Origin: Fusibacter paucivorans
GTDB taxonomy: Bacteria > Bacillota > Clostridia > Peptostreptococcales > Acidaminobacteraceae
DNA length: 64,000 nucleotides
Direction of reading: 5' to 3'
Assembly (NCBI RefSeq): GCF_018390735.1
Contig: NZ_JAHBCL010000012.1
Coordinates: 1-64,000, forward strand
Part shown: piece by piece, positions 1 to 64,000 of the stretch
How the letters are laid out: each line of letters starts with the position of its first letter
How positions within the stretch are numbered: the first letter of the stretch is position 1
Notes under the pieces: generated by a model
The model's database searches: none
What the model was told of the DNA's origin: nothing
The model's input: the letters and a program-made list of their open reading frames with translations, nothing else
Translations under genes and position numbers: made by a program

Positions 1-156
1 ATGACGATGAACAATCTTGCTGGAAGGTCAGTCGTCTAGTGATGCTTTTTCTATCACCTCAATACATATATGCTATATGTATTGTAACAAATGACTACGG
101 CAAAACAAGGGAGCTATTTCACCGTGGCATTGACAAAGACAAAGAGCAAGGCAAAG
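1..156. other. Window edge, no gene assigned
   Basis: This stretch lies downstream of the large secreted protein gene, whose stop is at 157. A short open frame on the plus strand runs from base 1 to a TAG at 37-39; it could be the tail of a gene outside the window or chance. The only structure I see is the palindrome at 60-84. Confidence 0.4.
60..84. terminator. Perfect 11-bp hairpin downstream of the secreted protein gene
   Basis: Bases 60-70 and 74-84 are perfect reverse complements around a TGC loop. The stem is almost all A and T. It lies about 70 bases past the stop of the minus-strand gene at 157. There is no run of T on either side, so it is a poor intrinsic terminator; it may stabilise a 3' end. 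Confidence 0.35.
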
Positions 157-3100
157 TCAAATCACGTGGACTAAAACATCATTGGTGCTCAATAGACTTG
201 CAAGAGCATTAATGTAATCGTCATTGCCAAGTAATTGTTCTGGTTCTTTAAATGCAAGCACTGCCACTTTCTTTCCCAATGTCTCAAAACTATTTGCTTT
301 GATTGTATTAATATAATCGACAAGGCTGTTATACCATTCATAATTCCAGAAATTATTGTAAATGGTATCATTATAACCACTTATACGTTCACGTGTTGTG
401 TAACTATTAAGAATTTTATAAGCTTTATTAATTGGCCACACATCGCTCGTTGAACTGGTGAAATCTGTTGGTGTTGTGTACCCAAACCGTTTGTTTGTTC
501 GTACACCGGAAGACGCATAACTGTAATAATCATCTTCCGGATAGAGCATGGAATCTGTCATATAATCTGAAAAAATGAATTTATTCATTACATCTTCTGG
601 AATCATTTCAAACGAACTATAGTAATTTGCAATATTTAAATAGTAATCAAAGACGTAGACTCCTGTGCCATATGGAAAGTTGATAAAACCGCCATTTATT
701 TCATAGCCGACATCATTGTCATTTACATAAGCGTAAACCATAATCTGTTTGTCGCTCAGGTTATAATAGTAATGCTCTCGACCGACATTTTGTTTCCATT
801 CGCGATCCCCGGTATTCTTTTCTTTGACTCTTTCGTAGTTAACATATCGAAAAGTCCTTGCAATACCCGTTCGATTAGCATTGAGATAATAGAGCACGCG
901 TGCCCCTTCAATCATATTTATCTCAGGGATATACTTGCCTACCGAGTAATAGTTAATCGTTGATTCTACTGGTGCACCTATAGCAGTCGTCGTTCTTGTT
1001 TTTTCCACACTTGCGACATCATGGGTTTCTAAGGCAAGCGTCGCATAACCATTGCTGTTTAAAATAGGGGTAAGCTGTGATGCAAATTGCGACTGTATAT
1101 ACGCATCTGTCGTATAGCCATTAATGTTGAAATAGTTTATTGTTACTGGTTCGTTATCATTTGTTACTTGAGCATTTACACTTGGTGCAATATTATCAAC
1201 TTCTACAACATGCTTTTCATCAAAATAACCGTCATACGTCGTATCATAAAGGTAAACAGGTGTCATCCCGGACATTGCAGTATATGTCTCATCAACTCTC
1301 GTTCTAATCATATACTTGCCGACACTTGAAACCTTAAAGTCTACTTGTGGCATATTGGCACCTTGATAAACGAGGTGCACAGGGTGTTCGTAATAATTAC
1401 CGTCATTGTCTGAGTCATACCAGTACATAACGCTCAGCAGTCCTATTTTGTCGCCGTCAGGCGAATAGCTTCTATTGATAACCGATATGGTCGCATTATT
1501 CGCATCATTCGGATTCCGATAAACTTTGTTCACAAGCTCCATCACGGCGACTGGCGGTTCATCCGGTGCAATGGTAATGGTTTTACTTGCCTGCCCTGAA
1601 TAGCCAAGGGGGTTTTTCAGTGTTACGGACATGTTAATCGTTCCCGCTGTCGGTACACCAAAATCAAACTTTCGGCTGCCGTCAGGATCAGCAGGTGAAT
1701 AGACACCCGATGCCGCATTAATGGTGCCGCTTGAAACCCACCAATCTGTTTGACTGTCTACAATGGGGAATTTATCAGGACTGTCCGACTGCATGCTCGA
1801 CACGGTGATCTTACGGTATGGTTTGAGCTGCCCTTCGGTATGTATAACGGCATCAACTGTAGGCGGCAGTACCATGGTTGTATCTTCGCCATAGCCACTG
1901 TAGCCAAGGGTATCAATGGCAACCCCTGTAAAGGTCTGTTCACCTTCCCTTGTAAATTCATACTGCGTATTTAAATAGCCATCGGTTGGATGTTCAACGA
2001 CAATGTCAGCGCTCCCATCATTTAAGATAAGATAATCCAGTGCGCCCGTGACGCTGCTCCCGCGTACTGTAATCCCTTTTGTATCACCGACCTTTGCCGT
2101 TTTGGGGGCATTGACTTTGACTTCCGGCGGCTTCGGCTCGCCCACCACAACGGTCATATCATCCCCGCTTGCCTCTAGGACGCGGCCGTCTTTTAGGGTA
2201 ACGCTGACGGTAACATTCCAAGGCTGTTTAATTCTTTTATCAGGATTGTCGACAAAAGGTGCACCATCAATGGTTCGATGAAATGTCACGGTTGGATTAA
2301 TAACACTTGCATATTGGCACTCACCGTCAAGCCACACGGCAATATTCGCTACATTTGCAGTGGTGACTTTATAAAGTGAGATGTCAGCGGTAATGCTGAC
2401 ATCGACATCACTGCCGCTTGATGTTTTATACCGCGGATTTGCCGTTACAAGACAGCTCGCCGTGGGGACAGCAGGTTCTTCAACGGTGACGATGACTTTT
2501 CGCGTGAGGTTTCCTGACTTTTTTGGGTCACTTTTAAAAACGGTATCCAGTACGTAACTGCCGCTGATTTCAACTTCTTGTGTGCCCACCGCCAGTTCGC
2601 TTCTGTTAATGCGCACCGTTCTGTTAACCGTCTTTCTCAGTACAGAAAATTCTGCTTCTGAGCTGTCAATCACGCTGCCATCTTTGCTGATACTAGCTTC
2701 AAACTGTTTGACATGCTCTTTTTTCATAAACTGATTGTCCGGTACAATGACTGCCGTATACGAAGTATTCACTTCAACAAATTGCTGATCGGATGCCATT
2801 GTAACGGCAATGTCATTGTTTTGAAGATTCAGCGTTAACCACTGGTCGACGCGTGCATTCGACGCCATGCCATCGCCAATCCATGTTTGATAATATTTAC
2901 CGCGCTCCGTTCGCACTGAAAAGTTCGTATACCAACCGCCAGCTGTAAGCAGCAGCGTTTTCATGTAACTATCGCTGTAGCCATCAATGGGATACGTATT
3001 CAGTGCCCCCATTGACCGCGTATTGTTGATCGTTTCAACGGTGTACTGCGTATTGATGTCATTTGGATCAGTATTGATACCATTGCCGCCGATCCAGTGT

Positions 3101-3615
3101 GCGGTCATGTATTCACGCAAGCTTCCGTCTGTTACATCACTCCATGTATCTTGTGCATTTGCAATATCGGAGTATTGTTCAATCCACTTATTCTTATCTG
3201 ACAGTGGCGCATCTGGTGGATAGTAGGCGTTGGTGACAACTTGACCACCTTGACTATAACCGAGATAGCGATAGCCTGTTGTACCCGTCTTTTGATCATT
3301 ATAGATTTCTTCTGCCGAACTATTTTCATGGGGATAGCCAGCAGGAAGCATATCATAATTAATTATCTTTTCATTGCCGTAGACAATAAGGCCGTATTTA
3401 TCGTAGACAGATTTATTGATGTATAGCGTTTTGCCTGTGCTGAAATTATCAACTTTAAGTGGCAATGATTGCGCCACTATAAAATCCTCAAAGGACGTAT
3501 AGCCGCTATAATTTGCCGCATAAGTAAATAACGGCGATGCGACATCGGCGGCACTAATGGGGACACTGCTTATAAGCAAGGCAACAATTAAAATCATGGA
3601 TAGATATTTTTTCAT
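157..3615 (-). CDS. Very large secreted protein with PKD/Ig-like segments, function unknown
   Basis: An 1152-residue protein with a Sec signal peptide: a lysine start, a hydrophobic core over residues 5-20 and a likely cut after SAA near residue 22. The body is rich in Asp, Asn, Thr and Tyr and looks like a row of beta-sandwich domains. A PKD-like segment begins near residue 685 (DEPPVAVMELV) and includes an acidic YDSDNDGNYY loop that might bind calcium; another segment opens at about 807 (VDNIAPSV). I see no catalytic motif and no LPXTG anchor. The start follows AAGGAG seven bases upstream. Only 20 bases separate it from the SLH gene, so the two are probably cotranscribed; the SLH protein may hold the pair at the cell surface. 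I do not recognise a named family. Confidence 0.8.
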   Translation of the reverse strand: MKKYLSMILIVALLISSVPISAADVASPLFTYAANYSGYTSFEDFIVAQSLPLKVDNFSTGKTLYINKSVYDKYGLIVYGNEKIINYDMLPAGYPHENSSAEEIYNDQKTGTTGYRYLGYSQGGQVVTNAYYPPDAPLSDKNKWIEQYSDIANAQDTWSDVTDGSLREYMTAHWIGGNGINTDPNDINTQYTVETINNTRSMGALNTYPIDGYSDSYMKTLLLTAGGWYTNFSVRTERGKYYQTWIGDGMASNARVDQWLTLNLQNNDIAVTMASDQQFVEVNTSYTAVIVPDNQFMKKEHVKQFEASISKDGSVIDSSEAEFSVLRKTVNRTVRINRSELAVGTQEVEISGSYVLDTVFKSDPKKSGNLTRKVIVTVEEPAVPTASCLVTANPRYKTSSGSDVDVSITADISLYKVTTANVANIAVWLDGECQYASVINPTVTFHRTIDGAPFVDNPDKRIKQPWNVTVSVTLKDGRVLEASGDDMTVVVGEPKPPEVKVNAPKTAKVGDTKGITVRGSSVTGALDYLILNDGSADIVVEHPTDGYLNTQYEFTREGEQTFTGVAIDTLGYSGYGEDTTMVLPPTVDAVIHTEGQLKPYRKITVSSMQSDSPDKFPIVDSQTDWWVSSGTINAASGVYSPADPDGSRKFDFGVPTAGTINMSVTLKNPLGYSGQASKTITIAPDEPPVAVMELVNKVYRNPNDANNATISVINRSYSPDGDKIGLLSVMYWYDSDNDGNYYEHPVHLVYQGANMPQVDFKVSSVGKYMIRTRVDETYTAMSGMTPVYLYDTTYDGYFDEKHVVEVDNIAPSVNAQVTNDNEPVTINYFNINGYTTDAYIQSQFASQLTPILNSNGYATLALETHDVASVEKTRTTTAIGAPVESTINYYSVGKYIPEINMIEGARVLYYLNANRTGIARTFRYVNYERVKEKNTGDREWKQNVGREHYYYNLSDKQIMVYAYVNDNDVGYEINGGFINFPYGTGVYVFDYYLNIANYYSSFEMIPEDVMNKFIFSDYMTDSMLYPEDDYYSYASSGVRTNKRFGYTTPTDFTSSTSDVWPINKAYKILNSYTTRERISGYNDTIYNNFWNYEWYNSLVDYINTIKANSFETLGKKVAVLAFKEPEQLLGNDDYINALASLLSTNDVLVHVI

Positions 3616-3635
3616 TTAATGACTCCTTAGTGAAT

Positions 3636-5060
3636 CTAATGAATCGTAAAAAAGATGTGCAACCCACCTAGGTCTTTCGAAATAAGCGGCACAACAATAT
3701 CGACATTGCCAATAGTTTTCACCGCGTCGTAATCAGGATAATTGTTACGCCCAAAATTGACATAGTAATTCATATGTGTTTGTTGCACGTAATCCGCAAT
3801 TTCAGCACCATACGCCTCACCAAAAAAAGCTTTAATAGATTCTTTCAAAGGTGTCATATAACGGTTATCATATCCCTGCTTCCAGTATGTTTCTGTTCTT
3901 TCCGTATCATCATCATAGAGGGCATTGATAGTTAGCTTTACTGTGGCGCCTTTTTGGGTTTCAGAACCATCATAGGTTAAAGGGTCAAAATAGTGATCAT
4001 GATGAATTCTAAACTGAAAATATGGAAAACGATTATAGTAATCAAGTTTATTCCCCAGTGTTACAAGGATAAATTCACGATGACCTTTCAACTCATTTAC
4101 TGGACTTCTCGTTGTATAAAGACCTGAAAATCTTTCCAATCTCGCCATGTAGTTTAAAAGATTGTTTAGTCGGGCTGTGAGATCCGGCGTATAAGTATCT
4201 TTCACCACGAGATCACCATAACCGCCGCCGCCATCTACAATTGTGAGGACGCCATCTTCAAAGGTGCTGATGGCATATTCTGGTGATAGATGTTCTTCTT
4301 GGTATTCAGGCGATTGTGACTGCACCCACTCAAGCCATGATGAATCGCCTTCAAGTGGTTTATCTTCTTCAATCGGTGCGCGCAGACTGTCATCTAAAAG
4401 TTTTGAGATCACAACACTGGCTTCGCCCCTTGTGGCACTGCCAAGCGGTCTAAAGGAGCCGTCACCGTAACCTGAAATGAAATTAAAGGCATAGGCCGTG
4501 GTCACTTCTGTTTTATAAGAAGCTGAGACATTGACGAGATCGCCAATTTGCTTTTGTGCTTTCGTGACAACGCCATCTGTGATGACCGTTTCGCCGCCAA
4601 TGGCATCATAAGCTTTGACGATAATCGATGCCATTTCTTCCCGGGTAATAGCCGTTTCGTAGTCCGCTGCTGCCGTTGTATAATTTTCAAGCAGTTTCAT
4701 TTCGATGGCTTTTTCAATGTAAGGCATACCCCAGTAAGCATCAGCTGGCGCGGTCGCATCTAGCGTAATCGTCCCTTCGCTTTCAATCGCTTTAAGTGTT
4801 AGCACGATAAACTCAATGCGTTTCAGTGTATTATCAGGTTTAAACGTGCCGTCGCCATAACCTGAGATGATACCACGATCTGTCAGTGACGAGACATAGC
4901 TGTTTGACCAGTGGGTGGTCATGTCAGAAAAGCCATTGCCATTACCATTAAGACTACTGTTGCTATCCCCGCCGCCGTTATTCGCCGCAAATGCAAAACC
5001 GGAAAGACATAATACCCCCGCCATTATACCTGTTGTCACTTTGATTTTTAGATTTTTCAT
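3636..5060 (-). CDS. Secreted S-layer-homology (SLH) domain protein
   Basis: The ORF track begins upstream, but the better start is Met34 (MKNLKIKV): it has GAGGGGAG about ten bases upstream and opens directly into a signal peptide ending near FAFAA. After a short Gly/Asn linker come three SLH motifs: HWSNSYVSSL with ISGYGDGTFKP, then a diverged copy around YWGMPYIEKAIEM, then ISGYGDGSFRPLG. SLH domains bind pyruvylated secondary cell-wall polymer, so the protein should be attached non-covalently to the wall. The C-terminal half (roughly 250 residues) resembles nothing I can name. A sigma-A-like promoter lies about 200 bases upstream, and the gene heads a two-gene unit with the giant secreted protein. 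Confidence 0.88.
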   Translation of the reverse strand: MKNLKIKVTTGIMAGVLCLSGFAFAANNGGGDSNSSLNGNGNGFSDMTTHWSNSYVSSLTDRGIISGYGDGTFKPDNTLKRIEFIVLTLKAIESEGTITLDATAPADAYWGMPYIEKAIEMKLLENYTTAAADYETAITREEMASIIVKAYDAIGGETVITDGVVTKAQKQIGDLVNVSASYKTEVTTAYAFNFISGYGDGSFRPLGSATRGEASVVISKLLDDSLRAPIEEDKPLEGDSSWLEWVQSQSPEYQEEHLSPEYAISTFEDGVLTIVDGGGGYGDLVVKDTYTPDLTARLNNLLNYMARLERFSGLYTTRSPVNELKGHREFILVTLGNKLDYYNRFPYFQFRIHHDHYFDPLTYDGSETQKGATVKLTINALYDDDTERTETYWKQGYDNRYMTPLKESIKAFFGEAYGAEIADYVQQTHMNYYVNFGRNNYPDYDAVKTIGNVDIVVPLISKDLGGLHIFFTIH

Positions 5061-5262
5061 TCTATGTATACTCCCCTCAAATTTATCGTTTTCAATCGTA
5101 CGCTGTTTCTTGTATGCCGCATATTTTACGCTGCCTGTTGACTTTAAAAGTGTGTTCATTTTAATGAATGGTTCACATTTTCAGTCCGTTTTCATAAAGC
5201 CAACGCCATTGCTGATACCATGACCTGTTTGATTATTTATACTATTAAAACTTTTATACATT

Positions 5263-5290
5263 ATTATAACATAAATACAATTATTTCCAA
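5263..5290 (-). promoter_or_regulatory. Sigma-A-like promoter for the SLH operon
   Basis: Read on the minus strand: TTGGAA (5290-5285), a 16-base spacer, then TATAAT (5268-5263). It would give a leader of about 195 bases before the SLH start at 5060. Apart from this promoter and the terminator at 5434-5471, the 5061-5553 interval shows nothing I can name. Confidence 0.5.
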
Positions 5291-5433
5291 ATCCTAAAAG
5301 CATCTCATTCTCAGCTTTTTTGCATCATAATCACCTTCATTCTCATACGATGACATCCCATGGTTCGCTACTCGTGGTTTACTGTTTAATTTAAAACAGC
5401 TTTACAGTGCTCTACATCCTCAAAATGCGCACA

Positions 5434-5471
5434 AAAAAACATGTCTTGCACTTCAGCGTTAACATGTTTTT
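5434..5471 (-). terminator. Terminator of the MFS/cNMP/deoxynucleoside kinase operon
   Basis: Inverted repeat AAAAACATG (5435-5443) and CATGTTTTT (5463-5471) with a 19-base loop. On the minus strand the stem runs into seven T residues. It lies about 85 bases past the stop of the kinase gene. Confidence 0.65.
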
Positions 5472-5553
5472 ATTTAATGCATCTATTTAATTGCATAACC
5501 GCTTTATCAAGCATCTTTATTACGACATACCTTGTATAATCGGCCCCGATTCA

Positions 5554-6261
5554 TTAGCGATTCCTTTGATAGCCGGCATCCGCTACCGCCTGTAGTATTT
5601 GCTTGCTAAAAGCTTCTTTGATTTGACCGCTTTCATCAAAAGCACTCTCATTGAGATCTACCCTAATCTTTGGGCTGAGATTATACTGTTCAAACCAGTG
5701 TTCATAATGCGCTCTCAAATCTTCCATATAATCTCTTGGAATTAGATCACCCTCAGTAGAACGATTGCGCTTTGCAATACGATGAAGCGCCGTATCAACA
5801 CTGACATCGATATAAATCAGTAAATCCGGTACGCGAATAAAGGTAAGCATTTGTTTAAGTACCGCTTGATAAATGGCAAATTCATCTGCTGTCATCTGTC
5901 CTCTGTCATAAATGGTGCGCGCAAATAATTCATCACCATATATTGAACGGTCGAGAATCGCACGGCTACCCTCTGCTTCGATCCGCATAATATCTTTAAA
6001 ACGATCATTTAAAAACATAATTTGAATAATGGCACTCCAGCGCTCCGGCGCCTCATAGAACCGATCCAGCATACGCTGAGCCAATGAATCATCACCATCT
6101 GATTTTAGTTCCTGATAAAGCGGCATACCCAATGCTTCGCTTAAATAATGCCCAATACTACTCTTACCTGCACCGATAATGCCGTCAATTACGATTGCCA
6201 TATTATGTTCGCTTCCCTGTTCTTTATAATGGTTGATCATTGCTGATGAAAAACGGTTCAT
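5554..6261 (-). CDS. Deoxynucleoside kinase family protein
   Basis: A 235-residue cytosolic kinase of the dCK/dGK family, which phosphorylates deoxynucleosides for salvage into dNTPs. The P-loop is IDGIIGAGKSS near residues 26-36, and the ILDRSIYGDELFA segment carries the DRS motif typical of this family. A later NRSTEGDLIPRDYMEDL stretch fits the LID region. The substrate base cannot be fixed by eye. There are two possible starts: Met1 (AAAGGG upstream) and Met21 (MAIVIDG, GGGAAG upstream); the second would place the P-loop closer to the N-terminus, as in most relatives. It is the last gene of an operon, 16 bases behind the DUF2225 gene. Confidence 0.85.
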   Translation of the reverse strand: MNRFSSAMINHYKEQGSEHNMAIVIDGIIGAGKSSIGHYLSEALGMPLYQELKSDGDDSLAQRMLDRFYEAPERWSAIIQIMFLNDRFKDIMRIEAEGSRAILDRSIYGDELFARTIYDRGQMTADEFAIYQAVLKQMLTFIRVPDLLIYIDVSVDTALHRIAKRNRSTEGDLIPRDYMEDLRAHYEHWFEQYNLSPKIRVDLNESAFDESGQIKEAFSKQILQAVADAGYQRNR

Positions 6262-6277
6262 AAGGTGATCCCTTTCA

Positions 6278-7387
6278 TTACAACTTTTTATAATCGTAAA
6301 TCATATCCTGTGCTTTTTTAAGAAGCACTTTGTTTCGCGGTTTCATTTGAACGACTTTTAATAAATAATTCTTAGCACCTCTAATATCGTCAAATTCTGC
6401 ACACAGCCTTGCGAGCTTGATGGCGAGTTTTATTTCATCATCTTGACTAAGTGCCATCGTACCATTATACCATGCATCTTCATAGTAGACTTTCAATACT
6501 TTACGCGCCTCAAGTGCGGTAGCTTGATCGCCGACATCATCCAGAAGCCAAGCGTATGTCTGCCACAATCTCGCTTTGACAAAACTGGATTTCGTAATCT
6601 GCTGAATCAGCAAATTCATCTGGTAGATATCATCGAAAATCTGCTGATAGTTTTCTTTAATCAGCACCTCGTGCTGAGGCGTTTCATATCTTGGCAGCGT
6701 CACTTTGAGCTCAGCGCGCACAAGGTTGTTAATCTTATGAAATTCATTGGAAAAGTGCGTATAGTGGCAGTATGGACAGCGCCAAATCTGATACCAAAGT
6801 TCATCAATATCATAAAAGTGTTTTCGAAAGTCGTCGTCCATGTGATCGAATTCCATTTTGGATGCCTTTACCTGATTAACTTTGAAGGTGTACTCACAAA
6901 CCGGACACACCACTTCTTTGGAAAACAGATATTCCTGATGTACGGCAGGGAGCTGTTTATGATAATGCCTTTTGGCATTAATTCGAAAATCCGATTCATC
7001 TTTAATAATTTCAACCGCTTTTTTCGAATAATGGCATTCACCCATGGTTAACTTGTCATTATAATTTTCCAGCATATCACTCATATACGTTAAGAGTTCC
7101 ATCGCTTTAAGCGGATGCGTGCTGATATACTGATCAAGATAGTTTAAATGAATATAACAAATGACAGAAGGTTCCAATATTTTTGCCGTATAAACAGCGT
7201 GTTCGCCCGCCAGTGCTCGTTCAGGTTCTACAAAAGCCCCGGGTCTAATCACTTCAACAAAAACATCAGGGCCAGAAGTACTTCGACTGAGCCCAACGGC
7301 CCCTGATTTAACGAGGAATAGGCCTTCAATGACATCGCCGATACTGTACAGTGTGGATTCAGGTTTCAGTTCCATTTCATTGATCAT
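6278..7387 (-). CDS. Degenerate cyclic-nucleotide-binding fold fused to DUF2225
   Basis: The start is Met20 of the ORF track (MINEMELKPES), with GGAAAGGAG about 11 bases upstream; it overlaps the preceding gene by 11 bases. Residues 1-110 form a Crp-like beta-roll, but the phosphate-binding cassette is damaged: where active members have FGE followed by R-S/A-A/T, this one reads FVEPERALAGEHAVYTAK and lacks the arginine. It may therefore not bind cAMP or cGMP. The rest is DUF2225-like, with two CxxC pairs (VCPVCEYTF and WRCPYCHYTH) that probably bind one zinc, then a helical TPR-like tail ending in VQMKPRNKVLLKKA. The cotranscribed neighbour is an intact cNMP-binding protein, so the pair may work as a heteromer (inference). 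Confidence 0.8.
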   Translation of the reverse strand: MINEMELKPESTLYSIGDVIEGLFLVKSGAVGLSRSTSGPDVFVEVIRPGAFVEPERALAGEHAVYTAKILEPSVICYIHLNYLDQYISTHPLKAMELLTYMSDMLENYNDKLTMGECHYSKKAVEIIKDESDFRINAKRHYHKQLPAVHQEYLFSKEVVCPVCEYTFKVNQVKASKMEFDHMDDDFRKHFYDIDELWYQIWRCPYCHYTHFSNEFHKINNLVRAELKVTLPRYETPQHEVLIKENYQQIFDDIYQMNLLIQQITKSSFVKARLWQTYAWLLDDVGDQATALEARKVLKVYYEDAWYNGTMALSQDDEIKLAIKLARLCAEFDDIRGAKNYLLKVVQMKPRNKVLLKKAQDMIYDYKKL

Positions 7388-7778
7388 GCTGGCAAAGACT
7401 CCTTTCCTCACATTTTTGACGAACGCTTTGAATACGCATTGCAAGCGTTTTTAACATCGTATGCGCATACCTTGATTCAAGCATAATAAACTTGCTGAAG
7501 TTTTCTCTTGCGATGCAAAGGGTGATAACCGGTTCAACCGCAGTCAATGTCGCCGACCTGAAATGATCCCGGATAACAGCCATTTCACCAAATACCGCAC
7601 CTGAATCGAGCTCTGCGAGCACAATGCTCTCACCGTCAAAATCACTCTGCTTGGAAACGCTTACTTTACCGGAAAGCAAGATATATAGCGCGTTTCCCAT
7701 TTCTCCTTCCGAAAAGATCACTTCATCTTTTACAAACTGTTTAATGGTCCCAATTTCTCTTAAAGCTTCGTTCATCAT
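7377..7778 (-). CDS. Single-domain cyclic-nucleotide-binding protein
   Basis: A 133-residue protein that is nearly all one Crp-type cNMP-binding domain. The binding cassette is intact: FGEMAVIRDHFRSAT near residues 64-78, giving the Glu and Arg that hold the ribose and cyclic phosphate. The turn GEMGNALYILLSGKVSV at about 25-41 is also standard. There is no helix-turn-helix or enzyme domain, so it should act through a partner, most simply the overlapping DUF2225 gene product. Its start lies 18 bases after the MFS gene stop. A cyclase capable of supplying cAMP is encoded in the same window at 30.6-32.4 kb. Confidence 0.87.
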   Translation of the reverse strand: MMNEALREIGTIKQFVKDEVIFSEGEMGNALYILLSGKVSVSKQSDFDGESIVLAELDSGAVFGEMAVIRDHFRSATLTAVEPVITLCIARENFSKFIMLESRYAHTMLKTLAMRIQSVRQKCEERSLCQHDQ

Positions 7779-7796
7779 TTCCCCCCGAAAATGTGA

Positions 7797-8996
7797 TTAG
7801 GTTCTCTGCCTTTGGCGATAGCCAATGTAAAAACTAAAAATCGTGTTGAGCACTACGGCGGCTAAAATAACAATCAAAACCCGAAAAATGCCAAATTCAA
7901 TTGAAATCCACGTCCCAAGTGTCGGCGATACCAGCCAGCCAAGGCTGCCAATCAACCCTTGTATGCCAAAGAGCAAGCCACGCTTATCTGAGGTCACCTG
8001 TTGTGCACTCATACTCGTCATCAGCGGCTCAATACCGCCAATGATAAAGAACATCAGTGTATAAGGGATCACGAACCCCCACCATCCTGATAGTGAATTG
8101 AGTACCACAACATCTACAAGTGCCAAAATCATCAGTATCTGAATGATTTTAATCTTATCATATAAATCACCAAGTCTGCTGATAACAATTGCCGAAAGCG
8201 CCGTTACCAATCCAATAACGCCGTTTAAAATCCCCGTCGTCGAAGAAGCTCCCTCTAAGCTGTTTAGCTGTTCCTGAATGTACAGTGGTAGAAACGGCGA
8301 AAAAACAGTCCGAACAATACGCTGCAAAAATAGCATAATGAGCAGCAAAACGATCGTTTGTGTTAAGATAGCTGTCATTTTCCCTTTCTTGCCATCTGAT
8401 TTCGTCGCACTGATCTGTCCAAATGAGTTTTTGTCTTCTACTAACTTTAACGTGACAATCAAGAAACCAAAGAACATCAATACGGCACCGACAAAAAAGC
8501 TCACGCGATAACCATAAAATTCGGCGACAACACCGCCAATCAACGGTCCAAACGAATAGCCGACAAAGGTTGACGACGATAAAAAGCCAAGGGCAAACGA
8601 CATATTCTCATCAGGCGTATTCGAAGCCACAAAGGCAGACGATGCAACAATCGTACCGGTAAATACGCCTTGCAGCAGTCTTAAAAAAACGAGTTGCCAC
8701 ACATTCTGCACACAGCCCATTAATATCAGCAGAAATGTAGCGGCAAAGGTTGCACGTTGAATCATGATTTTTCGGCCATAGCGATCGGAGAGCATCCCCC
8801 AGATAGGCGCCATCACCGCCATTGTTATCGCCGGAGCAGCGCTGAGCACACCCGAGAAAAACTTTAAAGCGACGGGATCCGTTACCCCTAATGTCTGAAT
8901 ATAAAAGGGAATAAACGGCAAGCCAAAGCCAAAACTCATCAATGAGACAACTTGCGATACCCAAAGGGTATACAAATTCGATTTCCAACGTTCCAT
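7797..8996 (-). CDS. MFS transporter, drug-exporter type
   Basis: A 399-residue integral membrane protein with about 12 predicted transmembrane helices. The loop between helices 2 and 3 has the MFS signature WGMLSDRYGRK, and helix 5 carries a G-rich segment (GYSFGPLIGGVVAEFYGY) like motif C of antiporters. It is most like the DHA1 multidrug efflux group; the substrate is unknown. AGGAG lies five bases before the start. It heads an operon with two cNMP-fold proteins and a deoxynucleoside kinase, an unusual combination that might hint at export of a nucleoside or nucleotide (inference). Confidence 0.85.
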   Translation of the reverse strand: MERWKSNLYTLWVSQVVSLMSFGFGLPFIPFYIQTLGVTDPVALKFFSGVLSAAPAITMAVMAPIWGMLSDRYGRKIMIQRATFAATFLLILMGCVQNVWQLVFLRLLQGVFTGTIVASSAFVASNTPDENMSFALGFLSSSTFVGYSFGPLIGGVVAEFYGYRVSFFVGAVLMFFGFLIVTLKLVEDKNSFGQISATKSDGKKGKMTAILTQTIVLLLIMLFLQRIVRTVFSPFLPLYIQEQLNSLEGASSTTGILNGVIGLVTALSAIVISRLGDLYDKIKIIQILMILALVDVVVLNSLSGWWGFVIPYTLMFFIIGGIEPLMTSMSAQQVTSDKRGLLFGIQGLIGSLGWLVSPTLGTWISIEFGIFRVLIVILAAVVLNTIFSFYIGYRQRQRT

Positions 8997-9047
8997 GTAA
9001 TCTCCTACTAAGTATGTTTCTTACGATGTCTATGTGATCATTATACA

Positions 9048-9088
9048 CCAAAAACAAGCTTTGAGGCATCCATTCAACGCCTCAAAGC
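9048..9088 (-). terminator. Terminator of the iscS-mnmA operon
   Basis: Perfect 10-bp stem GCTTTGAGGC (9058-9067) and GCCTCAAAGC (9079-9088) with an 11-base loop. On the minus strand it is followed by TTGTTTTTGG. It sits directly after the mnmA stop at 9102. Confidence 0.75.
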
Positions 9089-9101
9089 AACTTTAAAACT
9101 A

Positions 9102-10202
9102 TTATTTTTTATGTTTGCGAATCGTACCGCCGCCAATGAGGAGCGTATCATCATAGAAGACGATTGCCTGCCCCGGCGTAACGGCTCTTTGGGGCATTTC
9201 AAAAACGACTTTAATCCCCTGCTTATGATGATAAAGCTTACAGGATGCTGCTTGTGCACTATAACGGATCTTCGCTTGGCACGCATAGCCGTCTTTAAAA
9301 TCTTCAAAAGGAATAAAATTGACTGTATCTGCGTAAACCGTTTCAGAAAATACAGCCTCATTGTCGCCGAGGATCACGCGATTATTGACGACGTCAATGC
9401 CAACGACATACATGGGTTTTCCAAATGTAACGCCAAGTCCCTTCCGCTGACCCACTGTGTAGCGTGCAATCCCTTGATGCTTGCCAAGTACGTCACCACT
9501 TGTTGACACAAAATCGCCTTCGCGCATTTCTGAATTGCCGTTTCTGGATAAAAAACCGACATAGTCATCATCAGGGATAAAACAGATTTCCTGAGAGTCA
9601 GATTTGCCAGCAATCTGAATGTCAAACTGTGCTGCTATCGCACGTACTTCATCTTTTGATTTGAAAGACCCAAGCGGCATGAGAATATGTGCCAACTGCG
9701 CTTGCGTCAAATTATAAAGCGCATATGTCTGGTCTTTTTCAACGGCGTCTGACTGATGAATTTCATATCTTTGGCTCGCCTCGTTAAAATCAATTTTAGC
9801 ATAATGTCCCGTTGCGACATAATAGGCACCGAGCTGTTTCGCCTTTTCAAGCAATGCATCAAACTTAACAAATTTATTACAGGCGATACACGGATTGGGC
9901 GTTTCACCTTTTTCATAAGAATCAATAAAATAATCGACAACTGTTTCTTTAAAGACTGCCTTAAAATCAAGCGCATAAAACGGTATGCCAATTTGGGCAC
10001 ATACTCTCCTAGCATCTTCAACTGCCGATAAACTGCAACACCCGCCTTCGTGCATTAAATGGGCATCTTCTAAATAAGGATCCTGCCATAATCGCATATT
10101 GACACCAATCACTTCATATCCCATGCGTTTTAGTTCATAGGCGGCAACTGTACTGTCGACGCCGCCGCTCATTCCAACGACCACTCGTTTATTGTTGATC
10201 AT
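9102..10202 (-). CDS. mnmA: tRNA-specific 2-thiouridylase MnmA
   Basis: MnmA adenylates U34 of the Lys, Glu and Gln tRNAs and replaces O2 with sulfur. The PP-loop GMSGGVDSTVAA is near the N-terminus, the catalytic cysteines are in NPCIACN and QEICFIPDDDY, and the TVGQRKGLG segment is typical. I place the start at Met7 of the ORF (MINNKRV), because the upstream TTG would put the ribosome site GAGGAAAGGG inside the gene. This gives 366 residues, a normal length. It overlaps the cysteine desulfurase gene by 14 bases, which fits translational coupling: the desulfurase supplies the persulfide sulfur. The same gene pair is common in Bacillota. Confidence 0.95.
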   Translation of the reverse strand: MINNKRVVVGMSGGVDSTVAAYELKRMGYEVIGVNMRLWQDPYLEDAHLMHEGGCCSLSAVEDARRVCAQIGIPFYALDFKAVFKETVVDYFIDSYEKGETPNPCIACNKFVKFDALLEKAKQLGAYYVATGHYAKIDFNEASQRYEIHQSDAVEKDQTYALYNLTQAQLAHILMPLGSFKSKDEVRAIAAQFDIQIAGKSDSQEICFIPDDDYVGFLSRNGNSEMREGDFVSTSGDVLGKHQGIARYTVGQRKGLGVTFGKPMYVVGIDVVNNRVILGDNEAVFSETVYADTVNFIPFEDFKDGYACQAKIRYSAQAASCKLYHHKQGIKVVFEMPQRAVTPGQAIVFYDDTLLIGGGTIRKHKK

Positions 10203-11313
10203 TTCTTTCCCTTTCCTCAAATGGTTCCAGCATTGTGCAAAGCACCTCTAACATCCTATCAACTTCCTCGACTGTTGTAAAGTCACTCGTTGAAATTCGA
10301 AAACATCGCTTGGCTTCCGCTTCCGAAAATCCCAAAGCCTTTATCACATGAGAGGCCTGCATAGTGCCTGAACTGCATGCTGAACCGCTTGAAACAGCAA
10401 TTCCTGCCATATCACAGCCGATAACGATACTATCCCCTTCAAGATACGGCAGTTGGACATTGATAATTGCTGAAACACTCTTTTCTGAATCAACCGCTTC
10501 AAAGCCAATAATCTTGATTTCCTGATGTATTTGTTTTAATCGTGTGATGATATAAGTCTTTAACATCGCGGCATGTTCAAGGTGTTCGGTCATTGCTTTA
10601 TAACGCGCTTCCAATGCTGTTACAAAGCCCATAACATACGGCATATTAATAGTATAACAACGCAATATTTGCTCAACGAACGGCGCTAGCTCGTGCTTTA
10701 CGAGCAGAATGCCGAGTCCCTTTGGTCCATGAATTTTATGGGCAGAAAGTGTTACAAAATCTGCACCTAAAATATCTAACGTTAATTTTATATGACCAAG
10801 TGCCTGAACAGCATCTACGTGTGTCAAAATATTAGCAGATTTAAAGGTATCTATCCACTTGTAAACCGGCAGGATACTGCCAATTTCGTTATTGACATAC
10901 ATCATTGTTGCAGCACCACCTTGGCCGTCAATCTCATTATGGTGAAGCGGCATGCCAATACGATCAACGGCCAGCCGAATGCGTTCGAAATCTTCAAAAG
11001 CATTGGATTCAACAGTCCTGTATATGGAAGCGTGTTCAATCGCCGTATAAAAAATACGTCTACGCCCTGCTGATTTGCGTATAAGATCAGCCATTACATT
11101 TAACGCAATATTGTTTGCTTCACTTCCGCATGATGTAAAAAAAACATCATATTGACTTGCACCCAACAGTTCAATGATCCGTTGCCTTGCCTCTGACAGT
11201 ATCTTTTCAGTTGTACGCGCGTCAAAATTAGTCGAAAAAAATGAGGACATCGTCTTGAGCACATTATCTCGCACTCTCGTCGTCCCCGCATTGTCTAAAT
11301 ATATTTTATCCAT
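10189..11313 (-). CDS. iscS: Cysteine desulfurase, IscS/NifS type
   Basis: A PLP enzyme that takes sulfur from cysteine and passes it on as a protein persulfide for tRNA thiolation and Fe-S clusters. The PLP lysine is in LSAHKIHGPKG and the active-site cysteine in SSGSACSSGTMQ, the long-loop arrangement of the IscS/NifS class. The start is Met12 of the ORF (MDKIYLDNAGTT), which begins exactly at the family N-terminus and has AGGTAGGG nine bases upstream; 374 residues. It is translationally coupled to mnmA. A strong sigma-A promoter and an inverted-repeat operator lie just upstream, so expression is probably controlled by a dimeric repressor, with an Rrf2-family protein a reasonable guess; no such regulator is in the window. 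Confidence 0.93.
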   Translation of the reverse strand: MDKIYLDNAGTTRVRDNVLKTMSSFFSTNFDARTTEKILSEARQRIIELLGASQYDVFFTSCGSEANNIALNVMADLIRKSAGRRRIFYTAIEHASIYRTVESNAFEDFERIRLAVDRIGMPLHHNEIDGQGGAATMMYVNNEIGSILPVYKWIDTFKSANILTHVDAVQALGHIKLTLDILGADFVTLSAHKIHGPKGLGILLVKHELAPFVEQILRCYTINMPYVMGFVTALEARYKAMTEHLEHAAMLKTYIITRLKQIHQEIKIIGFEAVDSEKSVSAIINVQLPYLEGDSIVIGCDMAGIAVSSGSACSSGTMQASHVIKALGFSEAEAKRCFRISTSDFTTVEEVDRMLEVLCTMLEPFEERERNDQQ

Positions 11314-11351
11314 CTTAAATGTCCCTACCTGGCGCTCTTTATGCATCTATA

Positions 11352-11370
11352 TCCTACAAATAAAGTAGGA
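11352..11370. promoter_or_regulatory. Inverted-repeat operator of iscS-mnmA
   Basis: TCCTAC (11352-11357) and GTAGGA (11365-11370) form a perfect inverted repeat with a 7-base A/T spacer. It lies just downstream of the expected transcription start (about 11374), where a bound dimer would block the polymerase. The layout resembles Rrf2-family (IscR/CymR) sites, but the regulator is inferred. Confidence 0.6.
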
Positions 11371-11380
11371 ATTCATCCAT

Positions 11381-11409
11381 AGTATACACGCAGCCAAGGG
11401 CTTTGTCAA
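11381..11409 (-). promoter_or_regulatory. Sigma-A promoter of iscS-mnmA
   Basis: On the minus strand: consensus TTGACA (11409-11404), a 17-base spacer and TATACT (11386-11381). It is among the best-matching promoters in the window. It begins three bases beyond the 3' end expected for the upstream small RNA. Confidence 0.8.
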
Positions 11410-11422
11410 TCAAAAAAAGGAG

Positions 11423-11449
11423 GAACGGATGCCGGCGACGCATCCGTTC
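11423..11449 (-). terminator. Terminator of the candidate small RNA
   Basis: Perfect 10-bp stem GAACGGATGC (11423-11432) and GCATCCGTTC (11440-11449) with a 7-base loop. Only on the minus strand is it followed by T-rich sequence (CTCCTTTTTTT), which fixes the direction. No minus-strand gene lies upstream of it, so it must end something other than an mRNA. Confidence 0.7.
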
Positions 11450-11547
11450 GTGTGAGGTATTAAAACAAAGTTACATTCTTGTGGCGTACCACAATTAAAG
11501 GGTTCAAAATTAACAGTAATGAAATATAAGGATTAAGGATTTGTAAT

Positions 11548-11562
11548 TGATAATTATTATCA
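11548..11562. promoter_or_regulatory. Perfect Fur box (7-1-7)
   Basis: The plus strand reads TGATAATTATTATCA, a full match to the 7-1-7 Fur consensus TGATAATNATTATCA. It covers about +8 to +22 of the predicted minus-strand transcript. The nearest plus-strand promoter is 130 bases away, so the small RNA is the more likely target. A Fur gene is not in this window. Confidence 0.75.
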
Positions 11563-11576
11563 GTTACTATATACAA

Positions 11577-11605
11577 ATGATAACACTTCTCAATTAGTTT
11601 GTAAA
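11577..11605 (-). promoter_or_regulatory. Sigma-A promoter of the candidate small RNA
   Basis: Minus strand: TTTACA (11605-11600), a 17-base spacer, TATCAT (11582-11577). Each hexamer has one mismatch to consensus. The start point should be close to 11570, just ahead of the Fur box. Confidence 0.65.
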
Positions 11606-11694
11606 CCCCTTTTTTATATTTTTTTTATTTCCGTTTTCTACAGCATGCTTTTTTTTGAAATCAAAATATTTTTTACAAATATTGGTTTGTTCTA

Positions 11695-11724
11695 TTGATT
11701 ATGAACTTTTTGATAGGGTATAAT
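11695..11724 (+). promoter_or_regulatory. Promoter of the receiver-only gene
   Basis: TTGATT (11695-11700), an 18-base spacer and consensus TATAAT (11719-11724). Transcription should begin near 11731, which is the first base of the ribosome site GAGGTGA, so the 5' leader would be only about 11 bases. Confidence 0.6.
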
Positions 11725-11741
11725 ATTCCTGAGGTGACATT

Positions 11742-12128
11742 ATGAACATTTTAATCGTCGAAGACAACAAGTATCAACTAGATAATCTCAAGAAAATGGT
11801 AATTGAAGGGCTTGGTGATGAACGCGGCAATATTTATTGCGCATCAGATATCGCTACTGCAAAAAAGATTTATGCCGAAGACGACATTCACTTTTTTATG
11901 CTGGATATCTCCCTTGGTTATGAAAGCGGATTAGAACTTGCAGATGAAATTCGCAATACAGCCAAATACAGCGATGCATTTATCGCAATCATCTCTGCAC
12001 ATAAGAAATTTGAAGATAAAGCGTTTACGCATTCTAAATGCCATGTGTTTGTCGAAAAACCCTATAAGAAAGATGCTATTCTTGAGCTTGTCAATCACGC
12101 ACTTGTCAATTACCTTGAAAAAGTATAA
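11742..12128 (+). CDS. Receiver-only response regulator
   Basis: A 128-residue protein that is one CheY-like receiver domain. The acidic pocket is in VEDN at the start, the phospho-accepting aspartate in FMLDISLG near residue 50, and the lysine in VEKPYKK near residue 107. The domain resembles receivers that are usually followed by a LytTR DNA-binding domain, but here a stop is followed immediately by a terminator, so there is no output domain. It probably works by protein contact or as a phosphate shuttle. No kinase is adjacent. GAGGTGA lies four bases before the ATG. Confidence 0.85.
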   Translation: MNILIVEDNKYQLDNLKKMVIEGLGDERGNIYCASDIATAKKIYAEDDIHFFMLDISLGYESGLELADEIRNTAKYSDAFIAIISAHKKFEDKAFTHSKCHVFVEKPYKKDAILELVNHALVNYLEKV

Positions 12129-12160
12129 AACAAACCCCAAGCATAAGCTTGGGGTTTGTT
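12129..12160. terminator. Bidirectional terminator between convergent genes
   Basis: A perfect 14-bp stem, 12129-12142 with 12147-12160, around an ATAA loop. The arms begin with AACAAA and end with TTTGTT, so the U-rich side is within the stem in either direction. It separates the receiver gene from the convergent lipoprotein gene. Confidence 0.75.
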
Positions 12161-12177
12161 AAATTGTATTAAGAAAA

Positions 12178-12807
12178 TTATTCGCTAAGCATCTCCGCTT
12201 CAAAAATTTCAAAATCACATCGATAAAGTGTAAGGCGTTTATCGTCAATGAGTATTTTCGTAGAATCTGGCAAACTGCTATCCTCTACAAGCACTTTATC
12301 GCCTTCGTAAACACCGACGAGTACACCCATTTGATTTTTAACAAAAATCACACGCTTTAAGCCAACGAGGTTTGACGTCACATTATTAAAAAAGCGATCA
12401 ACAGTCGTCAATGATCCCGACGCATTTCTCGACGTGTCAATTGTCTGCGTTTCATTATCCGCTTCTACCGCAGTATCCCAATCAGCGTCATTTGTTGAAG
12501 CCTCACTATTGGCTAAAGCATTGGTCAGCCCTTCTTCTGAAACAACCATTGTTGAGCCGACATGCTGCCACGTGTAACCATCAATCGTTATAAGAATAAC
12601 ATTGTCAACTTCCGAAGGCTGCATATCCGTACTATCACCAGTAACGCTGAGCGTTTTATTGCCAAAATCATCATAGACATCAAAAGTACGCTCAATGCCA
12701 AATGTCTCAGCTTTAATATCTTTAATTTGACTCTTTACCTGAGTGCAGCCTGTCGCCAATATCATCACGCATAAAAAAATCAGAAGCCGGCTTATATTTT
12801 TTTTCAT
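12178..12807 (-). CDS. Lipoprotein, DUF5052-like
   Basis: The start is Met6 of the ORF (MKKNISR), five bases after GGAG. A short hydrophobic stretch ends in the lipobox LATGC, so the protein should be lipid-anchored outside the membrane. After the cysteine, the pattern IKAETFGIERTFDVYDDFG and a later IDGYTWQHVGSTMVVSEEGL match what I recall of the DUF5052 family of small clostridial lipoproteins; this is recognition by eye. The middle (residues about 90-120) is a Ser/Asp/Thr-rich linker. Function is unknown. It is transcribed divergently from the lysozyme-like gene. Confidence 0.75.
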   Translation of the reverse strand: MKKNISRLLIFLCVMILATGCTQVKSQIKDIKAETFGIERTFDVYDDFGNKTLSVTGDSTDMQPSEVDNVILITIDGYTWQHVGSTMVVSEEGLTNALANSEASTNDADWDTAVEADNETQTIDTSRNASGSLTTVDRFFNNVTSNLVGLKRVIFVKNQMGVLVGVYEGDKVLVEDSSLPDSTKILIDDKRLTLYRCDFEIFEAEMLSE

Positions 12808-12893
12808 TATTACTCCTTTCAATTGTCTTGCGACATCTATAAACTATTTATATTATAATAGTAAAAGGTTAGAATTACGTAAAAGGACCTCTC

Positions 12894-14096
12894 ATGACTG
12901 ATCTCTTTGTATCTTTAAAAAATTGGATGATTTTATCTTATCAAGAAATCATCACAATAAAACACAATCTAGCTGAAACACATGCCGGCAGCAATTCTTC
13001 ATTTCGTGCGCAATTATTAGCCGAGCAGGTGCATCATGCATTGAATCAGCATTTAAAGGGCATGACTGAAACCGAAAAACAGCATATTCGACGTGATCTT
13101 CTTAAAAAGTGCATTGTCAATTCCCAACGCGACATCTATCAATTAGATGTGCTGGAAGCTATCTGCGATATGGAACCAACTGTTGAAACACGCCTTGAAC
13201 GTTCAAAAGTATGGCTCAAAGCCAATACGGATTTATCGATTACAGATGAGGATATCACCGCATATCTTGAAAGCTTAACGCCTTCACAAATTATTGCTGT
13301 ACCTTCCGTTAAATCTTCAATAGATGATAAGATTGATGAAAATGATGAAAAAAATATACGGTTTCACATCACATCGCTCATACGGCTTCGTTTTCGTACA
13401 GTGCCATTTGCAAAAGTACTGGTACTCGCTGTCAGCATCCTTATGATCACACGTGTAACCGCACTTAATGCTGGGCAGGAACTGCAAATCAATTCACCAT
13501 CCCAACATCAAAGTCCGTCGTCCACTATTGGAACGCCTCATACAGCTCAACTCATAACACCATTGGCACCCCATCTGGAAATTATTAAGGCCGTCAAAAT
13601 GCAATCAAAGCAAGTCATTGCAATCAACTATAAAACGATTCACAATCCCTATTTGCCTGAAAATGCACCTTACAGCTATCGACCTATAGACTACCTGTCA
13701 CTGAGAAATTATCTAAGCCCTGAGCGCAATAGTTACCTCGTCAATGAATCCTTTTTAAATGAGATCATCATTCTGGCCAAAGTCAATGATCTCGACCCGT
13801 TGCTGCTGCTTGCCATTATTGGTCAAGAGCAAGGATTCATTCCAGAAACTTCAAGTGCCAAGCATCGAATCGTCAACAATCCATACAATGTATTCAGAAG
13901 TTGGCAGCATTATAACACCTCACTCAACGACACCACTGTTATCGCCATTAAACTCATACAGGACAGGCTGACAACCATGCCGACAGGTGCAGATGCATTT
14001 GAATGGCTCAATGTCATCTATGCGGAAGATCCAAACTGGTCCAGCGGCGTTTCCAGTCTTTACGATACGCTCAGTCAGTATCGCATCAATCTGTAA
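12894..14096 (+). CDS. Membrane protein with C-terminal lysozyme-like (glucosaminidase-type) domain
   Basis: 400 residues. The first 160 are soluble and helical with no signal peptide; one hydrophobic segment near residues 170-187 (FAKVLVLAVSILMITRV) would span the membrane and leave the C-terminal half outside. That half reads LLLAIIGQEQGF, then NNPYNVFRSWQHY, then YAEDPNWSSGVSSLYDTL, which resembles the fold of peptidoglycan glucosaminidases, with the Glu of GQEQGF as candidate acid. I am not certain the domain is active. A wall enzyme tethered to a cytoplasmic helical domain would be suited to regulated wall remodelling (inference). AAAGGA precedes the start. Its 3' end overlaps the convergent gene by 11 bases. 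Confidence 0.72.
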   Translation: MTDLFVSLKNWMILSYQEIITIKHNLAETHAGSNSSFRAQLLAEQVHHALNQHLKGMTETEKQHIRRDLLKKCIVNSQRDIYQLDVLEAICDMEPTVETRLERSKVWLKANTDLSITDEDITAYLESLTPSQIIAVPSVKSSIDDKIDENDEKNIRFHITSLIRLRFRTVPFAKVLVLAVSILMITRVTALNAGQELQINSPSQHQSPSSTIGTPHTAQLITPLAPHLEIIKAVKMQSKQVIAINYKTIHNPYLPENAPYSYRPIDYLSLRNYLSPERNSYLVNESFLNEIIILAKVNDLDPLLLLAIIGQEQGFIPETSSAKHRIVNNPYNVFRSWQHYNTSLNDTTVIAIKLIQDRLTTMPTGADAFEWLNVIYAEDPNWSSGVSSLYDTLSQYRINL

Positions 14097-14937
14097 AGTG
14101 AAGTGTTGTCTTTGACAGCAAGCGCTCATCTGTCTGCTCCAGCAGCTGCTTGTCAGCTGTCAATACATATAGCATTATTTCTGTATCCTGCGCCGCATAA
14201 TATTTTGCATATAAAACGGCATAAAGCACGATGGGCTCAAAAGAACCCGCGATCAATTCTGGCGAATATGCCGCAGGTAATGGCGAAGGGCCGAATTGCA
14301 AATCATGCATTAGAAAGTCTCTCTGTGGGTGTGTCACGCCAGTTGTTTCTATACGTAAATCATAGCGTGTCCACCGATCACTTCCTGCTGTATAGACACC
14401 CTCTTCTGTTTCTAATACTTCATATTCAAATTTCAACCTTTTATCAGGGCATCCCAATGCAGACAAAATTAGCTGCGTATAGTCATAGTGCGGCACAGAA
14501 GCCAGCAGTATCGGTTTCTGCGACCAATCGCCACCGGCATTGCCAATGACGTACCCGCCAAAAAAAGAAGCATAATAGGGACTCTCAACATCATAAAAGG
14601 CAGCATGTGCTTTAGAACCATAACCACTGAAATCACCAAATGTATAATAGATTGTCAATTCAGTATTTACATTGTTCATTCGATTATAACCGCCTCTGTC
14701 ATTATAAGTGAGCATTTGTGGATACCAAGCCAAAGAAGTATCACTATCATGCACAGGAATTGACAGTGCAATTGCCTGATCTGCTGTTCGATTTTCATAA
14801 GCTTTGGATGCTGTCATCACAACCCGTGACCTTAATCGCGGCAAATATAAAATGGTGAGTAGACTGCCGATCAATACAGATAGCAAGATGAAGATGATCA
14901 TTAATCGTCTATTTATTTTCTTAACGTTTCTTATCAT
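14086..14937 (-). CDS. Membrane-anchored extracellular protein, function unknown
   Basis: The start is Met12 of the ORF track (MIRNVKKINRR), with GGAGAGGTGG just upstream. One N-terminal membrane helix (residues about 12-33) has positive residues before it, so the remaining 250 residues should face outward. They are rich in Tyr and aromatic residues, with segments such as YYTFGDFSGYGSKAHAAFYD and FFGGYVIGNAGGDW. I recognise no family. The gene end overlaps the end of the convergent lysozyme-like gene by 11 bases, so the two messages would be antisense to each other there. Confidence 0.68.
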   Translation of the reverse strand: MIRNVKKINRRLMIIFILLSVLIGSLLTILYLPRLRSRVVMTASKAYENRTADQAIALSIPVHDSDTSLAWYPQMLTYNDRGGYNRMNNVNTELTIYYTFGDFSGYGSKAHAAFYDVESPYYASFFGGYVIGNAGGDWSQKPILLASVPHYDYTQLILSALGCPDKRLKFEYEVLETEEGVYTAGSDRWTRYDLRIETTGVTHPQRDFLMHDLQFGPSPLPAAYSPELIAGSFEPIVLYAVLYAKYYAAQDTEIMLYVLTADKQLLEQTDERLLSKTTLHFTD

Positions 14938-15172
14938 AGCCACCTCTCCGTTTATAACAATTATGGTCATAACAGTTAAGGCATTCTATTCAAGCAACTG
15001 CTGCTAAACTAGCAATTGCAACCTTCATGACCTATGCTGCTCCATATCGAAATGTAAAAATACTCATTTTCTCAAATATCACATTTTCTCTATTATAATC
15101 AGCCCCTATGCAAAAGGCAACCGTTGAAGGCAGTCATTTCTTATCGGAAAGACTTATAGGAAGACAGAATCG

Positions 15173-15210
15173 AAAAAGGAATCCTAGTTGGGCGTCTAGA
15201 ATTCCTTTTT
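15173..15210. terminator. Bidirectional terminator inside a divergent intergenic region
   Basis: Arms 15173-15187 and 15196-15210 (15 bases each, one mismatch) around an 8-base loop. The mismatch is C-A on the plus strand RNA but G-U on the minus strand RNA, so the minus transcript folds fully. Each side ends in five T residues. Neither flanking gene ends here, because both start away from it. Confidence 0.55.
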
Positions 15211-15415
15211 CTGAGATTTTCATTTGTAGGATGTTTACCATAGAGGTAATTTGAAAACCGATAAAGTTTTCACATCTAGGATGTATCTAAATTATAGCGT
15301 AAGCGTTCATATAGTGTCATCAATTTGAAGTTATGCCAATGTAAAGTTTATGTAATTTCACACATGTGCTGAAATACAGTTTTTAAACTGTCATCAAAAT
15401 GTCATAACAATAAAC

Positions 15416-15443
15416 TTGATTTATCACGAAAAAGGTCTATACT
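15416..15443 (+). promoter_or_regulatory. Promoter of the LCP gene
   Basis: TTGATT (15416-15421), a 16-base spacer and TATACT (15438-15443). The TTG that the ORF track uses as a start codon is this -35 hexamer, which supports the later start at 15494. Confidence 0.6.
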
Positions 15444-15493
15444 ATCATTCGGATGGCTATCATGCCATATCTTGTATGACTTTGAAGGTTCTT

Positions 15494-16375
15494 ATGAAAC
15501 GAAAAATAATCCTGGCGATACTCATTTTGATCGCCATTATAACTGCAATTGCAGTCTTTTATAACGATCGCATTAACATATTGGTTTTGGGAATTGAAGG
15601 CACGCGAACAGATACGATGCTCCTCGTCTCCATGTCGACTCGCGACAACGCAGTCGATGTTATTGCCATTCCACGTGATACGTATTATCCAACAGATGGC
15701 AAGACGAAGCTTGGACAAAAAAAGCTCAATGCCGTATACGGTTTTAAAGATGTTGGGGGCGTTGATGGCGTATCCCATGCAATTTCCAATATCCTCGGAA
15801 TCGAGATCAATCATACTGTCACCGTCAATTACGATGCCGTCAAATCAATCGTCGATTTGCTCGGCGGCGTTGAAATCGACGTTCCTTTTGACATGCAATA
15901 TGATGATCTTTATGCAACCCCTCCTCTCCACATTGATTTTAAAGCAGGGCCACAAGTCATTACCGGTGACAACGCTATCGGCTATCTCCGATTCAGGAAA
16001 TCAAACGATGGTAAAATTCGAGAGGGTGATATTCAGCGAATTGGGCGACAACAAGCCTTTATCGCCGCCGCTGCTAAAAAGGCAATTGGTCCCAAATTAC
16101 CTTATATCGTCTCTGGTGCGATCAAAGAAGTCGAGACTGATTTATCCATCCCTGATGGTATGCTTTACACCATTGGCATGCTAGGCATCAATGATGCAAA
16201 GATTCACATGCATACCTTGCCGGCAAAGTCCATCGGAACAGGATCAGACGGTCTCAGTTATTACTATTATGATGCAGACGCCACCCGCCAAATGATGTTG
16301 GACATCTATAACGGCATGCCTGCAAAAGCGGAATCAAATGAAGCACAGCAGCATCAAATAGTAACCGTTAATTGA
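15494..16375 (+). CDS. LytR-CpsA-Psr (LCP) family protein
   Basis: LCP enzymes move glycopolymers such as teichoic acid or capsule from undecaprenyl phosphate to peptidoglycan, outside the membrane. I use Met27 of the ORF (MKRKIILAIL), preceded by GAAGG, since it begins right at the N-terminal membrane helix. The core motifs are present: NILVLGIEGTRTDTMLLVSM, DVIAIPRDTYYP and YLRFRKSNDGKIREGDIQR, which include the Arg and Asp residues that hold the lipid pyrophosphate. At 293 residues it is a short LCP protein without an accessory domain. Monocistronic. Confidence 0.88.
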   Translation: MKRKIILAILILIAIITAIAVFYNDRINILVLGIEGTRTDTMLLVSMSTRDNAVDVIAIPRDTYYPTDGKTKLGQKKLNAVYGFKDVGGVDGVSHAISNILGIEINHTVTVNYDAVKSIVDLLGGVEIDVPFDMQYDDLYATPPLHIDFKAGPQVITGDNAIGYLRFRKSNDGKIREGDIQRIGRQQAFIAAAAKKAIGPKLPYIVSGAIKEVETDLSIPDGMLYTIGMLGINDAKIHMHTLPAKSIGTGSDGLSYYYYDADATRQMMLDIYNGMPAKAESNEAQQHQIVTVN

Positions 16376-16377
16376 CA

Positions 16378-17772
16378 TTATGAAGGCATTTGCTGTATCA
16401 TTTCTTTTAAAACAGCAATGCCTTCTTTTATTGTCGTCTCCCTTAAATGACCATATCCCAGCAGCAGTTTATCCTGATGCTGCAACTCACTTGTGCAATA
16501 CTGCTGAACTGTCTGAACAAATAATCCCCGCATTCGACACCTTTCAATAAAATGATCATTAAAAGCATGACCTGGAAATTGAAGTGCTAAATGCAAACCA
16601 GAAGCATCTCCCCACGGCAATACCTGACAATCAAACTGTTCTTCAATTGCCTCTAAAAGGATCTGCCGTTTTGCCGCATAAATACGACGCATATGTTGAA
16701 TATGCTTATCCATTTTTCGCGTATTCAAAAACTTTGCTAATGCCATCTGCTCCAAAATTGGATTCTGCACATCTAAGTAATTCCTAAAATGCCGCCATTT
16801 CGTCTGGAGCGATTTCGGAATCACTGCGAAACCTATTCGAAGTGCCGGAAACAATGTTTTGCTAAATGTCCCGACATAAATCACACGTGATGCATCCATT
16901 GCATAAATCGGACTAATGGGGGCGCCAAAATAACGGTATTCGCTATCGTAATCATCTTCAATAATATAAAAATCGCATTCTGCCGCTAAACGAATAAGCT
17001 CCGCACGTGTTGAAGCTTGTAATATGCCGCCAAGCGGAAACTGATGCGACGGTGTCGTATAAACAGCGGCAATGGGCACTTTTTTTAAAGCAGTTGTCTC
17101 AATGCCGCTTTGCGTTACCGTCATCCATTGAATCATAGAACCAGAATCGGTTACAGCAGTTCGCATCGCCGGGTGTGAAGGATTTTCAAGTGCAAATGCA
17201 CAGCCTTCTCGCTTTAATATTTCTACAAGTAGAAAGAAAGCTTGCGTTGCACCGGCAGTAATAAAAATATCCTCTATGGGCACATGCATATTCCGACTTC
17301 TCATCAGCCATTTCGAAATGGCTTCACATAAAGGTTCGTAACCTTTGGGACCGCTATACGTTAAATCCGGCGTTGAAAAATCATCGACAGCTTCACGAAT
17401 CATTTTACGCCATTGAGTCTTTGGGAAAAGCGAAAGATCTGGCTGTCCCGTTTTAAAATGCCATTCAATTGGTACTTGTTTCATCGCTATGGGCTTCTGA
17501 ACTGCTTCTGGAACATTTCGTGTTATGACAAGTCCATCGGCGACACGTGATTGCGCTCCCTGTTGTGTAACAATAAACCCCTCAGTCCAAAGCATTTCAT
17601 AAGCTTCCGAAACCGTATTTCTCGAAACACCTAAGTCAATTGAAAGTGCTCTCGTCGATGGCAGTATTTCACCTTGTTCAAGCTCCCCCGCTAATATTTG
17701 ATCTCTAAATGCTGTAAAGATCTGACGCGAAAGCGTCATTTCATCATCTCGATTCACTGTAATTCCCCACAT
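16378..17772 (-). CDS. MocR-type (GntR/aminotransferase fusion) regulator
   Basis: An N-terminal GntR winged helix (residues about 12-75, with LPSTRALSIDLGVSRNTVSEAY as the recognition part) is fused to a fold-type I aminotransferase domain. The PLP lysine is in VGTFSKTLFPALRIGF. Such proteins usually sense PLP or an amino compound instead of catalysing. The start is Met12 of the ORF (MWGITVN), seven bases after GGAGG. It is divergent from a B3/B4-domain gene, the usual layout for a regulator and its target, and repeated sites lie between them. Confidence 0.9.
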   Translation of the reverse strand: MWGITVNRDDEMTLSRQIFTAFRDQILAGELEQGEILPSTRALSIDLGVSRNTVSEAYEMLWTEGFIVTQQGAQSRVADGLVITRNVPEAVQKPIAMKQVPIEWHFKTGQPDLSLFPKTQWRKMIREAVDDFSTPDLTYSGPKGYEPLCEAISKWLMRSRNMHVPIEDIFITAGATQAFFLLVEILKREGCAFALENPSHPAMRTAVTDSGSMIQWMTVTQSGIETTALKKVPIAAVYTTPSHQFPLGGILQASTRAELIRLAAECDFYIIEDDYDSEYRYFGAPISPIYAMDASRVIYVGTFSKTLFPALRIGFAVIPKSLQTKWRHFRNYLDVQNPILEQMALAKFLNTRKMDKHIQHMRRIYAAKRQILLEAIEEQFDCQVLPWGDASGLHLALQFPGHAFNDHFIERCRMRGLFVQTVQQYCTSELQHQDKLLLGYGHLRETTIKEGIAVLKEMIQQMPS

Positions 17773-17782
17773 ACAAAGCCTC

Positions 17783-17847
17783 CAAACTGGTACTGTAAAA
17801 ACCATATCAAACTGGCACTTTATTCACTCCAGTGTTCACTTTATAAT
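17783..17847. promoter_or_regulatory. Direct-repeat operator between the MocR and B3/B4 genes
   Basis: CAAACTGGTACT (17783-17794) recurs as CAAACTGGCACT (17808-17819), 25 bases apart centre to centre, followed by an AGTG-TT-CACT palindrome at 17831-17840. A plus-strand -10 TATAAT is at 17842-17847 with a weak TTTATT 17 bases upstream, so the second repeat touches the B3/B4 promoter. MocR regulators commonly bind paired sites like this. Confidence 0.6.
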
Positions 17848-17907
17848 AATAACAAATGCTATGAAAAAGTCAAAAGGACGGTTTTCAATGAAAGAGGAGG
17901 TCTAACG

Positions 17908-18576
17908 ATGTTAAAATTCGATCAAAAAGTCCCCGTACAATATCCAGGGACTAAGATTGGTATTCTGGTTATCAAAAACATAGATGTTTCAGCGTCTCAG
18001 AACGAAACAGACAACGAAACATTTTACCAGACCATCAGAGCAAAATATGACGGTCTTAATCGACCCGCTTTAAAAGCTATTGCACCCATAAATGCCTACG
18101 TCACCTATTACAAGCAGTTTAAACAAAGCTATCATCTATTGCCGCAGCTTGAATCTATCATCAGCGGCAAACCACCCAGAAATGCTAAAACCGCATTGCT
18201 TCAATCGATGTTTTTTACCGAAATTGAAACAATGCTGCTCACTGCCGGTCACGATTTGAGCTGCTTAACGCCCCCGCTATCGCTCAGTATCGCATTCGGA
18301 AATGAGCATTATCAGTCGATTTCAGGAAAAGAGGTCACTGCTACCAAAAACGATCTCATTTTGTATGATGCGCAAGGCGTCTTCTCAAGTATTCTGCGCG
18401 GCCCTGATTCTAGAAGTAAAATCACAGCCAAAACACGTGATGCCATTTTTACGGTTTACGCACCTCCAATAATTAATACAGCATTAATTGAAGCACATTT
18501 AATGACACTTGAAAAACGCATTAAAATAACTTCACCTGAATCCATAACTGAATTAAAACAGGTTTTTGAATGTTGA
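17908..18576 (+). CDS. B3/B4 tRNA-binding domain protein
   Basis: A 222-residue protein made of one B3/B4 domain, the fold found in the editing region of bacterial phenylalanyl-tRNA synthetase beta subunit. Recognisable parts are the N-terminal strand with YPGTKIGILVIKNI, the central helix with LLPQLESIISGKPP, and YDAQGVFSSILRGPDSRSKI near residue 160, the usual substrate pocket. Free-standing versions may hydrolyse mischarged tRNA or bind an amino acid; this is not proved. The start is Met71 of the ORF track, seven bases after AGAGGAGG; everything before it is promoter. It is probably the target of the divergent MocR regulator. Confidence 0.82.
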   Translation: MLKFDQKVPVQYPGTKIGILVIKNIDVSASQNETDNETFYQTIRAKYDGLNRPALKAIAPINAYVTYYKQFKQSYHLLPQLESIISGKPPRNAKTALLQSMFFTEIETMLLTAGHDLSCLTPPLSLSIAFGNEHYQSISGKEVTATKNDLILYDAQGVFSSILRGPDSRSKITAKTRDAIFTVYAPPIINTALIEAHLMTLEKRIKITSPESITELKQVFEC

Positions 18577-18602
18577 ATCATTAGCCATTGACCAATAAAA
18601 AA

Positions 18603-18679
18603 GAGATGTTCTCCAGTCATCAGCTTCCACCGAATGGGACATTGTGTCCCAATGGTTTTGTTTGCTTGGAAATCATCTC
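18603..18679. terminator. Structured region between convergent genes
   Basis: GAGATG (18603-18608) pairs with CATCTC (18674-18679), flanked by A-rich and T-rich runs, and encloses a second perfect hairpin TGGGACA-TTG-TGTCCCA (18635-18651). The right side ends in ATTTTTT for plus-strand transcripts and the left side gives a T run for minus-strand ones. It probably ends both convergent genes. Confidence 0.5.
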
Positions 18680-18711
18680 ATTTTTTATGTTGCGTTTTAA
18701 ATTATTCAAAC

Positions 18712-19923
18712 TTATAGTGACATCATTTGTCTGCGGTCATAACGTGCAAAAAAATACATGCACAACGTGCTGAACAGCATTATGCCGCCGATAATCTGCC
18801 ACGTTGCATCAACGCCAAAGTGCTCCACTAAAGTTCCTGATGCCAACGGTCCAATCGTATACCCGGCACCGATAATGATCGGCAGAACAGCACTCATCCT
18901 ACCGCGATGAGACGAAGGCGTTCGCGCAATAATGTACGGCATATAACTGATGGTAACCATAATCTCACCCAAGGTTAGAATAACGACACCGACCGCCATA
19001 CCGAAAATGCCGATTGGATAAGCAAAACTCGCAAATCCTACTGTGTAGAATATCCCGCCAATGAAAATTCTACCTGTGTTGGTAATTTTCGAAAGTCTCG
19101 CTGTAATTATTGGCGTCATTAAAATGACGACAAGACCATTGAAACTAGCGAGAATGCCATACAGCCAAACACCATTTGAAAATCTGTCAGCCGCTGTAAT
19201 CGGAAGCAGAAATCCCCATTGAGAATAGACAATGTTATAGAACATTAAGATCAGCGAGAAGACGAGCAAAATGGGAACTGCCTTTAAGACCTTGATAATC
19301 GAACCTTCAATAGCCGCCTCAGAAGGTGCTTCGTGGTGAATTTCTTTTACAAACAATACAATGAGCCCAACTGCTATGAGCAGCGTAAGACCATCTCCTA
19401 AAAAGAGCCATTTTAAATGGTTTTCAAAGAGTAGACTACCGAGCGCTGGCCCTATGACAAAACCGACGTTGAATCCCAAATAGGTTAATGAATAAGCCCT
19501 CGCTCTATCTTCTGGTTCCGTTACATCTGCAATTAACGCATTGTGTGAGGGATCTGAAAAACCGATAAAGAAATTGGCCACCATGATCAGATAAACGGTT
19601 AACATGCTCACAGGAAACAGCGAACATGCCGCAATAGCAACGGCTGCCAACCCGTCACTAATACAAATAATCACTTTTCGACCGTAACGATCACTAACCT
19701 TGCCGCCGATCAGGCTTGAAACGGCAATAATAATACCACTAATGGAAACATAAATCCCCGCCTCTGCTTCGGAAAGTCCAATTTTGCGTGTAAAAATCAA
19801 TGTGAGCAGTGGGTGAACAAAAAGGCCCACAGCATTAATAAGCCGTGCAAAAAAAATAGCATAGACTTGTAGAGGCAATCCGCGATATGGTTCCCAAAAT
19901 ATTTGTTTCACCCGATCTATCAT
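18712..19923 (-). CDS. MFS transporter
   Basis: A 403-residue integral membrane protein with about 12 transmembrane helices. The loop 2-3 motif is GGKVSDRYGRKVII, and helices 4-5 carry SDPSHNALIADV and FVIGPALGSLLFENH as in drug-proton antiporters. It is not closely similar by eye to the MFS protein at 7.8 kb beyond family motifs. The substrate is unknown. GGAG lies seven bases before the start. Monocistronic, with a convergent neighbour downstream. Confidence 0.85.
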   Translation of the reverse strand: MIDRVKQIFWEPYRGLPLQVYAIFFARLINAVGLFVHPLLTLIFTRKIGLSEAEAGIYVSISGIIIAVSSLIGGKVSDRYGRKVIICISDGLAAVAIAACSLFPVSMLTVYLIMVANFFIGFSDPSHNALIADVTEPEDRARAYSLTYLGFNVGFVIGPALGSLLFENHLKWLFLGDGLTLLIAVGLIVLFVKEIHHEAPSEAAIEGSIIKVLKAVPILLVFSLILMFYNIVYSQWGFLLPITAADRFSNGVWLYGILASFNGLVVILMTPIITARLSKITNTGRIFIGGIFYTVGFASFAYPIGIFGMAVGVVILTLGEIMVTISYMPYIIARTPSSHRGRMSAVLPIIIGAGYTIGPLASGTLVEHFGVDATWQIIGGIMLFSTLCMYFFARYDRRQMMSL

Positions 19924-20010
19924 AAAACCGCTCCATTCAGAAACTATTTTTTACAAATTATTTAAAGGTTGCAATTGCATAATATCTTTAAATATCTGTA
20001 TTCGGTTTAT

Positions 20011-20469
20011 TCAGTGAAACATTTCAGCAGATAAACCACTTTCAATCGCAATAAATTCTCTGGCAATTGTTTCTTGATCATATCCATAAACGGTCATTTC
20101 ATATAAGCAGACAGCTGCCAGCGTTTCATTTGATATGAGAATATCTTCTTCAATTAATATTTCTGCATTCGACCACTCTTCCCATTTGGTAAATCCAAGC
20201 GTGAAATCCATGTCTTCTTCTCTCGCATAGCCGGATACGACAAGGTATGCATCCTCATCAATATCGTCTTCAAAATCCGTCATTACCGACGGATCCATCA
20301 AGGCAATGTGTATTTCAAACGCTTCAAATGTGAAAGCCGGCGTCTCATTAATATAGTTAATCACTCGTTCAAGTTCAGCTTTATATGGCAGGCATTCAGG
20401 ATAAAGCGATATGAGCTCTTCCATTATCGCCGCTTTCTCTGTAAGTTTCAAAATTTGTTTTAAAGTCAT
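20011..20469 (-). CDS. Small acidic protein, DUF6557-like
   Basis: The start is Met8 of the ORF (MTLKQILK), placed 6-7 bases after GAGAGG; the first ATG has no ribosome site. The 152 residues are acidic and soluble. The order of an N-terminal helix with LISLYPECLPYKAELE, a central VVSGYAREEDMDFTLGFTKWEEW and a C-terminal LYEMTVYGYDQETI matches what I recall of DUF6557, a family of unknown function; this is recognition by eye. It stands alone between the MFS gene and divergent proC. Confidence 0.68.
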   Translation of the reverse strand: MTLKQILKLTEKAAIMEELISLYPECLPYKAELERVINYINETPAFTFEAFEIHIALMDPSVMTDFEDDIDEDAYLVVSGYAREEDMDFTLGFTKWEEWSNAEILIEEDILISNETLAAVCLYEMTVYGYDQETIAREFIAIESGLSAEMFH

Positions 20470-20535
20470 GTAGAACCTCTCAATATTCATTTTAATTCCA
20501 CACCATTATACACTACTTTATTCTGCAATTAAATA

Positions 20536-20564
20536 CTGAAATTAGGGTGATAAAATGTTACAAT
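20536..20564 (+). promoter_or_regulatory. Promoter of proC
   Basis: CTGAAA (20536-20541), a 17-base spacer and TACAAT (20559-20564). The first hexamer matches TTGACA at four of six positions. The leader would be about 33 bases. Confidence 0.45.
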
Positions 20565-20604
20565 ATTTTTATGATTAATTACGGAAGGGAGCTCTAATAG
20601 ATTT

Positions 20605-21414
20605 ATGAAATATAAAGTTGGCTTTTTAGGCGGCGGCAACATTGCAAAAGCTATTATCGGGGGATTTATCAACAGCGGCTTGTATAAGACAGAGCACATT
20701 ATTGCCAGTGCGAGAAGTGAAAAAACTATTCGAGAACTTCAATCGCGATTTGGCATTGCGGCAACACTTGATAATGCACTCATCGTTCAGCAGTCTGAAA
20801 TTGTTATTATTGCCGTTAAACCCTATATGATTGATGCTGTCATTACCCCATTGCGCACTTTGTTTACTGACAACCATATTGTCATTTCCGTCGCAGCAGG
20901 TGTCAGCACCCAAACACTCAAACAGTACTTTGATGATCCGGTAAAACTTTATCGCGTCATGCCGAATACTCCCGCACAGGTTGGTGCCGGCATGAGTGTT
21001 ATTTTTACTGACGTCTCAGAAGACGAACCCTCCTGTCAAACTGTTAAGAAACTCTTTGAATCCGTTGGCCTCGTCGAGGTTCTCAATGAATCGCTGGTAC
21101 ACGCCTGTATTGCCGTTCAAGGCTCCTCACCTGCCTACATGTTTATGATGCTTGAAGCAATGGGAGATGCAGGCGTTAAACTTGGTTTACCTAGAGACAA
21201 AGCCTACTTGATGGCTGCTCAAACAATGCTTGGATCTGCACAAATGCTTTTGGAAACAAAAATGCATCCCGGTGCACTTAAGGACATGGTCACTTCCCCT
21301 GGCGGCACGACGATTGAGGCAGTTGCCAAACTTGAAGAATCCGGTTTTAGGCATGGTGTCATCAAGGCAATGGTCGCTTGCGCTGACGTTTCTGAGACAA
21401 TGTCAAAAAAGTAG
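20605..21414 (+). CDS. proC: Pyrroline-5-carboxylate reductase
   Basis: Last step of proline synthesis: reduction of pyrroline-5-carboxylate with NAD(P)H. The N-terminal Rossmann motif is VGFLGGGNIAKAIIGG. The segments YRVMPNTPAQVGAGMSV and GSSPAYMFMMLEAMGDAGVKLGL are family signatures, and SPGGTTIEAVAKLEESGFRHGV carries the substrate-binding residues near the C-terminus. 269 residues is the usual length. The ribosome site GAAGGGAG is about 13 bases from the ATG, longer than usual, so translation may be weak. A terminator follows. Confidence 0.94.
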   Translation: MKYKVGFLGGGNIAKAIIGGFINSGLYKTEHIIASARSEKTIRELQSRFGIAATLDNALIVQQSEIVIIAVKPYMIDAVITPLRTLFTDNHIVISVAAGVSTQTLKQYFDDPVKLYRVMPNTPAQVGAGMSVIFTDVSEDEPSCQTVKKLFESVGLVEVLNESLVHACIAVQGSSPAYMFMMLEAMGDAGVKLGLPRDKAYLMAAQTMLGSAQMLLETKMHPGALKDMVTSPGGTTIEAVAKLEESGFRHGVIKAMVACADVSETMSKK

Positions 21415-21474
21415 GACAAACGGCGCTGAGTACGATCTCATATATTTAATCTCGCCACTCGCGCTTAACGCAAT

Positions 21475-21513
21475 AAAGCGCTTATTAGCTGTTAAACAGT
21501 TAATAAGCGCTTT
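21475..21513 (+). terminator. Terminator of proC
   Basis: 13-bp stem AAAGCGCTTATTA (21475-21487) and TAATAAGCGCTTT (21501-21513), with extra CTG/CAG pairing in the loop, running into TTTTTATATT. Confidence 0.85.
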
Positions 21514-21692
21514 TTATATTAATCTAATGATGAGAAAAATCACTCAACTAAAAAAATAGCATGATCGCCTTACGTTGATTCTTTACATAATAGGTTAATT
21601 TACCATCTTACAAAAAACAAATCGATTGCAGTAAAAGGATTGTCATTTAAATAGTAAAATCACCTCAACTACGGCTTAACTGATTCTATCAA

Positions 21693-23147
21693 TCAATTGT
21701 TATGCGTGTTGCCTTTATCAGCGTTTTTATCGGGACGCTTTTCGTTGCGTTCACCGTCGTTCTCTTGACGTCCATTTACTTCGCCTTGTCCTTTCGAGTG
21801 TTTTGTCGAATCAGCATCCTCTTCTGTAGACTCACGCTTTAGATCATCAGTGTTATTCTGTCCATTTTTCTGTTGATTGTCACTGCCGTTTCCTGGACTA
21901 TCGGTGTTGCCTTGACCGTTAGCGTTCGCTGGACTATCGGCGTTGCCTTGACCGTTAGCATTCGCTGGATTATTGGCGTTGCCTTGACCGTTAGCATTCG
22001 CTGGATTATTGGCGTTGCCTTGACCATTAGCGTTCGCTGGACTATCGGCGTTGCCTTGACTGTTAGCATTCGCTGGATTATTGGCGTTGCCTTGACCGTT
22101 AGCGTTCGCTGGATCATCTGCGTTGTCTTGACCGTTAGCGTTCGCTGGATTATTGGCGTTGCCTTGACCGTTAGCGTTCGCTGGATCATCTGCGTTGTCT
22201 TGACCGTTGCCTTTTCCATGATTGTCTACATTGCTTTGACTATTGCCGTTGTTATCACGATCCTTGCCGTTGTCTGGTTTTGACGATTCATCACGGACAT
22301 TATTCATATCAAGGGGTTCCTGTAAATCATCATCAACATCCTTGACTTTCTTCCCATTTGACTTTCGTGGAATTTTAGTCTGTATAAACATACTTGCATG
22401 CTCGTTGGCATGCTCTAAGGCCGTATCGCTTGCCTGTGGCGTTTGCACTTGCATTTCCGATTCTGAGGAATCTTGAGCAGGTATCGCCGCATTATCATGT
22501 GTTAAGACATAGGATGTCATCGAAATATTTTCATCCTTTGATACATGGTATACATCAGCATTCAGTGTTGCTGTATAAATCGAGACATCTTCTTCAAATA
22601 CCGTTTGTTCGGCATCGGCGACAATTTCATCAAGGAGTCGATCCGGCTCCGCTGAAAAACCATTTTTCAAAACCGTTGCAGCTAAAAAAACATCATCATT
22701 TGCCGGGGTTAAATAGAGCGCATCGGAGGCCTTAATAATGGTCCCAACTGCATCGACTGCCGTCTTACCCTTTAATGGCTCTACGGTTGCCAATAAATCT
22801 TCTGCATCCTCATTGTGTGCTTCTATTCGAAGGATTTTAGCCTCGCGGTTAAGCAGCAGTGTCATGCTTGGATTAATATCTACTGCGAGTGCTGCGTACA
22901 CTTGTACCGCATTAAACTGAAACATGCCTGCCATTAAACATAACAGCAGCGCCGGTACCGCTGCGTAAGCACGCCACAATTTTGGTAAACGCGCTTTGCG
23001 ATAAACAATATCATTGTCTGTGAACATGACGGGCTGACCCAGATGCATATCACCAAGTTTTTGGATTCGCACGATTCTGCCATCATTGGAAAAAACGTAT
23101 GCAACATCTGTTTCTATCGCCATCACACGTCCTTTATAGTATTTCAT
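21693..23147 (-). CDS. RsgI-like anti-sigma factor with long Asn/Gly repeat tail
   Basis: The N-terminal 50 residues (MKYYKGRVMAIETDVAYVFS, then GQPVMFTDNDIVY) are the RsgI cytoplasmic domain that holds SigI. One transmembrane helix follows at about 58-78, then an outside domain with AALAVDINPSMTLLLNREAKI, as in other RsgI proteins. From about residue 300 the protein is low complexity, with tandem 12-residue units of the type PANANGQGNANN, and it ends in a charged tail. Clostridial RsgI proteins often end in a carbohydrate-binding module; this one instead ends in a flexible repeat. The start at 23147 is eight bases after GGAGG and overlaps sigI by 14 bases. Confidence 0.88.
   Translation of the reverse strand: MKYYKGRVMAIETDVAYVFSNDGRIVRIQKLGDMHLGQPVMFTDNDIVYRKARLPKLWRAYAAVPALLLCLMAGMFQFNAVQVYAALAVDINPSMTLLLNREAKILRIEAHNEDAEDLLATVEPLKGKTAVDAVGTIIKASDALYLTPANDDVFLAATVLKNGFSAEPDRLLDEIVADAEQTVFEEDVSIYTATLNADVYHVSKDENISMTSYVLTHDNAAIPAQDSSESEMQVQTPQASDTALEHANEHASMFIQTKIPRKSNGKKVKDVDDDLQEPLDMNNVRDESSKPDNGKDRDNNGNSQSNVDNHGKGNGQDNADDPANANGQGNANNPANANGQDNADDPANANGQGNANNPANANSQGNADSPANANGQGNANNPANANGQGNANNPANANGQGNADSPANANGQGNTDSPGNGSDNQQKNGQNNTDDLKRESTEEDADSTKHSKGQGEVNGRQENDGERNEKRPDKNADKGNTHNN
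21897..22205 (-). repeat. Tandem 36-bp coding repeats in rsgI
   Basis: About eight and a half copies of a 36-base unit that encodes PANANGQGNANN and close variants (DNADD, GNADS, GNTDS in the last positions). The nucleotide identity between units is high, so the number of copies can be expected to vary by slippage. The false ORFs in the other frames over this stretch are shadows of the repeat. Confidence 0.9.
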
Positions 23148-23802
23148 CGCGCTCACCTCCTATCACCTCGTCGATCCACGATGTTATTTGAGAAAAATGA
23201 TAAATAAATGCCAAGCTGGCAAATAGAATGTACCGTTGATGAGCATATAAAAAACGTCTTGTTTCAAGTTTCTGTTTAACAAGCATCGCAATTGGTAATT
23301 TAAGGGTTGATTGGATCGCGGCTACAATGGCCGTCATTTTTGAGAGCCGACCGGCACATTTTAGTGCTCTAACACGCGTATCTCGATGCGCTGGTGATTT
23401 GACCGCCATGCTGTCGAAATCCAATCGGTATTGTTTTAGCAGTGCCCGAAATTCATTTAATTCTATTTTTAAATCCAGTTGATCTTCAACCGCTGTCACT
23501 TCAAAATCTTCTTGAAAAGTCATCGTCTTTTGATGTTTTGACGATTGCCGCAGTGTATCCAGTACGCGATTCTTAATGACGACACCTGCAAAACTTTCAA
23601 ATGCGCCTTTTTGTACATCGTACTTATCAATGGCTTCATTCAACGCTTCAAGTCCAACGAGAAATTCAATATCGTTTTCTGTTTCGACATAACGTCCCAT
23701 CGTTTGTGAAACCATGTAAATGACAAAGGGGGTTTTATCTGAAATAACTTGATTGCGAACTGTTATATTGTGCTTTGCCTCAATAATCGAGTGATTATTC
23801 AT
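23134..23802 (-). CDS. sigI: RNA polymerase sigma factor SigI
   Basis: The start is Met10 of the ORF (MNNHSII), about ten bases after GGAGG; 222 residues. The N-terminal half has the SigI form of region 2: FVIYMVSQTMGRYVE, then ALNEAIDKYDVQKGAFESFAGVVIKNRVLDTLR. The C-terminal half replaces a normal region 4 with the SigI-specific domain (ALKCAGRLSKMTAIVAAIQSTL). SigI responds to wall, heat or polysaccharide cues through RsgI, whose gene overlaps this one. A secreted-protein gene lies 64 bases upstream on the same strand and is likely part of the same unit. Confidence 0.9.
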   Translation of the reverse strand: MNNHSIIEAKHNITVRNQVISDKTPFVIYMVSQTMGRYVETENDIEFLVGLEALNEAIDKYDVQKGAFESFAGVVIKNRVLDTLRQSSKHQKTMTFQEDFEVTAVEDQLDLKIELNEFRALLKQYRLDFDSMAVKSPAHRDTRVRALKCAGRLSKMTAIVAAIQSTLKLPIAMLVKQKLETRRFLYAHQRYILFASLAFIYHFSQITSWIDEVIGGERDEIL

Positions 23803-23866
23803 GAAAAGAATCCTCCATACTGAAGCCATTATACGTCATTTGCACAGTGTCTGCAATGCAGCGGCA

Positions 23867-24976
23867 TTATTCAGTCAATAGCGCGTCACGTGCTGTTTCG
23901 ATACGTTCGAGACGCTGATCAAGTGAAGCAGCTGCTACAAGCGCCTCCACGTCAAGTGTTGGCGTCAGCATTACTGTTTTATAATAATCGTAAAACGCTG
24001 TGCTGATAACTGCAATATCAGTGTCGTTGATTTCTCCGGCTGTCAACCATGCTGCAACCTCATCTTGATAATCTGAAACGATCTCATTGTACCCGGCAAT
24101 TTCATCTTCGACAGCATATCTACTATCAAGAAAGGCATCATAGAGCTTTGTGAGGTTTCGACTGTAAATCAAGTACTCCGAATAAGTCAGTCCTTCATCC
24201 ATTGCTGCCTCAATTTCTTCAATATAAGCTAAGAGATCCTCATCTGCATCTGTTGGGTATATTCCCTGAACTTCACCATAAACCGAACCATTTAAAACGT
24301 CTTCAATTGATTTAATTTGTTCCGTTAAAGCGGCAACGGCATCCTCATCTACCACTTCCAAATCACTAAATACCGACACGGCTTGCTGAAGTGTTCTAAA
24401 GGCATCTGTCAAAGCTGTCAGAGACACACTTTCACCCTGGGCAACCTGATCAATGGCATCTTCCAGTAAATCAATTGCATCCTCTGCATCATTAATTGCA
24501 TCAGAAAGCGCATTGAGTTCTTCTGTATAATCACTGTCTTCAAAAGCATCATAAGTATCATTAGCCGTTTCAATAAGCGTTTCCGTTTTATCAATCAGTG
24601 CTTCTGCATCTAGTTGATACAATCCATTGTCCCAATAGCCGTCAACTTGTTTTGCCAATCCAAAAGGTAATATTTCTCGTTTGGAAAGACCATAAGGCAG
24701 GACTTCCTTTTTAAACAAACCATAAGGTAACCCACTGTAAATCACATCGTCATCATCTTGGTCTTCATCGTCATCCAAAATAGTATTTTCATGAATTTTG
24801 AGTTCCAGTTTTTCATTTACTTTTATTTCATTCTGAAGCTGCGTCTTCCACGTACTACCATTCACTTTGGCTGCACTGTTGCCATTGCCATTGGCATTCC
24901 CGTTCCCGGCAAAAGTCGGTGCAGCGAGCGATACTATAATGCCCATTACCAATGTTGTTTTTAATATTTTTTTCAT
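23867..24976 (-). CDS. Secreted protein with LPYGL repeats next to sigI
   Basis: 369 residues. A signal peptide (residues 1-23, ending TFAGN) is followed by a Gly/Asn-rich stretch and then DDDEDQDDDD. Next come four close copies of a short motif: GLPYGLFKK, VLPYGLSKR, ILPFGLAKQ, each preceded by hydrophobic residues. From about 125 to the end the protein is strongly acidic and helical with many Ala, Asp and Glu, probably a coiled coil. The Gly/Asn stretch resembles the repeat tail of RsgI encoded two genes downstream. Location beside sigI/rsgI suggests it is a SigI-controlled surface protein or an RsgI ligand (inference). GGGAGG precedes the start. Confidence 0.78.
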   Translation of the reverse strand: MKKILKTTLVMGIIVSLAAPTFAGNGNANGNGNSAAKVNGSTWKTQLQNEIKVNEKLELKIHENTILDDDEDQDDDDVIYSGLPYGLFKKEVLPYGLSKREILPFGLAKQVDGYWDNGLYQLDAEALIDKTETLIETANDTYDAFEDSDYTEELNALSDAINDAEDAIDLLEDAIDQVAQGESVSLTALTDAFRTLQQAVSVFSDLEVVDEDAVAALTEQIKSIEDVLNGSVYGEVQGIYPTDADEDLLAYIEEIEAAMDEGLTYSEYLIYSRNLTKLYDAFLDSRYAVEDEIAGYNEIVSDYQDEVAAWLTAGEINDTDIAVISTAFYDYYKTVMLTPTLDVEALVAAASLDQRLERIETARDALLTE

Positions 24977-25186
24977 CGTTGCCTCCCTTGATCATATTTT
25001 ACTTTGATTAATCAAGGCAATTGCATCATATCCTCAAGTTGCTCCTTCACGACAATTTGGTAAATTCCCATCTCACGAAGGATGTGCCCACTATGGCAAA
25101 AGGATTAAAATTTGAATGATGCAATCGCTTCAATTGTTTTGACACCATGTTATACGGAAATACTTATTATTTTCGGTGACAAAAAA

Positions 25187-25220
25187 TAAAAAAATCCCAA
25201 ATATAAATAATTATTTGGAA
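25187..25220 (-). terminator. Terminator of the PAP2-YkgJ operon
   Basis: On the minus strand a 9-bp A/T-rich stem (TTCCAAATA with TATTTGGGA, one G-T pair) runs into seven T residues. It lies about 35 bases past the stop of the YkgJ gene. Confidence 0.65.
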
Positions 25221-25256
25221 TCTTTCAAATAGATCGTACTGATCTAAATAGCACCT

Positions 25257-25958
25257 CTACTTTTGAAGCGCTTCAAGTATACTGATCCGAAGTGATGGTA
25301 TCAGTGTCTCCGGCAATTTATCTAAAATACGATCCTCCGTAAAAAAGTGCCCTACTAGATTACCATTAAGCCGTTTCATTGACATTAAATGCTCAAAGTA
25401 CAACTTTCCATCAAGATTAATGCGCTCATTTTGCCATGATGTTTGCATCGCCGGCGTCACATGTGCTGAGACGGCAACATGTTCACAATAGGGAATTTTA
25501 CGCAGCATCAATGCCCGATGCGGCATAATCCCGTTTTCCTTTTGAAGCACTTTGCCCATCTCGAGGTTCTGACGGACAACTGCTTCGTAATTTGCTTCAT
25601 AATCAGAACGTGACAGCGTTCCGTAAACACGGCATGCCAACGGTCTCGCCTCATAGATCTCACAACGCCCTTCTTCATTTAAAAAAGGGCATTTCTGTGG
25701 AATAGCCAATTCAAAAAGTGTGAATTTCAACAAGCGTCCCCGAATACCATCCGGCAGAGAAGCTAAGTCCTCATACATTGGATAATAACGATTGAGGACA
25801 TAGAGGAATTCAATATATGTTGTATCAACGGATTCGGAGCAGCAGGCCTTACAGCCAATACAGCCACTGCATTGCGGAACTTGCGCATATATTTTTTCCA
25901 GTTGCTCAAACAGCCCATTCTCACGCGCATAGACAATCGCTTTCTGATGTTCCATCAA
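25257..25958 (-). CDS. YkgJ-type cysteine cluster protein
   Basis: A 233-residue cytosolic protein with the zinc/iron-chelating cluster of the YkgJ family: CSGCIGCKACC near residues 35-45, then CPFLNEEGRCEIYEARPLACRVYG around 110-133. The conserved cysteines probably hold one metal ion or cluster. The reaction, if any, is unknown. The start lies five bases after the PAP2 gene stop and its ribosome site AGGAGG overlaps that stop, so the two should be translated together, although their functions have no obvious link. Confidence 0.85.
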   Translation of the reverse strand: MMEHQKAIVYARENGLFEQLEKIYAQVPQCSGCIGCKACCSESVDTTYIEFLYVLNRYYPMYEDLASLPDGIRGRLLKFTLFELAIPQKCPFLNEEGRCEIYEARPLACRVYGTLSRSDYEANYEAVVRQNLEMGKVLQKENGIMPHRALMLRKIPYCEHVAVSAHVTPAMQTSWQNERINLDGKLYFEHLMSMKRLNGNLVGHFFTEDRILDKLPETLIPSLRISILEALQK

Positions 25959-25963
25959 ACCTC

Positions 25964-26824
25964 CTAAAAGATGCGATGGCGTGACAGTCTAAGCACAACA
26001 AAAAGTTGCGGCGCCAAATAGAGTCCCCATACCATCATTAAAAAATAACGCGCAAAAATAAATGGTGCCGTGTATGGCAGAATCAGCTTCAAACCAACCT
26101 GTATGCCAATAATGCCTGCGATGCCAATCATATATTTGAACAATTGCTGATCCCCGCTTCCGCGCACATCAAAATTCACAAAATTCTCTTCAAGCGCATA
26201 ACCAATGACAAAACCTGAGAGCATCGCAACCGTTTTTAAATAAGCAATATCCCGATACAAAAACAGTGAGGCCAATGCCAGTATCAACGTGATAAAAAGC
26301 GGCATATAATGTCCCATTTGTTCGATATTTCGATTAATGACAATAGCAATCTGTCCAATTATAATTGCCAGTATTATACCGCCAAGGATATCCTTAGGCC
26401 AGTGCACACCTAAGTAAAGTCTCGATATGCCAACGGCAAGTGTTAACAGAATACCTAAGACATATACCCATCGACGCTTGGCTTCATGTCCAATGAGCCA
26501 CATAAAAGTTGCAATCGTCTGCGTGTGCCCACTGGGAAAAGCAGCACCATTTGCCGTTTCAATCCGTAAACTTCGAATCCCTTCAACACCAATAGGCCTC
26601 GGAATATTCAATACGGTCTTAATCAGGCCGTTTACCCAAACGGATAAGGAAAGTCCAAGTAAAAGCCTTCTGGCAAGCTGCTTGTCAATACACCAATACA
26701 GCAGTGTCAGAATAAAAATGTAAATTGTATCTTCTCCCAGCATAGTAACCCATTCAAATACTCTATCTAGTTGAGGTGTTGCAAAGCTTTGCAGCCACTT
26801 GATCATTTCAATTTCTATCTGCAT
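25964..26824 (-). CDS. PAP2-family membrane phosphatase
   Basis: The start is Met27 of the ORF (MQIEIEMIKW), five bases after AAAGGAG; 286 residues. It has several transmembrane helices and the three acid-phosphatase motifs: KTVLNIPRP, PSGHTQT and SRLYLGVHWPKDI, which supply the phosphate-binding Lys/Arg and the two catalytic His. Relatives dephosphorylate lipid phosphates such as undecaprenyl pyrophosphate or phosphatidate on the outer face of the membrane. The family PAP2 core is followed by four more helices of unknown role. Confidence 0.88.
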   Translation of the reverse strand: MQIEIEMIKWLQSFATPQLDRVFEWVTMLGEDTIYIFILTLLYWCIDKQLARRLLLGLSLSVWVNGLIKTVLNIPRPIGVEGIRSLRIETANGAAFPSGHTQTIATFMWLIGHEAKRRWVYVLGILLTLAVGISRLYLGVHWPKDILGGIILAIIIGQIAIVINRNIEQMGHYMPLFITLILALASLFLYRDIAYLKTVAMLSGFVIGYALEENFVNFDVRGSGDQQLFKYMIGIAGIIGIQVGLKLILPYTAPFIFARYFLMMVWGLYLAPQLFVVLRLSRHRIF

Positions 26825-26954
26825 GTCTACTCCTTTGATGATTATTTCGCGATCATACAGTTGTCTCTGCGTGATGTAAATGATAGACTGTTTTAAAGAC
26901 ACCTAACATGTATTATACCATTCGTTAAATGGTTTCTATTTGAAAGGACACTCT

Positions 26955-27209
26955 ATGAAACGCTTACTTATGTATTATACCAAACAATCTCGAATTAAGA
27001 AAATATCCGACGCGATCTTTCTCGTCGCCATTGCAATGTCTCTCTATACATTTATTATGATTAGGATGGGGACCGCTAATTTGCCGCCCAATGTCTGCCC
27101 TGTCGAGAAGCACCACGCAGAAATATATTTTTCGATTGCACTGCTCATTCTATCTGTAATCCTTTCATTCTTTGAACCCAAACAAAAGGAGACCGTCGAT
27201 AAGCCGTAG
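26955..27209 (+). CDS. Small two-helix membrane protein
   Basis: 84 residues from Met6 of the ORF; the upstream TTG overlaps the ribosome site GAAAGGAC. There are two hydrophobic segments, about residues 20-38 and 60-76, joined by a loop with NLPPNVCPVEKHH. No family recognised. It is divergent from the PAP2 gene and followed by a clear terminator, so it is expressed alone. Confidence 0.65.
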   Translation: MKRLLMYYTKQSRIKKISDAIFLVAIAMSLYTFIMIRMGTANLPPNVCPVEKHHAEIYFSIALLILSVILSFFEPKQKETVDKP

Positions 27210-27270
27210 CTTTGCAGATCGCTGAATCTTTACATCATAATAATGAACGAATCTGATATACACACGTTTT

Positions 27271-27310
27271 AAAACCGGCGCACACCTATTGTGTCGCCGG
27301 TTTTTATTTT
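27271..27310 (+). terminator. Terminator of the small membrane protein gene
   Basis: Stem AAAACCGGCG..ACAC with GTGTCGCCGGTTTT, one bulged base, loop CTATT, followed by TTTTTATTTT. On the opposite strand it also lies just beyond the AIM24 gene, whose stop is at 27325. Confidence 0.85.
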
Positions 27311-27324
27311 AATCAAAAGATTCA

Positions 27325-28125
27325 TTATTTACCATCAAGCAAGTTGCCAAGGCCTCCCAATAAATCCAGCGCGCTGCCTTCACCTGTGCTTTTGCCGCCA
27401 TGCGCTCTCGCATTAGAGAGAATTCGATCTGCCATTCTGCTAAAAGGCAGTGATTGGAGCCAAACGTGACCTGGACCTCGAAGTGTTGCAAGGAATAAAC
27501 CTTCACCGCCAAATACGGCGCTTTTAATTCCCTTCACCATTTCAATATTGTAATCGACGCGATCCGTAAGCGCCACAAGACAGCCTGTGTCTATTTTTAT
27601 CACTTCGCCTGGTGCAAGTTCACGCTGGATAATGGTTCCACCGGCATTTAAGAAAGCCAATCCATCACCTTCAAGCTTTTCCATAATAAAGCCTTCACCA
27701 CCAAAGAAACCCACGCCAATGCGTTTTTGAAAAGCAATATCCATAGAAATTCCCTTTGCTGAACATAGGAAAGCATCTTTCTGACATACCAATCGACCAT
27801 TATAGTCCATTAAATCAATGGGAATAATTTTACCAGGGTACGGCGCTGCAAAAGCGACGCGCTGTTTGCCGCTGCCCTCATTCGTAAACTGCGTCATAAA
27901 AAGACTTTCTCCTGTAATTATGCGTTTGCCCGCACCCATGAGTTTTCCCATTAGACCGTCACTGCGCTCAACGCCATCACCAAAAATCGCGTCCATCGTA
28001 ATCGGCGCATCCATGTACATCATCGCGCCCGCTTCTGCAATAACACTCTCTTTTGGATCAAGCTCGATCTCAACAAATTGAAGATCGTCACCAAATAATT
28101 TATAATCGACTTCATGTGCTCTCAT
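27325..28125 (-). CDS. AIM24 / TIGR00266 family protein
   Basis: 266 residues from Met7 of the ORF ([12 protein letters not shown]), with AAGGGG upstream. The protein is a repeated beta fold similar to the TRAP-like domain: [15 protein letters not shown], then [21 protein letters not shown], then [24 protein letters not shown] and [20 protein letters not shown]. It ends in a Gly-rich tail ([13 protein letters not shown]). Bacterial members are widespread and of unproved function, with suggested links to membrane or envelope stress. Monocistronic. Confidence 0.88.
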
Positions 28126-28291
28126 ATGTTTTCCCCTTATCATCTTTTTTTAGAATCCATGCGACCCAAACCGCCGCTTTTTACTTTCACTAAATCCATT
28201 GTATCGAACATGCATTATCAACACATTTTGAAATGCTTAAATTTTAGTTAAAATGCTCACAGATAATCCGTTCATTTGTCAGAATAACCTT

Positions 28292-29782
28292 TTAATTCTT
28301 AAACTGCCATGCATCCGTATGTTCGAAAATTTTCAACAGCTCACCATCGAGCTTGCCTTCTTTTACCATGTTGCCCAAAATCATAAAGGCACGTTCTGGC
28401 GGCATCCCCTTTTTGTAAGGTCTGTCTGTTGCCGTCAGTGCATCGTAAATATCAATAATGGTCAGCATTCTGACTTCTGTCGAAATTTCATCGCCTTTCA
28501 GTCCTCTGGAATAGCCTGAGCCATCAAGGAATTCGTGGTGATTAACTGCCCAGCACGGCACTTCTTTAAGATCTTTTGGAAATGTCATTTTTGAAAGCAT
28601 TTTTTCAGTCGTCACAACATGGTTTTCCATAATGGTACGCTCTTCATGCGTTAGCGTTCCGCGCTGAATTCTGAGAAATTCATATGCTTTATCCGTTAAG
28701 AGCGATTCTTCAACGCCAATAAAGTGGCGCATATAAATCTCATCAATATCGCGCAAAAGTGTCTCATCGACAAAAGTACTCGGTTCATTGACCTTTTGGA
28801 CAATTTCCCGCGCGTGTTTGATAAATGCCAAATCCATTTCCCAAAGTTCTCGTGCTGTCGCCTGTACAGTGTCCGGTTCAATCAGCGCCTGATAATAGCG
28901 TTCATTAATTTTCGCTTCAATGAGCTCGATTTGCTTTGAAACAATGTCAAATTCCGATGCCAGCCTCGTCGGTTTGTTCATGACGTTTTCCGGGACCGTT
29001 ACCTTGCCAATATCATGCACCCATGCTGCCATAACGAGTCTTTTAATGTGCTCTTCATCAAAAAAAGTACCTGCATAAGGCCCTTCCTGCCAAGTATTAA
29101 TCGCTTTGGCAAATCGTTCTACAAAGACGGCCACATTACGAGAGTGATTGGCATTATATGGCGTTCTTTCCTCGACGGCAGTCACCAGCACTTTGACAAA
29201 AGAATCGAATAGACCGCGAATATTCTCAACATACTGCATGTTTTCAAGAGCGACCCCCGCTTGCGAAGAAAGTGCAAGGCATATTTTCTCGATTTCTTTA
29301 TTAAACGGAACGAGTTCTCCCTCTTCAATGGCATTGATTAGCTGAACAACACCAATCACTTCATCTGAGCGATTAATCAGCGGCACGGCCATCATCGACT
29401 TTGTAACATAACCTGTTTCTTTATCAAAATTTTTAGGTCCGGAAAAATCAAAGAGATTGGTATGATAGACATCGGGGATGTTGACAGCAGTCTGATGAAT
29501 TGCCGCATAGGCTGAAATATTGGCTTCATCCATAACAATAGGAGCAAAGCCAATACTTTCACCGCCGCCTCCCAAAAAGACATTCATTGAAACATTCTGC
29601 ATAATTTTATGACATAATTGGCCTTCCGTTAAAATATACAGGGTTCCACCATCTGCATTGGCAATTTTACGCATCTCGGTCAAAATGAGTTCCAGCAGAC
29701 GATTGTAGTCTTTCTCTGCTGTTAATGCCATGCCCACTTTAATAAGCTTTTCATAGTAGTCATTTATCTTCGTGTTGACCAT
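28292..29782 (-). CDS. GAF domain plus HD-GYP-like phosphohydrolase with a large insertion
   Basis: 496 residues. A GAF domain (about 25-185) is followed by an HD domain (about 190-496). The HD part has NANHSRNV (213), HDIGK (256-260), HHE (415-417) and DGSGYSRG, where the GYP of the family is GYS. About 100 residues are inserted between the NKPTRL and GTLTHEERTIMENH segments, which are adjacent in ordinary HD-GYP proteins. True HD-GYP enzymes cleave cyclic di-GMP; the metal ligands appear present here, but the changed motif and insertion leave the substrate open. It is the last gene of the CHASE2 cyclase operon, 12 bases after the MBL gene. Confidence 0.83.
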   Translation of the reverse strand: MVNTKINDYYEKLIKVGMALTAEKDYNRLLELILTEMRKIANADGGTLYILTEGQLCHKIMQNVSMNVFLGGGGESIGFAPIVMDEANISAYAAIHQTAVNIPDVYHTNLFDFSGPKNFDKETGYVTKSMMAVPLINRSDEVIGVVQLINAIEEGELVPFNKEIEKICLALSSQAGVALENMQYVENIRGLFDSFVKVLVTAVEERTPYNANHSRNVAVFVERFAKAINTWQEGPYAGTFFDEEHIKRLVMAAWVHDIGKVTVPENVMNKPTRLASEFDIVSKQIELIEAKINERYYQALIEPDTVQATARELWEMDLAFIKHAREIVQKVNEPSTFVDETLLRDIDEIYMRHFIGVEESLLTDKAYEFLRIQRGTLTHEERTIMENHVVTTEKMLSKMTFPKDLKEVPCWAVNHHEFLDGSGYSRGLKGDEISTEVRMLTIIDIYDALTATDRPYKKGMPPERAFMILGNMVKEGKLDGELLKIFEHTDAWQFKN

Positions 29783-29794
29783 AGTGTTATCCTT

Positions 29795-30649
29795 TCAATG
29801 CGCCTCAAAGATGAGCTCAGAATCCTCTGCTGCAAAGAAAATGCCCTCATGATCCTTAGAGATCAGCGTTATCAACGCATCGTTCGTGCGATCTTTGCGG
29901 TACGGCAAATAATGTGTGATATAAGTTGCCTTAACATTGGCTGCTTTTGCCAGCTTAATGCATTCGTTAATCGTTGAGTGTCCCCAGCCGACTTTTCGAC
30001 TGCCTTCATTGCCGTAGTACTCATCATCGGTCATCGCGGCATCCATTACCATGACGTCAACGTCTTCAACAAATGCTTTTATGTGTTCAAAATCACTTTC
30101 GTAAGTCTGAAATTCGGGACTGAGCTCAATATCAGTCAAAAGACAAATACTAACACCTTTAAAATCGAAACGGTAACCGACAGCGCCGCCGGGATGCATG
30201 ATCGGTACATGCTTCACCTCAATATCGCCAATCATAAAAGCACCCTGCATAGGAACTTCTTCAATCACCATACGATTGGCAACAGACTGCCAGCCAATTG
30301 GGCAAAAGGGTGGATTAAACAATAACTTCATCGCATCAGTGAGCGAATAATTTTCCGGCTTAAATCCTTTAACATACAACTGATGAGGATGGGTATAAAG
30401 TGTCGAAAAGAAAGGCAGTCCAATAATATGATCCCAGTGATAATGCGTCAGCAATAGATGAATCCGCTTCGACTCAAAGATATCGTCAACCTTTGTAATA
30501 CCAGTCCCAGCATCAATGAAAACAACATCGTTTGCTGTTTCGATTTGTACGCAGCTCGTATTGCCGCCATACTTATTAATGGTTGCATTGGATAAATTGT
30601 ATGAACCTCTTACGCCTAAAAATTTTACTTTAATTTGATTTGGTGTCAT
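29795..30649 (-). CDS. MBL-fold metallohydrolase
   Basis: 284 residues, cytosolic. The metallo-beta-lactamase motif is THYHWDHIIGLPF near residues 70-82, with further ligands likely in IMHPGGA, LLTDIE and the C-terminal ITHYLPYR. The N-terminus, FLGVRGSYNLSNATINKYGGNTSCVQIE, puts it in the group with the GGNTSC signature that is often found near signalling genes; some relatives are phosphodiesterases. It overlaps the cyclase gene by 20 bases, so the two are translationally linked. A role in degrading the cyclase product is an attractive but untested idea. Confidence 0.82.
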   Translation of the reverse strand: MTPNQIKVKFLGVRGSYNLSNATINKYGGNTSCVQIETANDVVFIDAGTGITKVDDIFESKRIHLLLTHYHWDHIIGLPFFSTLYTHPHQLYVKGFKPENYSLTDAMKLLFNPPFCPIGWQSVANRMVIEEVPMQGAFMIGDIEVKHVPIMHPGGAVGYRFDFKGVSICLLTDIELSPEFQTYESDFEHIKAFVEDVDVMVMDAAMTDDEYYGNEGSRKVGWGHSTINECIKLAKAANVKATYITHYLPYRKDRTNDALITLISKDHEGIFFAAEDSELIFEAH

Positions 30650-32438
30650 CTGAACGTATCCCCTCCACTTCGTAGATTGGTATCATTGTCTCCTTACCCT
30701 TCACCTTGATCTCACCAAGCGGTTTGACATCAACACGCTCTTTAACGAGATCATAGGTCGTCTGACTAATTAGTATTTGCCCTGGCTTAGCATTTGATTC
30801 AAGACGCGCAGATGTATTGACAGTATCTCCGATGGCAGTATAATCCATTCGGCGTTTTGATCCAATATTGCCGACAACCGCATAGCCGGTATTGACACCG
30901 ATGCCAAAATCGACTGTTTTGCCAAAGCGCTCCAGCAGCCCTTCTTTTAAAAGTGCAGCCCCTTGTTTCATATCCCAAGCAGTTTTGACCGCATAAAAAG
31001 CGTGATCTTCAAGCTCCAGCGGCGCGTTGTAGATTGCCATAGTCGCATCACCAATGAATTTATCCAGCGTGCCTTTATTCGTAAAAATGGACTGTTCGCA
31101 TAGATCCAGATAGCTGTTGAGAATTTCAACGATCTCTTCCGGCTCACATCGTTCTGAAAGCGGTGTAAATCCTCTAATATCAACGAAAAGCACTGAAATA
31201 AACCGTCTTTCACCACCGAGGTTGATGCTGTCAGAATCCTCTAAAATCTTATTGACAACCTGAGGTGCAACATAGCGTCCAAAGAGCGATCGAATGCGTC
31301 GTTTCTCGTTCAATTGCTCCAAATAGTGGTAGGCCAAAGCCGTTACATACAGAATACCCATTGTTAAGAGCGGATAAAAGAGTTCAAGCACATACCCCTG
31401 CTCGTAGACTTTTTTACCGATGAACAAGTAACCCACGGCGATAAGTATGAGAATGCTAAGCCCTTTAAGCGGCGAAAAACGTTCTGAAATAAAAAATGTC
31501 AGTATTGCCAATACGAGAATTGTCACGAGGTTAAACACTTCCGGCGCTTGTGTCTTTAAGCTGTCATCAAAGAGATTTTGCAGAATATTCGCGTGAATTT
31601 CAACCCCGAACATTGGCTGTTCCTGAACGACGGGCGTGATGTACTCGTCTAGGAGGCCGTTGGCGTATGGCCCAATTAAAACAATTTTGTCCTCAAAATA
31701 ACTTGGCGGTATCATTTCATTATAAACAAGTGCATAGGGAATATTATCATATTGCCTTGGCATCCCCTTGTAATCAATAAAATAGGATTTGCCTTCCTCG
31801 GCATACTTCGTCAAGCTGTCTTCGAAGGTACTTCGCTCTGCATCTGAAATATCTGCATTTTCTGTATAAGTCTTAAAGAGCTGATAGGCAAAACTTGGCA
31901 AATAGTTGTAACTGGCATCATCAATGACAAACTGGGGTGCAAAGAGCGTCGTCTTTCGAATGACACGGTCTCCGTCCGGATACGTATTAATATGCCCTTC
32001 GACAGCGCCTGTCAACAGCTCTGGAAACTGCCTGACAAGCGTATCACTTCCCTGTTTGTAACCATTGATCTTTGGTGTATACTTGACTTGTTCAGCCATA
32101 ACGACGTTGCCGGCAGCTTCAATGGATGTCGTTAAAATCTCATCTGATGCTGCATTCGAATAGGAATCAAACAAGAGGTCGATGCCAATCGCTGCGGGAT
32201 TGCCCTGCGATATGATGTCAATGAGTTCACCGTGATATGATCGGTCAAACGGCCATTGTCCCAGCATATTGATTGATGTATCATCAATAGCAACGATGAC
32301 AATGCGGTCATCTGTTTCATTCTCACCTTGAAAATAGCTGTCATACAGCTGGTTTTCATAATTGTCGAACAAACCTTTGGCATCGGAAATCATCACAAAG
32401 GCAGCGACGATGAGAATAATGATCCACTTTTTTTTCAT
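30630..32438 (-). CDS. CHASE2 receptor adenylate cyclase (class III)
   Basis: 602 residues from Met5 of the ORF; the upstream GTG overlaps the ribosome site GGAGG. An N-terminal membrane helix leads to an external CHASE2 sensor (about 20-295; VIVAIDDTSINMLGQWPFDR is typical), then three more helices and a class III cyclase domain (about 410-595). The metal-binding aspartates are in LFVDIRGFTPLSE and KFIGDATMAI. The Lys of LDKFIGD and the Asp of RMDYTAIGD are the adenine-selecting pair, and NTSAR gives the transition-state Asn and Arg, so cAMP is the expected product. It is the second gene of a four-gene signalling operon. Confidence 0.9.
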   Translation of the reverse strand: MKKKWIIILIVAAFVMISDAKGLFDNYENQLYDSYFQGENETDDRIVIVAIDDTSINMLGQWPFDRSYHGELIDIISQGNPAAIGIDLLFDSYSNAASDEILTTSIEAAGNVVMAEQVKYTPKINGYKQGSDTLVRQFPELLTGAVEGHINTYPDGDRVIRKTTLFAPQFVIDDASYNYLPSFAYQLFKTYTENADISDAERSTFEDSLTKYAEEGKSYFIDYKGMPRQYDNIPYALVYNEMIPPSYFEDKIVLIGPYANGLLDEYITPVVQEQPMFGVEIHANILQNLFDDSLKTQAPEVFNLVTILVLAILTFFISERFSPLKGLSILILIAVGYLFIGKKVYEQGYVLELFYPLLTMGILYVTALAYHYLEQLNEKRRIRSLFGRYVAPQVVNKILEDSDSINLGGERRFISVLFVDIRGFTPLSERCEPEEIVEILNSYLDLCEQSIFTNKGTLDKFIGDATMAIYNAPLELEDHAFYAVKTAWDMKQGAALLKEGLLERFGKTVDFGIGVNTGYAVVGNIGSKRRMDYTAIGDTVNTSARLESNAKPGQILISQTTYDLVKERVDVKPLGEIKVKGKETMIPIYEVEGIRSDDTKSN

Positions 32439-32453
32439 AAGTGCCTCCACACA

Positions 32454-34922
32454 TTATTTTTCTGCAATGATATTGCCGTCGCTGTCAACAATCTGTCCTA
32501 TTCCCTCTATCATTGGCTGATCTACCATTTTGAAGATTGCGACATTGTCGAAAATGATATTCGACGTGTCATCAATCTTGAATAATCCGTTTTGTCCTTC
32601 ATACATCATATAACTGTTATCCCTTATTGTAACATTTTCAAAGTGGACATCCTGTGTAGCAGCAAATTGAAGAACCTGCTCACCATTTCGCAAAAGACCT
32701 GTATTGGCAATGGTGATATTTGATGCATGATCTAGCTTGATGGCACTCGCTTGACAATCGCTGATAAGACTATTGGTTACATGAACATCTTCAGTATTTT
32801 CAAGGTTGATGCCGCGATAACCGCAGCCATATAAGATCATATTGTCAAAGTGCAAATCGTGTCCATCCTTTACGGCAATCACGTCGCCAACGCAATAGGC
32901 ATAAATATGCCCCACCCGCAGATTATCGAAATAGATATCAGAAACAGATTGCAGTTTAATCACTTCCATATAGGCATCTGTCACAAGATCTGCCTGTATG
33001 CCGCCCTCTGCAATAATTGTCAGTCCCGACAAATCCTTAATGATTAAGGTGCCATCTTCACATGAAACATACGGATTTTCAAAGTTGTCATATGGAATCT
33101 GATAAAGCCCTGCTTTTAAAACGACTTCGGTATCGGGGGCAATTGCCTCAATGAGTGAAATGCCGTCAGATACTTCAACACGATTCGTTCGAACAGGTTT
33201 AGCAGCGGTCGCCTTGCGCTCAATGGCTTTAAAATCAGCCTGTTGTTGAGTCGCTTCATGAATCATCTCAGCATCTGCAGCATAGCCCAGATCATTTAAA
33301 TACTGGTTGAGCGCCTCAGTGTATTTGCCGTTTGCCGAATCAAGGTATACAACTATCTTTTTGAATATTGCTGTATACTTTGATTTAGGATATTTTTCGA
33401 TATATTGATGGTAAGTATTATAAAAGTCCGGTTGAATATAGCCTCCAGCATAATACTTCGTGCCATCCATTTCGAAGGACAATGGCACTGCAAGGGTCTC
33501 GAAAAAGTAATCGGCATAGTAAGCGGCATCATCAAATGCCGGCTCATTTGGATACGATGCAGCGGCCGTTTCAAAGAGATACATTGCATCGGCAATAACT
33601 TCAGGCTGCTGAATAAGATAGCCTTCAGAGTAGACTGGGAATATGCTATACTGTTGCTTTTTAAACGCTATAAATGTCTTAATTTCATCAGATGTCATCG
33701 GCATATTCCGATCGAGATATGTCGCCATTGTCTCAAAATACGGATAGCCTTCAGCAATATAAATACCAAGTCCATTGCTTGACAATAAACGGGAAACAGC
33801 TGCCGCTTCAGCACTGTTTTGATCTGAAGGTGCCGTTAAGACGAGATCACCGGTCTCATCATCATAATGATAATATTCAAAAATAGACGTGATTGGATCA
33901 TCCGATTCGCCAATGATGAGATCCACACCAAAATTGCCCATCATCCATTCATAAAAATCGGTAAAGCGCTCGACTAATTCAAAATCATTTTCTGCATGCT
34001 CAGCGAATAGATTGAGCATTACTTTCGCACGTGAAACACTTCGAATATCATTTGAATCGAGCATGGCGATGTATTCCTCATAAGCACTGTAAAGGGATGA
34101 ATCATCATGTTCTGATTGCCACAGCCAAGCTTTTTTCGTGCCGTCTTCTACATAAAACGCCATTTCATCACCGCGATAAAAAGCTTTCAGTGTCTCTGAC
34201 GGGTTAACATAGTGCGAAATATAATTGCTGTCAGGAGCCGAAGCTGTCTTAACGAGCCGCTGTGTAACGACTGTATCATTGTCACCGAGAATCACTTCAA
34301 CGACACCATCAGTCGCACCAAAACGAAAAGTTTGAACTTTAGAAAAAAGATTGACAGATCGATCCTCTGTTTTTGCCTCATAACGGACTTCAATATCGCC
34401 GTTTTCTTCAATTGCCATTATCGTCGCCGTAATATCCATAAACCCATATTGTGAATCAAGACGTTCTGTATCCCATGTATTGCCTACGGCCAACGGCTTT
34501 TTCAATAAAACGGTTTCTATGCCTTCCTTGTAATAATATGAAACGCTGTCCGCAGATACTTTTAACTGATAAAGTGATGACAGATCGCCGCTTTCGCCGT
34601 CTGACATATCCTCTTGATTGCTTTCCACGAGATAAAGACGATAGGTTTCAGGCGACTTGATGTCATCAATGCGTTCAACCGTATCTGTTCGATAGTATTC
34701 GCCCGCACCCTCGTAGTGCAGTGTTTCCTGTGCTGTGTAATCAAACATTGCATAAAAATCGACATCCATAAGCTGCGCTGAACCCGTGTCACTTAAATCC
34801 GGTGTCTCTTGAACAGGCTGAGTTTGACATCCTGTTGCAAATCCCATCGCGATAATGATGGCAGAAAACACCATCATTTTTATGTATGTCATCATTGTTT
34901 TTTTATTTTTGTACTGTTGCAT
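32454..34922 (-). CDS. Large lipoprotein with C-terminal parallel beta-helix
   Basis: 822 residues. The N-terminus ends in a lipobox, FATGC, so it should be anchored outside the membrane. The first 600 residues are mostly a mixed region with many Tyr, Asp and Glu and no family I know. From about 640 the protein has right-handed beta-helix repeats of the NosD/pectate-lyase-like kind: units such as LHFDNMILYGCGYRGINLE and VHVTNSLISDCQASAIKLD. It is the first gene of the operon with the CHASE2 cyclase, 15 bases upstream, and both have large external parts, so it may be the ligand-binding partner of the sensor (inference). GAGGTGATAA precedes the ATG. Confidence 0.8.
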   Translation of the reverse strand: MQQYKNKKTMMTYIKMMVFSAIIIAMGFATGCQTQPVQETPDLSDTGSAQLMDVDFYAMFDYTAQETLHYEGAGEYYRTDTVERIDDIKSPETYRLYLVESNQEDMSDGESGDLSSLYQLKVSADSVSYYYKEGIETVLLKKPLAVGNTWDTERLDSQYGFMDITATIMAIEENGDIEVRYEAKTEDRSVNLFSKVQTFRFGATDGVVEVILGDNDTVVTQRLVKTASAPDSNYISHYVNPSETLKAFYRGDEMAFYVEDGTKKAWLWQSEHDDSSLYSAYEEYIAMLDSNDIRSVSRAKVMLNLFAEHAENDFELVERFTDFYEWMMGNFGVDLIIGESDDPITSIFEYYHYDDETGDLVLTAPSDQNSAEAAAVSRLLSSNGLGIYIAEGYPYFETMATYLDRNMPMTSDEIKTFIAFKKQQYSIFPVYSEGYLIQQPEVIADAMYLFETAAASYPNEPAFDDAAYYADYFFETLAVPLSFEMDGTKYYAGGYIQPDFYNTYHQYIEKYPKSKYTAIFKKIVVYLDSANGKYTEALNQYLNDLGYAADAEMIHEATQQQADFKAIERKATAAKPVRTNRVEVSDGISLIEAIAPDTEVVLKAGLYQIPYDNFENPYVSCEDGTLIIKDLSGLTIIAEGGIQADLVTDAYMEVIKLQSVSDIYFDNLRVGHIYAYCVGDVIAVKDGHDLHFDNMILYGCGYRGINLENTEDVHVTNSLISDCQASAIKLDHASNITIANTGLLRNGEQVLQFAATQDVHFENVTIRDNSYMMYEGQNGLFKIDDTSNIIFDNVAIFKMVDQPMIEGIGQIVDSDGNIIAEK

Positions 34923-34953
34923 TTATCACCTCATACTGATACGACTTGATTCT

Positions 34954-34981
34954 ATTATACCCTAATAATGATATGACACAA
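34954..34981 (-). promoter_or_regulatory. Promoter of the CHASE2 cyclase operon
   Basis: Minus strand: TTGTGT (34981-34976), 16 bases, TATAAT (34959-34954). The -10 is perfect and the -35 weak, so an activator may be needed. The leader would be about 25 bases. Confidence 0.5.
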
Positions 34982-35036
34982 GCCATTGAATCAGCTCGTT
35001 TTCACTTCGTAATACGATCTTAATAAAAATGTTAAA

Positions 35037-35095
35037 AGCACCTGCTTAAATATCGCTTTTAATACCTTTCAGCGTTATTCAAACAAGTGCTTAAG
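35037..35095 (-). terminator. Possible terminator of the pfl operon
   Basis: On the minus strand TAAGCACTTG and CAGGTGCTTTTA pair across a long loop, followed by a T-rich stretch (AACATTTTTATT). It lies just beyond the DUF1667 gene stop. The long loop makes it a weaker call. Confidence 0.4.
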
Positions 35096-35101
35096 TGAAG
35101 C

Positions 35102-35479
35102 TTATCCTAATAATGACTTTGTTGAAATGATGTTTACACCCGTATTGAGAATATTCTCAATAATAATTTCACCTGATTTCACAGGTGGTGTTACCTCGAC
35201 ATTTCTAATCACCATCATTGCATCCGAAATTTTGTTTTTCGGAAGCGGTGCATCAGAATTGACCGGTAATCTTTCACACGTGTGGCTGTTGACACGAACA
35301 CTCGTCGGTATCATACACGGTTGATCTGAACGACACTGGCTTATGTAATCATACCCTCTGCTGCAACGACTGCCATACACGTTTTTAATCTTACCGCCCG
35401 GACCGTCGAGTTCGATAGAAATCTTACAGTGAGTTGCGCATAGCGTGCACACGATTTCGTTCACATGAATACTTTTCAT
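35102..35479 (-). CDS. DUF1667 cysteine-rich protein
   Basis: 125 residues. The N-terminus has CTLCATHC (residues 11-18), then GSRCSRGYDYISQC, a pattern that could hold a zinc ion or a small Fe-S cluster. The rest, RLPVNSDAPLPKNKISDAMM, PPVKSGEIIIENI and LNTGVNIISTKSL, follows the DUF1667 family. In other bacteria this family is usually found with glycerol-3-phosphate dehydrogenase-type flavoproteins; here it follows pflB-pflA on the same strand instead, with a 118-base gap. GAGGTGAG precedes the start. Function unknown. Confidence 0.83.
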   Translation of the reverse strand: MKSIHVNEIVCTLCATHCKISIELDGPGGKIKNVYGSRCSRGYDYISQCRSDQPCMIPTSVRVNSHTCERLPVNSDAPLPKNKISDAMMVIRNVEVTPPVKSGEIIIENILNTGVNIISTKSLLG

Positions 35480-35597
35480 ATTGACTCACCTCTTTATCAA
35501 ATGACGACTTTATCGTTACGCCTATTGATATAGATATCCAAAAAGTCCCTTTTTAAAACAGCCTTATTCTTTTTCTCAATACGATTTTTAACAGTGT

Positions 35598-36302
35598 TCA
35601 GATGCTAGACAAATGCGTCTGCAATTGCTCAATCACAGCTGCCGACATTGGCGCCACATCTGCTAAAGGGCATGGCATACTGAGCTTTTCCCATTTCGCC
35701 ATCCCCATCTTATGAAATGGCAGCAGTTCAATGCGCTCTCTACTGCTAGATGCCGTTAATTTTGCCAATTGTTCAATTTGTACCTTACTGTCTGTAATCC
35801 CAGGAATAATCACTTGCCTAATCCAATAATGAATTGCATCGCGTTTCAAAACATCTAAAAATGCCAAAACTTGTTCTAATTGTCCGCCTGTAAGCTGGTA
35901 AAAAGCTTCGGCATTCGTATGTTTGATATCCAACAGTATTAAATCTGCCAAGTGAACGGCTTCATCGACAGCCTGTGACCAAACGGCACCTGAAGTATCA
36001 ATGACCATATGGATTCCTTCTCCTTTGAGGCGATGCATCAGCGACACCAAAGCCGTCGCCTGTCTCAACGGCTCGCCGCCTGAAAACGTAACACCGCCGC
36101 TGTCTTTAAAATAGGGTTTCATTCTTAAAATACGACGGAAGAGTTCATCTTCCGTCATCATTTTACCAGCCTCATAAGACCATGTATCCGGATTATGACA
36201 ATAACCACAGCGCAGCGGACAGCCCTGTAAAAACACAACAGTTCGAATACCCGGCCCATCCAGAGCACCTAACGTTTCTATACTGTGAACACTTAGTGAC
36301 AT
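35598..36302 (-). CDS. pflA: Pyruvate formate-lyase activating enzyme
   Basis: A radical-SAM enzyme that makes the glycyl radical on PflB under anaerobic conditions. The cluster motif is CPLRCGYCHNP near the N-terminus (CxxxCxxC), followed by FSGGEPLRQ, which binds SAM, and later DLILLDIKHT and RQVIIPGITD. 234 residues is the usual length. I prefer the second of two adjacent ATG codons because GAGG is only two bases from the first. It lies 158 bases behind pflB, its substrate protein, and depends on oxygen-labile iron-sulfur chemistry. Confidence 0.94.
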   Translation of the reverse strand: MSLSVHSIETLGALDGPGIRTVVFLQGCPLRCGYCHNPDTWSYEAGKMMTEDELFRRILRMKPYFKDSGGVTFSGGEPLRQATALVSLMHRLKGEGIHMVIDTSGAVWSQAVDEAVHLADLILLDIKHTNAEAFYQLTGGQLEQVLAFLDVLKRDAIHYWIRQVIIPGITDSKVQIEQLAKLTASSSRERIELLPFHKMGMAKWEKLSMPCPLADVAPMSAAVIEQLQTHLSSI

Positions 36303-36463
36303 CATTACCTCTTTTAATCAGTTTGATCCGCACATGCGGTTTGTACCTATTGGTCTAGTCAAACCACTTCCATCTGAAAATACATATGCTTTAATAATCT
36401 ACAATCTACTGCATGGATCGTGCATCTGACGATACAGGATAAATACTTCAATTAAATCCAATT

Positions 36464-38686
36464 TTATAGCTGTTCATGATACGTTCTTTGTATCACTTCT
36501 TCCTGCTGTCTTCGGCTCAATTGGTTAAAATTAACGGCATAGCCTGATACGCGAATCGTTAGATTTGGATACTTATCCGGGTTTTCCATGGCATCTACCA
36601 ATTTCTCACGATTGAGCACATTGACATTTAAATGGTGTGCCTGCTGTCCAAAATAACCATCCATAATATTGACGAGATTACCCGACTGTGTATCAATGGC
36701 AGTTCCCAGCGTATGCGGTGTTATTGAAAAAGTGCAGGAAATGCCGTCTCTACAGCTGTCAAATGATAATTTCGCTACTGAATTAAGGGATGCAAGCGCC
36801 CCGTTTTTATCTCTGCCATGCATTGGGTTGGCACCTGGTGCAAAAGGCATGCCCTTTCTTCTACCGTCAGGTGTATTATCCGTTTTGATTCCATAAACCA
36901 CATTGGAAGTAATTGTCAGAATTGAAACCGTATGCTCTGCCTGACGGTATGTTTCATGTTTCTTCAACTTTTCAATAAAGCTGTCTGTCAGTGCTACAGC
37001 GATTGAATCCACTTCGTCCAGATCATTGCCGTATTTAGGGAAATCTCCGGTCACCTCATAATCGGTGATATAACCCTGTGCATTTTTTATCGGTCTTACA
37101 GAAGCGTATTTAATTGATGATAATGAGTCCGCCAGAACTGAAAGCCCAGCAATTCCAAATGCCATGTACCGGTGTACTTCTGTATCGTGGAGTGCCATCT
37201 GTGTTTTTTCATAGGCGTACTTGTCATGCATAAAATGGATAATGTTCATCGTATTAACATACTTATCGCAAAGCCATTCCAGATAAGTGTCGAGACGTTC
37301 CCAGACTTTATCAAAATCAAGCACTTCGTCATCCATCACTTGCATCGCCGGACCAATCTGCATTGCAGTCATTGTATCATAACCGCCATTGAGGGCAATG
37401 GAGAAGGTTTTTGGTAAATTACTTCGAGCACCAAAAAATTGCATGTCCTTGCCGATTTTCATTGCGGAAACACAGCAGGCAATGCCGTAATCGTCACCAT
37501 AGAGCGGACGCATTAAATCGTCATTCTCATATTGTATTGCATCGGTGAGAATTGAAAGTTCCGCACAGTATTTTTTAAATCCCTCCGGCAGGTCATTTGA
37601 CCAGAGCACTGTCATATTCGGTTCTGGTGCAGGTCCTAAATTGGTCAGTGTGTGTAAAAATCGAAAACTCGTCTTGGTTACAAGTGTCTTACCATCAAGC
37701 CCCATACCGCCAATCGCCTCTGTCACCCATAGCGGATCACCTGCGAAGAGCTCATTGTAATCCGGTGTACGCAGTTGACGCGCCATCCTGAGCTTAATGA
37801 CGAAATCATCAATAATTTCCTGAATTGCCTTCTCATCATATCGTCCTGCTGCTAGATCGCGTTCTGCATAAATATCAATAAATGTACTGACGCGGCCCAG
37901 AGACATTGCCGCACCATTTTGTTCTTTTATCCCTGCCAAATAGCCATAATAAGTCCATTGAACAGCTTCGACCGTATCAATTGCCGGTCTGCCGATATCG
38001 TGGCCATATTCAGCAGCCATCGCCTTAAGTTTTTTCAGAAAATCAATCTGCTTGTAAAGCTCTTCCGAAAGTTGAATCGTGTGCTGAAGCATCGGCCCGT
38101 TAGCAATACGATTTTTATCCTCGTGTTTGGATTCAATGAGGTAATCAATGCCATAAAGTGCGATTCGCCTATAATCGCCAATAACGCGGCCTCGACCATA
38201 GGCATCCGGCAGTCCTGTGATCACACCAGCTTTTCGCATCGCCCTGATTTCATCAGAATAGACTCTAAAAACCCCTTCATTATGAGTTGTCTTATATTTA
38301 AAATGTTCTTCAACTGTATCAGACAGCTGATAGCCATAGGCTTCACATGCCTGTCTGGCCATTCTAATGCCGCCAAAAGGGTTAACACCTCGTTTCAGTG
38401 GCTGATCTGTCTGTAAGCCAACAATAATTTCATCATGACCTTCAATCATCCCTTTGGGGTAGCTAAGCAAAGAACTAACACGTTCTGTATCAATGTCGAG
38501 TACCCCGCCGCGCTTTGCTTCTTCCTTCTTCAAAGTATTGAAATAGGCCATCAATTTATCTGTGCGCGCTGTTGACGCCTCGAGAAATGATTGATCGCCT
38601 ATATAAGGTGTGCGATTAATCGCAATAAAGTTTTGTACATCAATGGTTTCACACCAATTTCCTTTAACAAATCCAGTCCAAGCCAT
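36464..38686 (-). CDS. pflB: Pyruvate formate-lyase (formate C-acetyltransferase)
   Basis: Cleaves pyruvate with CoA to acetyl-CoA and formate by a glycyl-radical mechanism. The two adjacent active-site cysteines are in [12 protein letters not shown], and the glycine that carries the radical is in RVSGYAVNF close to the C-terminus. 740 residues is a typical length. The ribosome site is AGGAGG. Upstream lie a strong promoter and a ZTP riboswitch with an attached terminator; a small hairpin also touches the ribosome site. Together these suggest that formate, used for 10-formyl-THF and so purine synthesis, is the regulated output, in addition to fermentation. Confidence 0.96.
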
Positions 38687-38697
38687 CTTCTTTTCCT

Positions 38698-38722
38698 CCT
38701 AATCACTCTATCATTGATTAGG
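38698..38722 (-). promoter_or_regulatory. Hairpin abutting the pflB ribosome-binding site
   Basis: On the minus strand CCTAATCA (38722-38715) and TGATTAGG (38705-38698) form a perfect 8-bp stem with a 9-base loop. Its 3' arm ends within the AGGAGG ribosome site, so folding could hide part of that site. Confidence 0.5.
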
Positions 38723-38835
38723 TGTGCCGGATGCATTCATCACTATATGCCAATCAGATTTGTGCTATTGTGTTTCGCGGTTGAAACATCCTCAAAACAC
38801 TTCATATTTCAAATCTTCTTCGTCATGCTTAGTCA

Positions 38836-38945
38836 ATAAAAAACCGACACACCTAGGCTGTTGGCGCCCAGGCGGTCGGCTATTCTTGCATCAATTCCTC
38901 AATCCCTCGTGGTAAACTCCACTTTTTCCGCCAGTCTTGAGGATG
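38836..38945 (-). promoter_or_regulatory. ZTP (pfl-motif) riboswitch of the pfl operon
   Basis: The minus-strand RNA contains the ZTP aptamer hallmarks in order: P1 stem TCCTCAA/TTGAGGA (38943-38937 with 38902-38896), GACTGGCG, hairpin GTGG/CCAC, AGGGA, a linker and then CCGCCTGGGC (38875-38866). The last element is also part of a terminator stem ending in TTTTTT. Binding of ZTP/ZMP, which build up when 10-formyl-THF is low, should stabilise the aptamer and let transcription go on into pflB. The class was first named after its position upstream of pfl genes. Confidence 0.88.
38844..38879 (-). terminator. Riboswitch-controlled terminator
   Basis: CCGAC/GTCGG outer pairs and CCTGGGC/GCCTAGG inner pairs (one G-T) around a 7-base loop, then TTTTTT. 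The inner 5' arm is the conserved CCTGGGC of the aptamer, so the two folds exclude each other. Confidence 0.85.
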
Positions 38946-38958
38946 TTATTTCAATGTC

Positions 38959-38987
38959 ATTATAAACGGTATGGGCCGTTCTGTAAA
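38959..38987 (-). promoter_or_regulatory. Sigma-A promoter of the ZTP-pflB transcript
   Basis: Minus strand: TTTACA (38987-38982), a 17-base spacer and consensus TATAAT (38964-38959). The start is expected near 38952, a few bases before the aptamer. From here to the transketolase stop at 39170 I see nothing else. Confidence 0.75.
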
Positions 38988-39169
38988 CCCTTTTTTAAGA
39001 AAATAACAGAACGTTTTTTAGCAATGTATCATATTTATGCGTTGTATGCCGATAATTAAATCCCAATTATTAGAAATCGTTTAACTATTTAATGCTATCT
39101 CACCATACGAAAAGCAAGTTCATACAAGCTTTGTTTTTTTCTATCAGCGTACACACTTAAAAAAACAAT

Positions 39170-41131
39170 TTATGCTAAAAATGCCTTCACTTTTTCTGCA
39201 ACTTTTTCACCTGTAAAGCCAAAGAGATCAAAAAGAACATTCCCCGGTGCCGAAAGACCAAAATCATCTCGTCCTATGGTAAGATCTGCGTATTTTGCCC
39301 ATCCAAAAGTTGTTGCAGCTTCAATGGATACAGTTGGGATATCCTTCGGCAGAACGGATGCTTTGTAATCATCAGACTGCATATCAAATAATTCTTGGCA
39401 AGGCATTGATACAACACGGACATCAATACCTGCATCTTTTAAGATCGCCTGTGCTTTAATGGCTACGCCGACTTCTGAACCCGTTCCAATTAAGATAGCC
39501 TTTGCCGTACCCGCAGCTTCTGAAACAACATAGGCGCCTTTTAACGCTTCCCTTGATGAGCCGTCGAGCACTTCGAGATTCTGTCTTGATAAGATCAATG
39601 CCGTCGGTGTTTCTTTACTGGTCATTGCCGTATACCACGCAGCTGTTACTTCTCTTGCATCGGCAGGACGAATGACATTAATATTTGGAATAGACCTAAG
39701 CATTGCCAATTGCTCAATCGGCTGATGCGTCGGGCCATCTTCACCAACGCCAATACTGTCATGCGTCAAGATATAAGTAACCGGCAATTTCATCATTGCT
39801 GCAAGACGAATTGCAGGTTTCATATAATCAGAAAAAACAAAGAAAGTTGCTGCGTATGCCTTTAATCCACCATGTGCCTGCATGCCGTTAACAATTGCCG
39901 TCATCGCATGTTCGCGAACGCCAAAATGTAAATTTGAACCGTAGTAATCATCAGCACTGAATGATCCTCTTGCCTTCATATCCGAGTTATTAGAAGGCGC
40001 TAAATCAGCTGAACCGCCAATTAAATTAGGCATCACTTCTGCAATTTTGTTGAGTATCTTACCTGATGAACTTCTTGAAGCCGCTTTTTCTGAATACGAC
40101 CAAAACGCCTCTGATTCAAGATAATCCATTGGTATTTCGCCAGAAAACCATGCTTTATATTCTGCGGCGAGTTCTGGGTTAGCCGCTTCATATGCCTTAA
40201 ACATCGTATGCCACTCGTGCTCTTCTTCAGCAAGAATCTGTACTTTTTTCTTCATAAAGAGTTTAACGTCTTCGTCGACGAAGAATGGTTCTTCAGGCAT
40301 CTCTAAAAACTGCTTCATTTCGGCAACGCCATCTGCTCCGAGTGGTGAGCCATGTACTTTATGCGATCCCTGTTTCGAAGGACAGCCATAGCCGATAATG
40401 GTTTTGACAATGATAATCGTTGGTTTGTCTTTTTCGAGTTTAGCAACTTTCAGCGCCGCTTGAATAGCATCAATATCGTTGCCGTCATTGACTTCGAGCA
40501 CCTGCCAGTTCATGGCTTCAAAGCGTTTGGATACACTCTCTGTAAATGCAATTGACGTATTGCCTTCAATGGTAATTTGATTGGAATCGTACATCAAAAT
40601 AAGTTTGCCAAGTTTCAGTGTGCCCGCCAATGAAGCCGCTTCATAGGAAATTCCCTCCATGAGGCAGCCGTCTCCTGAGAGTGCAAAGGTATAGTGGTCT
40701 ACGACCTTATGCTCCGGTGTATTAAATTTGGCAGCCAAATGCGCCTCCGCCATGGCAAAACCAACAGCATTGGCAATGCCTTGTCCAAGTGGCCCAGTCG
40801 ATATCTCAATGCCTTTTGTGTGACCGTATTCCGGATGGCCCGGCGTCAGACTGTTGAGTTGTCTAAACTGTTTAAGTTCATCCATTGGCAAACCGTAATC
40901 AAAGAGGTGCAGCAGTGAATACATTAGCATAGAGCCATGTCCTGCTGAGAGAACAAATCGGTCTCTGTTGTCCCATTTCGGGTTGAGGGGATTGTGTTTC
41001 ATCTCATGCGCCCATAGTGTGTAGGCCATTGGCGCAGCGCCGAGCGGCAGCCCGGGATGGCCAGAATTTGCAGCTTCAATCGCCTCTGCAGACAATACAC
41101 GAATGGTATTGATTATTTTCTCTTGTAACAT
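39170..41131 (-). CDS. tkt: Transketolase
   Basis: A thiamine-diphosphate enzyme of the non-oxidative pentose phosphate pathway that moves two-carbon units between sugar phosphates. The N-terminus has [18 protein letters not shown], the ThDP/Mg site is in [14 protein letters not shown], and the pyrimidine domain has [15 protein letters not shown] with the catalytic Glu, then [18 protein letters not shown]. The start is Met8 of the ORF ([10 protein letters not shown]), since the upstream TTG lies in the ribosome site; 653 residues, full length. It is monocistronic as far as I can see, between the ZTP-pfl region and hfq. Confidence 0.95.
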
Positions 41132-41280
41132 CGTTTTCCAACCTTTCTTCAATAATGATCATAAACATTATAAAGTTTTTTACGTGCATTAACAACGAAA
41201 ATACACTTTGTTTTTCGCCTTCGATTTATCGCGGCTAAATCATCCGCAATAAGTCTTAAAGTTCAAAACTTCTTATTTAC

Positions 41281-41310
41281 AAAATAAAAGAGCAGACTGT
41301 CATCTGCTCC
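41281..41310 (-). terminator. Terminator of the miaB-mutSL-miaA-hfq operon
   Basis: Minus strand: GAGCAGA and TCTGCTC (41309-41303 and 41296-41290) with a 6-base loop, followed by TTTTATTTT. It lies immediately after hfq. Confidence 0.85.
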
Positions 41311-41322
41311 TATGGGTGCGTT

Positions 41323-41544
41323 TTATCCTTGAAAATTTACAGCTTTTGACGGAATAATGGTTGAAATAGCATGTTTGTAAATCATTTGCTGTTTGCCTTC
41401 ACTATCTAAGACAATCGTGTAATTATCAAACCCTTTGACGAGCCCTCTGATCTGGTATCCACTGATTAGAAAAATCGTAATCTGCGTTTGATCCTTTCGG
41501 CACTGGTTTAAAAATACGTCCTGTAAATTAATTGCACTTTTCAT
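41323..41544 (-). CDS. hfq: RNA chaperone Hfq
   Basis: 73 residues. The Sm1 motif is seen in [28 protein letters not shown] and the Sm2 region in IYKHAISTI. Hfq forms a hexameric ring that helps small RNAs pair with their targets. It overlaps miaA by four bases (ATGA), the arrangement common in Clostridia and Proteobacteria. Because the window also holds a candidate Fur-controlled RNA ending in a U-tract, the two could work together; in Bacillota many small RNAs do not need Hfq. Confidence 0.94.
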
Positions 41545-42494
41545 TGAACTTCCTCCTCATTCTCTATATTTATCTTTGGCAGGATTATTCGGACAATGTC
41601 ATCATGTCTTTGATAGGCTTCCAAGTCGATTGCCTGCAGCATGTCGTAGCGTCTGAACCAAGTCATTTGACGCTTTGCATACCGCCGGCTGGATTGCTTT
41701 AATAGCGAAACCATCGTATCGTAATCATAAAGATGATTCAAATATCCCAAAACCTCTTTGTATCCTATACCCTGCATGGATTGAAAACTATCATCTAAGC
41801 CCATTTTTTTGAGATCTGCTACTTCTTCAACCAATCCCTGCACCAGCATAAGGTCTACGCGCTTATTTATTCTAGCATACAGCTTTTCCCTATCTCGCGT
41901 CAAGCCAAATAAATAAATTTTATAATCTTTCGTCACCGCGGGAACCGTTGAAAAGTCACTGGCCTTATGACCTGATATGTGATTGATTTCAAGGGCTCTG
42001 ACCACACGCCTAACATTATTTTGATGAATGCGATCTGCTGCCTCGGGATCAATTTGCCGCAGCTTTGCGTGAAGTGCCGCGGCTCCTTCTGTCTCGGCAT
42101 ACACTTCCATGCGCTTTCTATAGTCAGCATCTCCCATACTCTCACCAAAATCCATCTCATACAGCAACGCGTTAATATAAAGGCCTGTCCCGCCTACGAT
42201 CAGCGGTGTCTTTCCCTGCTCGTGAAGTTTGCGAATTTCGCGTTTGGCATCACGCGCATAATCACTGACACTATACTTCTCTGTCGGCGGCACAAAATCA
42301 ATGAGATGATGGACAATGCCATTCATTTCTTCCTTTGTGGGTTTCGCTGAACCTATATTGAGCTTTTCATAGATTTGAACAGAATCAGCCGAAATAATCT
42401 CGGTATTCATAGCCTTCGCCAAAGCAATGGATAAATCTGTCTTGCCAACGGCCGTCGGCCCAGCTAATATGACGATTTTAGGGTTATTTTGCAT
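41541..42494 (-). CDS. miaA: tRNA dimethylallyltransferase MiaA
   Basis: Adds a dimethylallyl group to N6 of A37 in tRNAs that read codons starting with U. The P-loop is [13 protein letters not shown] and is followed by the family signatures [19 protein letters not shown] and [12 protein letters not shown]. 317 residues is normal. Hfq and MiaA are cotranscribed with the mismatch-repair genes. MiaB, encoded at the head of the same operon, acts next on the same nucleotide. Confidence 0.95.
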
Positions 42495-42536
42495 ATACTA
42501 TCCTTTTCATTTGATGCTTTCTTCAGGCATCGCTTT

Positions 42537-44570
42537 TTATACAATGCGCTTAAATCGTTTTTCGAGTTCTTGTCTCGAAAATGAGATAATAATCGGTCTG
42601 CCATGAGGGCAGGTGTATGGTTCTTTCAATACTTTTAAATCTTTTAATAGTGCTTCAATCTCGTATGAGCCAATGCTGTCATGTGCTTTTATCGCATTTT
42701 TACAGGCTTTGGACATCAGTTGCTCACTAATGTGATGATCAAGTGCCGACTTAGCGCCCTCTATTAACGATGTGACTAGTTCACGTGCTGTTGTAAGGTC
42801 AAGAAAATCCGGAATACCACGCATAACCAATGTATCCGGGCCAAATTCTTCAACGTCAAATCCAAGCGTTTGCATCGCTTGCAGTATTTGAGTCATTTCA
42901 TCCGCCTGCGACCAATGCAGTGCAATGGTTTCTGGTACAAGCACCATTTGGGTAGCCGTTGCCCCTTCAAAAAATGTTTGCATCAACTGTTCATAAAGTA
43001 TTTTTTCATGCGCTGCATGCTGGTCAATCATATACATTGATTCATCTTTTTCAAAAATGAGATAAGTCTTTAAAAAAGTGCCCACATAGACGAGGCCATC
43101 GTAAATGCTCGCCTCAGCCATTGGTTTATGAAAAGCGGGGATTTCTTCAGAGAACGCACTCAGTGCAGATAGATCATACTGTGTAAAATCAATTTTGGCC
43201 TTTTCACTTTTTGACGGCGATACTGTTTTGAAACGGCCTTCTGATGACCTCGTTTCCACATCTTCTTTTTTGGGTTCATCACGCATCTGATAAACTGGAG
43301 TTTCTTCAGCAATCAAACCCTCATCAGCGATTTGTTTTTGAACTAACATCTTGTCAACGGCAGATACATCCGACGGTATGCTGCTGTCAATTGTATTCCT
43401 ATGACCAGCCGTGTCTTCATTATGCCGTTCGGGCTCCATCTTAATCTCTTTTTGAACATGCGTTGCAATAACGGACTCCGGCATTGGTTCAAAACTTTTT
43501 GAGTCTTCATTGATGCTCGCCAGCTTTTGTCTGTTAAATACGTCCTTTTCCGAGAAGGTCACTTCCGGAATTTGATTATGCAGGTTAAATGCCTTTCGAA
43601 GAGCCGCATAGATCAACTGCTTGACATCGCCTTCATGATGAAATTTAATTTCTGTCTTTGCCGGATGGATATTGACATCTACCGCATTGGGCGTCAACTC
43701 AATAAAAAAGAAACAGACTGGGAAGCGATTGTGCATTAAATAAGGTTTATATGCCAGCATGATCGCCTCTTTAATCAAATCGCTCTTGACATAGCGACCA
43801 TTGACGAACACGATTTGCAGGGTGCTGTTGCCCTTGGTATAGGCAAATGTCGAAGCAAAGCCGAATAACTTGATGCCAAGCGCTTCGTGTGATACTTCAA
43901 ATAGGTTCTGCATTAAATTACGATCATAAACTTCAAAAATGGCATTGGCGAGTTTGCCGTTTCCGGGCGTCTTAAAAACACTTTTACCGTCAAGTGTGTA
44001 CTCAATGGCAATCTCGGGGTGAGACAGCGCTAAATGGCTCATCAAATCAGAAATATTCTTTGCTTCCGCTTTATCTGATTTTAGAAATTTTAAGCGCGCA
44101 GGCGTGTTGAAGAACAGATTTTGTATCGTAATCGACGTCCCGGTGAGCGCACCAACTTCGGCGATCTCCAAAACTTTCCCGCCTTTTGCAGTCACTTTTG
44201 CCCCCACTTCATCCTCAGCCGTCTTTGTGACAAGTGCTACTTCCGAAACAGCACAGATACTGGCGAGTGCTTCACCTCTAAATCCCAGAGAAGCTGTTTG
44301 ATAAAGGTCTTCAAGCGTCCTTATTTTGCTGGTTGCATGCCGCTCAAAGACGAGGTTTAAATCTTCGCGTGCAATGCCTGTACCGTTGTCAATCACGCCT
44401 ATATGCTTCTTGCCGCCTTTTTCAATAATCACATGAATATGCGTACTGCCGGCATCAATGGCGTTTTCAACTAATTCTTTGACCACCATCGCCGGTTTTT
44501 CAACCACTTCACCTGCGGCTATCTTGCTTGCAGTAATCTCATCCAATTTATAAATATGTTTTAAGCTCAT
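42537..44570 (-). CDS. mutL: DNA mismatch repair protein MutL
   Basis: 677 residues. The N-terminal GHKL ATPase has ELVENAIDAGST, DNGTGI and GFRGEALASI. The C-terminal dimerisation domain contains the endonuclease motif MIDQHAAHEKILYEQL and a CPHGRP element near the end, as in MutL proteins from bacteria without MutH. MutL nicks the new strand after MutS finds a mismatch. A GAGGAG site lies five bases upstream of the start, and 12 bases separate it from mutS. Confidence 0.95.
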   Translation of the reverse strand: MSLKHIYKLDEITASKIAAGEVVEKPAMVVKELVENAIDAGSTHIHVIIEKGGKKHIGVIDNGTGIAREDLNLVFERHATSKIRTLEDLYQTASLGFRGEALASICAVSEVALVTKTAEDEVGAKVTAKGGKVLEIAEVGALTGTSITIQNLFFNTPARLKFLKSDKAEAKNISDLMSHLALSHPEIAIEYTLDGKSVFKTPGNGKLANAIFEVYDRNLMQNLFEVSHEALGIKLFGFASTFAYTKGNSTLQIVFVNGRYVKSDLIKEAIMLAYKPYLMHNRFPVCFFFIELTPNAVDVNIHPAKTEIKFHHEGDVKQLIYAALRKAFNLHNQIPEVTFSEKDVFNRQKLASINEDSKSFEPMPESVIATHVQKEIKMEPERHNEDTAGHRNTIDSSIPSDVSAVDKMLVQKQIADEGLIAEETPVYQMRDEPKKEDVETRSSEGRFKTVSPSKSEKAKIDFTQYDLSALSAFSEEIPAFHKPMAEASIYDGLVYVGTFLKTYLIFEKDESMYMIDQHAAHEKILYEQLMQTFFEGATATQMVLVPETIALHWSQADEMTQILQAMQTLGFDVEEFGPDTLVMRGIPDFLDLTTARELVTSLIEGAKSALDHHISEQLMSKACKNAIKAHDSIGSYEIEALLKDLKVLKEPYTCPHGRPIIISFSRQELEKRFKRIV

Positions 44571-44582
44571 AATAGCTCCTCG

Positions 44583-47216
44583 CTACTTTTCTCTGTAGGC
44601 CCTTAATATTTCATAGAGCGCATTCATCGCTTCGATTGGCGTCATGGTATCGGCATTCAATGTTTCAAGATAAGTGTGCAGCGTTTCTGAAATACTATAG
44701 CCGTCCGTCTCTAAAGCTTTTGTCATCACATTCGTCTCTTGAGACAGCTCATGTTTTGCGGGCATCTGTGATAGGGTGTTGTTTATATCACTGGCTTCGA
44801 GGTGGGATAAGATTTCCTTTGCACGTTGAATCACGGCATCCGGTACTCCTGCCAGTTTTGCGACCTGTATCCCAAAGCTCTGATTGGCACCGCCTTTTTC
44901 GATTTTTCTGAGGAATATAATATCATCTTTACTCTCTTTAACGGCGATTCTAAAGTTTTTAACGCCGTCCAGACGCCCTTCCAATTCGGTGAGTTCGTGA
45001 TAATGCGTCGCAAAGAGCGTTTTCGCCTTCTGCTTGGTTAGATACTCGACGACGCTCCAAGCAATGCTCAGTCCGTCATACGTACTGGTGCCGCGTCCGA
45101 TTTCATCAAGAATAATCAGCGATTTTTGTGTTGTGTTCAAAAGTATATTAGAAAGCTCTGTCATTTCCACCATAAACGTACTCTGACCCTGCGACAGGTC
45201 ATCCGATGCACCGACACGGGTGAAGATTCGATCGACCACGCCAATTTCAGCCTTATCCGCCGGAACAAAACAACCGATCTGTGCCATGAGTGCAATCAGC
45301 GCAACTTGCCTCAGATAAGTTGACTTTCCTGCCATATTGGGGCCCGTTATAATGTAAAAGTGCTGATCGCGATTGTCCAACAGCGTATCATTGGGAATAA
45401 AAACAGAGCCATTGTAAATGCGTTCAATGACCGGATGGCGGCCATTTTTTATCATTAGTGTCTGCTTGTCTGTCATTTTAGGCCGTTTGTAGCCGTAACG
45501 ATAACTGCATTCTGCAAAAGCGATGAGTACATCCAACGATGCGACGGCATCTGCTGTTTTTTGAATACGTTCTATATGCACGGAGAGTGCCGCTTTTAAA
45601 TCGGCAAACAAGGAAGCCTCAAGTCTGGCGATCTTCTCTTCTGAACCTAGAACACGCTCTTCAATCGTCTTTAATTCAGGGGTAATGTAACGTTCCGCAT
45701 TGGCGAGCGTTTGCTTGCGAATATAGTGCTCCGGTGCCATCTTTGCACTGCCCTTTGAAATTTCAAGATAGTATCCAAATACTTTGTTGAAGCCCACTTT
45801 TAGCGTTTTGATTCCCGTGGCTTCGCGTTCGCGCTGTTCGACATCCAGTACCCACTGTTTGCCATTGGTAACCGCTTCTCTGAGTTCAAAGAGCGACTGA
45901 TCGTAATCTGCATTGAAAACGCCGCCGTCTTTTATTGTAATCGGCGGTTCTTCGACAATGGCGTCGTCAATCATTTGAAAAACATCTGCCAGCGGATCAA
46001 TCGCTTCCATTAATTGATGGAGTCCTTCACTGTCGACATCGCCCAAGCGCAAACGAAGTTCCGGTAAAACACCCACTGACTGTTTTAGTGCAATAAGGTC
46101 TCTGGGGTTAATATTGCCGTAAACGAGTTTTGACGTCAACCGTTCAAAATCGTAAATCTGTTTCAGCAAGACGCGCAAATCGCTTCGCAGCATCATATCG
46201 TCTAAAAGCGCCGCAACCATATCGTGACGCGCACAAATCGCTTCGACGTCAATCAGCGGTTCTTCCAGCCATGATTTTAAACGTCTGGCACCCATGGCAG
46301 TCCCCGTCTTGTCGAGCACCCATAACAGCGCACCGCGTTTTTCTTTGGTCCGCATGGTCTCTGTCAATTCTAAATTACGCCTTGTAAATTTATCGAGAAT
46401 CATAAAGCGCGACTGCTGGTATACCTGTAGCCGCGTTAAATGATTCAGCGGCACTTTTGCCGTCTCTTCAATATAAGATACGAGTGCGCCGGATGCACAG
46501 ATGCTCTCAGGCAATTCAGACAGTCCCATACCTTCAACCGTATGGACTTTGAATACGCGCTTTAAGGTCTCAGCAGCGCCTTGGCTCTCAAACGCCGTTT
46601 TATCAAAAGGGGTTACCGTAATCCCCTGATGTGTCATTTCCTGTGTAAATTGCACGTCAACAGCGTCATCATTGGGCACGACGAGTTCTGTTGGCGTCAG
46701 CTTAAGCACTTCGTCCGTCAATTTTTGAACAGAAGTCAGTGTGGTGGTCTTAAAGAGCCCTGTCGTGATGTCACAATAGGCAATGCCATAGGACCTTTCC
46801 GATTTTGAAACGGCGACGACAAAATTGTTTTTTGCCGAATCCAGCATTTCAGGGTCAATAACCGTTCCAGGCGTAATAATGCGGACGACTTCCCGCTTGA
46901 CGAGTCCCTTGGCTAGTGCAGGATCTTCCACCTGTTCACAGATGGCAATTTTAATCCCTTGATCAACGAGTTTTTTAATATAACCTTCTACAGAGTGATA
47001 GGGAACGCCGCATAACGGCGCACGTTCCTCAAGACCGCAATTGCGGCCGGTTAGTGTAATTTCAAGCGCTTGTGAAGCCAATAGTGCATCGTCAAAGAAC
47101 ATTTCATAAAAATCGCCCAGTCGATATAAAAGCAAATAAGATTCATACTGGTCTTTTATTTCGAAGTACTGTTTCATCATCGGCGTTAATTTGCTGCGAT
47201 CAATTTCGTGATTCAT
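44583..47216 (-). CDS. mutS: DNA mismatch repair protein MutS
   Basis: 877 residues, full length. The mismatch-binding Phe and Glu are in RLGDFYEMFFDDA near residue 36. The C-terminal ATPase has the Walker A GPNMAGKSTYLRQ, then LIILDEIGRGTSTYDGLSIAW and FATHYHELTELE. It recognises mispairs and recruits MutL, encoded next. The ribosome site before the start is weak (AAGGAC about 12 bases away), so translation may depend on coupling with miaB, whose stop is 21 bases upstream. Confidence 0.96.
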   Translation of the reverse strand: MNHEIDRSKLTPMMKQYFEIKDQYESYLLLYRLGDFYEMFFDDALLASQALEITLTGRNCGLEERAPLCGVPYHSVEGYIKKLVDQGIKIAICEQVEDPALAKGLVKREVVRIITPGTVIDPEMLDSAKNNFVVAVSKSERSYGIAYCDITTGLFKTTTLTSVQKLTDEVLKLTPTELVVPNDDAVDVQFTQEMTHQGITVTPFDKTAFESQGAAETLKRVFKVHTVEGMGLSELPESICASGALVSYIEETAKVPLNHLTRLQVYQQSRFMILDKFTRRNLELTETMRTKEKRGALLWVLDKTGTAMGARRLKSWLEEPLIDVEAICARHDMVAALLDDMMLRSDLRVLLKQIYDFERLTSKLVYGNINPRDLIALKQSVGVLPELRLRLGDVDSEGLHQLMEAIDPLADVFQMIDDAIVEEPPITIKDGGVFNADYDQSLFELREAVTNGKQWVLDVEQREREATGIKTLKVGFNKVFGYYLEISKGSAKMAPEHYIRKQTLANAERYITPELKTIEERVLGSEEKIARLEASLFADLKAALSVHIERIQKTADAVASLDVLIAFAECSYRYGYKRPKMTDKQTLMIKNGRHPVIERIYNGSVFIPNDTLLDNRDQHFYIITGPNMAGKSTYLRQVALIALMAQIGCFVPADKAEIGVVDRIFTRVGASDDLSQGQSTFMVEMTELSNILLNTTQKSLIILDEIGRGTSTYDGLSIAWSVVEYLTKQKAKTLFATHYHELTELEGRLDGVKNFRIAVKESKDDIIFLRKIEKGGANQSFGIQVAKLAGVPDAVIQRAKEILSHLEASDINNTLSQMPAKHELSQETNVMTKALETDGYSISETLHTYLETLNADTMTPIEAMNALYEILRAYREK

Positions 47217-47237
47217 GCTGTTGACACCGTCCTTATT

Positions 47238-48680
47238 TTAATGTTCGGCAACGATCTCACCGTAGAGTGAGAAATGTTTTGGCTTGGTTATTTTAATATC
47301 GACAAGTTTTCCAATATGTGATGCATCGCCCTCAAAAGTGACTGTAATTCCCTGCGGTGTTCTACCCATGAGCAAAGCTTCTGAATGCTTAGAGAAATTT
47401 TCTACTAGCACCGTCACCGTTTGATTCGCATAGGTTTTCATCTTCTCTTTAACAATGTCCTGTACCGTATTTAACAGCATGTCAAATCGACGATGCTTTT
47501 CTTCATCCGTGGTAAGATCTTCAATGTCTGCTGCAGGGGTTCCCGTCCGTTTGGAATAAATAAAGGTAAACGCAGAATCATAGCCCACCGTTTTAACAAG
47601 ATCCAGCGTCTCCAAAAATTCTTCATACGTTTCGCCCGGAAAACCGACGATGATATCCGTTGTCACACCTATATTAGGCATCAACACGCGCGCTTTTCGA
47701 ATAATCTCAAGGTACTGTTCCCGTGTATAATGGCGATTCATTGCCGTTAAAACACGATTGCTCCCCGCCTGTACCGGCAGGTGAAGCGATTCACAGACGT
47801 GCTCACACGAAGCAATTGTTTCAAGCAGTTTATCTGAAATATCTTTAGGATGCGATGTCATAAAACGTATGCGTTCGATGCCGGAGATCGCGTTGACATC
47901 GCGCAGTAAATCGGCAAAGTCATAAGGCGTTTCAAATGTTTTGCCGTATGAATTGACATTTTGCCCGAGCAGCATGATTTCTTTAACCCCATTGTCGGCG
48001 AGCATCTTTATTTCTGCCAGAACGTCTTCCGGCTTACGGGAACGTTCACGGCCTCTGGTGTAAGGAACGATACAGTAAGCACAGAAATTGTTGCAGCCGT
48101 ACATGATGTTGACAAATGCCTTGACATCAAATTTTCTGTCTGCCGGCAGCCCCTCGATGATATCGCCTTCTGACTGCCATATTTCAACAACTTGCTTGTG
48201 CGTATCCATAAAGGACAACAGCAGTTCTGGGAAGTTGTGAAGGTTATGCGTGCCAAAGACGAGGTCTACATGGCGATATTGGCGCTTAATGGCGTCGACA
48301 ATATGCGGCTGCTGCATCATACAGCCACAGACAGCCAGAATGAGATCCGGCTTTTTTTCTTTAATTTTCTTAATATGTCCTAAGTTGCCAAAAACTCTGA
48401 GTTCTGCATTTTCTCTGACGCAGCAAGTATTAAAAATAATAAGATCTGCATCATCATATTGCGCCGTCGGTATATAGCCCATTTCCGCCAGCATTGCCGT
48501 TAGCTTTTCTGAATCGTGTTCATTCATTTGACAGCCGTAAGTTTGCGTACACACGCGAAGCTGCCTGCCTTCATTATTGGGATCTGTGGCCAATCTATCT
48601 CTAATTTTATTGATCGCAATTTCATTTCTGGTTAAAATATCATCCATACTTTCAATATTGAGCGTTTCTCTATCAGACAT
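47238..48680 (-). CDS. miaB: tRNA methylthiotransferase MiaB
   Basis: A radical-SAM enzyme that adds a methylthio group at C2 of i6A37 in tRNA. The N-terminal cluster domain has CTQTYGCQMNEHDSEK and AVCGCMMQQ; the radical-SAM motif is CNNFCAYCIVPYTRGRERSR; a TRAM domain ends the protein. The start is Met11 of the ORF (MSDRETL), seven bases after GGAGG; 480 residues. It opens the operon miaB-mutS-mutL-miaA-hfq. It needs two 4Fe-4S clusters, so it is a plausible target for iron-sparing control. Confidence 0.95.
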   Translation of the reverse strand: MSDRETLNIESMDDILTRNEIAINKIRDRLATDPNNEGRQLRVCTQTYGCQMNEHDSEKLTAMLAEMGYIPTAQYDDADLIIFNTCCVRENAELRVFGNLGHIKKIKEKKPDLILAVCGCMMQQPHIVDAIKRQYRHVDLVFGTHNLHNFPELLLSFMDTHKQVVEIWQSEGDIIEGLPADRKFDVKAFVNIMYGCNNFCAYCIVPYTRGRERSRKPEDVLAEIKMLADNGVKEIMLLGQNVNSYGKTFETPYDFADLLRDVNAISGIERIRFMTSHPKDISDKLLETIASCEHVCESLHLPVQAGSNRVLTAMNRHYTREQYLEIIRKARVLMPNIGVTTDIIVGFPGETYEEFLETLDLVKTVGYDSAFTFIYSKRTGTPAADIEDLTTDEEKHRRFDMLLNTVQDIVKEKMKTYANQTVTVLVENFSKHSEALLMGRTPQGITVTFEGDASHIGKLVDIKITKPKHFSLYGEIVAEH

Positions 48681-48982
48681 GTTTTTCCTCCAAATTTCAT
48701 TCCGTACCATTATATCAGATTTTAAAATGCATTGAAATGTCGTGTCATTTTGTTCACAAAAGGTTTGAAAATCATCATTACGCTAAGATTGACAAACCTT
48801 GTTTTAAAAATAAATTCCCGTTGTCATTATCCTATGCGCCTATAAACTGATGATTGATCTGCCAGTCATCCTCTTTGGTTACGACTATCTCGATTTTAAC
48901 ATTACTTTCAATATACGATCATGGTGTCCAGTTTTTCTATGAGGGCATACTGCCGAATCATTTCTTTCTGGCACGTCTGTCA
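48681..48982. other. 302-base gap upstream of miaB
   Basis: It holds the miaB promoter at 48709-48737. AAGGTTTG (48760-48767) and CAAACCTT (48793-48800) could pair across a 25-base loop as a weak minus-strand terminator for the small zinc-ribbon gene. Nothing else is apparent. Confidence 0.4.
48709..48737 (-). promoter_or_regulatory. Promoter of the miaB-hfq operon
   Basis: Minus strand: TTTCAA (48737-48732), 17 bases, TATAAT (48714-48709). The -10 is consensus and the -35 is weak. Confidence 0.5.
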
Positions 48983-49273
48983 TTATCTCAATCGAACATG
49001 ACAATACGGGCAATTCTTAGGATCAAAAACATTTCTGGAAAACCAGTGATGGCAATTCGGGCATCTTCTAATCACCAATAAAACAAATGCACTGGCACCG
49101 AAAAGTATAAAACTGAACGCAAACACACATAGCCTCAATAAGCTGTCTTCACCTGCTATGAGAAAGATAATCAATAAAGTAGGGACTGCGATAAAAATCG
49201 CTATGTATGTTATAAAGGTTAATTTGCGTATAAAAGCGTATTTCTTGATGATTTCTTCTTCATTTAATTGCAT
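48983..49273 (-). CDS. Small membrane protein with C-terminal zinc ribbon
   Basis: 96 residues. Two transmembrane helices (about 16-38 and 46-66) are followed by a cytosolic zinc ribbon, CPNCHHWFSRNVFDPKNCPYC, with two CxxC/CxxC pairs. No specific family recognised. AGAAAGGAAATAAG precedes the start. It stands alone between miaB and the DUF523 gene. Confidence 0.68.
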   Translation of the reverse strand: MQLNEEEIIKKYAFIRKLTFITYIAIFIAVPTLLIIFLIAGEDSLLRLCVFAFSFILFGASAFVLLVIRRCPNCHHWFSRNVFDPKNCPYCHVRLR

Positions 49274-49597
49274 CTTATTTCCTTTCTTCTAGATTGCGCC
49301 CTAGACTGTTGTTAAAGATTAAGCCTGCTTTAAACAATAATCGTCAGTTTAGGACAACCGTTTTTATAAACAAGTTTTTATTTATATGGTTTAGACTTTA
49401 CTTATCATATCACTTTTTAAAGATCATGACATCTACCGATTTATTACAGTTGCTGTCAGTCCTTATACAAAAGTAGAAACCTCACCACGATAGAAAGCTT
49501 GTTGTAGCCTTCCGTCATAGTGAGGTTTATTGTTTTTACATGGTCTAAAAGGTTCCTATAAGACTGAATCGTGCGTATCAGCCTTTAAAACAACGCC
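49274..49597. other. 324-base gap with an imperfect inverted repeat
   Basis: No gene. The only clear structure is the inverted repeat at 49477-49528, entered separately. The remainder is A/T-rich. Confidence 0.4.
49477..49528 (-). repeat. 22-bp hairpin with strand-specific G-U pairs
   Basis: Arms 49477-49498 and 49507-49528 with an 8-base loop. As plus-strand RNA it has four A-C mismatches; as minus-strand RNA those become G-U pairs and 21 of 22 positions pair. That asymmetry points to a transcript of the minus strand, most simply the 3' end of the DUF523 message. The sequence after it (CTACTTTTG) is only slightly T-rich. Confidence 0.55.
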
Positions 49598-50062
49598 TTA
49601 TGCTTCAACAGATGCCAGATAGGCCTCAGCTGCTTCAAAATCATCTTCATCAAAGACTTTGACACCGGCGTTTTTGAGCATTTCTACAGCCATCCCCTGT
49701 CCCGGTGTGCGTGTATCTGTAAACGTTCCGTCAAAAATCATTTTGCTGCCGCATGAAGGGCTGTCTGCTTTCATCATGGCAAAAGCTACTTCATTGACAA
49801 TGGCTAGGCGCTGCGCTTCTAAAGCCCCTTTTGTGTATTCGACCGTAACATCCGTGCCGGCACCCGTCAACACTTTTTCGCCAACGCGCTGTGAATCCGG
49901 TCTCGGTGTCGGCAATCCGCCAAACACTTCAGGGCATACGGGAATCAGTCTTCCCTCAGCCTTCCACTTTAAGAACGTCGGGTGCTCACAGGTAACATCA
50001 GCCGCATCATATCTTACGATTTCGCCGCCGTAAAGACATTTGCTAACAAGAATTTTCTTCAT
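49598..50062 (-). CDS. DUF523 family protein
   Basis: 154 residues from Met6 of the ORF (MKKILVSKCLYG), five bases after GGAGG. The family signature runs SKCLYGGEIVRYDA, then IPVCPEVFGGLPTPR and a later KADSPSCGSKMIFDGTF; the three cysteines are conserved and may hold a metal. The family is common in anaerobes and has no proved function. Monocistronic. Confidence 0.87.
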   Translation of the reverse strand: MKKILVSKCLYGGEIVRYDAADVTCEHPTFLKWKAEGRLIPVCPEVFGGLPTPRPDSQRVGEKVLTGAGTDVTVEYTKGALEAQRLAIVNEVAFAMMKADSPSCGSKMIFDGTFTDTRTPGQGMAVEMLKNAGVKVFDEDDFEAAEAYLASVEA

Positions 50063-50198
50063 TCCTACCTCCTTCAAAACATAATAATTAATAATTATTA
50101 CAGTTTCTTAAAGAAATTGCAAGAAAATTCACGCAATTGATGCGAATAAACGCAAAACACAAATATTCGCTTTTCATCGGTATTGTTTTTGTATCAAA

Positions 50199-51479
50199 TT
50201 ATTCTGTATCAGCCACTACTTTCGCAGTGTTGTTCGCCCGATAATAAACCGTTTCATCAAACTCATTCTCTGTTTTAGCAACGATGAGTGTGCACACGGC
50301 ATCCCCTGTAATATTCACAACCGTCCGGCACATATCGAGAATACGGTCTATTCCCATGATGATGCCAATGGCTTCAACAGGCAAGCCAACTTGTGTCAAT
50401 ACCATGGACAGCATAACGAGTCCTACGCCGGGAACACCAGCTGTGCCAATCGAAGCGAGCGTCGCCGTCAAGATAACGCTTACAAAATCAGATATGCCGA
50501 GATTAATACCATAGAGCTGTGCGATAAAGACTGTGGCAACGCCCTGCATGATCGCTGTACCATCCATATTCATCGTTGCACCCAGCGGCATTGTAAAGGA
50601 TGCAAGTTCCTTATTAACGCCAAGGCGTTCTTCCGCTGTTTCAATGGAAACCGGCAATGTTGCATTGCTTGAAGAGGTTGAAAAAGCCACCGCCATTGCC
50701 GGTGCAAAGTTTTTAAAGAATTGAATAGGATTTAAACGCGTTACCGTAAAGAGCAATCCCTGATAAGTAAAAACCGCATGCACGACGAGCGCGCCAAGGA
50801 CGCACAGCATATAGACAAACAATGAGCCAATAGCGTCAAATCCAAAAGTTGCCATGGTTTTACCAACGAGCGCAAACACGCCGATCGGTGCAAACTTCAT
50901 GATTATCATGACCATTTTTAAAATAATTTCATTAAGTTGTTCCAAAATAAGCTTTACTTGTGCAACGCGTTCGCCAAGCACTGTGATCGCTGTCCCAGAA
51001 ATCAGTGCAAAGACAATAATCTGAAGCATATTCCCTTCAGCCATCGCTGCAATTGGATTTGTTGGAATCATATTGATGAGCACTTGAACAAATGCCGGGC
51101 TCTCTGCTGCTTCATAAGTATACGTATCTGCTGTAAGCTGCATAAAGCTGCCCGGTTTGACCACACTTGCAATGACAATGGCAAGTGTAATGGCAATTGC
51201 TGTTGTCATTAAGTAAAAGCCCAATGTCTTGCCGCCAATACGCCCCAGTTTTTTAACATCACCAATCTGTGCGGCACCAAGCGTCAGTGAGATAAACACA
51301 AGCGGCACAACCATCATTTTTATCAACGCGATAAAAACTGATCCTAGTAATACAAAGCCAAAACCAACGATATAATCTTTGACAATCGGTGTTTCAGCAA
51401 TTGGATTTAACGCAATCCCCACGACGAGTCCCAATACCATTGCAACGAGAATCTTAAACGTCAGACTTTTGTTTTTCAT
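50199..51479 (-). CDS. Dicarboxylate/amino-acid:cation symporter (DAACS family)
   Basis: 426 residues from Met20 of the ORF (MKNKSLTFKI), with AAGGGGG upstream. Eight or so membrane helices and two re-entrant loops. The serine-rich motif FSTSSSNATLPVSI and the GATMNMDGTAI element are those of the GltP/GltT/DctA group, which take up glutamate, aspartate or C4-dicarboxylates with sodium or protons. It lies directly downstream of the histidine kinase/YcbB-type regulator pair on the same strand, separated by a terminator, and is their most likely target. Confidence 0.92.
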   Translation of the reverse strand: MKNKSLTFKILVAMVLGLVVGIALNPIAETPIVKDYIVGFGFVLLGSVFIALIKMMVVPLVFISLTLGAAQIGDVKKLGRIGGKTLGFYLMTTAIAITLAIVIASVVKPGSFMQLTADTYTYEAAESPAFVQVLINMIPTNPIAAMAEGNMLQIIVFALISGTAITVLGERVAQVKLILEQLNEIILKMVMIIMKFAPIGVFALVGKTMATFGFDAIGSLFVYMLCVLGALVVHAVFTYQGLLFTVTRLNPIQFFKNFAPAMAVAFSTSSSNATLPVSIETAEERLGVNKELASFTMPLGATMNMDGTAIMQGVATVFIAQLYGINLGISDFVSVILTATLASIGTAGVPGVGLVMLSMVLTQVGLPVEAIGIIMGIDRILDMCRTVVNITGDAVCTLIVAKTENEFDETVYYRANNTAKVVADTE

Positions 51480-51563
51480 AAAATCCCCCTTCTTATGAGG
51501 CAGAAAGTGACTACCCGGCTTTTCCCCATCGGTCAAACCGTTTACCGTATAATACTTTCTGTC

Positions 51564-51609
51564 AAAAAAAATAAAACGACCTTATAACTTAATACCGTTA
51601 TAATAGTCG
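51564..51609 (-). terminator. Terminator of the two-component operon
   Basis: Minus strand: CGAC..TTATAAC and GTTATAA..GTCG, with small unpaired parts and an 8-base loop, then TTTTATTTTTTTT. It separates the regulator genes from the symporter gene. Confidence 0.65.
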
Positions 51610-51703
51610 TCCTACATATTCCTACAAGATGTTACAAAAAACTACGAATCTTTTTACATTTTTTGCATGTTTTGCGATACAATTGTCCTTTTGAGTCATA
51701 TTG

Positions 51704-52597
51704 CTATCCATTCTGCATTTCGATAATGAGGCCTGTAAAAAATTTTCGAATATTAATTTTGCCGCCATCTTCCGAAAGCCCTTTTAAATAAGTCATCTCT
51801 CTTCGAACTTCTTTAAAATCGTACATACTGCTACCGTAACGCGTAAAGATAAGATCATCGTAATCTTGAAGTCCACGTTCGCCAATGTTTTCAAGCCCTT
51901 GGGCAATCGTGCGTCGAATACGCTGTTCAATGGTCTTCACATTGACGATTTCGCCTTTTTCCCGTTCATATTTATCACTGAGGTAATGGTATAAACTCGA
52001 CAGCTTATAATCCAGAACGCGTCGCTTGATACCATCGTCAACGCCCATTAAAAATTCGACGAGATTGAGAATATCCATCGTCCCCGATTCACTGGCAATT
52101 CCCAGATGGTACAATATATGCCGCGCGCGTTCCCTGTGGCCGCTATTTGGTGCTTCATCTTTTCCTTCGTCAAGGGCTTGCATATGCTGAAAAGCATTTT
52201 GAAATGAATGAATCACCTGTTTCATTCGCATTCGCTCGTCTACATGTTTGACAACATTAATAACTTCAATCACGTTAATTGGTTTGTTAATATAAAATTC
52301 GATACCTGCATTGTATGCTTTTGACACCATCTCTTTCGCGTACACTTCGCTAATCATGATAAATGGCGTCTCTTGCATAAATGGCTTTAATTGATTCGTG
52401 ACGGTAATACCATCGAGCTTGGGAAGGAGCAAGTCAATAAAGACGATATCAGGTTTTAATTTCTGAATCGCTTCAATGGCTTTCTCACCCTCTGTTGAGG
52501 AGCCACAGACATCTCCGAGGTTATGATTAATAATAATATTACTCAATATTTTGACAACGCTGACATCATCGTCCAGAATATAAAAATTATAATTCAT
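51704..52597 (-). CDS. Response regulator, GlnL/YcbB type
   Basis: 297 residues from Met5 of the ORF (MNYNFYILDDD); the upstream GTG overlaps the GAGG ribosome site. The receiver domain (1-120) has ILDDD, the phospho-accepting Asp in VFIDLLLPKLDG, and the Lys in FYINKPINV. The C-terminal half (about 145-297) is the YcbB DNA-binding domain, with TIEQRIRRTIAQGLENI, as in Bacillus GlnL. GlnL responds to glutamine and controls glutaminase and glutamine uptake. Here the downstream symporter is the likely target. Confidence 0.85.
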   Translation of the reverse strand: MNYNFYILDDDVSVVKILSNIIINHNLGDVCGSSTEGEKAIEAIQKLKPDIVFIDLLLPKLDGITVTNQLKPFMQETPFIMISEVYAKEMVSKAYNAGIEFYINKPINVIEVINVVKHVDERMRMKQVIHSFQNAFQHMQALDEGKDEAPNSGHRERARHILYHLGIASESGTMDILNLVEFLMGVDDGIKRRVLDYKLSSLYHYLSDKYEREKGEIVNVKTIEQRIRRTIAQGLENIGERGLQDYDDLIFTRYGSSMYDFKEVRREMTYLKGLSEDGGKINIRKFFTGLIIEMQNG

Positions 52598-52635
52598 CTT
52601 ACGCCTCACTTATGTTTATCTTGATGTCCTATCTA

Positions 52636-53910
52636 TTAATCGGAAATCACATCTGTCAATAGGTGCTGCTTGGGGATGGCAATTGCAAAACAGGTCTGAT
52701 CCCCCAATGAAGAGTTCACTTCAATCTTACCGCCAAGAACTTGCGAAACGAGGTATTTAACATGTGTGAGACCAATGCCTGAGGCCATAATGCCACTTAC
52801 AGCATTATATTTCGTTGAATATCCGGGTTCAAAGATAAGCGCCTGATCTTCCAATGCGATTCCGGTACCGGAATCGCATACCTCAATTAAGATCGTCTCC
52901 GCATGCGCCGTCATTGACAGCTGAATTCGACCTTCCGATTCAATTGCCTCAATGCTGTTGACCAACAAATTATTGAGAATGGACAGCAAGACATAATAAT
53001 CATGTGTCGAACCTTTTAAATCAACGTGTTCTATAAACTGAATACGTTTGCCGTTTACTTCTGCAAGCTTTTCATTGGCTTCAATGGCGATACGCGCTAT
53101 TTCTGACAATGGCATCACTGAACCATATATTTCGTCAATACTGCGCTCTATCCCCGCAATCACCCGCGTATAGTCCTTTTTGATTTCATGAATATCTTTT
53201 GTGACATCCAAAATGGCTTCTTTTAACGGTTCGTCTTCAAGACCTTCATAAATGCTGAAACTCTTTTGCATGGCATTTTCTATGTCACTTTTTGATTTTC
53301 TTAAGAAGAAAAGTTCCGTTTTTAAGTTGGCACGCTGCATCAACTGCTCTCGAAAACGCTGGTATTCCTGACGCCTTTTGACATGATCATAATAGCGATT
53401 GGAGATGTAGATTAGAACTGTCGTAAAAACAGTACGAAAAAGACCAATACTGATAATCGTCAGCACAACGGATTCAAAGTGACTATACGCCCATTCTTGG
53501 CGGATTGAAACTTCAATAAGATTGGGAATGCTGTCACAAACCCAAATACTGATAAAAAGAAGTGCCGGATGTTTTAATTTGCCTCTGACATCCAATACAG
53601 AAAAGAAAAAACTGTAGAAAATATAAAAAAATAAAATGGGGTAATAAAGCTGTATTGATTCGGCGACCGTCGCGTGTTCGCCAATGATATTCAAGCCGCT
53701 CCGTACAGCAAACATCATGATCCCAACGAGATTAATCGTTATGATAGGCTCAATTTCCTGAAATGTGAGCATGAGGACATTAAGTACGACTACGGCTAGC
53801 GTCAGCCTAAACTCCGTTCCAAATGGCGATAGATAAATCTGACCCATAAACGTCGTAAAAATCGCAACAATAAATATCTGTTCAACTTTTTGAAACCGAT
53901 CATTAATCAT
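52636..53910 (-). CDS. Sensor histidine kinase, GlnK/YcbA-like
   Basis: 424 residues from Met17 of the ORF (MINDRFQKVEQ), eight bases after GAGG. Five or six membrane helices fill residues 8-180 with little external loop, so the signal is probably sensed in the membrane. A coiled linker leads to a phosphoacceptor helix, probably the His of KDIHEIKKDY, and a HATPase domain with NNLLVNSIEAIE, DSGTGI and GIGLTHVKYLV. It is cotranscribed with the YcbB-type regulator, 38 bases apart. Confidence 0.85.
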   Translation of the reverse strand: MINDRFQKVEQIFIVAIFTTFMGQIYLSPFGTEFRLTLAVVVLNVLMLTFQEIEPIITINLVGIMMFAVRSGLNIIGEHATVAESIQLYYPILFFYIFYSFFFSVLDVRGKLKHPALLFISIWVCDSIPNLIEVSIRQEWAYSHFESVVLTIISIGLFRTVFTTVLIYISNRYYDHVKRRQEYQRFREQLMQRANLKTELFFLRKSKSDIENAMQKSFSIYEGLEDEPLKEAILDVTKDIHEIKKDYTRVIAGIERSIDEIYGSVMPLSEIARIAIEANEKLAEVNGKRIQFIEHVDLKGSTHDYYVLLSILNNLLVNSIEAIESEGRIQLSMTAHAETILIEVCDSGTGIALEDQALIFEPGYSTKYNAVSGIMASGIGLTHVKYLVSQVLGGKIEVNSSLGDQTCFAIAIPKQHLLTDVISD

Positions 53911-53978
53911 AAAGCAGCCTCTAGCACTTTGCATGATTTTTATACCGAAAACTGACAACCTTTCTCAATAGACACAGT

Positions 53979-54007
53979 AAGAGCACAGCTAAATTTGCTG
54001 TGCTCTT
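53979..54007. terminator. Terminator-like hairpin after the aminotransferase gene
   Basis: Perfect 11-bp stem AAGAGCACAGC (53979-53989) and GCTGTGCTCTT (53997-54007) with loop TAAATTT. The T-rich exit is on the plus strand (CATTTTATC), while the gene that ends here is on the minus strand, so it may act only as a 3' stabiliser. Confidence 0.6.
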
Positions 54008-54067
54008 CATTTTATCATAATCAGGCTATATTTGTCGATTTAAACCACGATCGCTTTATATCGCCTA

Positions 54068-55264
54068 TTACGCCTCAATTTTGCCAATAAAGGTTTCAAT
54101 GCGTTTAAGTCCCTCAACGATATTGTCCATGCTTGTCGCATACGATAAGCGAACATATTGATCCGCACCGAATGCAATACCGGGGATGACGGCAACACGA
54201 TCTGTTTCCAAGAGCGCATCGGCAAATGATAACGAATCTTCAATGTGCAGGTTATTAACCTTTTTGCCATAAAATGAAGATACATCCATCATCACATAAA
54301 AAGCGCCCTTCGGATTTACACAGGTAATGCCCTTCATTGCAGCAATTGTTTTCACCATATACTGACGGCGTTCGTCAAAGGCTCTTCGCATGGTCTCAAT
54401 CGTATCCTGATTGCCGTCAAGTGCTTCAATGCCGGCATACTGCGCAATTGTGTTCGGATTAGATGTCGCATGCGATTGGATATTACTCATGATCTTTGCA
54501 ATCGCCTCATTGCTTGCCGTATAACCAATACGCCATCCAGTCATGGCATAAGCTTTACTTAAACCGTTCACGACGATGGTTCGCTCTTTGATGGCTTCAC
54601 TAAATGAAGCGACACTGACATGTTTTTCGTCATAAATCAACTTTTCATAGATTTCATCTGAGATAATATAAAGATCATTTTCAACGGCAAAATCACCAAT
54701 TTGTCTTAAAAGCGCTTCACTGTAAACCGCACCTGTCGGATTATTAGGACTATTAATCATGATCGCTTTCGTCTTAGGCGTCAATGCCGCATTTAACGTT
54801 TCTATCGTTACCGTAAAATCATTTGCAGCAGTTGTCTCCACAATCACCGGTTCACCATCTGCAAGCTTGACAAGTTCATAATAACTCACCCAGTAAGGCC
54901 CTGGTATTAGTACTTCATCACCTGGATTGCAGATCGCCATCAGCACATTGTTTAGCGAGTGTTTTGCACCATTTGATACGACAATGTTTTTTGAAGTATA
55001 TTCAAGACCGTTATCACGCGCCAGTTTTCGACAAATGGCTTCTTTGAGTTCTAATAATCCAGATGCTGGTGTATAGCCGTTGCCGCCTTTATTGATTCGT
55101 TCTATGGCTGCATTTCGAATATTTTCAGGTGTATTGAAATCCGGCTCGCCCGCGCCGAAGCTGACGACATCAATACCTTGTGCCTGCAATTGTTTTGCTT
55201 TTGCCGATATGGCCAAAGTCAATGAAGCGGCGATACCCGCGTTCTTTTCAGATAATGCCTTCAT
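54068..55264 (-). CDS. Pyridoxal-phosphate aminotransferase, aspartate aminotransferase type
   Basis: 398 residues from Met28 of the ORF (MKALSEKNAGIAASLTLAIS), six bases after GGAGG; earlier ATG codons would add an N-terminal tail not seen in the family. Fold-type I aminotransferase: FGAGEPDFNTP, the PLP contacts in NSPNNPTGAVYS and SDEIYEKLIYD, and the Schiff-base lysine in VNGLSKAYAMTGWRIGYTAS. The general aspartate/aromatic group is clear; the exact amino acid is not. Located upstream of the GlnK/GlnL-like genes, it may share a role in glutamate/aspartate metabolism. Confidence 0.92.
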   Translation of the reverse strand: MKALSEKNAGIAASLTLAISAKAKQLQAQGIDVVSFGAGEPDFNTPENIRNAAIERINKGGNGYTPASGLLELKEAICRKLARDNGLEYTSKNIVVSNGAKHSLNNVLMAICNPGDEVLIPGPYWVSYYELVKLADGEPVIVETTAANDFTVTIETLNAALTPKTKAIMINSPNNPTGAVYSEALLRQIGDFAVENDLYIISDEIYEKLIYDEKHVSVASFSEAIKERTIVVNGLSKAYAMTGWRIGYTASNEAIAKIMSNIQSHATSNPNTIAQYAGIEALDGNQDTIETMRRAFDERRQYMVKTIAAMKGITCVNPKGAFYVMMDVSSFYGKKVNNLHIEDSLSFADALLETDRVAVIPGIAFGADQYVRLSYATSMDNIVEGLKRIETFIGKIEA

Positions 55265-55447
55265 AATGTCCTCCATTTTCATTTCTCTAACCATTTTAAC
55301 AAGCGGAGGCACGGTTGTATATCCAAAATTTGAATTTACTTGCAAATCAAATTAAAATAATGGATTCCTTTGTTTTTATCGGCTGGTGATGTTCTAAATG
55401 CAATACAAACTTCATTATTTAAACTTCATCAGAATGCCTTTCACCCA

Positions 55448-56071
55448 CTATCGCGCGTCAAAATTTTCGCGTTCAGCGATCATGCTGCGAAAGCGGCTGC
55501 CATCGTATTGATAAACATGCAGTTTCGCATTGTCGGCTACACCATAAGCGGCTAAATCTTTAATCTCACCGCCATTAAACAGCAGCCGCATCATCATGAG
55601 CGTCACGCCGTGTGTAATCACCAATACTTTTTTAGGGCGTAAATGATTAAAATGTACTTGAACAAGTTCCTTGATAAAGTGATCAACTCTGTCTTTAACA
55701 TCATAATAACTTTCTGCGCCAGACAGCGAAAACCGCTCAGGTTTATGAAAATAATCGTCAAAAGCCATTTCGTAATCACGTCTAATCTCTGTCATCAGCT
55801 TGCCCTGCCATTCGCCAAGCCCCATTTCCATGATTCGTTCATCTTTAACGATTTCAGGTTTCATGGGTGATAAGGCTATTTCCAGCGTTTTATAGGCACG
55901 TTCGCTTGGCGAACTGTAATAGGCATCAAATTGAATATGATCGATTTCGCGACCAAGTGTCTCAGCACTTGCAATGCCCTGTTCAGTCAGTGCAGAATTT
56001 AGCCATCCTTGAAGTCGCCCTTCTCGATTCCATTCTGTCTGTCCATGTCGAGCGATGTAAATTTCCAGCAT
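55448..56071 (-). CDS. Histidine phosphatase family protein
   Basis: 207 residues. The RHG motif is IARHGQTEWNREGRLQGW near the N-terminus, with the second catalytic His in VITHGVTLMMMR near residue 153 and the acid residue in EMGLGEWQGK. It belongs to the broad phosphoglycerate-mutase-like superfamily (PhoE/CobC group), and the substrate cannot be told by eye. Monocistronic. Confidence 0.88.
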   Translation of the reverse strand: MLEIYIARHGQTEWNREGRLQGWLNSALTEQGIASAETLGREIDHIQFDAYYSSPSERAYKTLEIALSPMKPEIVKDERIMEMGLGEWQGKLMTEIRRDYEMAFDDYFHKPERFSLSGAESYYDVKDRVDHFIKELVQVHFNHLRPKKVLVITHGVTLMMMRLLFNGGEIKDLAAYGVADNAKLHVYQYDGSRFRSMIAERENFDAR

Positions 56072-56385
56072 GCGTTTCCCCTTTATTAAGATTTAAGGCA
56101 ATTGCATCATTTAACATTATTTCGCATCTCTGAAGCAGCCGTTATCAAGAAAATGCTGTCAACTGTAAGAATGCCGCTATGATGCTATAAAGCCCTAATT
56201 TATACTATATACTATGCGCAAATCATGAGGCAACCCCATCATAAAAACTTATTCAATTTTGAGAAATATATATCGCCGTATCTTCTTGATGATTCCCTTG
56301 ATTGATCGATTTAAAGATACATAAAGCTTTCAGCGAACGCAAAATAACCGCCGGCCATGCCGACGGTCATTATTATATAAACGTG
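56072..56385. other. 314-base gap
   Basis: No gene. It holds the DUF975 terminator at 56347-56367. The rest is A/T-rich with no structure I can name. Confidence 0.4.
56347..56367 (-). terminator. Terminator of the DUF975 gene
   Basis: Minus strand: ACCGTCGGC and GCCGGCGGT with an ATG loop, 9 pairs including one U-G, followed by TATTTTGCG. The same hairpin would have a C-A mismatch on the plus strand, which supports the minus direction. Confidence 0.65.
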
Positions 56386-57198
56386 TTACCTGTAACGGTC
56401 GTTAAAAGTTTCATCGTTTGTTTCATCTCTATCTGAAAAAGTACGATACGTATTTTGGTCATACTGTATGTCGTCGGGATCATCAAATTCATCTTCAGAC
56501 GCTAAATTTTCAGCAATGATTTCACGTTTAAGCACTTGATAGAGGTGCCCCATCGTCGCATCAACATATGGATTGACAAACCATGTGCCGATACCGAAGA
56601 ATAATCCCCCAAGTATAAACCACCCAATGAAGGATATGTCTAGAACAAAGATGTTGAACTTATGCGTATATGTCATTTCTTCACTGAGTCTCAGTGCATC
56701 CCGACGATCCATCTGTGGATTCTCAGCCAAAATATACGGTACCATTCGGTAAGCATATGATTTGATGATACCAGGGATAATCAATGCTAAAAACCAAAGT
56801 AAAACGATCACATTTTTATAGAGCATTGTGATGACAACATTTTTATATCCACCTGAGTGAAAGATGCTGGTCACGTGTTCAAGTTTACTTGGTTCACCTT
56901 CAGCTGCTTTTAAAAAATATTTTCTCCCGCCAACTTCAAGTGGTGCGCCTACAAAGATGCCAAAGGCAACAGCAGCGATAAACAAACCAATGGCAAAGAC
57001 AACGCCCAGCACCATAAGCGGTGATGCAACCGAAATCATCTCGGAGGATCCCATATCGAAATTCACCTTAAACATGCCTGGTTTTTGCGATAGCCCACCG
57101 CCGACAATCATAATGACAAAACTCACTAAAAATGCATGCAGATAATTGCTTCGTAAATATTTCTTAGCTCGATCTTTGAGCTCTACCCTAGTCCACAT
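56386..57198 (-). CDS. DUF975 integral membrane protein
   Basis: 270 residues with about five or six transmembrane helices. The N-terminus WTRVELKDRAKKYLRSNYLHAFLVS and the later IIPGIIKSYAYRMVPYILAENP, DALRLSEEMT and NPYVDATMGHLYQVL are the family pattern. A 40-residue acidic tail (DDPDDIQYDQN) is cytosolic. DUF975 proteins are common in Clostridia and have no established role. AAGGAGG precedes the start. Confidence 0.87.
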   Translation of the reverse strand: MWTRVELKDRAKKYLRSNYLHAFLVSFVIMIVGGGLSQKPGMFKVNFDMGSSEMISVASPLMVLGVVFAIGLFIAAVAFGIFVGAPLEVGGRKYFLKAAEGEPSKLEHVTSIFHSGGYKNVVITMLYKNVIVLLWFLALIIPGIIKSYAYRMVPYILAENPQMDRRDALRLSEEMTYTHKFNIFVLDISFIGWFILGGLFFGIGTWFVNPYVDATMGHLYQVLKREIIAENLASEDEFDDPDDIQYDQNTYRTFSDRDETNDETFNDRYR

Positions 57199-57360
57199 AT
57201 AGACCTCCTTGCTTTCTATGTTTTCATTCTACCCAAAAAATATTAAGATTAAATAAAGAAAGGATTAGATTTCAGTGCCGAATGCATTGGAATCCAATCC
57301 TCTTCCCGCTTATCAATTATTGCCTTAAAGCATTGCCAATACGCCGATTGACAAAATAGT

Positions 57361-58173
57361 CTATCGATAGATGACAATCTCATCTAAGCTTCCCAAGTGT
57401 TCAAAATCCTCATCGGCCAGCAACATCCGCGTGTAGCCTCCCATGCGCTCAGTAAACAACAGCGGCACGAGACCCTTTCGCTGTGCTATTTGACAAGCAT
57501 CCAAAATAATTTGTTTGCCTATTTTCTGTCCTCTTGCCGGCTTTAACAAGAATATATCACTTATTTTTGCGTAATTCCCCAATGTCACATCCATACTTAC
57601 TGTGCCGCGAACTTGTCCATCAACCATGTATACATAGAGTTCATCCTGATTAATCACAGGGACATCGCCGTTGAGATAAAGCCGCTTAAATATTTGTGAA
57701 CGATTTTCCGGCGGTACATTCTGTACCACCTGCATTAACGTTTCATTGTCCAGTTCATGCAGTTTAAAGAGCTTATTCGCACATGGATCTGCCAGCATAT
57801 TCCGCGTTATTTTAAACGCCTCAAATTTGAGCCCAATATGCCAGTTTAAATTTTTCATTTTAGAAAAATAAGTGGCAATGTACGCGCCCACTTGCGGCCG
57901 CGTAATTAACGTCACTGAATCCCGATGTGCAAAATTAGCATAAAATGATTTCGAAATCGCATCACATAAATTTTGATCTGTCATCGCCTCTGCGAGAATC
58001 CATACCGGCGACGCCTCGTCTGATTGAATAAAACTGTAGCGTCTAGTCACATCAGCCTTGATAATGGCATAAGGATTTTCAATGAGTTTCCCAACACCAC
58101 AGTAAAGTGCTGCCTGCGCTTCATACCATGCAGTCTGAAAACACGAATCGCCGCGTTGAATGACTTCCATCAT
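57361..58173 (-). CDS. GNAT acetyltransferase with N-terminal extension
   Basis: 270 residues. The C-terminal third carries the GNAT fold: YAKISDIFLLKPARGQKIGKQIILDACQIAQRKG holds the acetyl-CoA loop, and ends MGGYTRMLLADEDFEHLG. The first 130 residues do not match a domain I know. It overlaps the preceding gene by four bases (ATGA), so translation is coupled. Substrate unknown. It is the last of three genes with another GNAT protein at the head. Confidence 0.78.
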   Translation of the reverse strand: MMEVIQRGDSCFQTAWYEAQAALYCGVGKLIENPYAIIKADVTRRYSFIQSDEASPVWILAEAMTDQNLCDAISKSFYANFAHRDSVTLITRPQVGAYIATYFSKMKNLNWHIGLKFEAFKITRNMLADPCANKLFKLHELDNETLMQVVQNVPPENRSQIFKRLYLNGDVPVINQDELYVYMVDGQVRGTVSMDVTLGNYAKISDIFLLKPARGQKIGKQIILDACQIAQRKGLVPLLFTERMGGYTRMLLADEDFEHLGSLDEIVIYR

Positions 58174-58616
58174 GGGATCACCTCGATTTCCATCGTTGCA
58201 TAACGCAGTGTGTAGTGTACACTTAAAAAATGCGGTTTCTCTGCCAAATCAACTATTTTAGACGGTTTTTCACAACAGCTGACATTGGCAAAATGTACAG
58301 TGCCATTAAGTCTTAATCGCGTATCGGCATTAATCAGCAGGCGAATTCTCGCGTAATCCCCTGTAATTGTCAGTAAGATATCATGCGTTAAATCTGCTTC
58401 CGTTAAATCAATCACCAATTGAGAATAGGCAACACCAATGCGCTCAGATGCCAGATCATCAGTCCCCAACCGAATAACCTGTCTGCTCATCCATAGCATA
58501 CGGTCTAAGTGGTGCACCATTGTCTGGTACTTACGATGCGTTTTATACATAATGGCACTGTCGGCAATCATGCCCGCTAGTGCCAGATTGCGTACGCATC
58601 TAAGTGTCTTCCTCAT
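58170..58616 (-). CDS. Hypothetical protein between two acetyltransferase genes
   Basis: 148 residues. The N-terminal third is helical with a weakly hydrophobic stretch and several Met and His; the rest alternates beta strands (LLTITGDYARIRLLINADTRLRLNGTVHFANVSCC). No family recognised. It starts seven bases after GGAGG, 13 bases behind the first GNAT gene, and overlaps the next gene by four bases. The tight spacing implies a shared process. Confidence 0.65.
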   Translation of the reverse strand: MRKTLRCVRNLALAGMIADSAIMYKTHRKYQTMVHHLDRMLWMSRQVIRLGTDDLASERIGVAYSQLVIDLTEADLTHDILLTITGDYARIRLLINADTRLRLNGTVHFANVSCCEKPSKIVDLAEKPHFLSVHYTLRYATMEIEVIP

Positions 58617-58629
58617 GTCCTGCCTCCTT

Positions 58630-59187
58630 TCAATTGATTTCCATGCCCATTAAAATACCGTCATAAAAAGTCCCATTTACCGATAAATCGCGCGTCCGCT
58701 TCCCTTCGTATTGAAAGCCAAGTTTTTTATAGAGCTGAATGGCGCGATCATTATCTGAACGTACGGTTAAATTGATTTTGCGAATGACACCGGATATCTT
58801 AGCCCATTCGATCAAGGTGGTCAGCATCGCTTCTCCAACACCAAGTCCCCAGTGCGACTTTAAGACTGTAATGCCAAACTCACCTGTATGCTTCGTGCGC
58901 TCTCTTTGTTCACAGGTAAAACTGAGTGCCGATACTAGTACCTCATCAATAAAACCGAGCAGATAAATAGCATTTTCGGATCTTCGAATATTATCAAGAT
59001 ACTGCCGTTCTTCATCAAAGGTTAATCCGAACTCGCCAGCACCGAAATTCAGGTTGTCGGTTTCACCGCTGACACTGTTGATATAAGCCAATAACATAGC
59101 TGTATCTTCAACGGTAACTTCTCTAATTTTTAATTCGCGCCCGTCCTTTAGTTTATAATATACCCAGTTATAATCGGTTGGCTCCAT
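58630..59187 (-). CDS. GNAT family N-acetyltransferase, RimJ/RimL-like
   Basis: 185 residues. The acetyl-CoA binding part reads GITVLKSHWGLGVGEAMLTTLIEWAK, and the C-terminal KINLTVRSDNDRAIQLYKKLGFQYEGKRTRDL is the classic GNAT ending. It resembles spermidine/RimL-type members; the acceptor is unknown. GAGGAG precedes the start. First of three tightly packed genes. Confidence 0.87.
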   Translation of the reverse strand: MEPTDYNWVYYKLKDGRELKIREVTVEDTAMLLAYINSVSGETDNLNFGAGEFGLTFDEERQYLDNIRRSENAIYLLGFIDEVLVSALSFTCEQRERTKHTGEFGITVLKSHWGLGVGEAMLTTLIEWAKISGVIRKINLTVRSDNDRAIQLYKKLGFQYEGKRTRDLSVNGTFYDGILMGMEIN

Positions 59188-59382
59188 TTTTCGGTCTCCT
59201 CATTCATGTTAACACTATTATAATCAATTTTAACAGGCGATGCATTAGAAAACCATTATTTCGACTGATAATTCTCCAAATTCACCATGAAAGCCTCTAA
59301 AAAAAACGCTATAATGATGGTAGAGTATGCTTTCCCAATTGCAGCTCAATCCAATTTCATCGATCTTAAGAGAGGATACAAT

Positions 59383-60987
59383 ATGATTCAATACCATGCA
59401 CCAAAACAATTTCAGTCTTTCAAGCAAAATACATATGCCAAAAATGGCATGGTTGCGACTTCTTCCCCGCTTGCAGCACAGGCAGGCCTTCAAATGCTGA
59501 AATTAGGCGGCAATGCCATTGATGCCGCAATTGCTACTGCCATTACACTCACTGTCGTTGAACCAACTTCCAACGGCATTGGCGGTGACGCTTTTGCCAT
59601 TGTTTATAAAGATGGCGAACTTCATGGTCTCAACAGCAGCGGTGATGCACCTGAAGCGATTAGTATTGATGCTGTTAAAGCAAAGGGATTTCATTCTATA
59701 CCATCTCATGGCGCCATTCCCGTTACAGTTCCCGGCGCACCGGCAGCTTGGATAGCATTGTCAAAACGCTTTGGCAAACTGCCGTTTGAAAAATTATTTG
59801 AACCTGCCATTCAACATGCACAAGATGGCTTTATCATCTCTGACTATGTCTCTCACCATTGGCAAATTGCTTACCGTCATTATTCCGCTATGAATGTTCC
59901 CGGTCTAGAACATTGGTTTCATGCGTTTGCACCTAAGGGCCGCGCGCCGAAAGCAGGTGAAATATGGCATCAGCCGGATCAGGCACGTACGTTGAAAGAG
60001 ATTGCAGACAGTCAAACAGCTTCTTTTTACAGTGGTACACTTTCGTCAAAAATCGTCGACACGCTGCAACGTTATGGCGGCTTTATGAAAGAATCTGATT
60101 TAACACAATACTTACCGGAATGGGTTGCCCCCATTCAACTCAATTACCGAGGCTACGAAATCTGTGAAATACCACCAAATGGACAAGGTGTCACAGCACT
60201 GATGGCACTTAACGCCCTACGTCAGTTCAATCTTTCATCGATACCTCGCGATCTTGCAATACACCACCAGATTGAAGCCATCAAACAAGCCTTTGTTGAT
60301 GTTGCAGCGACAGTCGCAGATCAGCGCTTCAAACCATTTGATCTTGACTACTATCTCTCTTCGGCTTACGGAAGCCTGAGTGCATCAAAGCAATCTGGTA
60401 TAGCACAGCTGCCTGAACACATTCCGTCTCCAACAGGCGGCACCGTTTATCTTTGTACAGCGGATTCGGAAGGCAACATGGTTTCATTTATTCAAAGCAA
60501 CTATATGGGATTCGGGTCGGGAATTGTCGTTCCTGAAACGGGAATCGCCCTTCACAACCGCGGCTATAATTTCTCCTTTGATCCAAATCATCCAAATGCC
60601 CTTGCAGGTGAAAAGCGTCCCTACCATACTATCATCCCCGGCTTTATCATGAAAGACGGCAAAGCCGTTGGCCCATTTGGCGTTATGGGGGGCTTTATGC
60701 AACCGCAAGGTCACTTACAGGTCATTTCAAATCTTATTGATTTTGGCATGTCGCCTCAAGACTCGCTCGATGCACCGCGCTGGCAATGGATGAAAGAAAA
60801 ATTGATTAACGTAGAACACAGCATGCCGGAATATCTCATCAAAGCACTTTCTCAGCGTTCACATGATCTTTCAATACCGCTGGACAACGCCACCTTTGGC
60901 AGGGGACAAATGATTTTACGCCTGCCGGAAGGCGGCTATATCGGTGGTACTGAAATGCGCTGTGACGGTTATATCGCCGTCTGTTGA
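59383..60987 (+). CDS. ggt: Gamma-glutamyltransferase family protein
   Basis: 534 residues from Met33 of the ORF (MIQYHAPKQF), five bases after AGAGAGGATA; the upstream part holds a TATAAT at 59310-59315. The family core is present: GMVATSSPLAAQAGLQML with GGNAIDAAIAT, ADQRFK, then the Thr of PTGGTVYLCTADSEGN that starts autocleavage and acts as nucleophile, and FGSGIVVPETGIALHNRG. There is no signal peptide, so unlike many Ggt enzymes it should be cytosolic, as in the YwrD-type branch. Transfers or hydrolyses gamma-glutamyl groups. Monocistronic with its own terminator. Confidence 0.88.
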   Translation: MIQYHAPKQFQSFKQNTYAKNGMVATSSPLAAQAGLQMLKLGGNAIDAAIATAITLTVVEPTSNGIGGDAFAIVYKDGELHGLNSSGDAPEAISIDAVKAKGFHSIPSHGAIPVTVPGAPAAWIALSKRFGKLPFEKLFEPAIQHAQDGFIISDYVSHHWQIAYRHYSAMNVPGLEHWFHAFAPKGRAPKAGEIWHQPDQARTLKEIADSQTASFYSGTLSSKIVDTLQRYGGFMKESDLTQYLPEWVAPIQLNYRGYEICEIPPNGQGVTALMALNALRQFNLSSIPRDLAIHHQIEAIKQAFVDVAATVADQRFKPFDLDYYLSSAYGSLSASKQSGIAQLPEHIPSPTGGTVYLCTADSEGNMVSFIQSNYMGFGSGIVVPETGIALHNRGYNFSFDPNHPNALAGEKRPYHTIIPGFIMKDGKAVGPFGVMGGFMQPQGHLQVISNLIDFGMSPQDSLDAPRWQWMKEKLINVEHSMPEYLIKALSQRSHDLSIPLDNATFGRGQMILRLPEGGYIGGTEMRCDGYIAVC

Positions 60988-61011
60988 TGTCCCGCTCTCA
61001 AAAAATGCAAC

Positions 61012-61048
61012 AAAACCGATTGCAGGTATTCTAACCGCAATCGGTTTT
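61012..61048. terminator. Bidirectional terminator between ggt and mtnN
   Basis: Perfect 12-bp stem AAAACCGATTGC (61012-61023) and GCAATCGGTTTT (61037-61048), with extra GGT/ACC pairing in the loop. T-rich sequence follows on both sides; the genes converge here. Confidence 0.85.
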
Positions 61049-61116
61049 CTATTATTTGAAGAAATAACATTCTTCAAATTTTAATCCTTTCGCTACAATG
61101 TATTAAAAACTTTACC

Positions 61117-61815
61117 TCACACTGCAAGACGTTCGAGCATAAAAAGAACCATATGATTCGAATTAATTGCTGCATCTTTGGCAAATTCATCAAAATTCAC
61201 ATGCGCTTCGCCGTTCGCCTGATCTGAAATGGCGCGTATAATGACAAAAGGCCGATGATTCAGCACACAGGTATGCGCAATGGCAGCACCTTCCATTTCT
61301 GTCGTCGCCGCATGAAAAACGTCTACAAGCATCTGTTTCTTCTCCTGTGACGAAATGAATTGATCCCCTGATACAACGCGCCCTTTTAAAATTTGCTGTC
61401 CTTTAACGGATGCCATCCCAGCTTCATAAGCAACATCAATCAATTTTTCATCTGCTTTATAAACGGATGTTGCCTGCCTTGGTACAATACCCAACTCATA
61501 ACCAAAGACGGTTACATCAAAATCATGTTCCATACAGTCAGTAGATATGACGATGTCCCCAATTCTAAGCCGCTCGTCCAGTGCTCCTGAAACGCCGGTA
61601 TTAATAATAGACTGCACGCTAAATTCATTAATAAGCACTTGCGTACAGACTGCAGCATTTACTTTTCCAACACCACAAGTCACCACGACGACATCAACAT
61701 CCTTCAATTTACCGGCATAAAATGACATGCCAGCCATTTCTAATACATTGTCAATCGCCATTTCTGCTTTTAATTTTTCAGTTTCTAAATCCATCGCACC
61801 AATAATGCCAATCAT
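61117..61815 (-). CDS. mtnN: 5'-methylthioadenosine/S-adenosylhomocysteine nucleosidase
   Basis: 232 residues. Splits the adenine from S-adenosylhomocysteine and methylthioadenosine. Family parts: IGIIGAMDLETEKLKAEM with the catalytic Glu, VVVVTCGVGKVNAAVCTQ, NTGVSGALDERLRIGDIV, and IRAISDQANGEAHVNFDEF with the Asp that donates the proton. It starts nine bases after luxS, which uses the S-ribosylhomocysteine it makes. AGGAGG precedes the start. Confidence 0.95.
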   Translation of the reverse strand: MIGIIGAMDLETEKLKAEMAIDNVLEMAGMSFYAGKLKDVDVVVVTCGVGKVNAAVCTQVLINEFSVQSIINTGVSGALDERLRIGDIVISTDCMEHDFDVTVFGYELGIVPRQATSVYKADEKLIDVAYEAGMASVKGQQILKGRVVSGDQFISSQEKKQMLVDVFHAATTEMEGAAIAHTCVLNHRPFVIIRAISDQANGEAHVNFDEFAKDAAINSNHMVLFMLERLAV

Positions 61816-61824
61816 AAAAACCTC

Positions 61825-62298
61825 CTATGACGGATAATTAAGCTGCTCCTCAGTAATATTTTTTAAAACATTCAAATAGTTTAACGCTTCTTGCTTCGCA
61901 CCAGCCAGATCATGCAGTTTATAATTACCGCATTCAATGGCACTGACGCCTGGAATATCACCTGTATATTGTGCAACAAAGTCAAAACCGCCCGTTAAAA
62001 GCGGCAGTACATCCTCAGAGGTTAATTCACCTTCCAAAATTAAATACATGCCTGTCAAACACCCCATTGGGCCAAAATAGACAATGCGTTTGCCAAAGGT
62101 TTCATCATTTCTGAAATAAGTTGCCAACAAGTGTTCCAATGTGTGAATCGAACCGTTTTCTAGTGCTTCGGCATTCGGCATTTTCATCCGTATATCAAAT
62201 GTCGTCAAGATGACATCTTTGAACTGATCGCGACGTGATACATAAACGCCTTTCTGCAGCCGATTGTGATCCACTTCGAAACTTTCAATTTTTTTCAT
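61825..62298 (-). CDS. luxS: S-ribosylhomocysteine lyase LuxS
   Basis: 157 residues. Splits S-ribosylhomocysteine to homocysteine and DPD, the precursor of autoinducer AI-2. The metal-binding HxxEH is in TLEHLLATYFR, the catalytic cysteine in MGCLTGMYLI, and the last ligand His is in the IECGNYKLHDL part or nearby. First gene of a two-gene unit with mtnN. Whether it serves signalling or only recycling cannot be told from the sequence; no AI-2 receptor is in the window. Confidence 0.95.
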   Translation of the reverse strand: MKKIESFEVDHNRLQKGVYVSRRDQFKDVILTTFDIRMKMPNAEALENGSIHTLEHLLATYFRNDETFGKRIVYFGPMGCLTGMYLILEGELTSEDVLPLLTGGFDFVAQYTGDIPGVSAIECGNYKLHDLAGAKQEALNYLNVLKNITEEQLNYPS

Positions 62299-62353
62299 AA
62301 TTGCACTCCTTTATTGCCATGCTTCAACATTTTATCCTAACCAAAGCCATTCA

Positions 62354-63871
62354 TCAAGTTAATATATTCACTGGCGCTGGTGTTTTTATGTCATTTTGAA
62401 AGATTTGAATCTTTTTGCTTTCATTTTTTTTGACAATGTCAACAATACTGCTAAAAATTGCCACAATCTTCTCAGCGTTGACAGTGCTCTCCTGATAATA
62501 CTTACGTGCTTCATCGGCTTGATGGTTTTTGACTGCCTCAATAACTTTGCCGCCATTGGTATGAAGTGTTTTATGGATGACGTCAATTTGTGCCCACAAG
62601 TCTGACAGGTCGGCATTATAGACCTCAATACTCTTATAAAAATGACCAAAACCACAGCGATTGCCGTCTGTCTGCAGCGGCGTTACCGTCATTGTCTCTG
62701 TTATTTGAGCCAATTTTTTCATCCATTGCTTATGGGATGCGATGGCGTTTTCAATAATCGTAACAAATTCTTCATTGCTAAGCGCATTCCGTCCACCATT
62801 TAATGCGTCCATCATCGTCTTGACATTTCCAGAAAGCTTATCATCAATTGCCTTGATATTTTCAGCAAATACTTGACTTTCTTTAGCACTGTCAAAAATG
62901 CTCTCTGTCATATAACGCAGTTTTTGGGCGTCTTCACTTGAGGCATTCATTGCCTGATTAATCTCTTCTGTAGAAATCTGGATACCAGACATTGCTGCAT
63001 TGATTTCATGGATGCCATTGATCGCATCACGCATCAAATCCATATTGCCATTGAGCGTATCCGAAACATTCGTAATCTGTTCACTCATATTAGCGGTTGC
63101 GTCGAGCGTTGTCTTCATGCTCGTTTCTCCTTCGGCCGCCGTTTTCTTGATGCTGGTGACGAAATTATTCATGCCTTCCAAACTTTGCTTGGTGCCATCT
63201 GCCAATTTTCGGATTTCTTCTGCGACAACGGCAAATCCTCTGCCGCTTTCGCCTGCTCTTGCAGCTTCAATTGAGGCATTTAATGCTAATAGATTAGTTT
63301 GATCTGCAATATCGCCAACGCTTTTGACAATTTCATTGACCTTATCAGTCATATCAATAAGGTTTTGAATATGCTGATGCATAATTTCAGCTTCTTCGAT
63401 GACATTGTCTTTTAACGCCATGACATTGTTCAGCTGGACGAGGCCCTCTTCGTTCTGGTTCAGCAGCTCCGCAGATGATGCCGACAATTGTTCGAGTGTC
63501 TCAGATGCCTCTGTCACAGTTGTACTCACTTGTGTCATACTGGCATTCGTCTCTTCGACAATTGCCAAGTTTGACTCACTGAGTTCTGCCATGTCTTCTG
63601 CAAATTGAACGAGTTTATCGGATGTGTACGCCATGTTGACATCAAATTCGCTAAGCGAAACCGCAACATTTAAAACATCTTTTGATACCTCAGATAATTT
63701 TTTTTCACTGTTGAACAACCGCTTAAAAAAGTATAGCAGATTCTTGTGAATCGGATATTCAACTTTTGGTTCAACGGTATCTTCACCCAAAATATGCGAT
63801 TCCACATGTTGTAAGATACACTCTGCTTCTTCACATGGTGCCTTTCTAAATAATGCCCTCTTTCTTCTCAT
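62354..63871 (-). CDS. Soluble methyl-accepting chemotaxis protein with CZB domain
   Basis: 505 residues without a membrane helix, so it should form cytosolic receptor arrays. A short N-terminal part with [14 protein letters not shown]-like cysteines is followed by a long coiled coil and the MCP signalling hairpin ([21 protein letters not shown] near residue 195). The C-terminal 130 residues are a CZB zinc-binding domain: [20 protein letters not shown], then VIHKTLH and [14 protein letters not shown] domains sense zinc or hypochlorous acid through the cysteine. No other chemotaxis gene is in the window. GGAGG precedes the start. Confidence 0.9.
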
Positions 63872-63962
63872 CGTTTCCTCCAGAATGTGTCCTTGCTTTT
63901 CGACTCCATAGATTATAAAAATTGTATCATTATAAATTCATTTTGAAAAGTAAAGTTTGCGC

Positions 63963-64000
63963 AAAAAACCTCTAATGCTGTTGATGTTATCAGCACTAGA
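63963..64000 (-). terminator. Terminator of a gene beyond the window edge
   Basis: TCTAATGCTG (63971-63980) pairs with CAGCACTAGA (63991-64000) with one U-G pair on the minus strand, followed there by GGTTTTTT. It probably ends a minus-strand gene to the right, and the stem may extend past the window. Confidence 0.6.

Follow-up and report, generated by a model that had tools for sequence, protein, structure and literature searches.

A conserved cyclase, MBL and HD-GYP gene set in Fusibacter paucivorans as a possible cAMP-to-c-di-GMP relay

The operon and its conservation

The window, i.e. the whole 64,000-nucleotide stretch of Fusibacter paucivorans DNA that we have analysed, holds four adjoining genes on its minus strand, in the order lipoprotein, adenylate cyclase (AC), MBL-fold metallohydrolase and GAF-HD-GYP protein (span 34922-28292, Table 1). 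The first-pass annotation had read them as one operon, and the spacings that it gave (15 bp gap, 20 bp overlap, 12 bp gap) are exact; the four-gene set is confirmed by Pfam matches above the cut-off (CHASE2 with Guanylate_cyc, Lactamase_B_2, GAF with HD/HD_5, and Beta_helix), and the Lys/Asp pair of the cyclase that selects ATP (K460, D532) is present. Its lower bound at 28292 also holds, while its upper bound at 34981 lies about 59 bp too far, because the lipoprotein starts at the ATG at 34922, with AGGTG upstream.

Table 1. Features of the operon and of the CNB pair in the window
Feature	Coordinates	Strand	Basis
Beta-helix lipoprotein	32454..34922	-	ORF call
CHASE2-class III adenylate cyclase (AC)	30630..32438	-	ORF call, ATG at 32438
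MBL-fold metallohydrolase	29795..30649	-	ORF call
GAF-HD-GYP protein	28292..29782	-	ORF call
Standalone CNB protein, 133 aa	7377..7778	-	PF00027 4.4e-22
CNB-DUF2225 protein	6278..7444	-	PF00027 + PF09986

Upstream of the operon, at 35598-38686, a pyruvate formate-lyase-like glycyl radical enzyme is encoded together with a radical-SAM activase, and genes of equal size occupy this position in the sister species. The AIM24 and DUF1667 neighbours, which we have considered as further operon members, adjoin in the sister species and are not found beside the cluster in genus g17; they have been set aside.

The host assembly is a draft (4.43 Mb, 96 contigs, 3.4% contamination); misassembly is unlikely, because the synteny is shared with a second MAG. 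The sister species (L020/L024, the former an uncultured Clostridiales MAG) carries the same four genes in the same order, with identities of 87% for the lipoprotein, its direct neighbourhood to the cluster being kept, 98% for the AC, 94% for the MBL protein and 95% for the HD protein. A second genus in this family (G017, G029 and G037) likewise has AC, MBL and HD side by side, with identities of 56-66%. The order is reversed to HD-MBL-AC in six more genomes (G011, G012, G046, G057, G068 and G095), where the cyclase is TPR-fronted; the HD gene of G012 is cut off at the contig end, and G011 has an additional second set with a double-cyclase/AAA/TPR protein. Gene order in other genomes, proposed at first pass as a check, thus recurs for AC-MBL-HD, and for the full four genes in the sister species. 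The high identity in the sister species, together with the recurrence of the three genes, in two orders, among nine other genomes, argues that the arrangement is not due to chance; the contiguity of the three genes in 11 genomes of the order, as AC-MBL-HD or as HD-MBL-AC, points to selection for the set and not to one inherited order.

The set is also found in part: MBL stays with HD while AC lies elsewhere in L037; one genome, G014, has HD and MBL together and the cyclase at another place; in L034 and L035, MBL is paired with a CHASE2-AC and an NHL-repeat secreted protein, with no full HD gene directly joined. Among 99 relatives, a PF00211 cyclase is present in 17, the MBL protein in 17 and both in 14 (Fisher p ~1e-11, ignoring shared ancestry).

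At the scale of the phylum, the HD protein is present in 10 genomes of a 399-genome sample, none of which is closer than phylum; these 10 include G319, where only the HD half is matched, and G402, where the gene has an in-frame stop. Of nine intervals read in detail (L082-L090), seven (L082, L083, L085-L088 and L090) have a CHASE2-AC no more than about 8 kb away from the HD gene, the expectation being about 1% for each. MBL directly adjoins HD in L082-L084, and is also next to the broken HD gene in L087 (G402:C82), where a GAF-HD homologue with one in-frame TGA is located between intact MBL and CHASE2-AC genes. In a 300-genome sample, MBL at E<=1e-40 occurs in 6 genomes, 5 of which also have HD; the two are on separate contigs in G155 and G358. 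The genes thus also go together where they do not adjoin, as HD and MBL do in these two genomes and AC and MBL in G014. The spread outside Bacillota has been sampled by three MBL loci.

The lipoprotein (822 aa; Pfam Beta_helix 8.6e-12) has a signal peptide, a lipobox-like ATGC and a C-terminal right-handed beta-helix. The second genus has full-length homologues at 31-32% identity, located 7-8 kb upstream of the cyclase. As a general part of the set it is thus partly supported, being conserved in two genera, as a neighbour in one and at a distance in the other; elsewhere FecR or NHL secreted proteins occur instead, e.g. one or both beside the HD homologues of L085-L087, and we have dropped the idea that the lipoprotein belongs to every such set. 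A large GHL10-amidase cell-wall protein (Pfam) is encoded directly upstream of the cyclase in L025 (G017), which hints at an envelope-related signal, and a gene of the same size occupies this position in L026 and L027 (G037 and G029).

Residues and folds of the encoded proteins

The AC (602 aa) matches PF05226, i.e. CHASE2, at 1.6e-51 (175.8 bits) and PF00211 at 1.8e-28 (99.8 bits). According to hydropathy, its CHASE2 domain is located between an N-terminal TM segment (6-24) and three further TM segments (~300-318, 323-344 and 350-368), a topology that places CHASE2 outside and the cyclase domain in the cytosol. The class III residues are present: the metal-binding D420/D464, the purine pair K460/D532 and the transition-state pair N541/R545. 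It is the sole class III cyclase of the genome, which has 49 GGDEF domains, i.e. one source of cAMP in a c-di-GMP-rich background.

The MBL protein (284 aa; Lactamase_B_2 1.1e-16) has a complete dimetal site, consisting of HxHxDH (H69, H71, D73 and H74), H152, D173 and H246, invariant in 23 homologues. The solved structures nearest to its predicted fold are those of 1zkp, YhfI, RNase Z and PhnP, the last two being almost equally near. YhfI is an MBL enzyme with a preference for cAMP/cGMP (PMC9117128). A PDB search with the single sequence returned nothing, and a profile was needed for matches. The fold and the HxHxDH motif are common to the window protein and to YhfI and the class II MBL-fold cNMP phosphodiesterases, Apyc1 and Rv1339, with which it shares 13-17% identity; it remains far under the cut-off of the NCBIfam cyclic-nucleotide phosphodiesterase model NF041851 (30.5 of 400 bits), so its substrate is read from context. 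PF23023 (Apyc1) matched neither the window protein nor the other members scanned, with the exception of a weak match in L092. We regard a role as a putative cAMP phosphodiesterase as plausible, by analogy with YhfI.

The GAF-HD-GYP protein (496 aa; Pfam GAF 7.1e-10, HD_5 7.5e-33) matches, in the PDB, PmGH and V-cGAP3, followed by the GAF domains of CyaB2, PDE5, PDE2 (GAF-B) and PDE10 (GAF-B). Profile comparisons relate its GAF domain to cNMP-binding GAF domains (1ykd, 1.2e-26; PDE5, 1.8e-20; PDE10, 2.4e-11), and a structure search with the AlphaFold model (pLDDT 88) adds the GAF domain of Lcd1 with bound cAMP (5w10). Across 20 homologues, residues D120, Y125, T127, Q147 and N150 do not vary, and D120, T127 and Q147 line up with positions that we take to be nucleotide-contacting in the PDE2A GAF-B structure. 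The NKFDE motif is degenerate in the window GAF domain, which reads INA...F...IE, the window clade having neither the K nor the D, and it is kept partly or fully in L036, L037 and L040; because of this difference, we have classed the window domain as one that may work like the cAMP-gated GAF domains, and not as a member of them. PmGH has a similar GAF domain, but to our knowledge no link to cAMP or another cNMP.

In the HD domain, H213, H256, D257, K260, H388, H415, H416, D444, D447, R454 and K457 are kept; in alignment, the guanine-binding R454/K457 and the metal ligands match those of PmGH (PMC4159591). The GYP motif is replaced by GYS; a P286A substitution in the GYP loop is tolerated in PmGH (PMC4159591). 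Residues D183/E185 of PmGH correspond to T207/Y209 in the window protein, the positions where V-cGAP3 has S and Y. PmGH (GAF-HD-GYP, 4mcw, PMC4159591) is the closest solved full-length homologue, alike in layout and almost so in its metal ligands, but it has a trinuclear iron site and lacks a helical insert of ~95 aa (residues ~276-371), which in the window protein separates HDxGK...K270 from RGTLTxEER and occurs throughout its family.

The GAF domain is also found on a different output. In a cluster of family f104 (L092, G421:C1:1042000-1053000), made up of a class III cyclase of the AAA-TPR type, a GAF-GGDEF protein, an MBL protein and a second GAF protein, a GAF domain homologous to that of the window is fused to GGDEF beside the cyclase and MBL, so that the shared output appears to be c-di-GMP metabolism. 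Since the GAF domain stays with the cyclase whether it is joined to a c-di-GMP hydrolase or to a synthase, the best reading is that it serves c-di-GMP enzymes as their cAMP receptor; judging by its domains, the L092 cluster is the predicted synthase counterpart of the relay proposed below.

A further pair of proteins with CNB domains is encoded in the window 20 kb from the operon (Table 1). The standalone CNB protein carries the canonical phosphate cassette FGEMAVIRDHFRSAT, and among the 11 CNB matches of the genome it is the only one with the R-x-A-T cassette of cAMP-binding domains; the cassette is conserved in all standalone CNB proteins. Of the 99 genomes, 6 have this form, and each of the 6 has AC and MBL (p ~3e-6, not tree-corrected). 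Five other genomes also have the pair, and in one of them (L040) a distance of ~1.3 kb separates it from the HD gene in an HD-MBL-AC cluster; it is missing from several genomes that have the three-gene cluster. We consider the CNB and CNB-DUF2225 proteins a likely candidate for a second cAMP effector.

A proposed relay and the alternatives

The reading that we put forward, with a confidence slightly above even, is that the operon is a self-contained cAMP-to-c-di-GMP relay; it draws on gene content, catalytic residues, conserved clustering, co-occurrence, and fold and domain matches. In this relay, a signal from the envelope or from outside the cell would reach the lipoprotein, CHASE2 or both, with a proposed link between lipoprotein and CHASE2, and would determine the activity of the cyclase; the cyclase would make cAMP from ATP; on binding to the GAF domain, cAMP would switch on the HD-GYP domain of the same protein, activation being the predicted direction of the effect; the HD-GYP domain would hydrolyse c-di-GMP, the presumed product of the GGDEF domains of the genome; the CNB and CNB-DUF2225 pair would be a probable second receptor of cAMP; and the MBL enzyme may hydrolyse cAMP, resetting the relay.

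The first-pass annotation had proposed that a cyclic nucleotide is sensed for, made and removed within one operon. This survives as regards the unit, and the MBL protein is a plausible remover; the HD protein as a second remover of the same nucleotide is probably wrong, since a true HD-GYP domain combined with a cyclic-nucleotide-type GAF domain is better read as a cAMP-controlled c-di-GMP effector. The window HD protein is thus probably a putative cAMP effector with c-di-GMP output.

More tentatively, and with a confidence somewhat below even, the order-variable Bacillota set may be a full cAMP-to-c-di-GMP converter, consisting of a cyclase, a cAMP-gated HD-GYP or GGDEF protein, a cAMP phosphodiesterase and an interchangeable secreted sensor, with CNB and CNB-DUF2225 as a second and new type of effector for cAMP.

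An unlikely variant of the relay keeps cAMP as the signal, with the HD domain acting on 3'3'-cGAMP or serving as a catalytically quiet cAMP receptor and CNB/DUF2225 as the main effector. The second best HD match, V-cGAP3, is cGAMP-specific, and the GYS variant, T207/Y209 and the canonical CNB cassette are in line with this; however, the metal ligands are complete in the HD homologues, several genomes with the three-gene cluster do without the CNB pair, and the 49 GGDEF domains favour c-di-GMP, though hybrid GGDEF domains that make cGAMP exist.

Somewhat less probable still is that the MBL protein, coupled to the HD enzyme, has another substrate (e.g. RNA, a diphosphate or linear pGpG). RNase Z and PhnP resemble it both in sequence and in fold, and its partner in L037 is HD; this is opposed by its pairing with AC in L034 and L035, as well as by the top fold matches, which are the cAMP/cGMP phosphodiesterase YhfI and its relative 1zkp.

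The original model, in which both hydrolases remove the nucleotide made by the cyclase and c-di-GMP is not involved, we regard as improbable. The mammalian GAF-containing cNMP phosphodiesterases do belong to the HD superfamily, and the insert of 95 aa could have altered the substrate of the HD domain; yet this domain belongs to the HD-GYP type and has all metal ligands as well as the residues for c-di-GMP (R454, K457 and Y424), its best fold matches are c-di-GMP and cGAMP enzymes, and the L092 GAF domain is fused to a c-di-GMP synthase domain.

A Pycsar-type anti-phage system, i.e. a cyclase with a cyclic-nucleotide effector, is very improbable and has been rejected: the PADLOC Pycsar cyclase models (1.3e-24) and the Pycsar TIR-effector model do match, but on generic cyclase and CNB domains, and the cyclase has CHASE2, TM segments and an adenylate-type K460/D532 instead of a pyrimidine-selecting pair, with no TIR or TM effector beside it and with a putative phosphodiesterase and an HD-GYP protein, not a toxin, as conserved partners.

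Relation to known systems

The cAMP-to-c-di-GMP relay that we propose has known parts, and as assembled in Clostridia it would be new. The combination was not recognised as a described system at first pass, which holds in part: clusters of a CHASE2 cyclase, a cAMP phosphodiesterase, FecR and a TPR protein are known from Campylobacterota (PMC9239204), while our literature search, which reached few subscription papers, found no description of the set of cyclase, MBL and GAF-HD-GYP proteins. The Campylobacterota clusters share with the window the CHASE2 cyclase and the cAMP phosphodiesterase, putative in the latter; they have a secreted FecR, as several clostridial clusters have FecR/NHL proteins, and they include a TPR protein, and in the accessible text HD-GYP is not named as a member (PMC9239204). 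At the window itself, a beta-helix lipoprotein stands in place of FecR and TPR, and FecR occurs in L085-L087.

The closest parallels to the proposed logic are Tlr0485 (GAF-HD-GYP) and Lcd1 (GAF-GGDEF), both cAMP-activated (PMC8846402). Tlr0485, likened here by layout and not by sequence, has the same GAF-then-HD-GYP arrangement and the same proposed logic, in which cAMP turns on the breakdown of c-di-GMP; the window differs in placing the gene in a clostridial operon with a cyclase and a putative cAMP phosphodiesterase, in its degenerate NKFDE motif and in the 95-aa insert of its HD domain. Lcd1 of Leptospira, a fold match of the window GAF domain, feeds cAMP into c-di-GMP metabolism and shares its GAF-GGDEF layout with the L092 protein, but it synthesises c-di-GMP, which the window HD protein is predicted to hydrolyse. 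Bd1971 of Bdellovibrio (CNB-EAL, PMC6717892) is likewise a cAMP-gated c-di-GMP phosphodiesterase, with CNB as its sensor and EAL as its catalytic domain. The CHASE2 cyclases of the Sinorhizobium CyaD1/CyaD2/CyaK-NsrA-Clr system (PMC13001267) are signalled via a separate envelope protein; unlike the window, this system has an outer-membrane barrel, a CRP-type output and no HD-GYP.

The role of cAMP as a messenger in Firmicutes is debated, most of them being without an adenylate cyclase, and Tyr-86 of TrmD has been put forward as a marker of those that make it (PMC5217690). The TrmD of the window genome has the Tyr; the marker is uninformative here, because among 97 TrmD sequences of the relatives Tyr/Phe is about equally common with and without an AC (14/16 and 74/81, respectively; Fisher p 0.64). 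The cluster would offer a compact test of cAMP in Firmicutes, since a single genome combines one cyclase with one likely cAMP phosphodiesterase and two candidate receptors. If the proposed relay is true, c-di-GMP turnover would be under the direct influence of cAMP, no CRP-type transcription factor being involved, and DUF2225 proteins could be assigned a role. If the wider converter reading is true, it would supply a complete cAMP pathway for a part of Clostridia in which no such pathway has so far been described. In the window, the CNB pair is located downstream of an MFS transporter gene and is followed by a deoxynucleoside-kinase-like gene.
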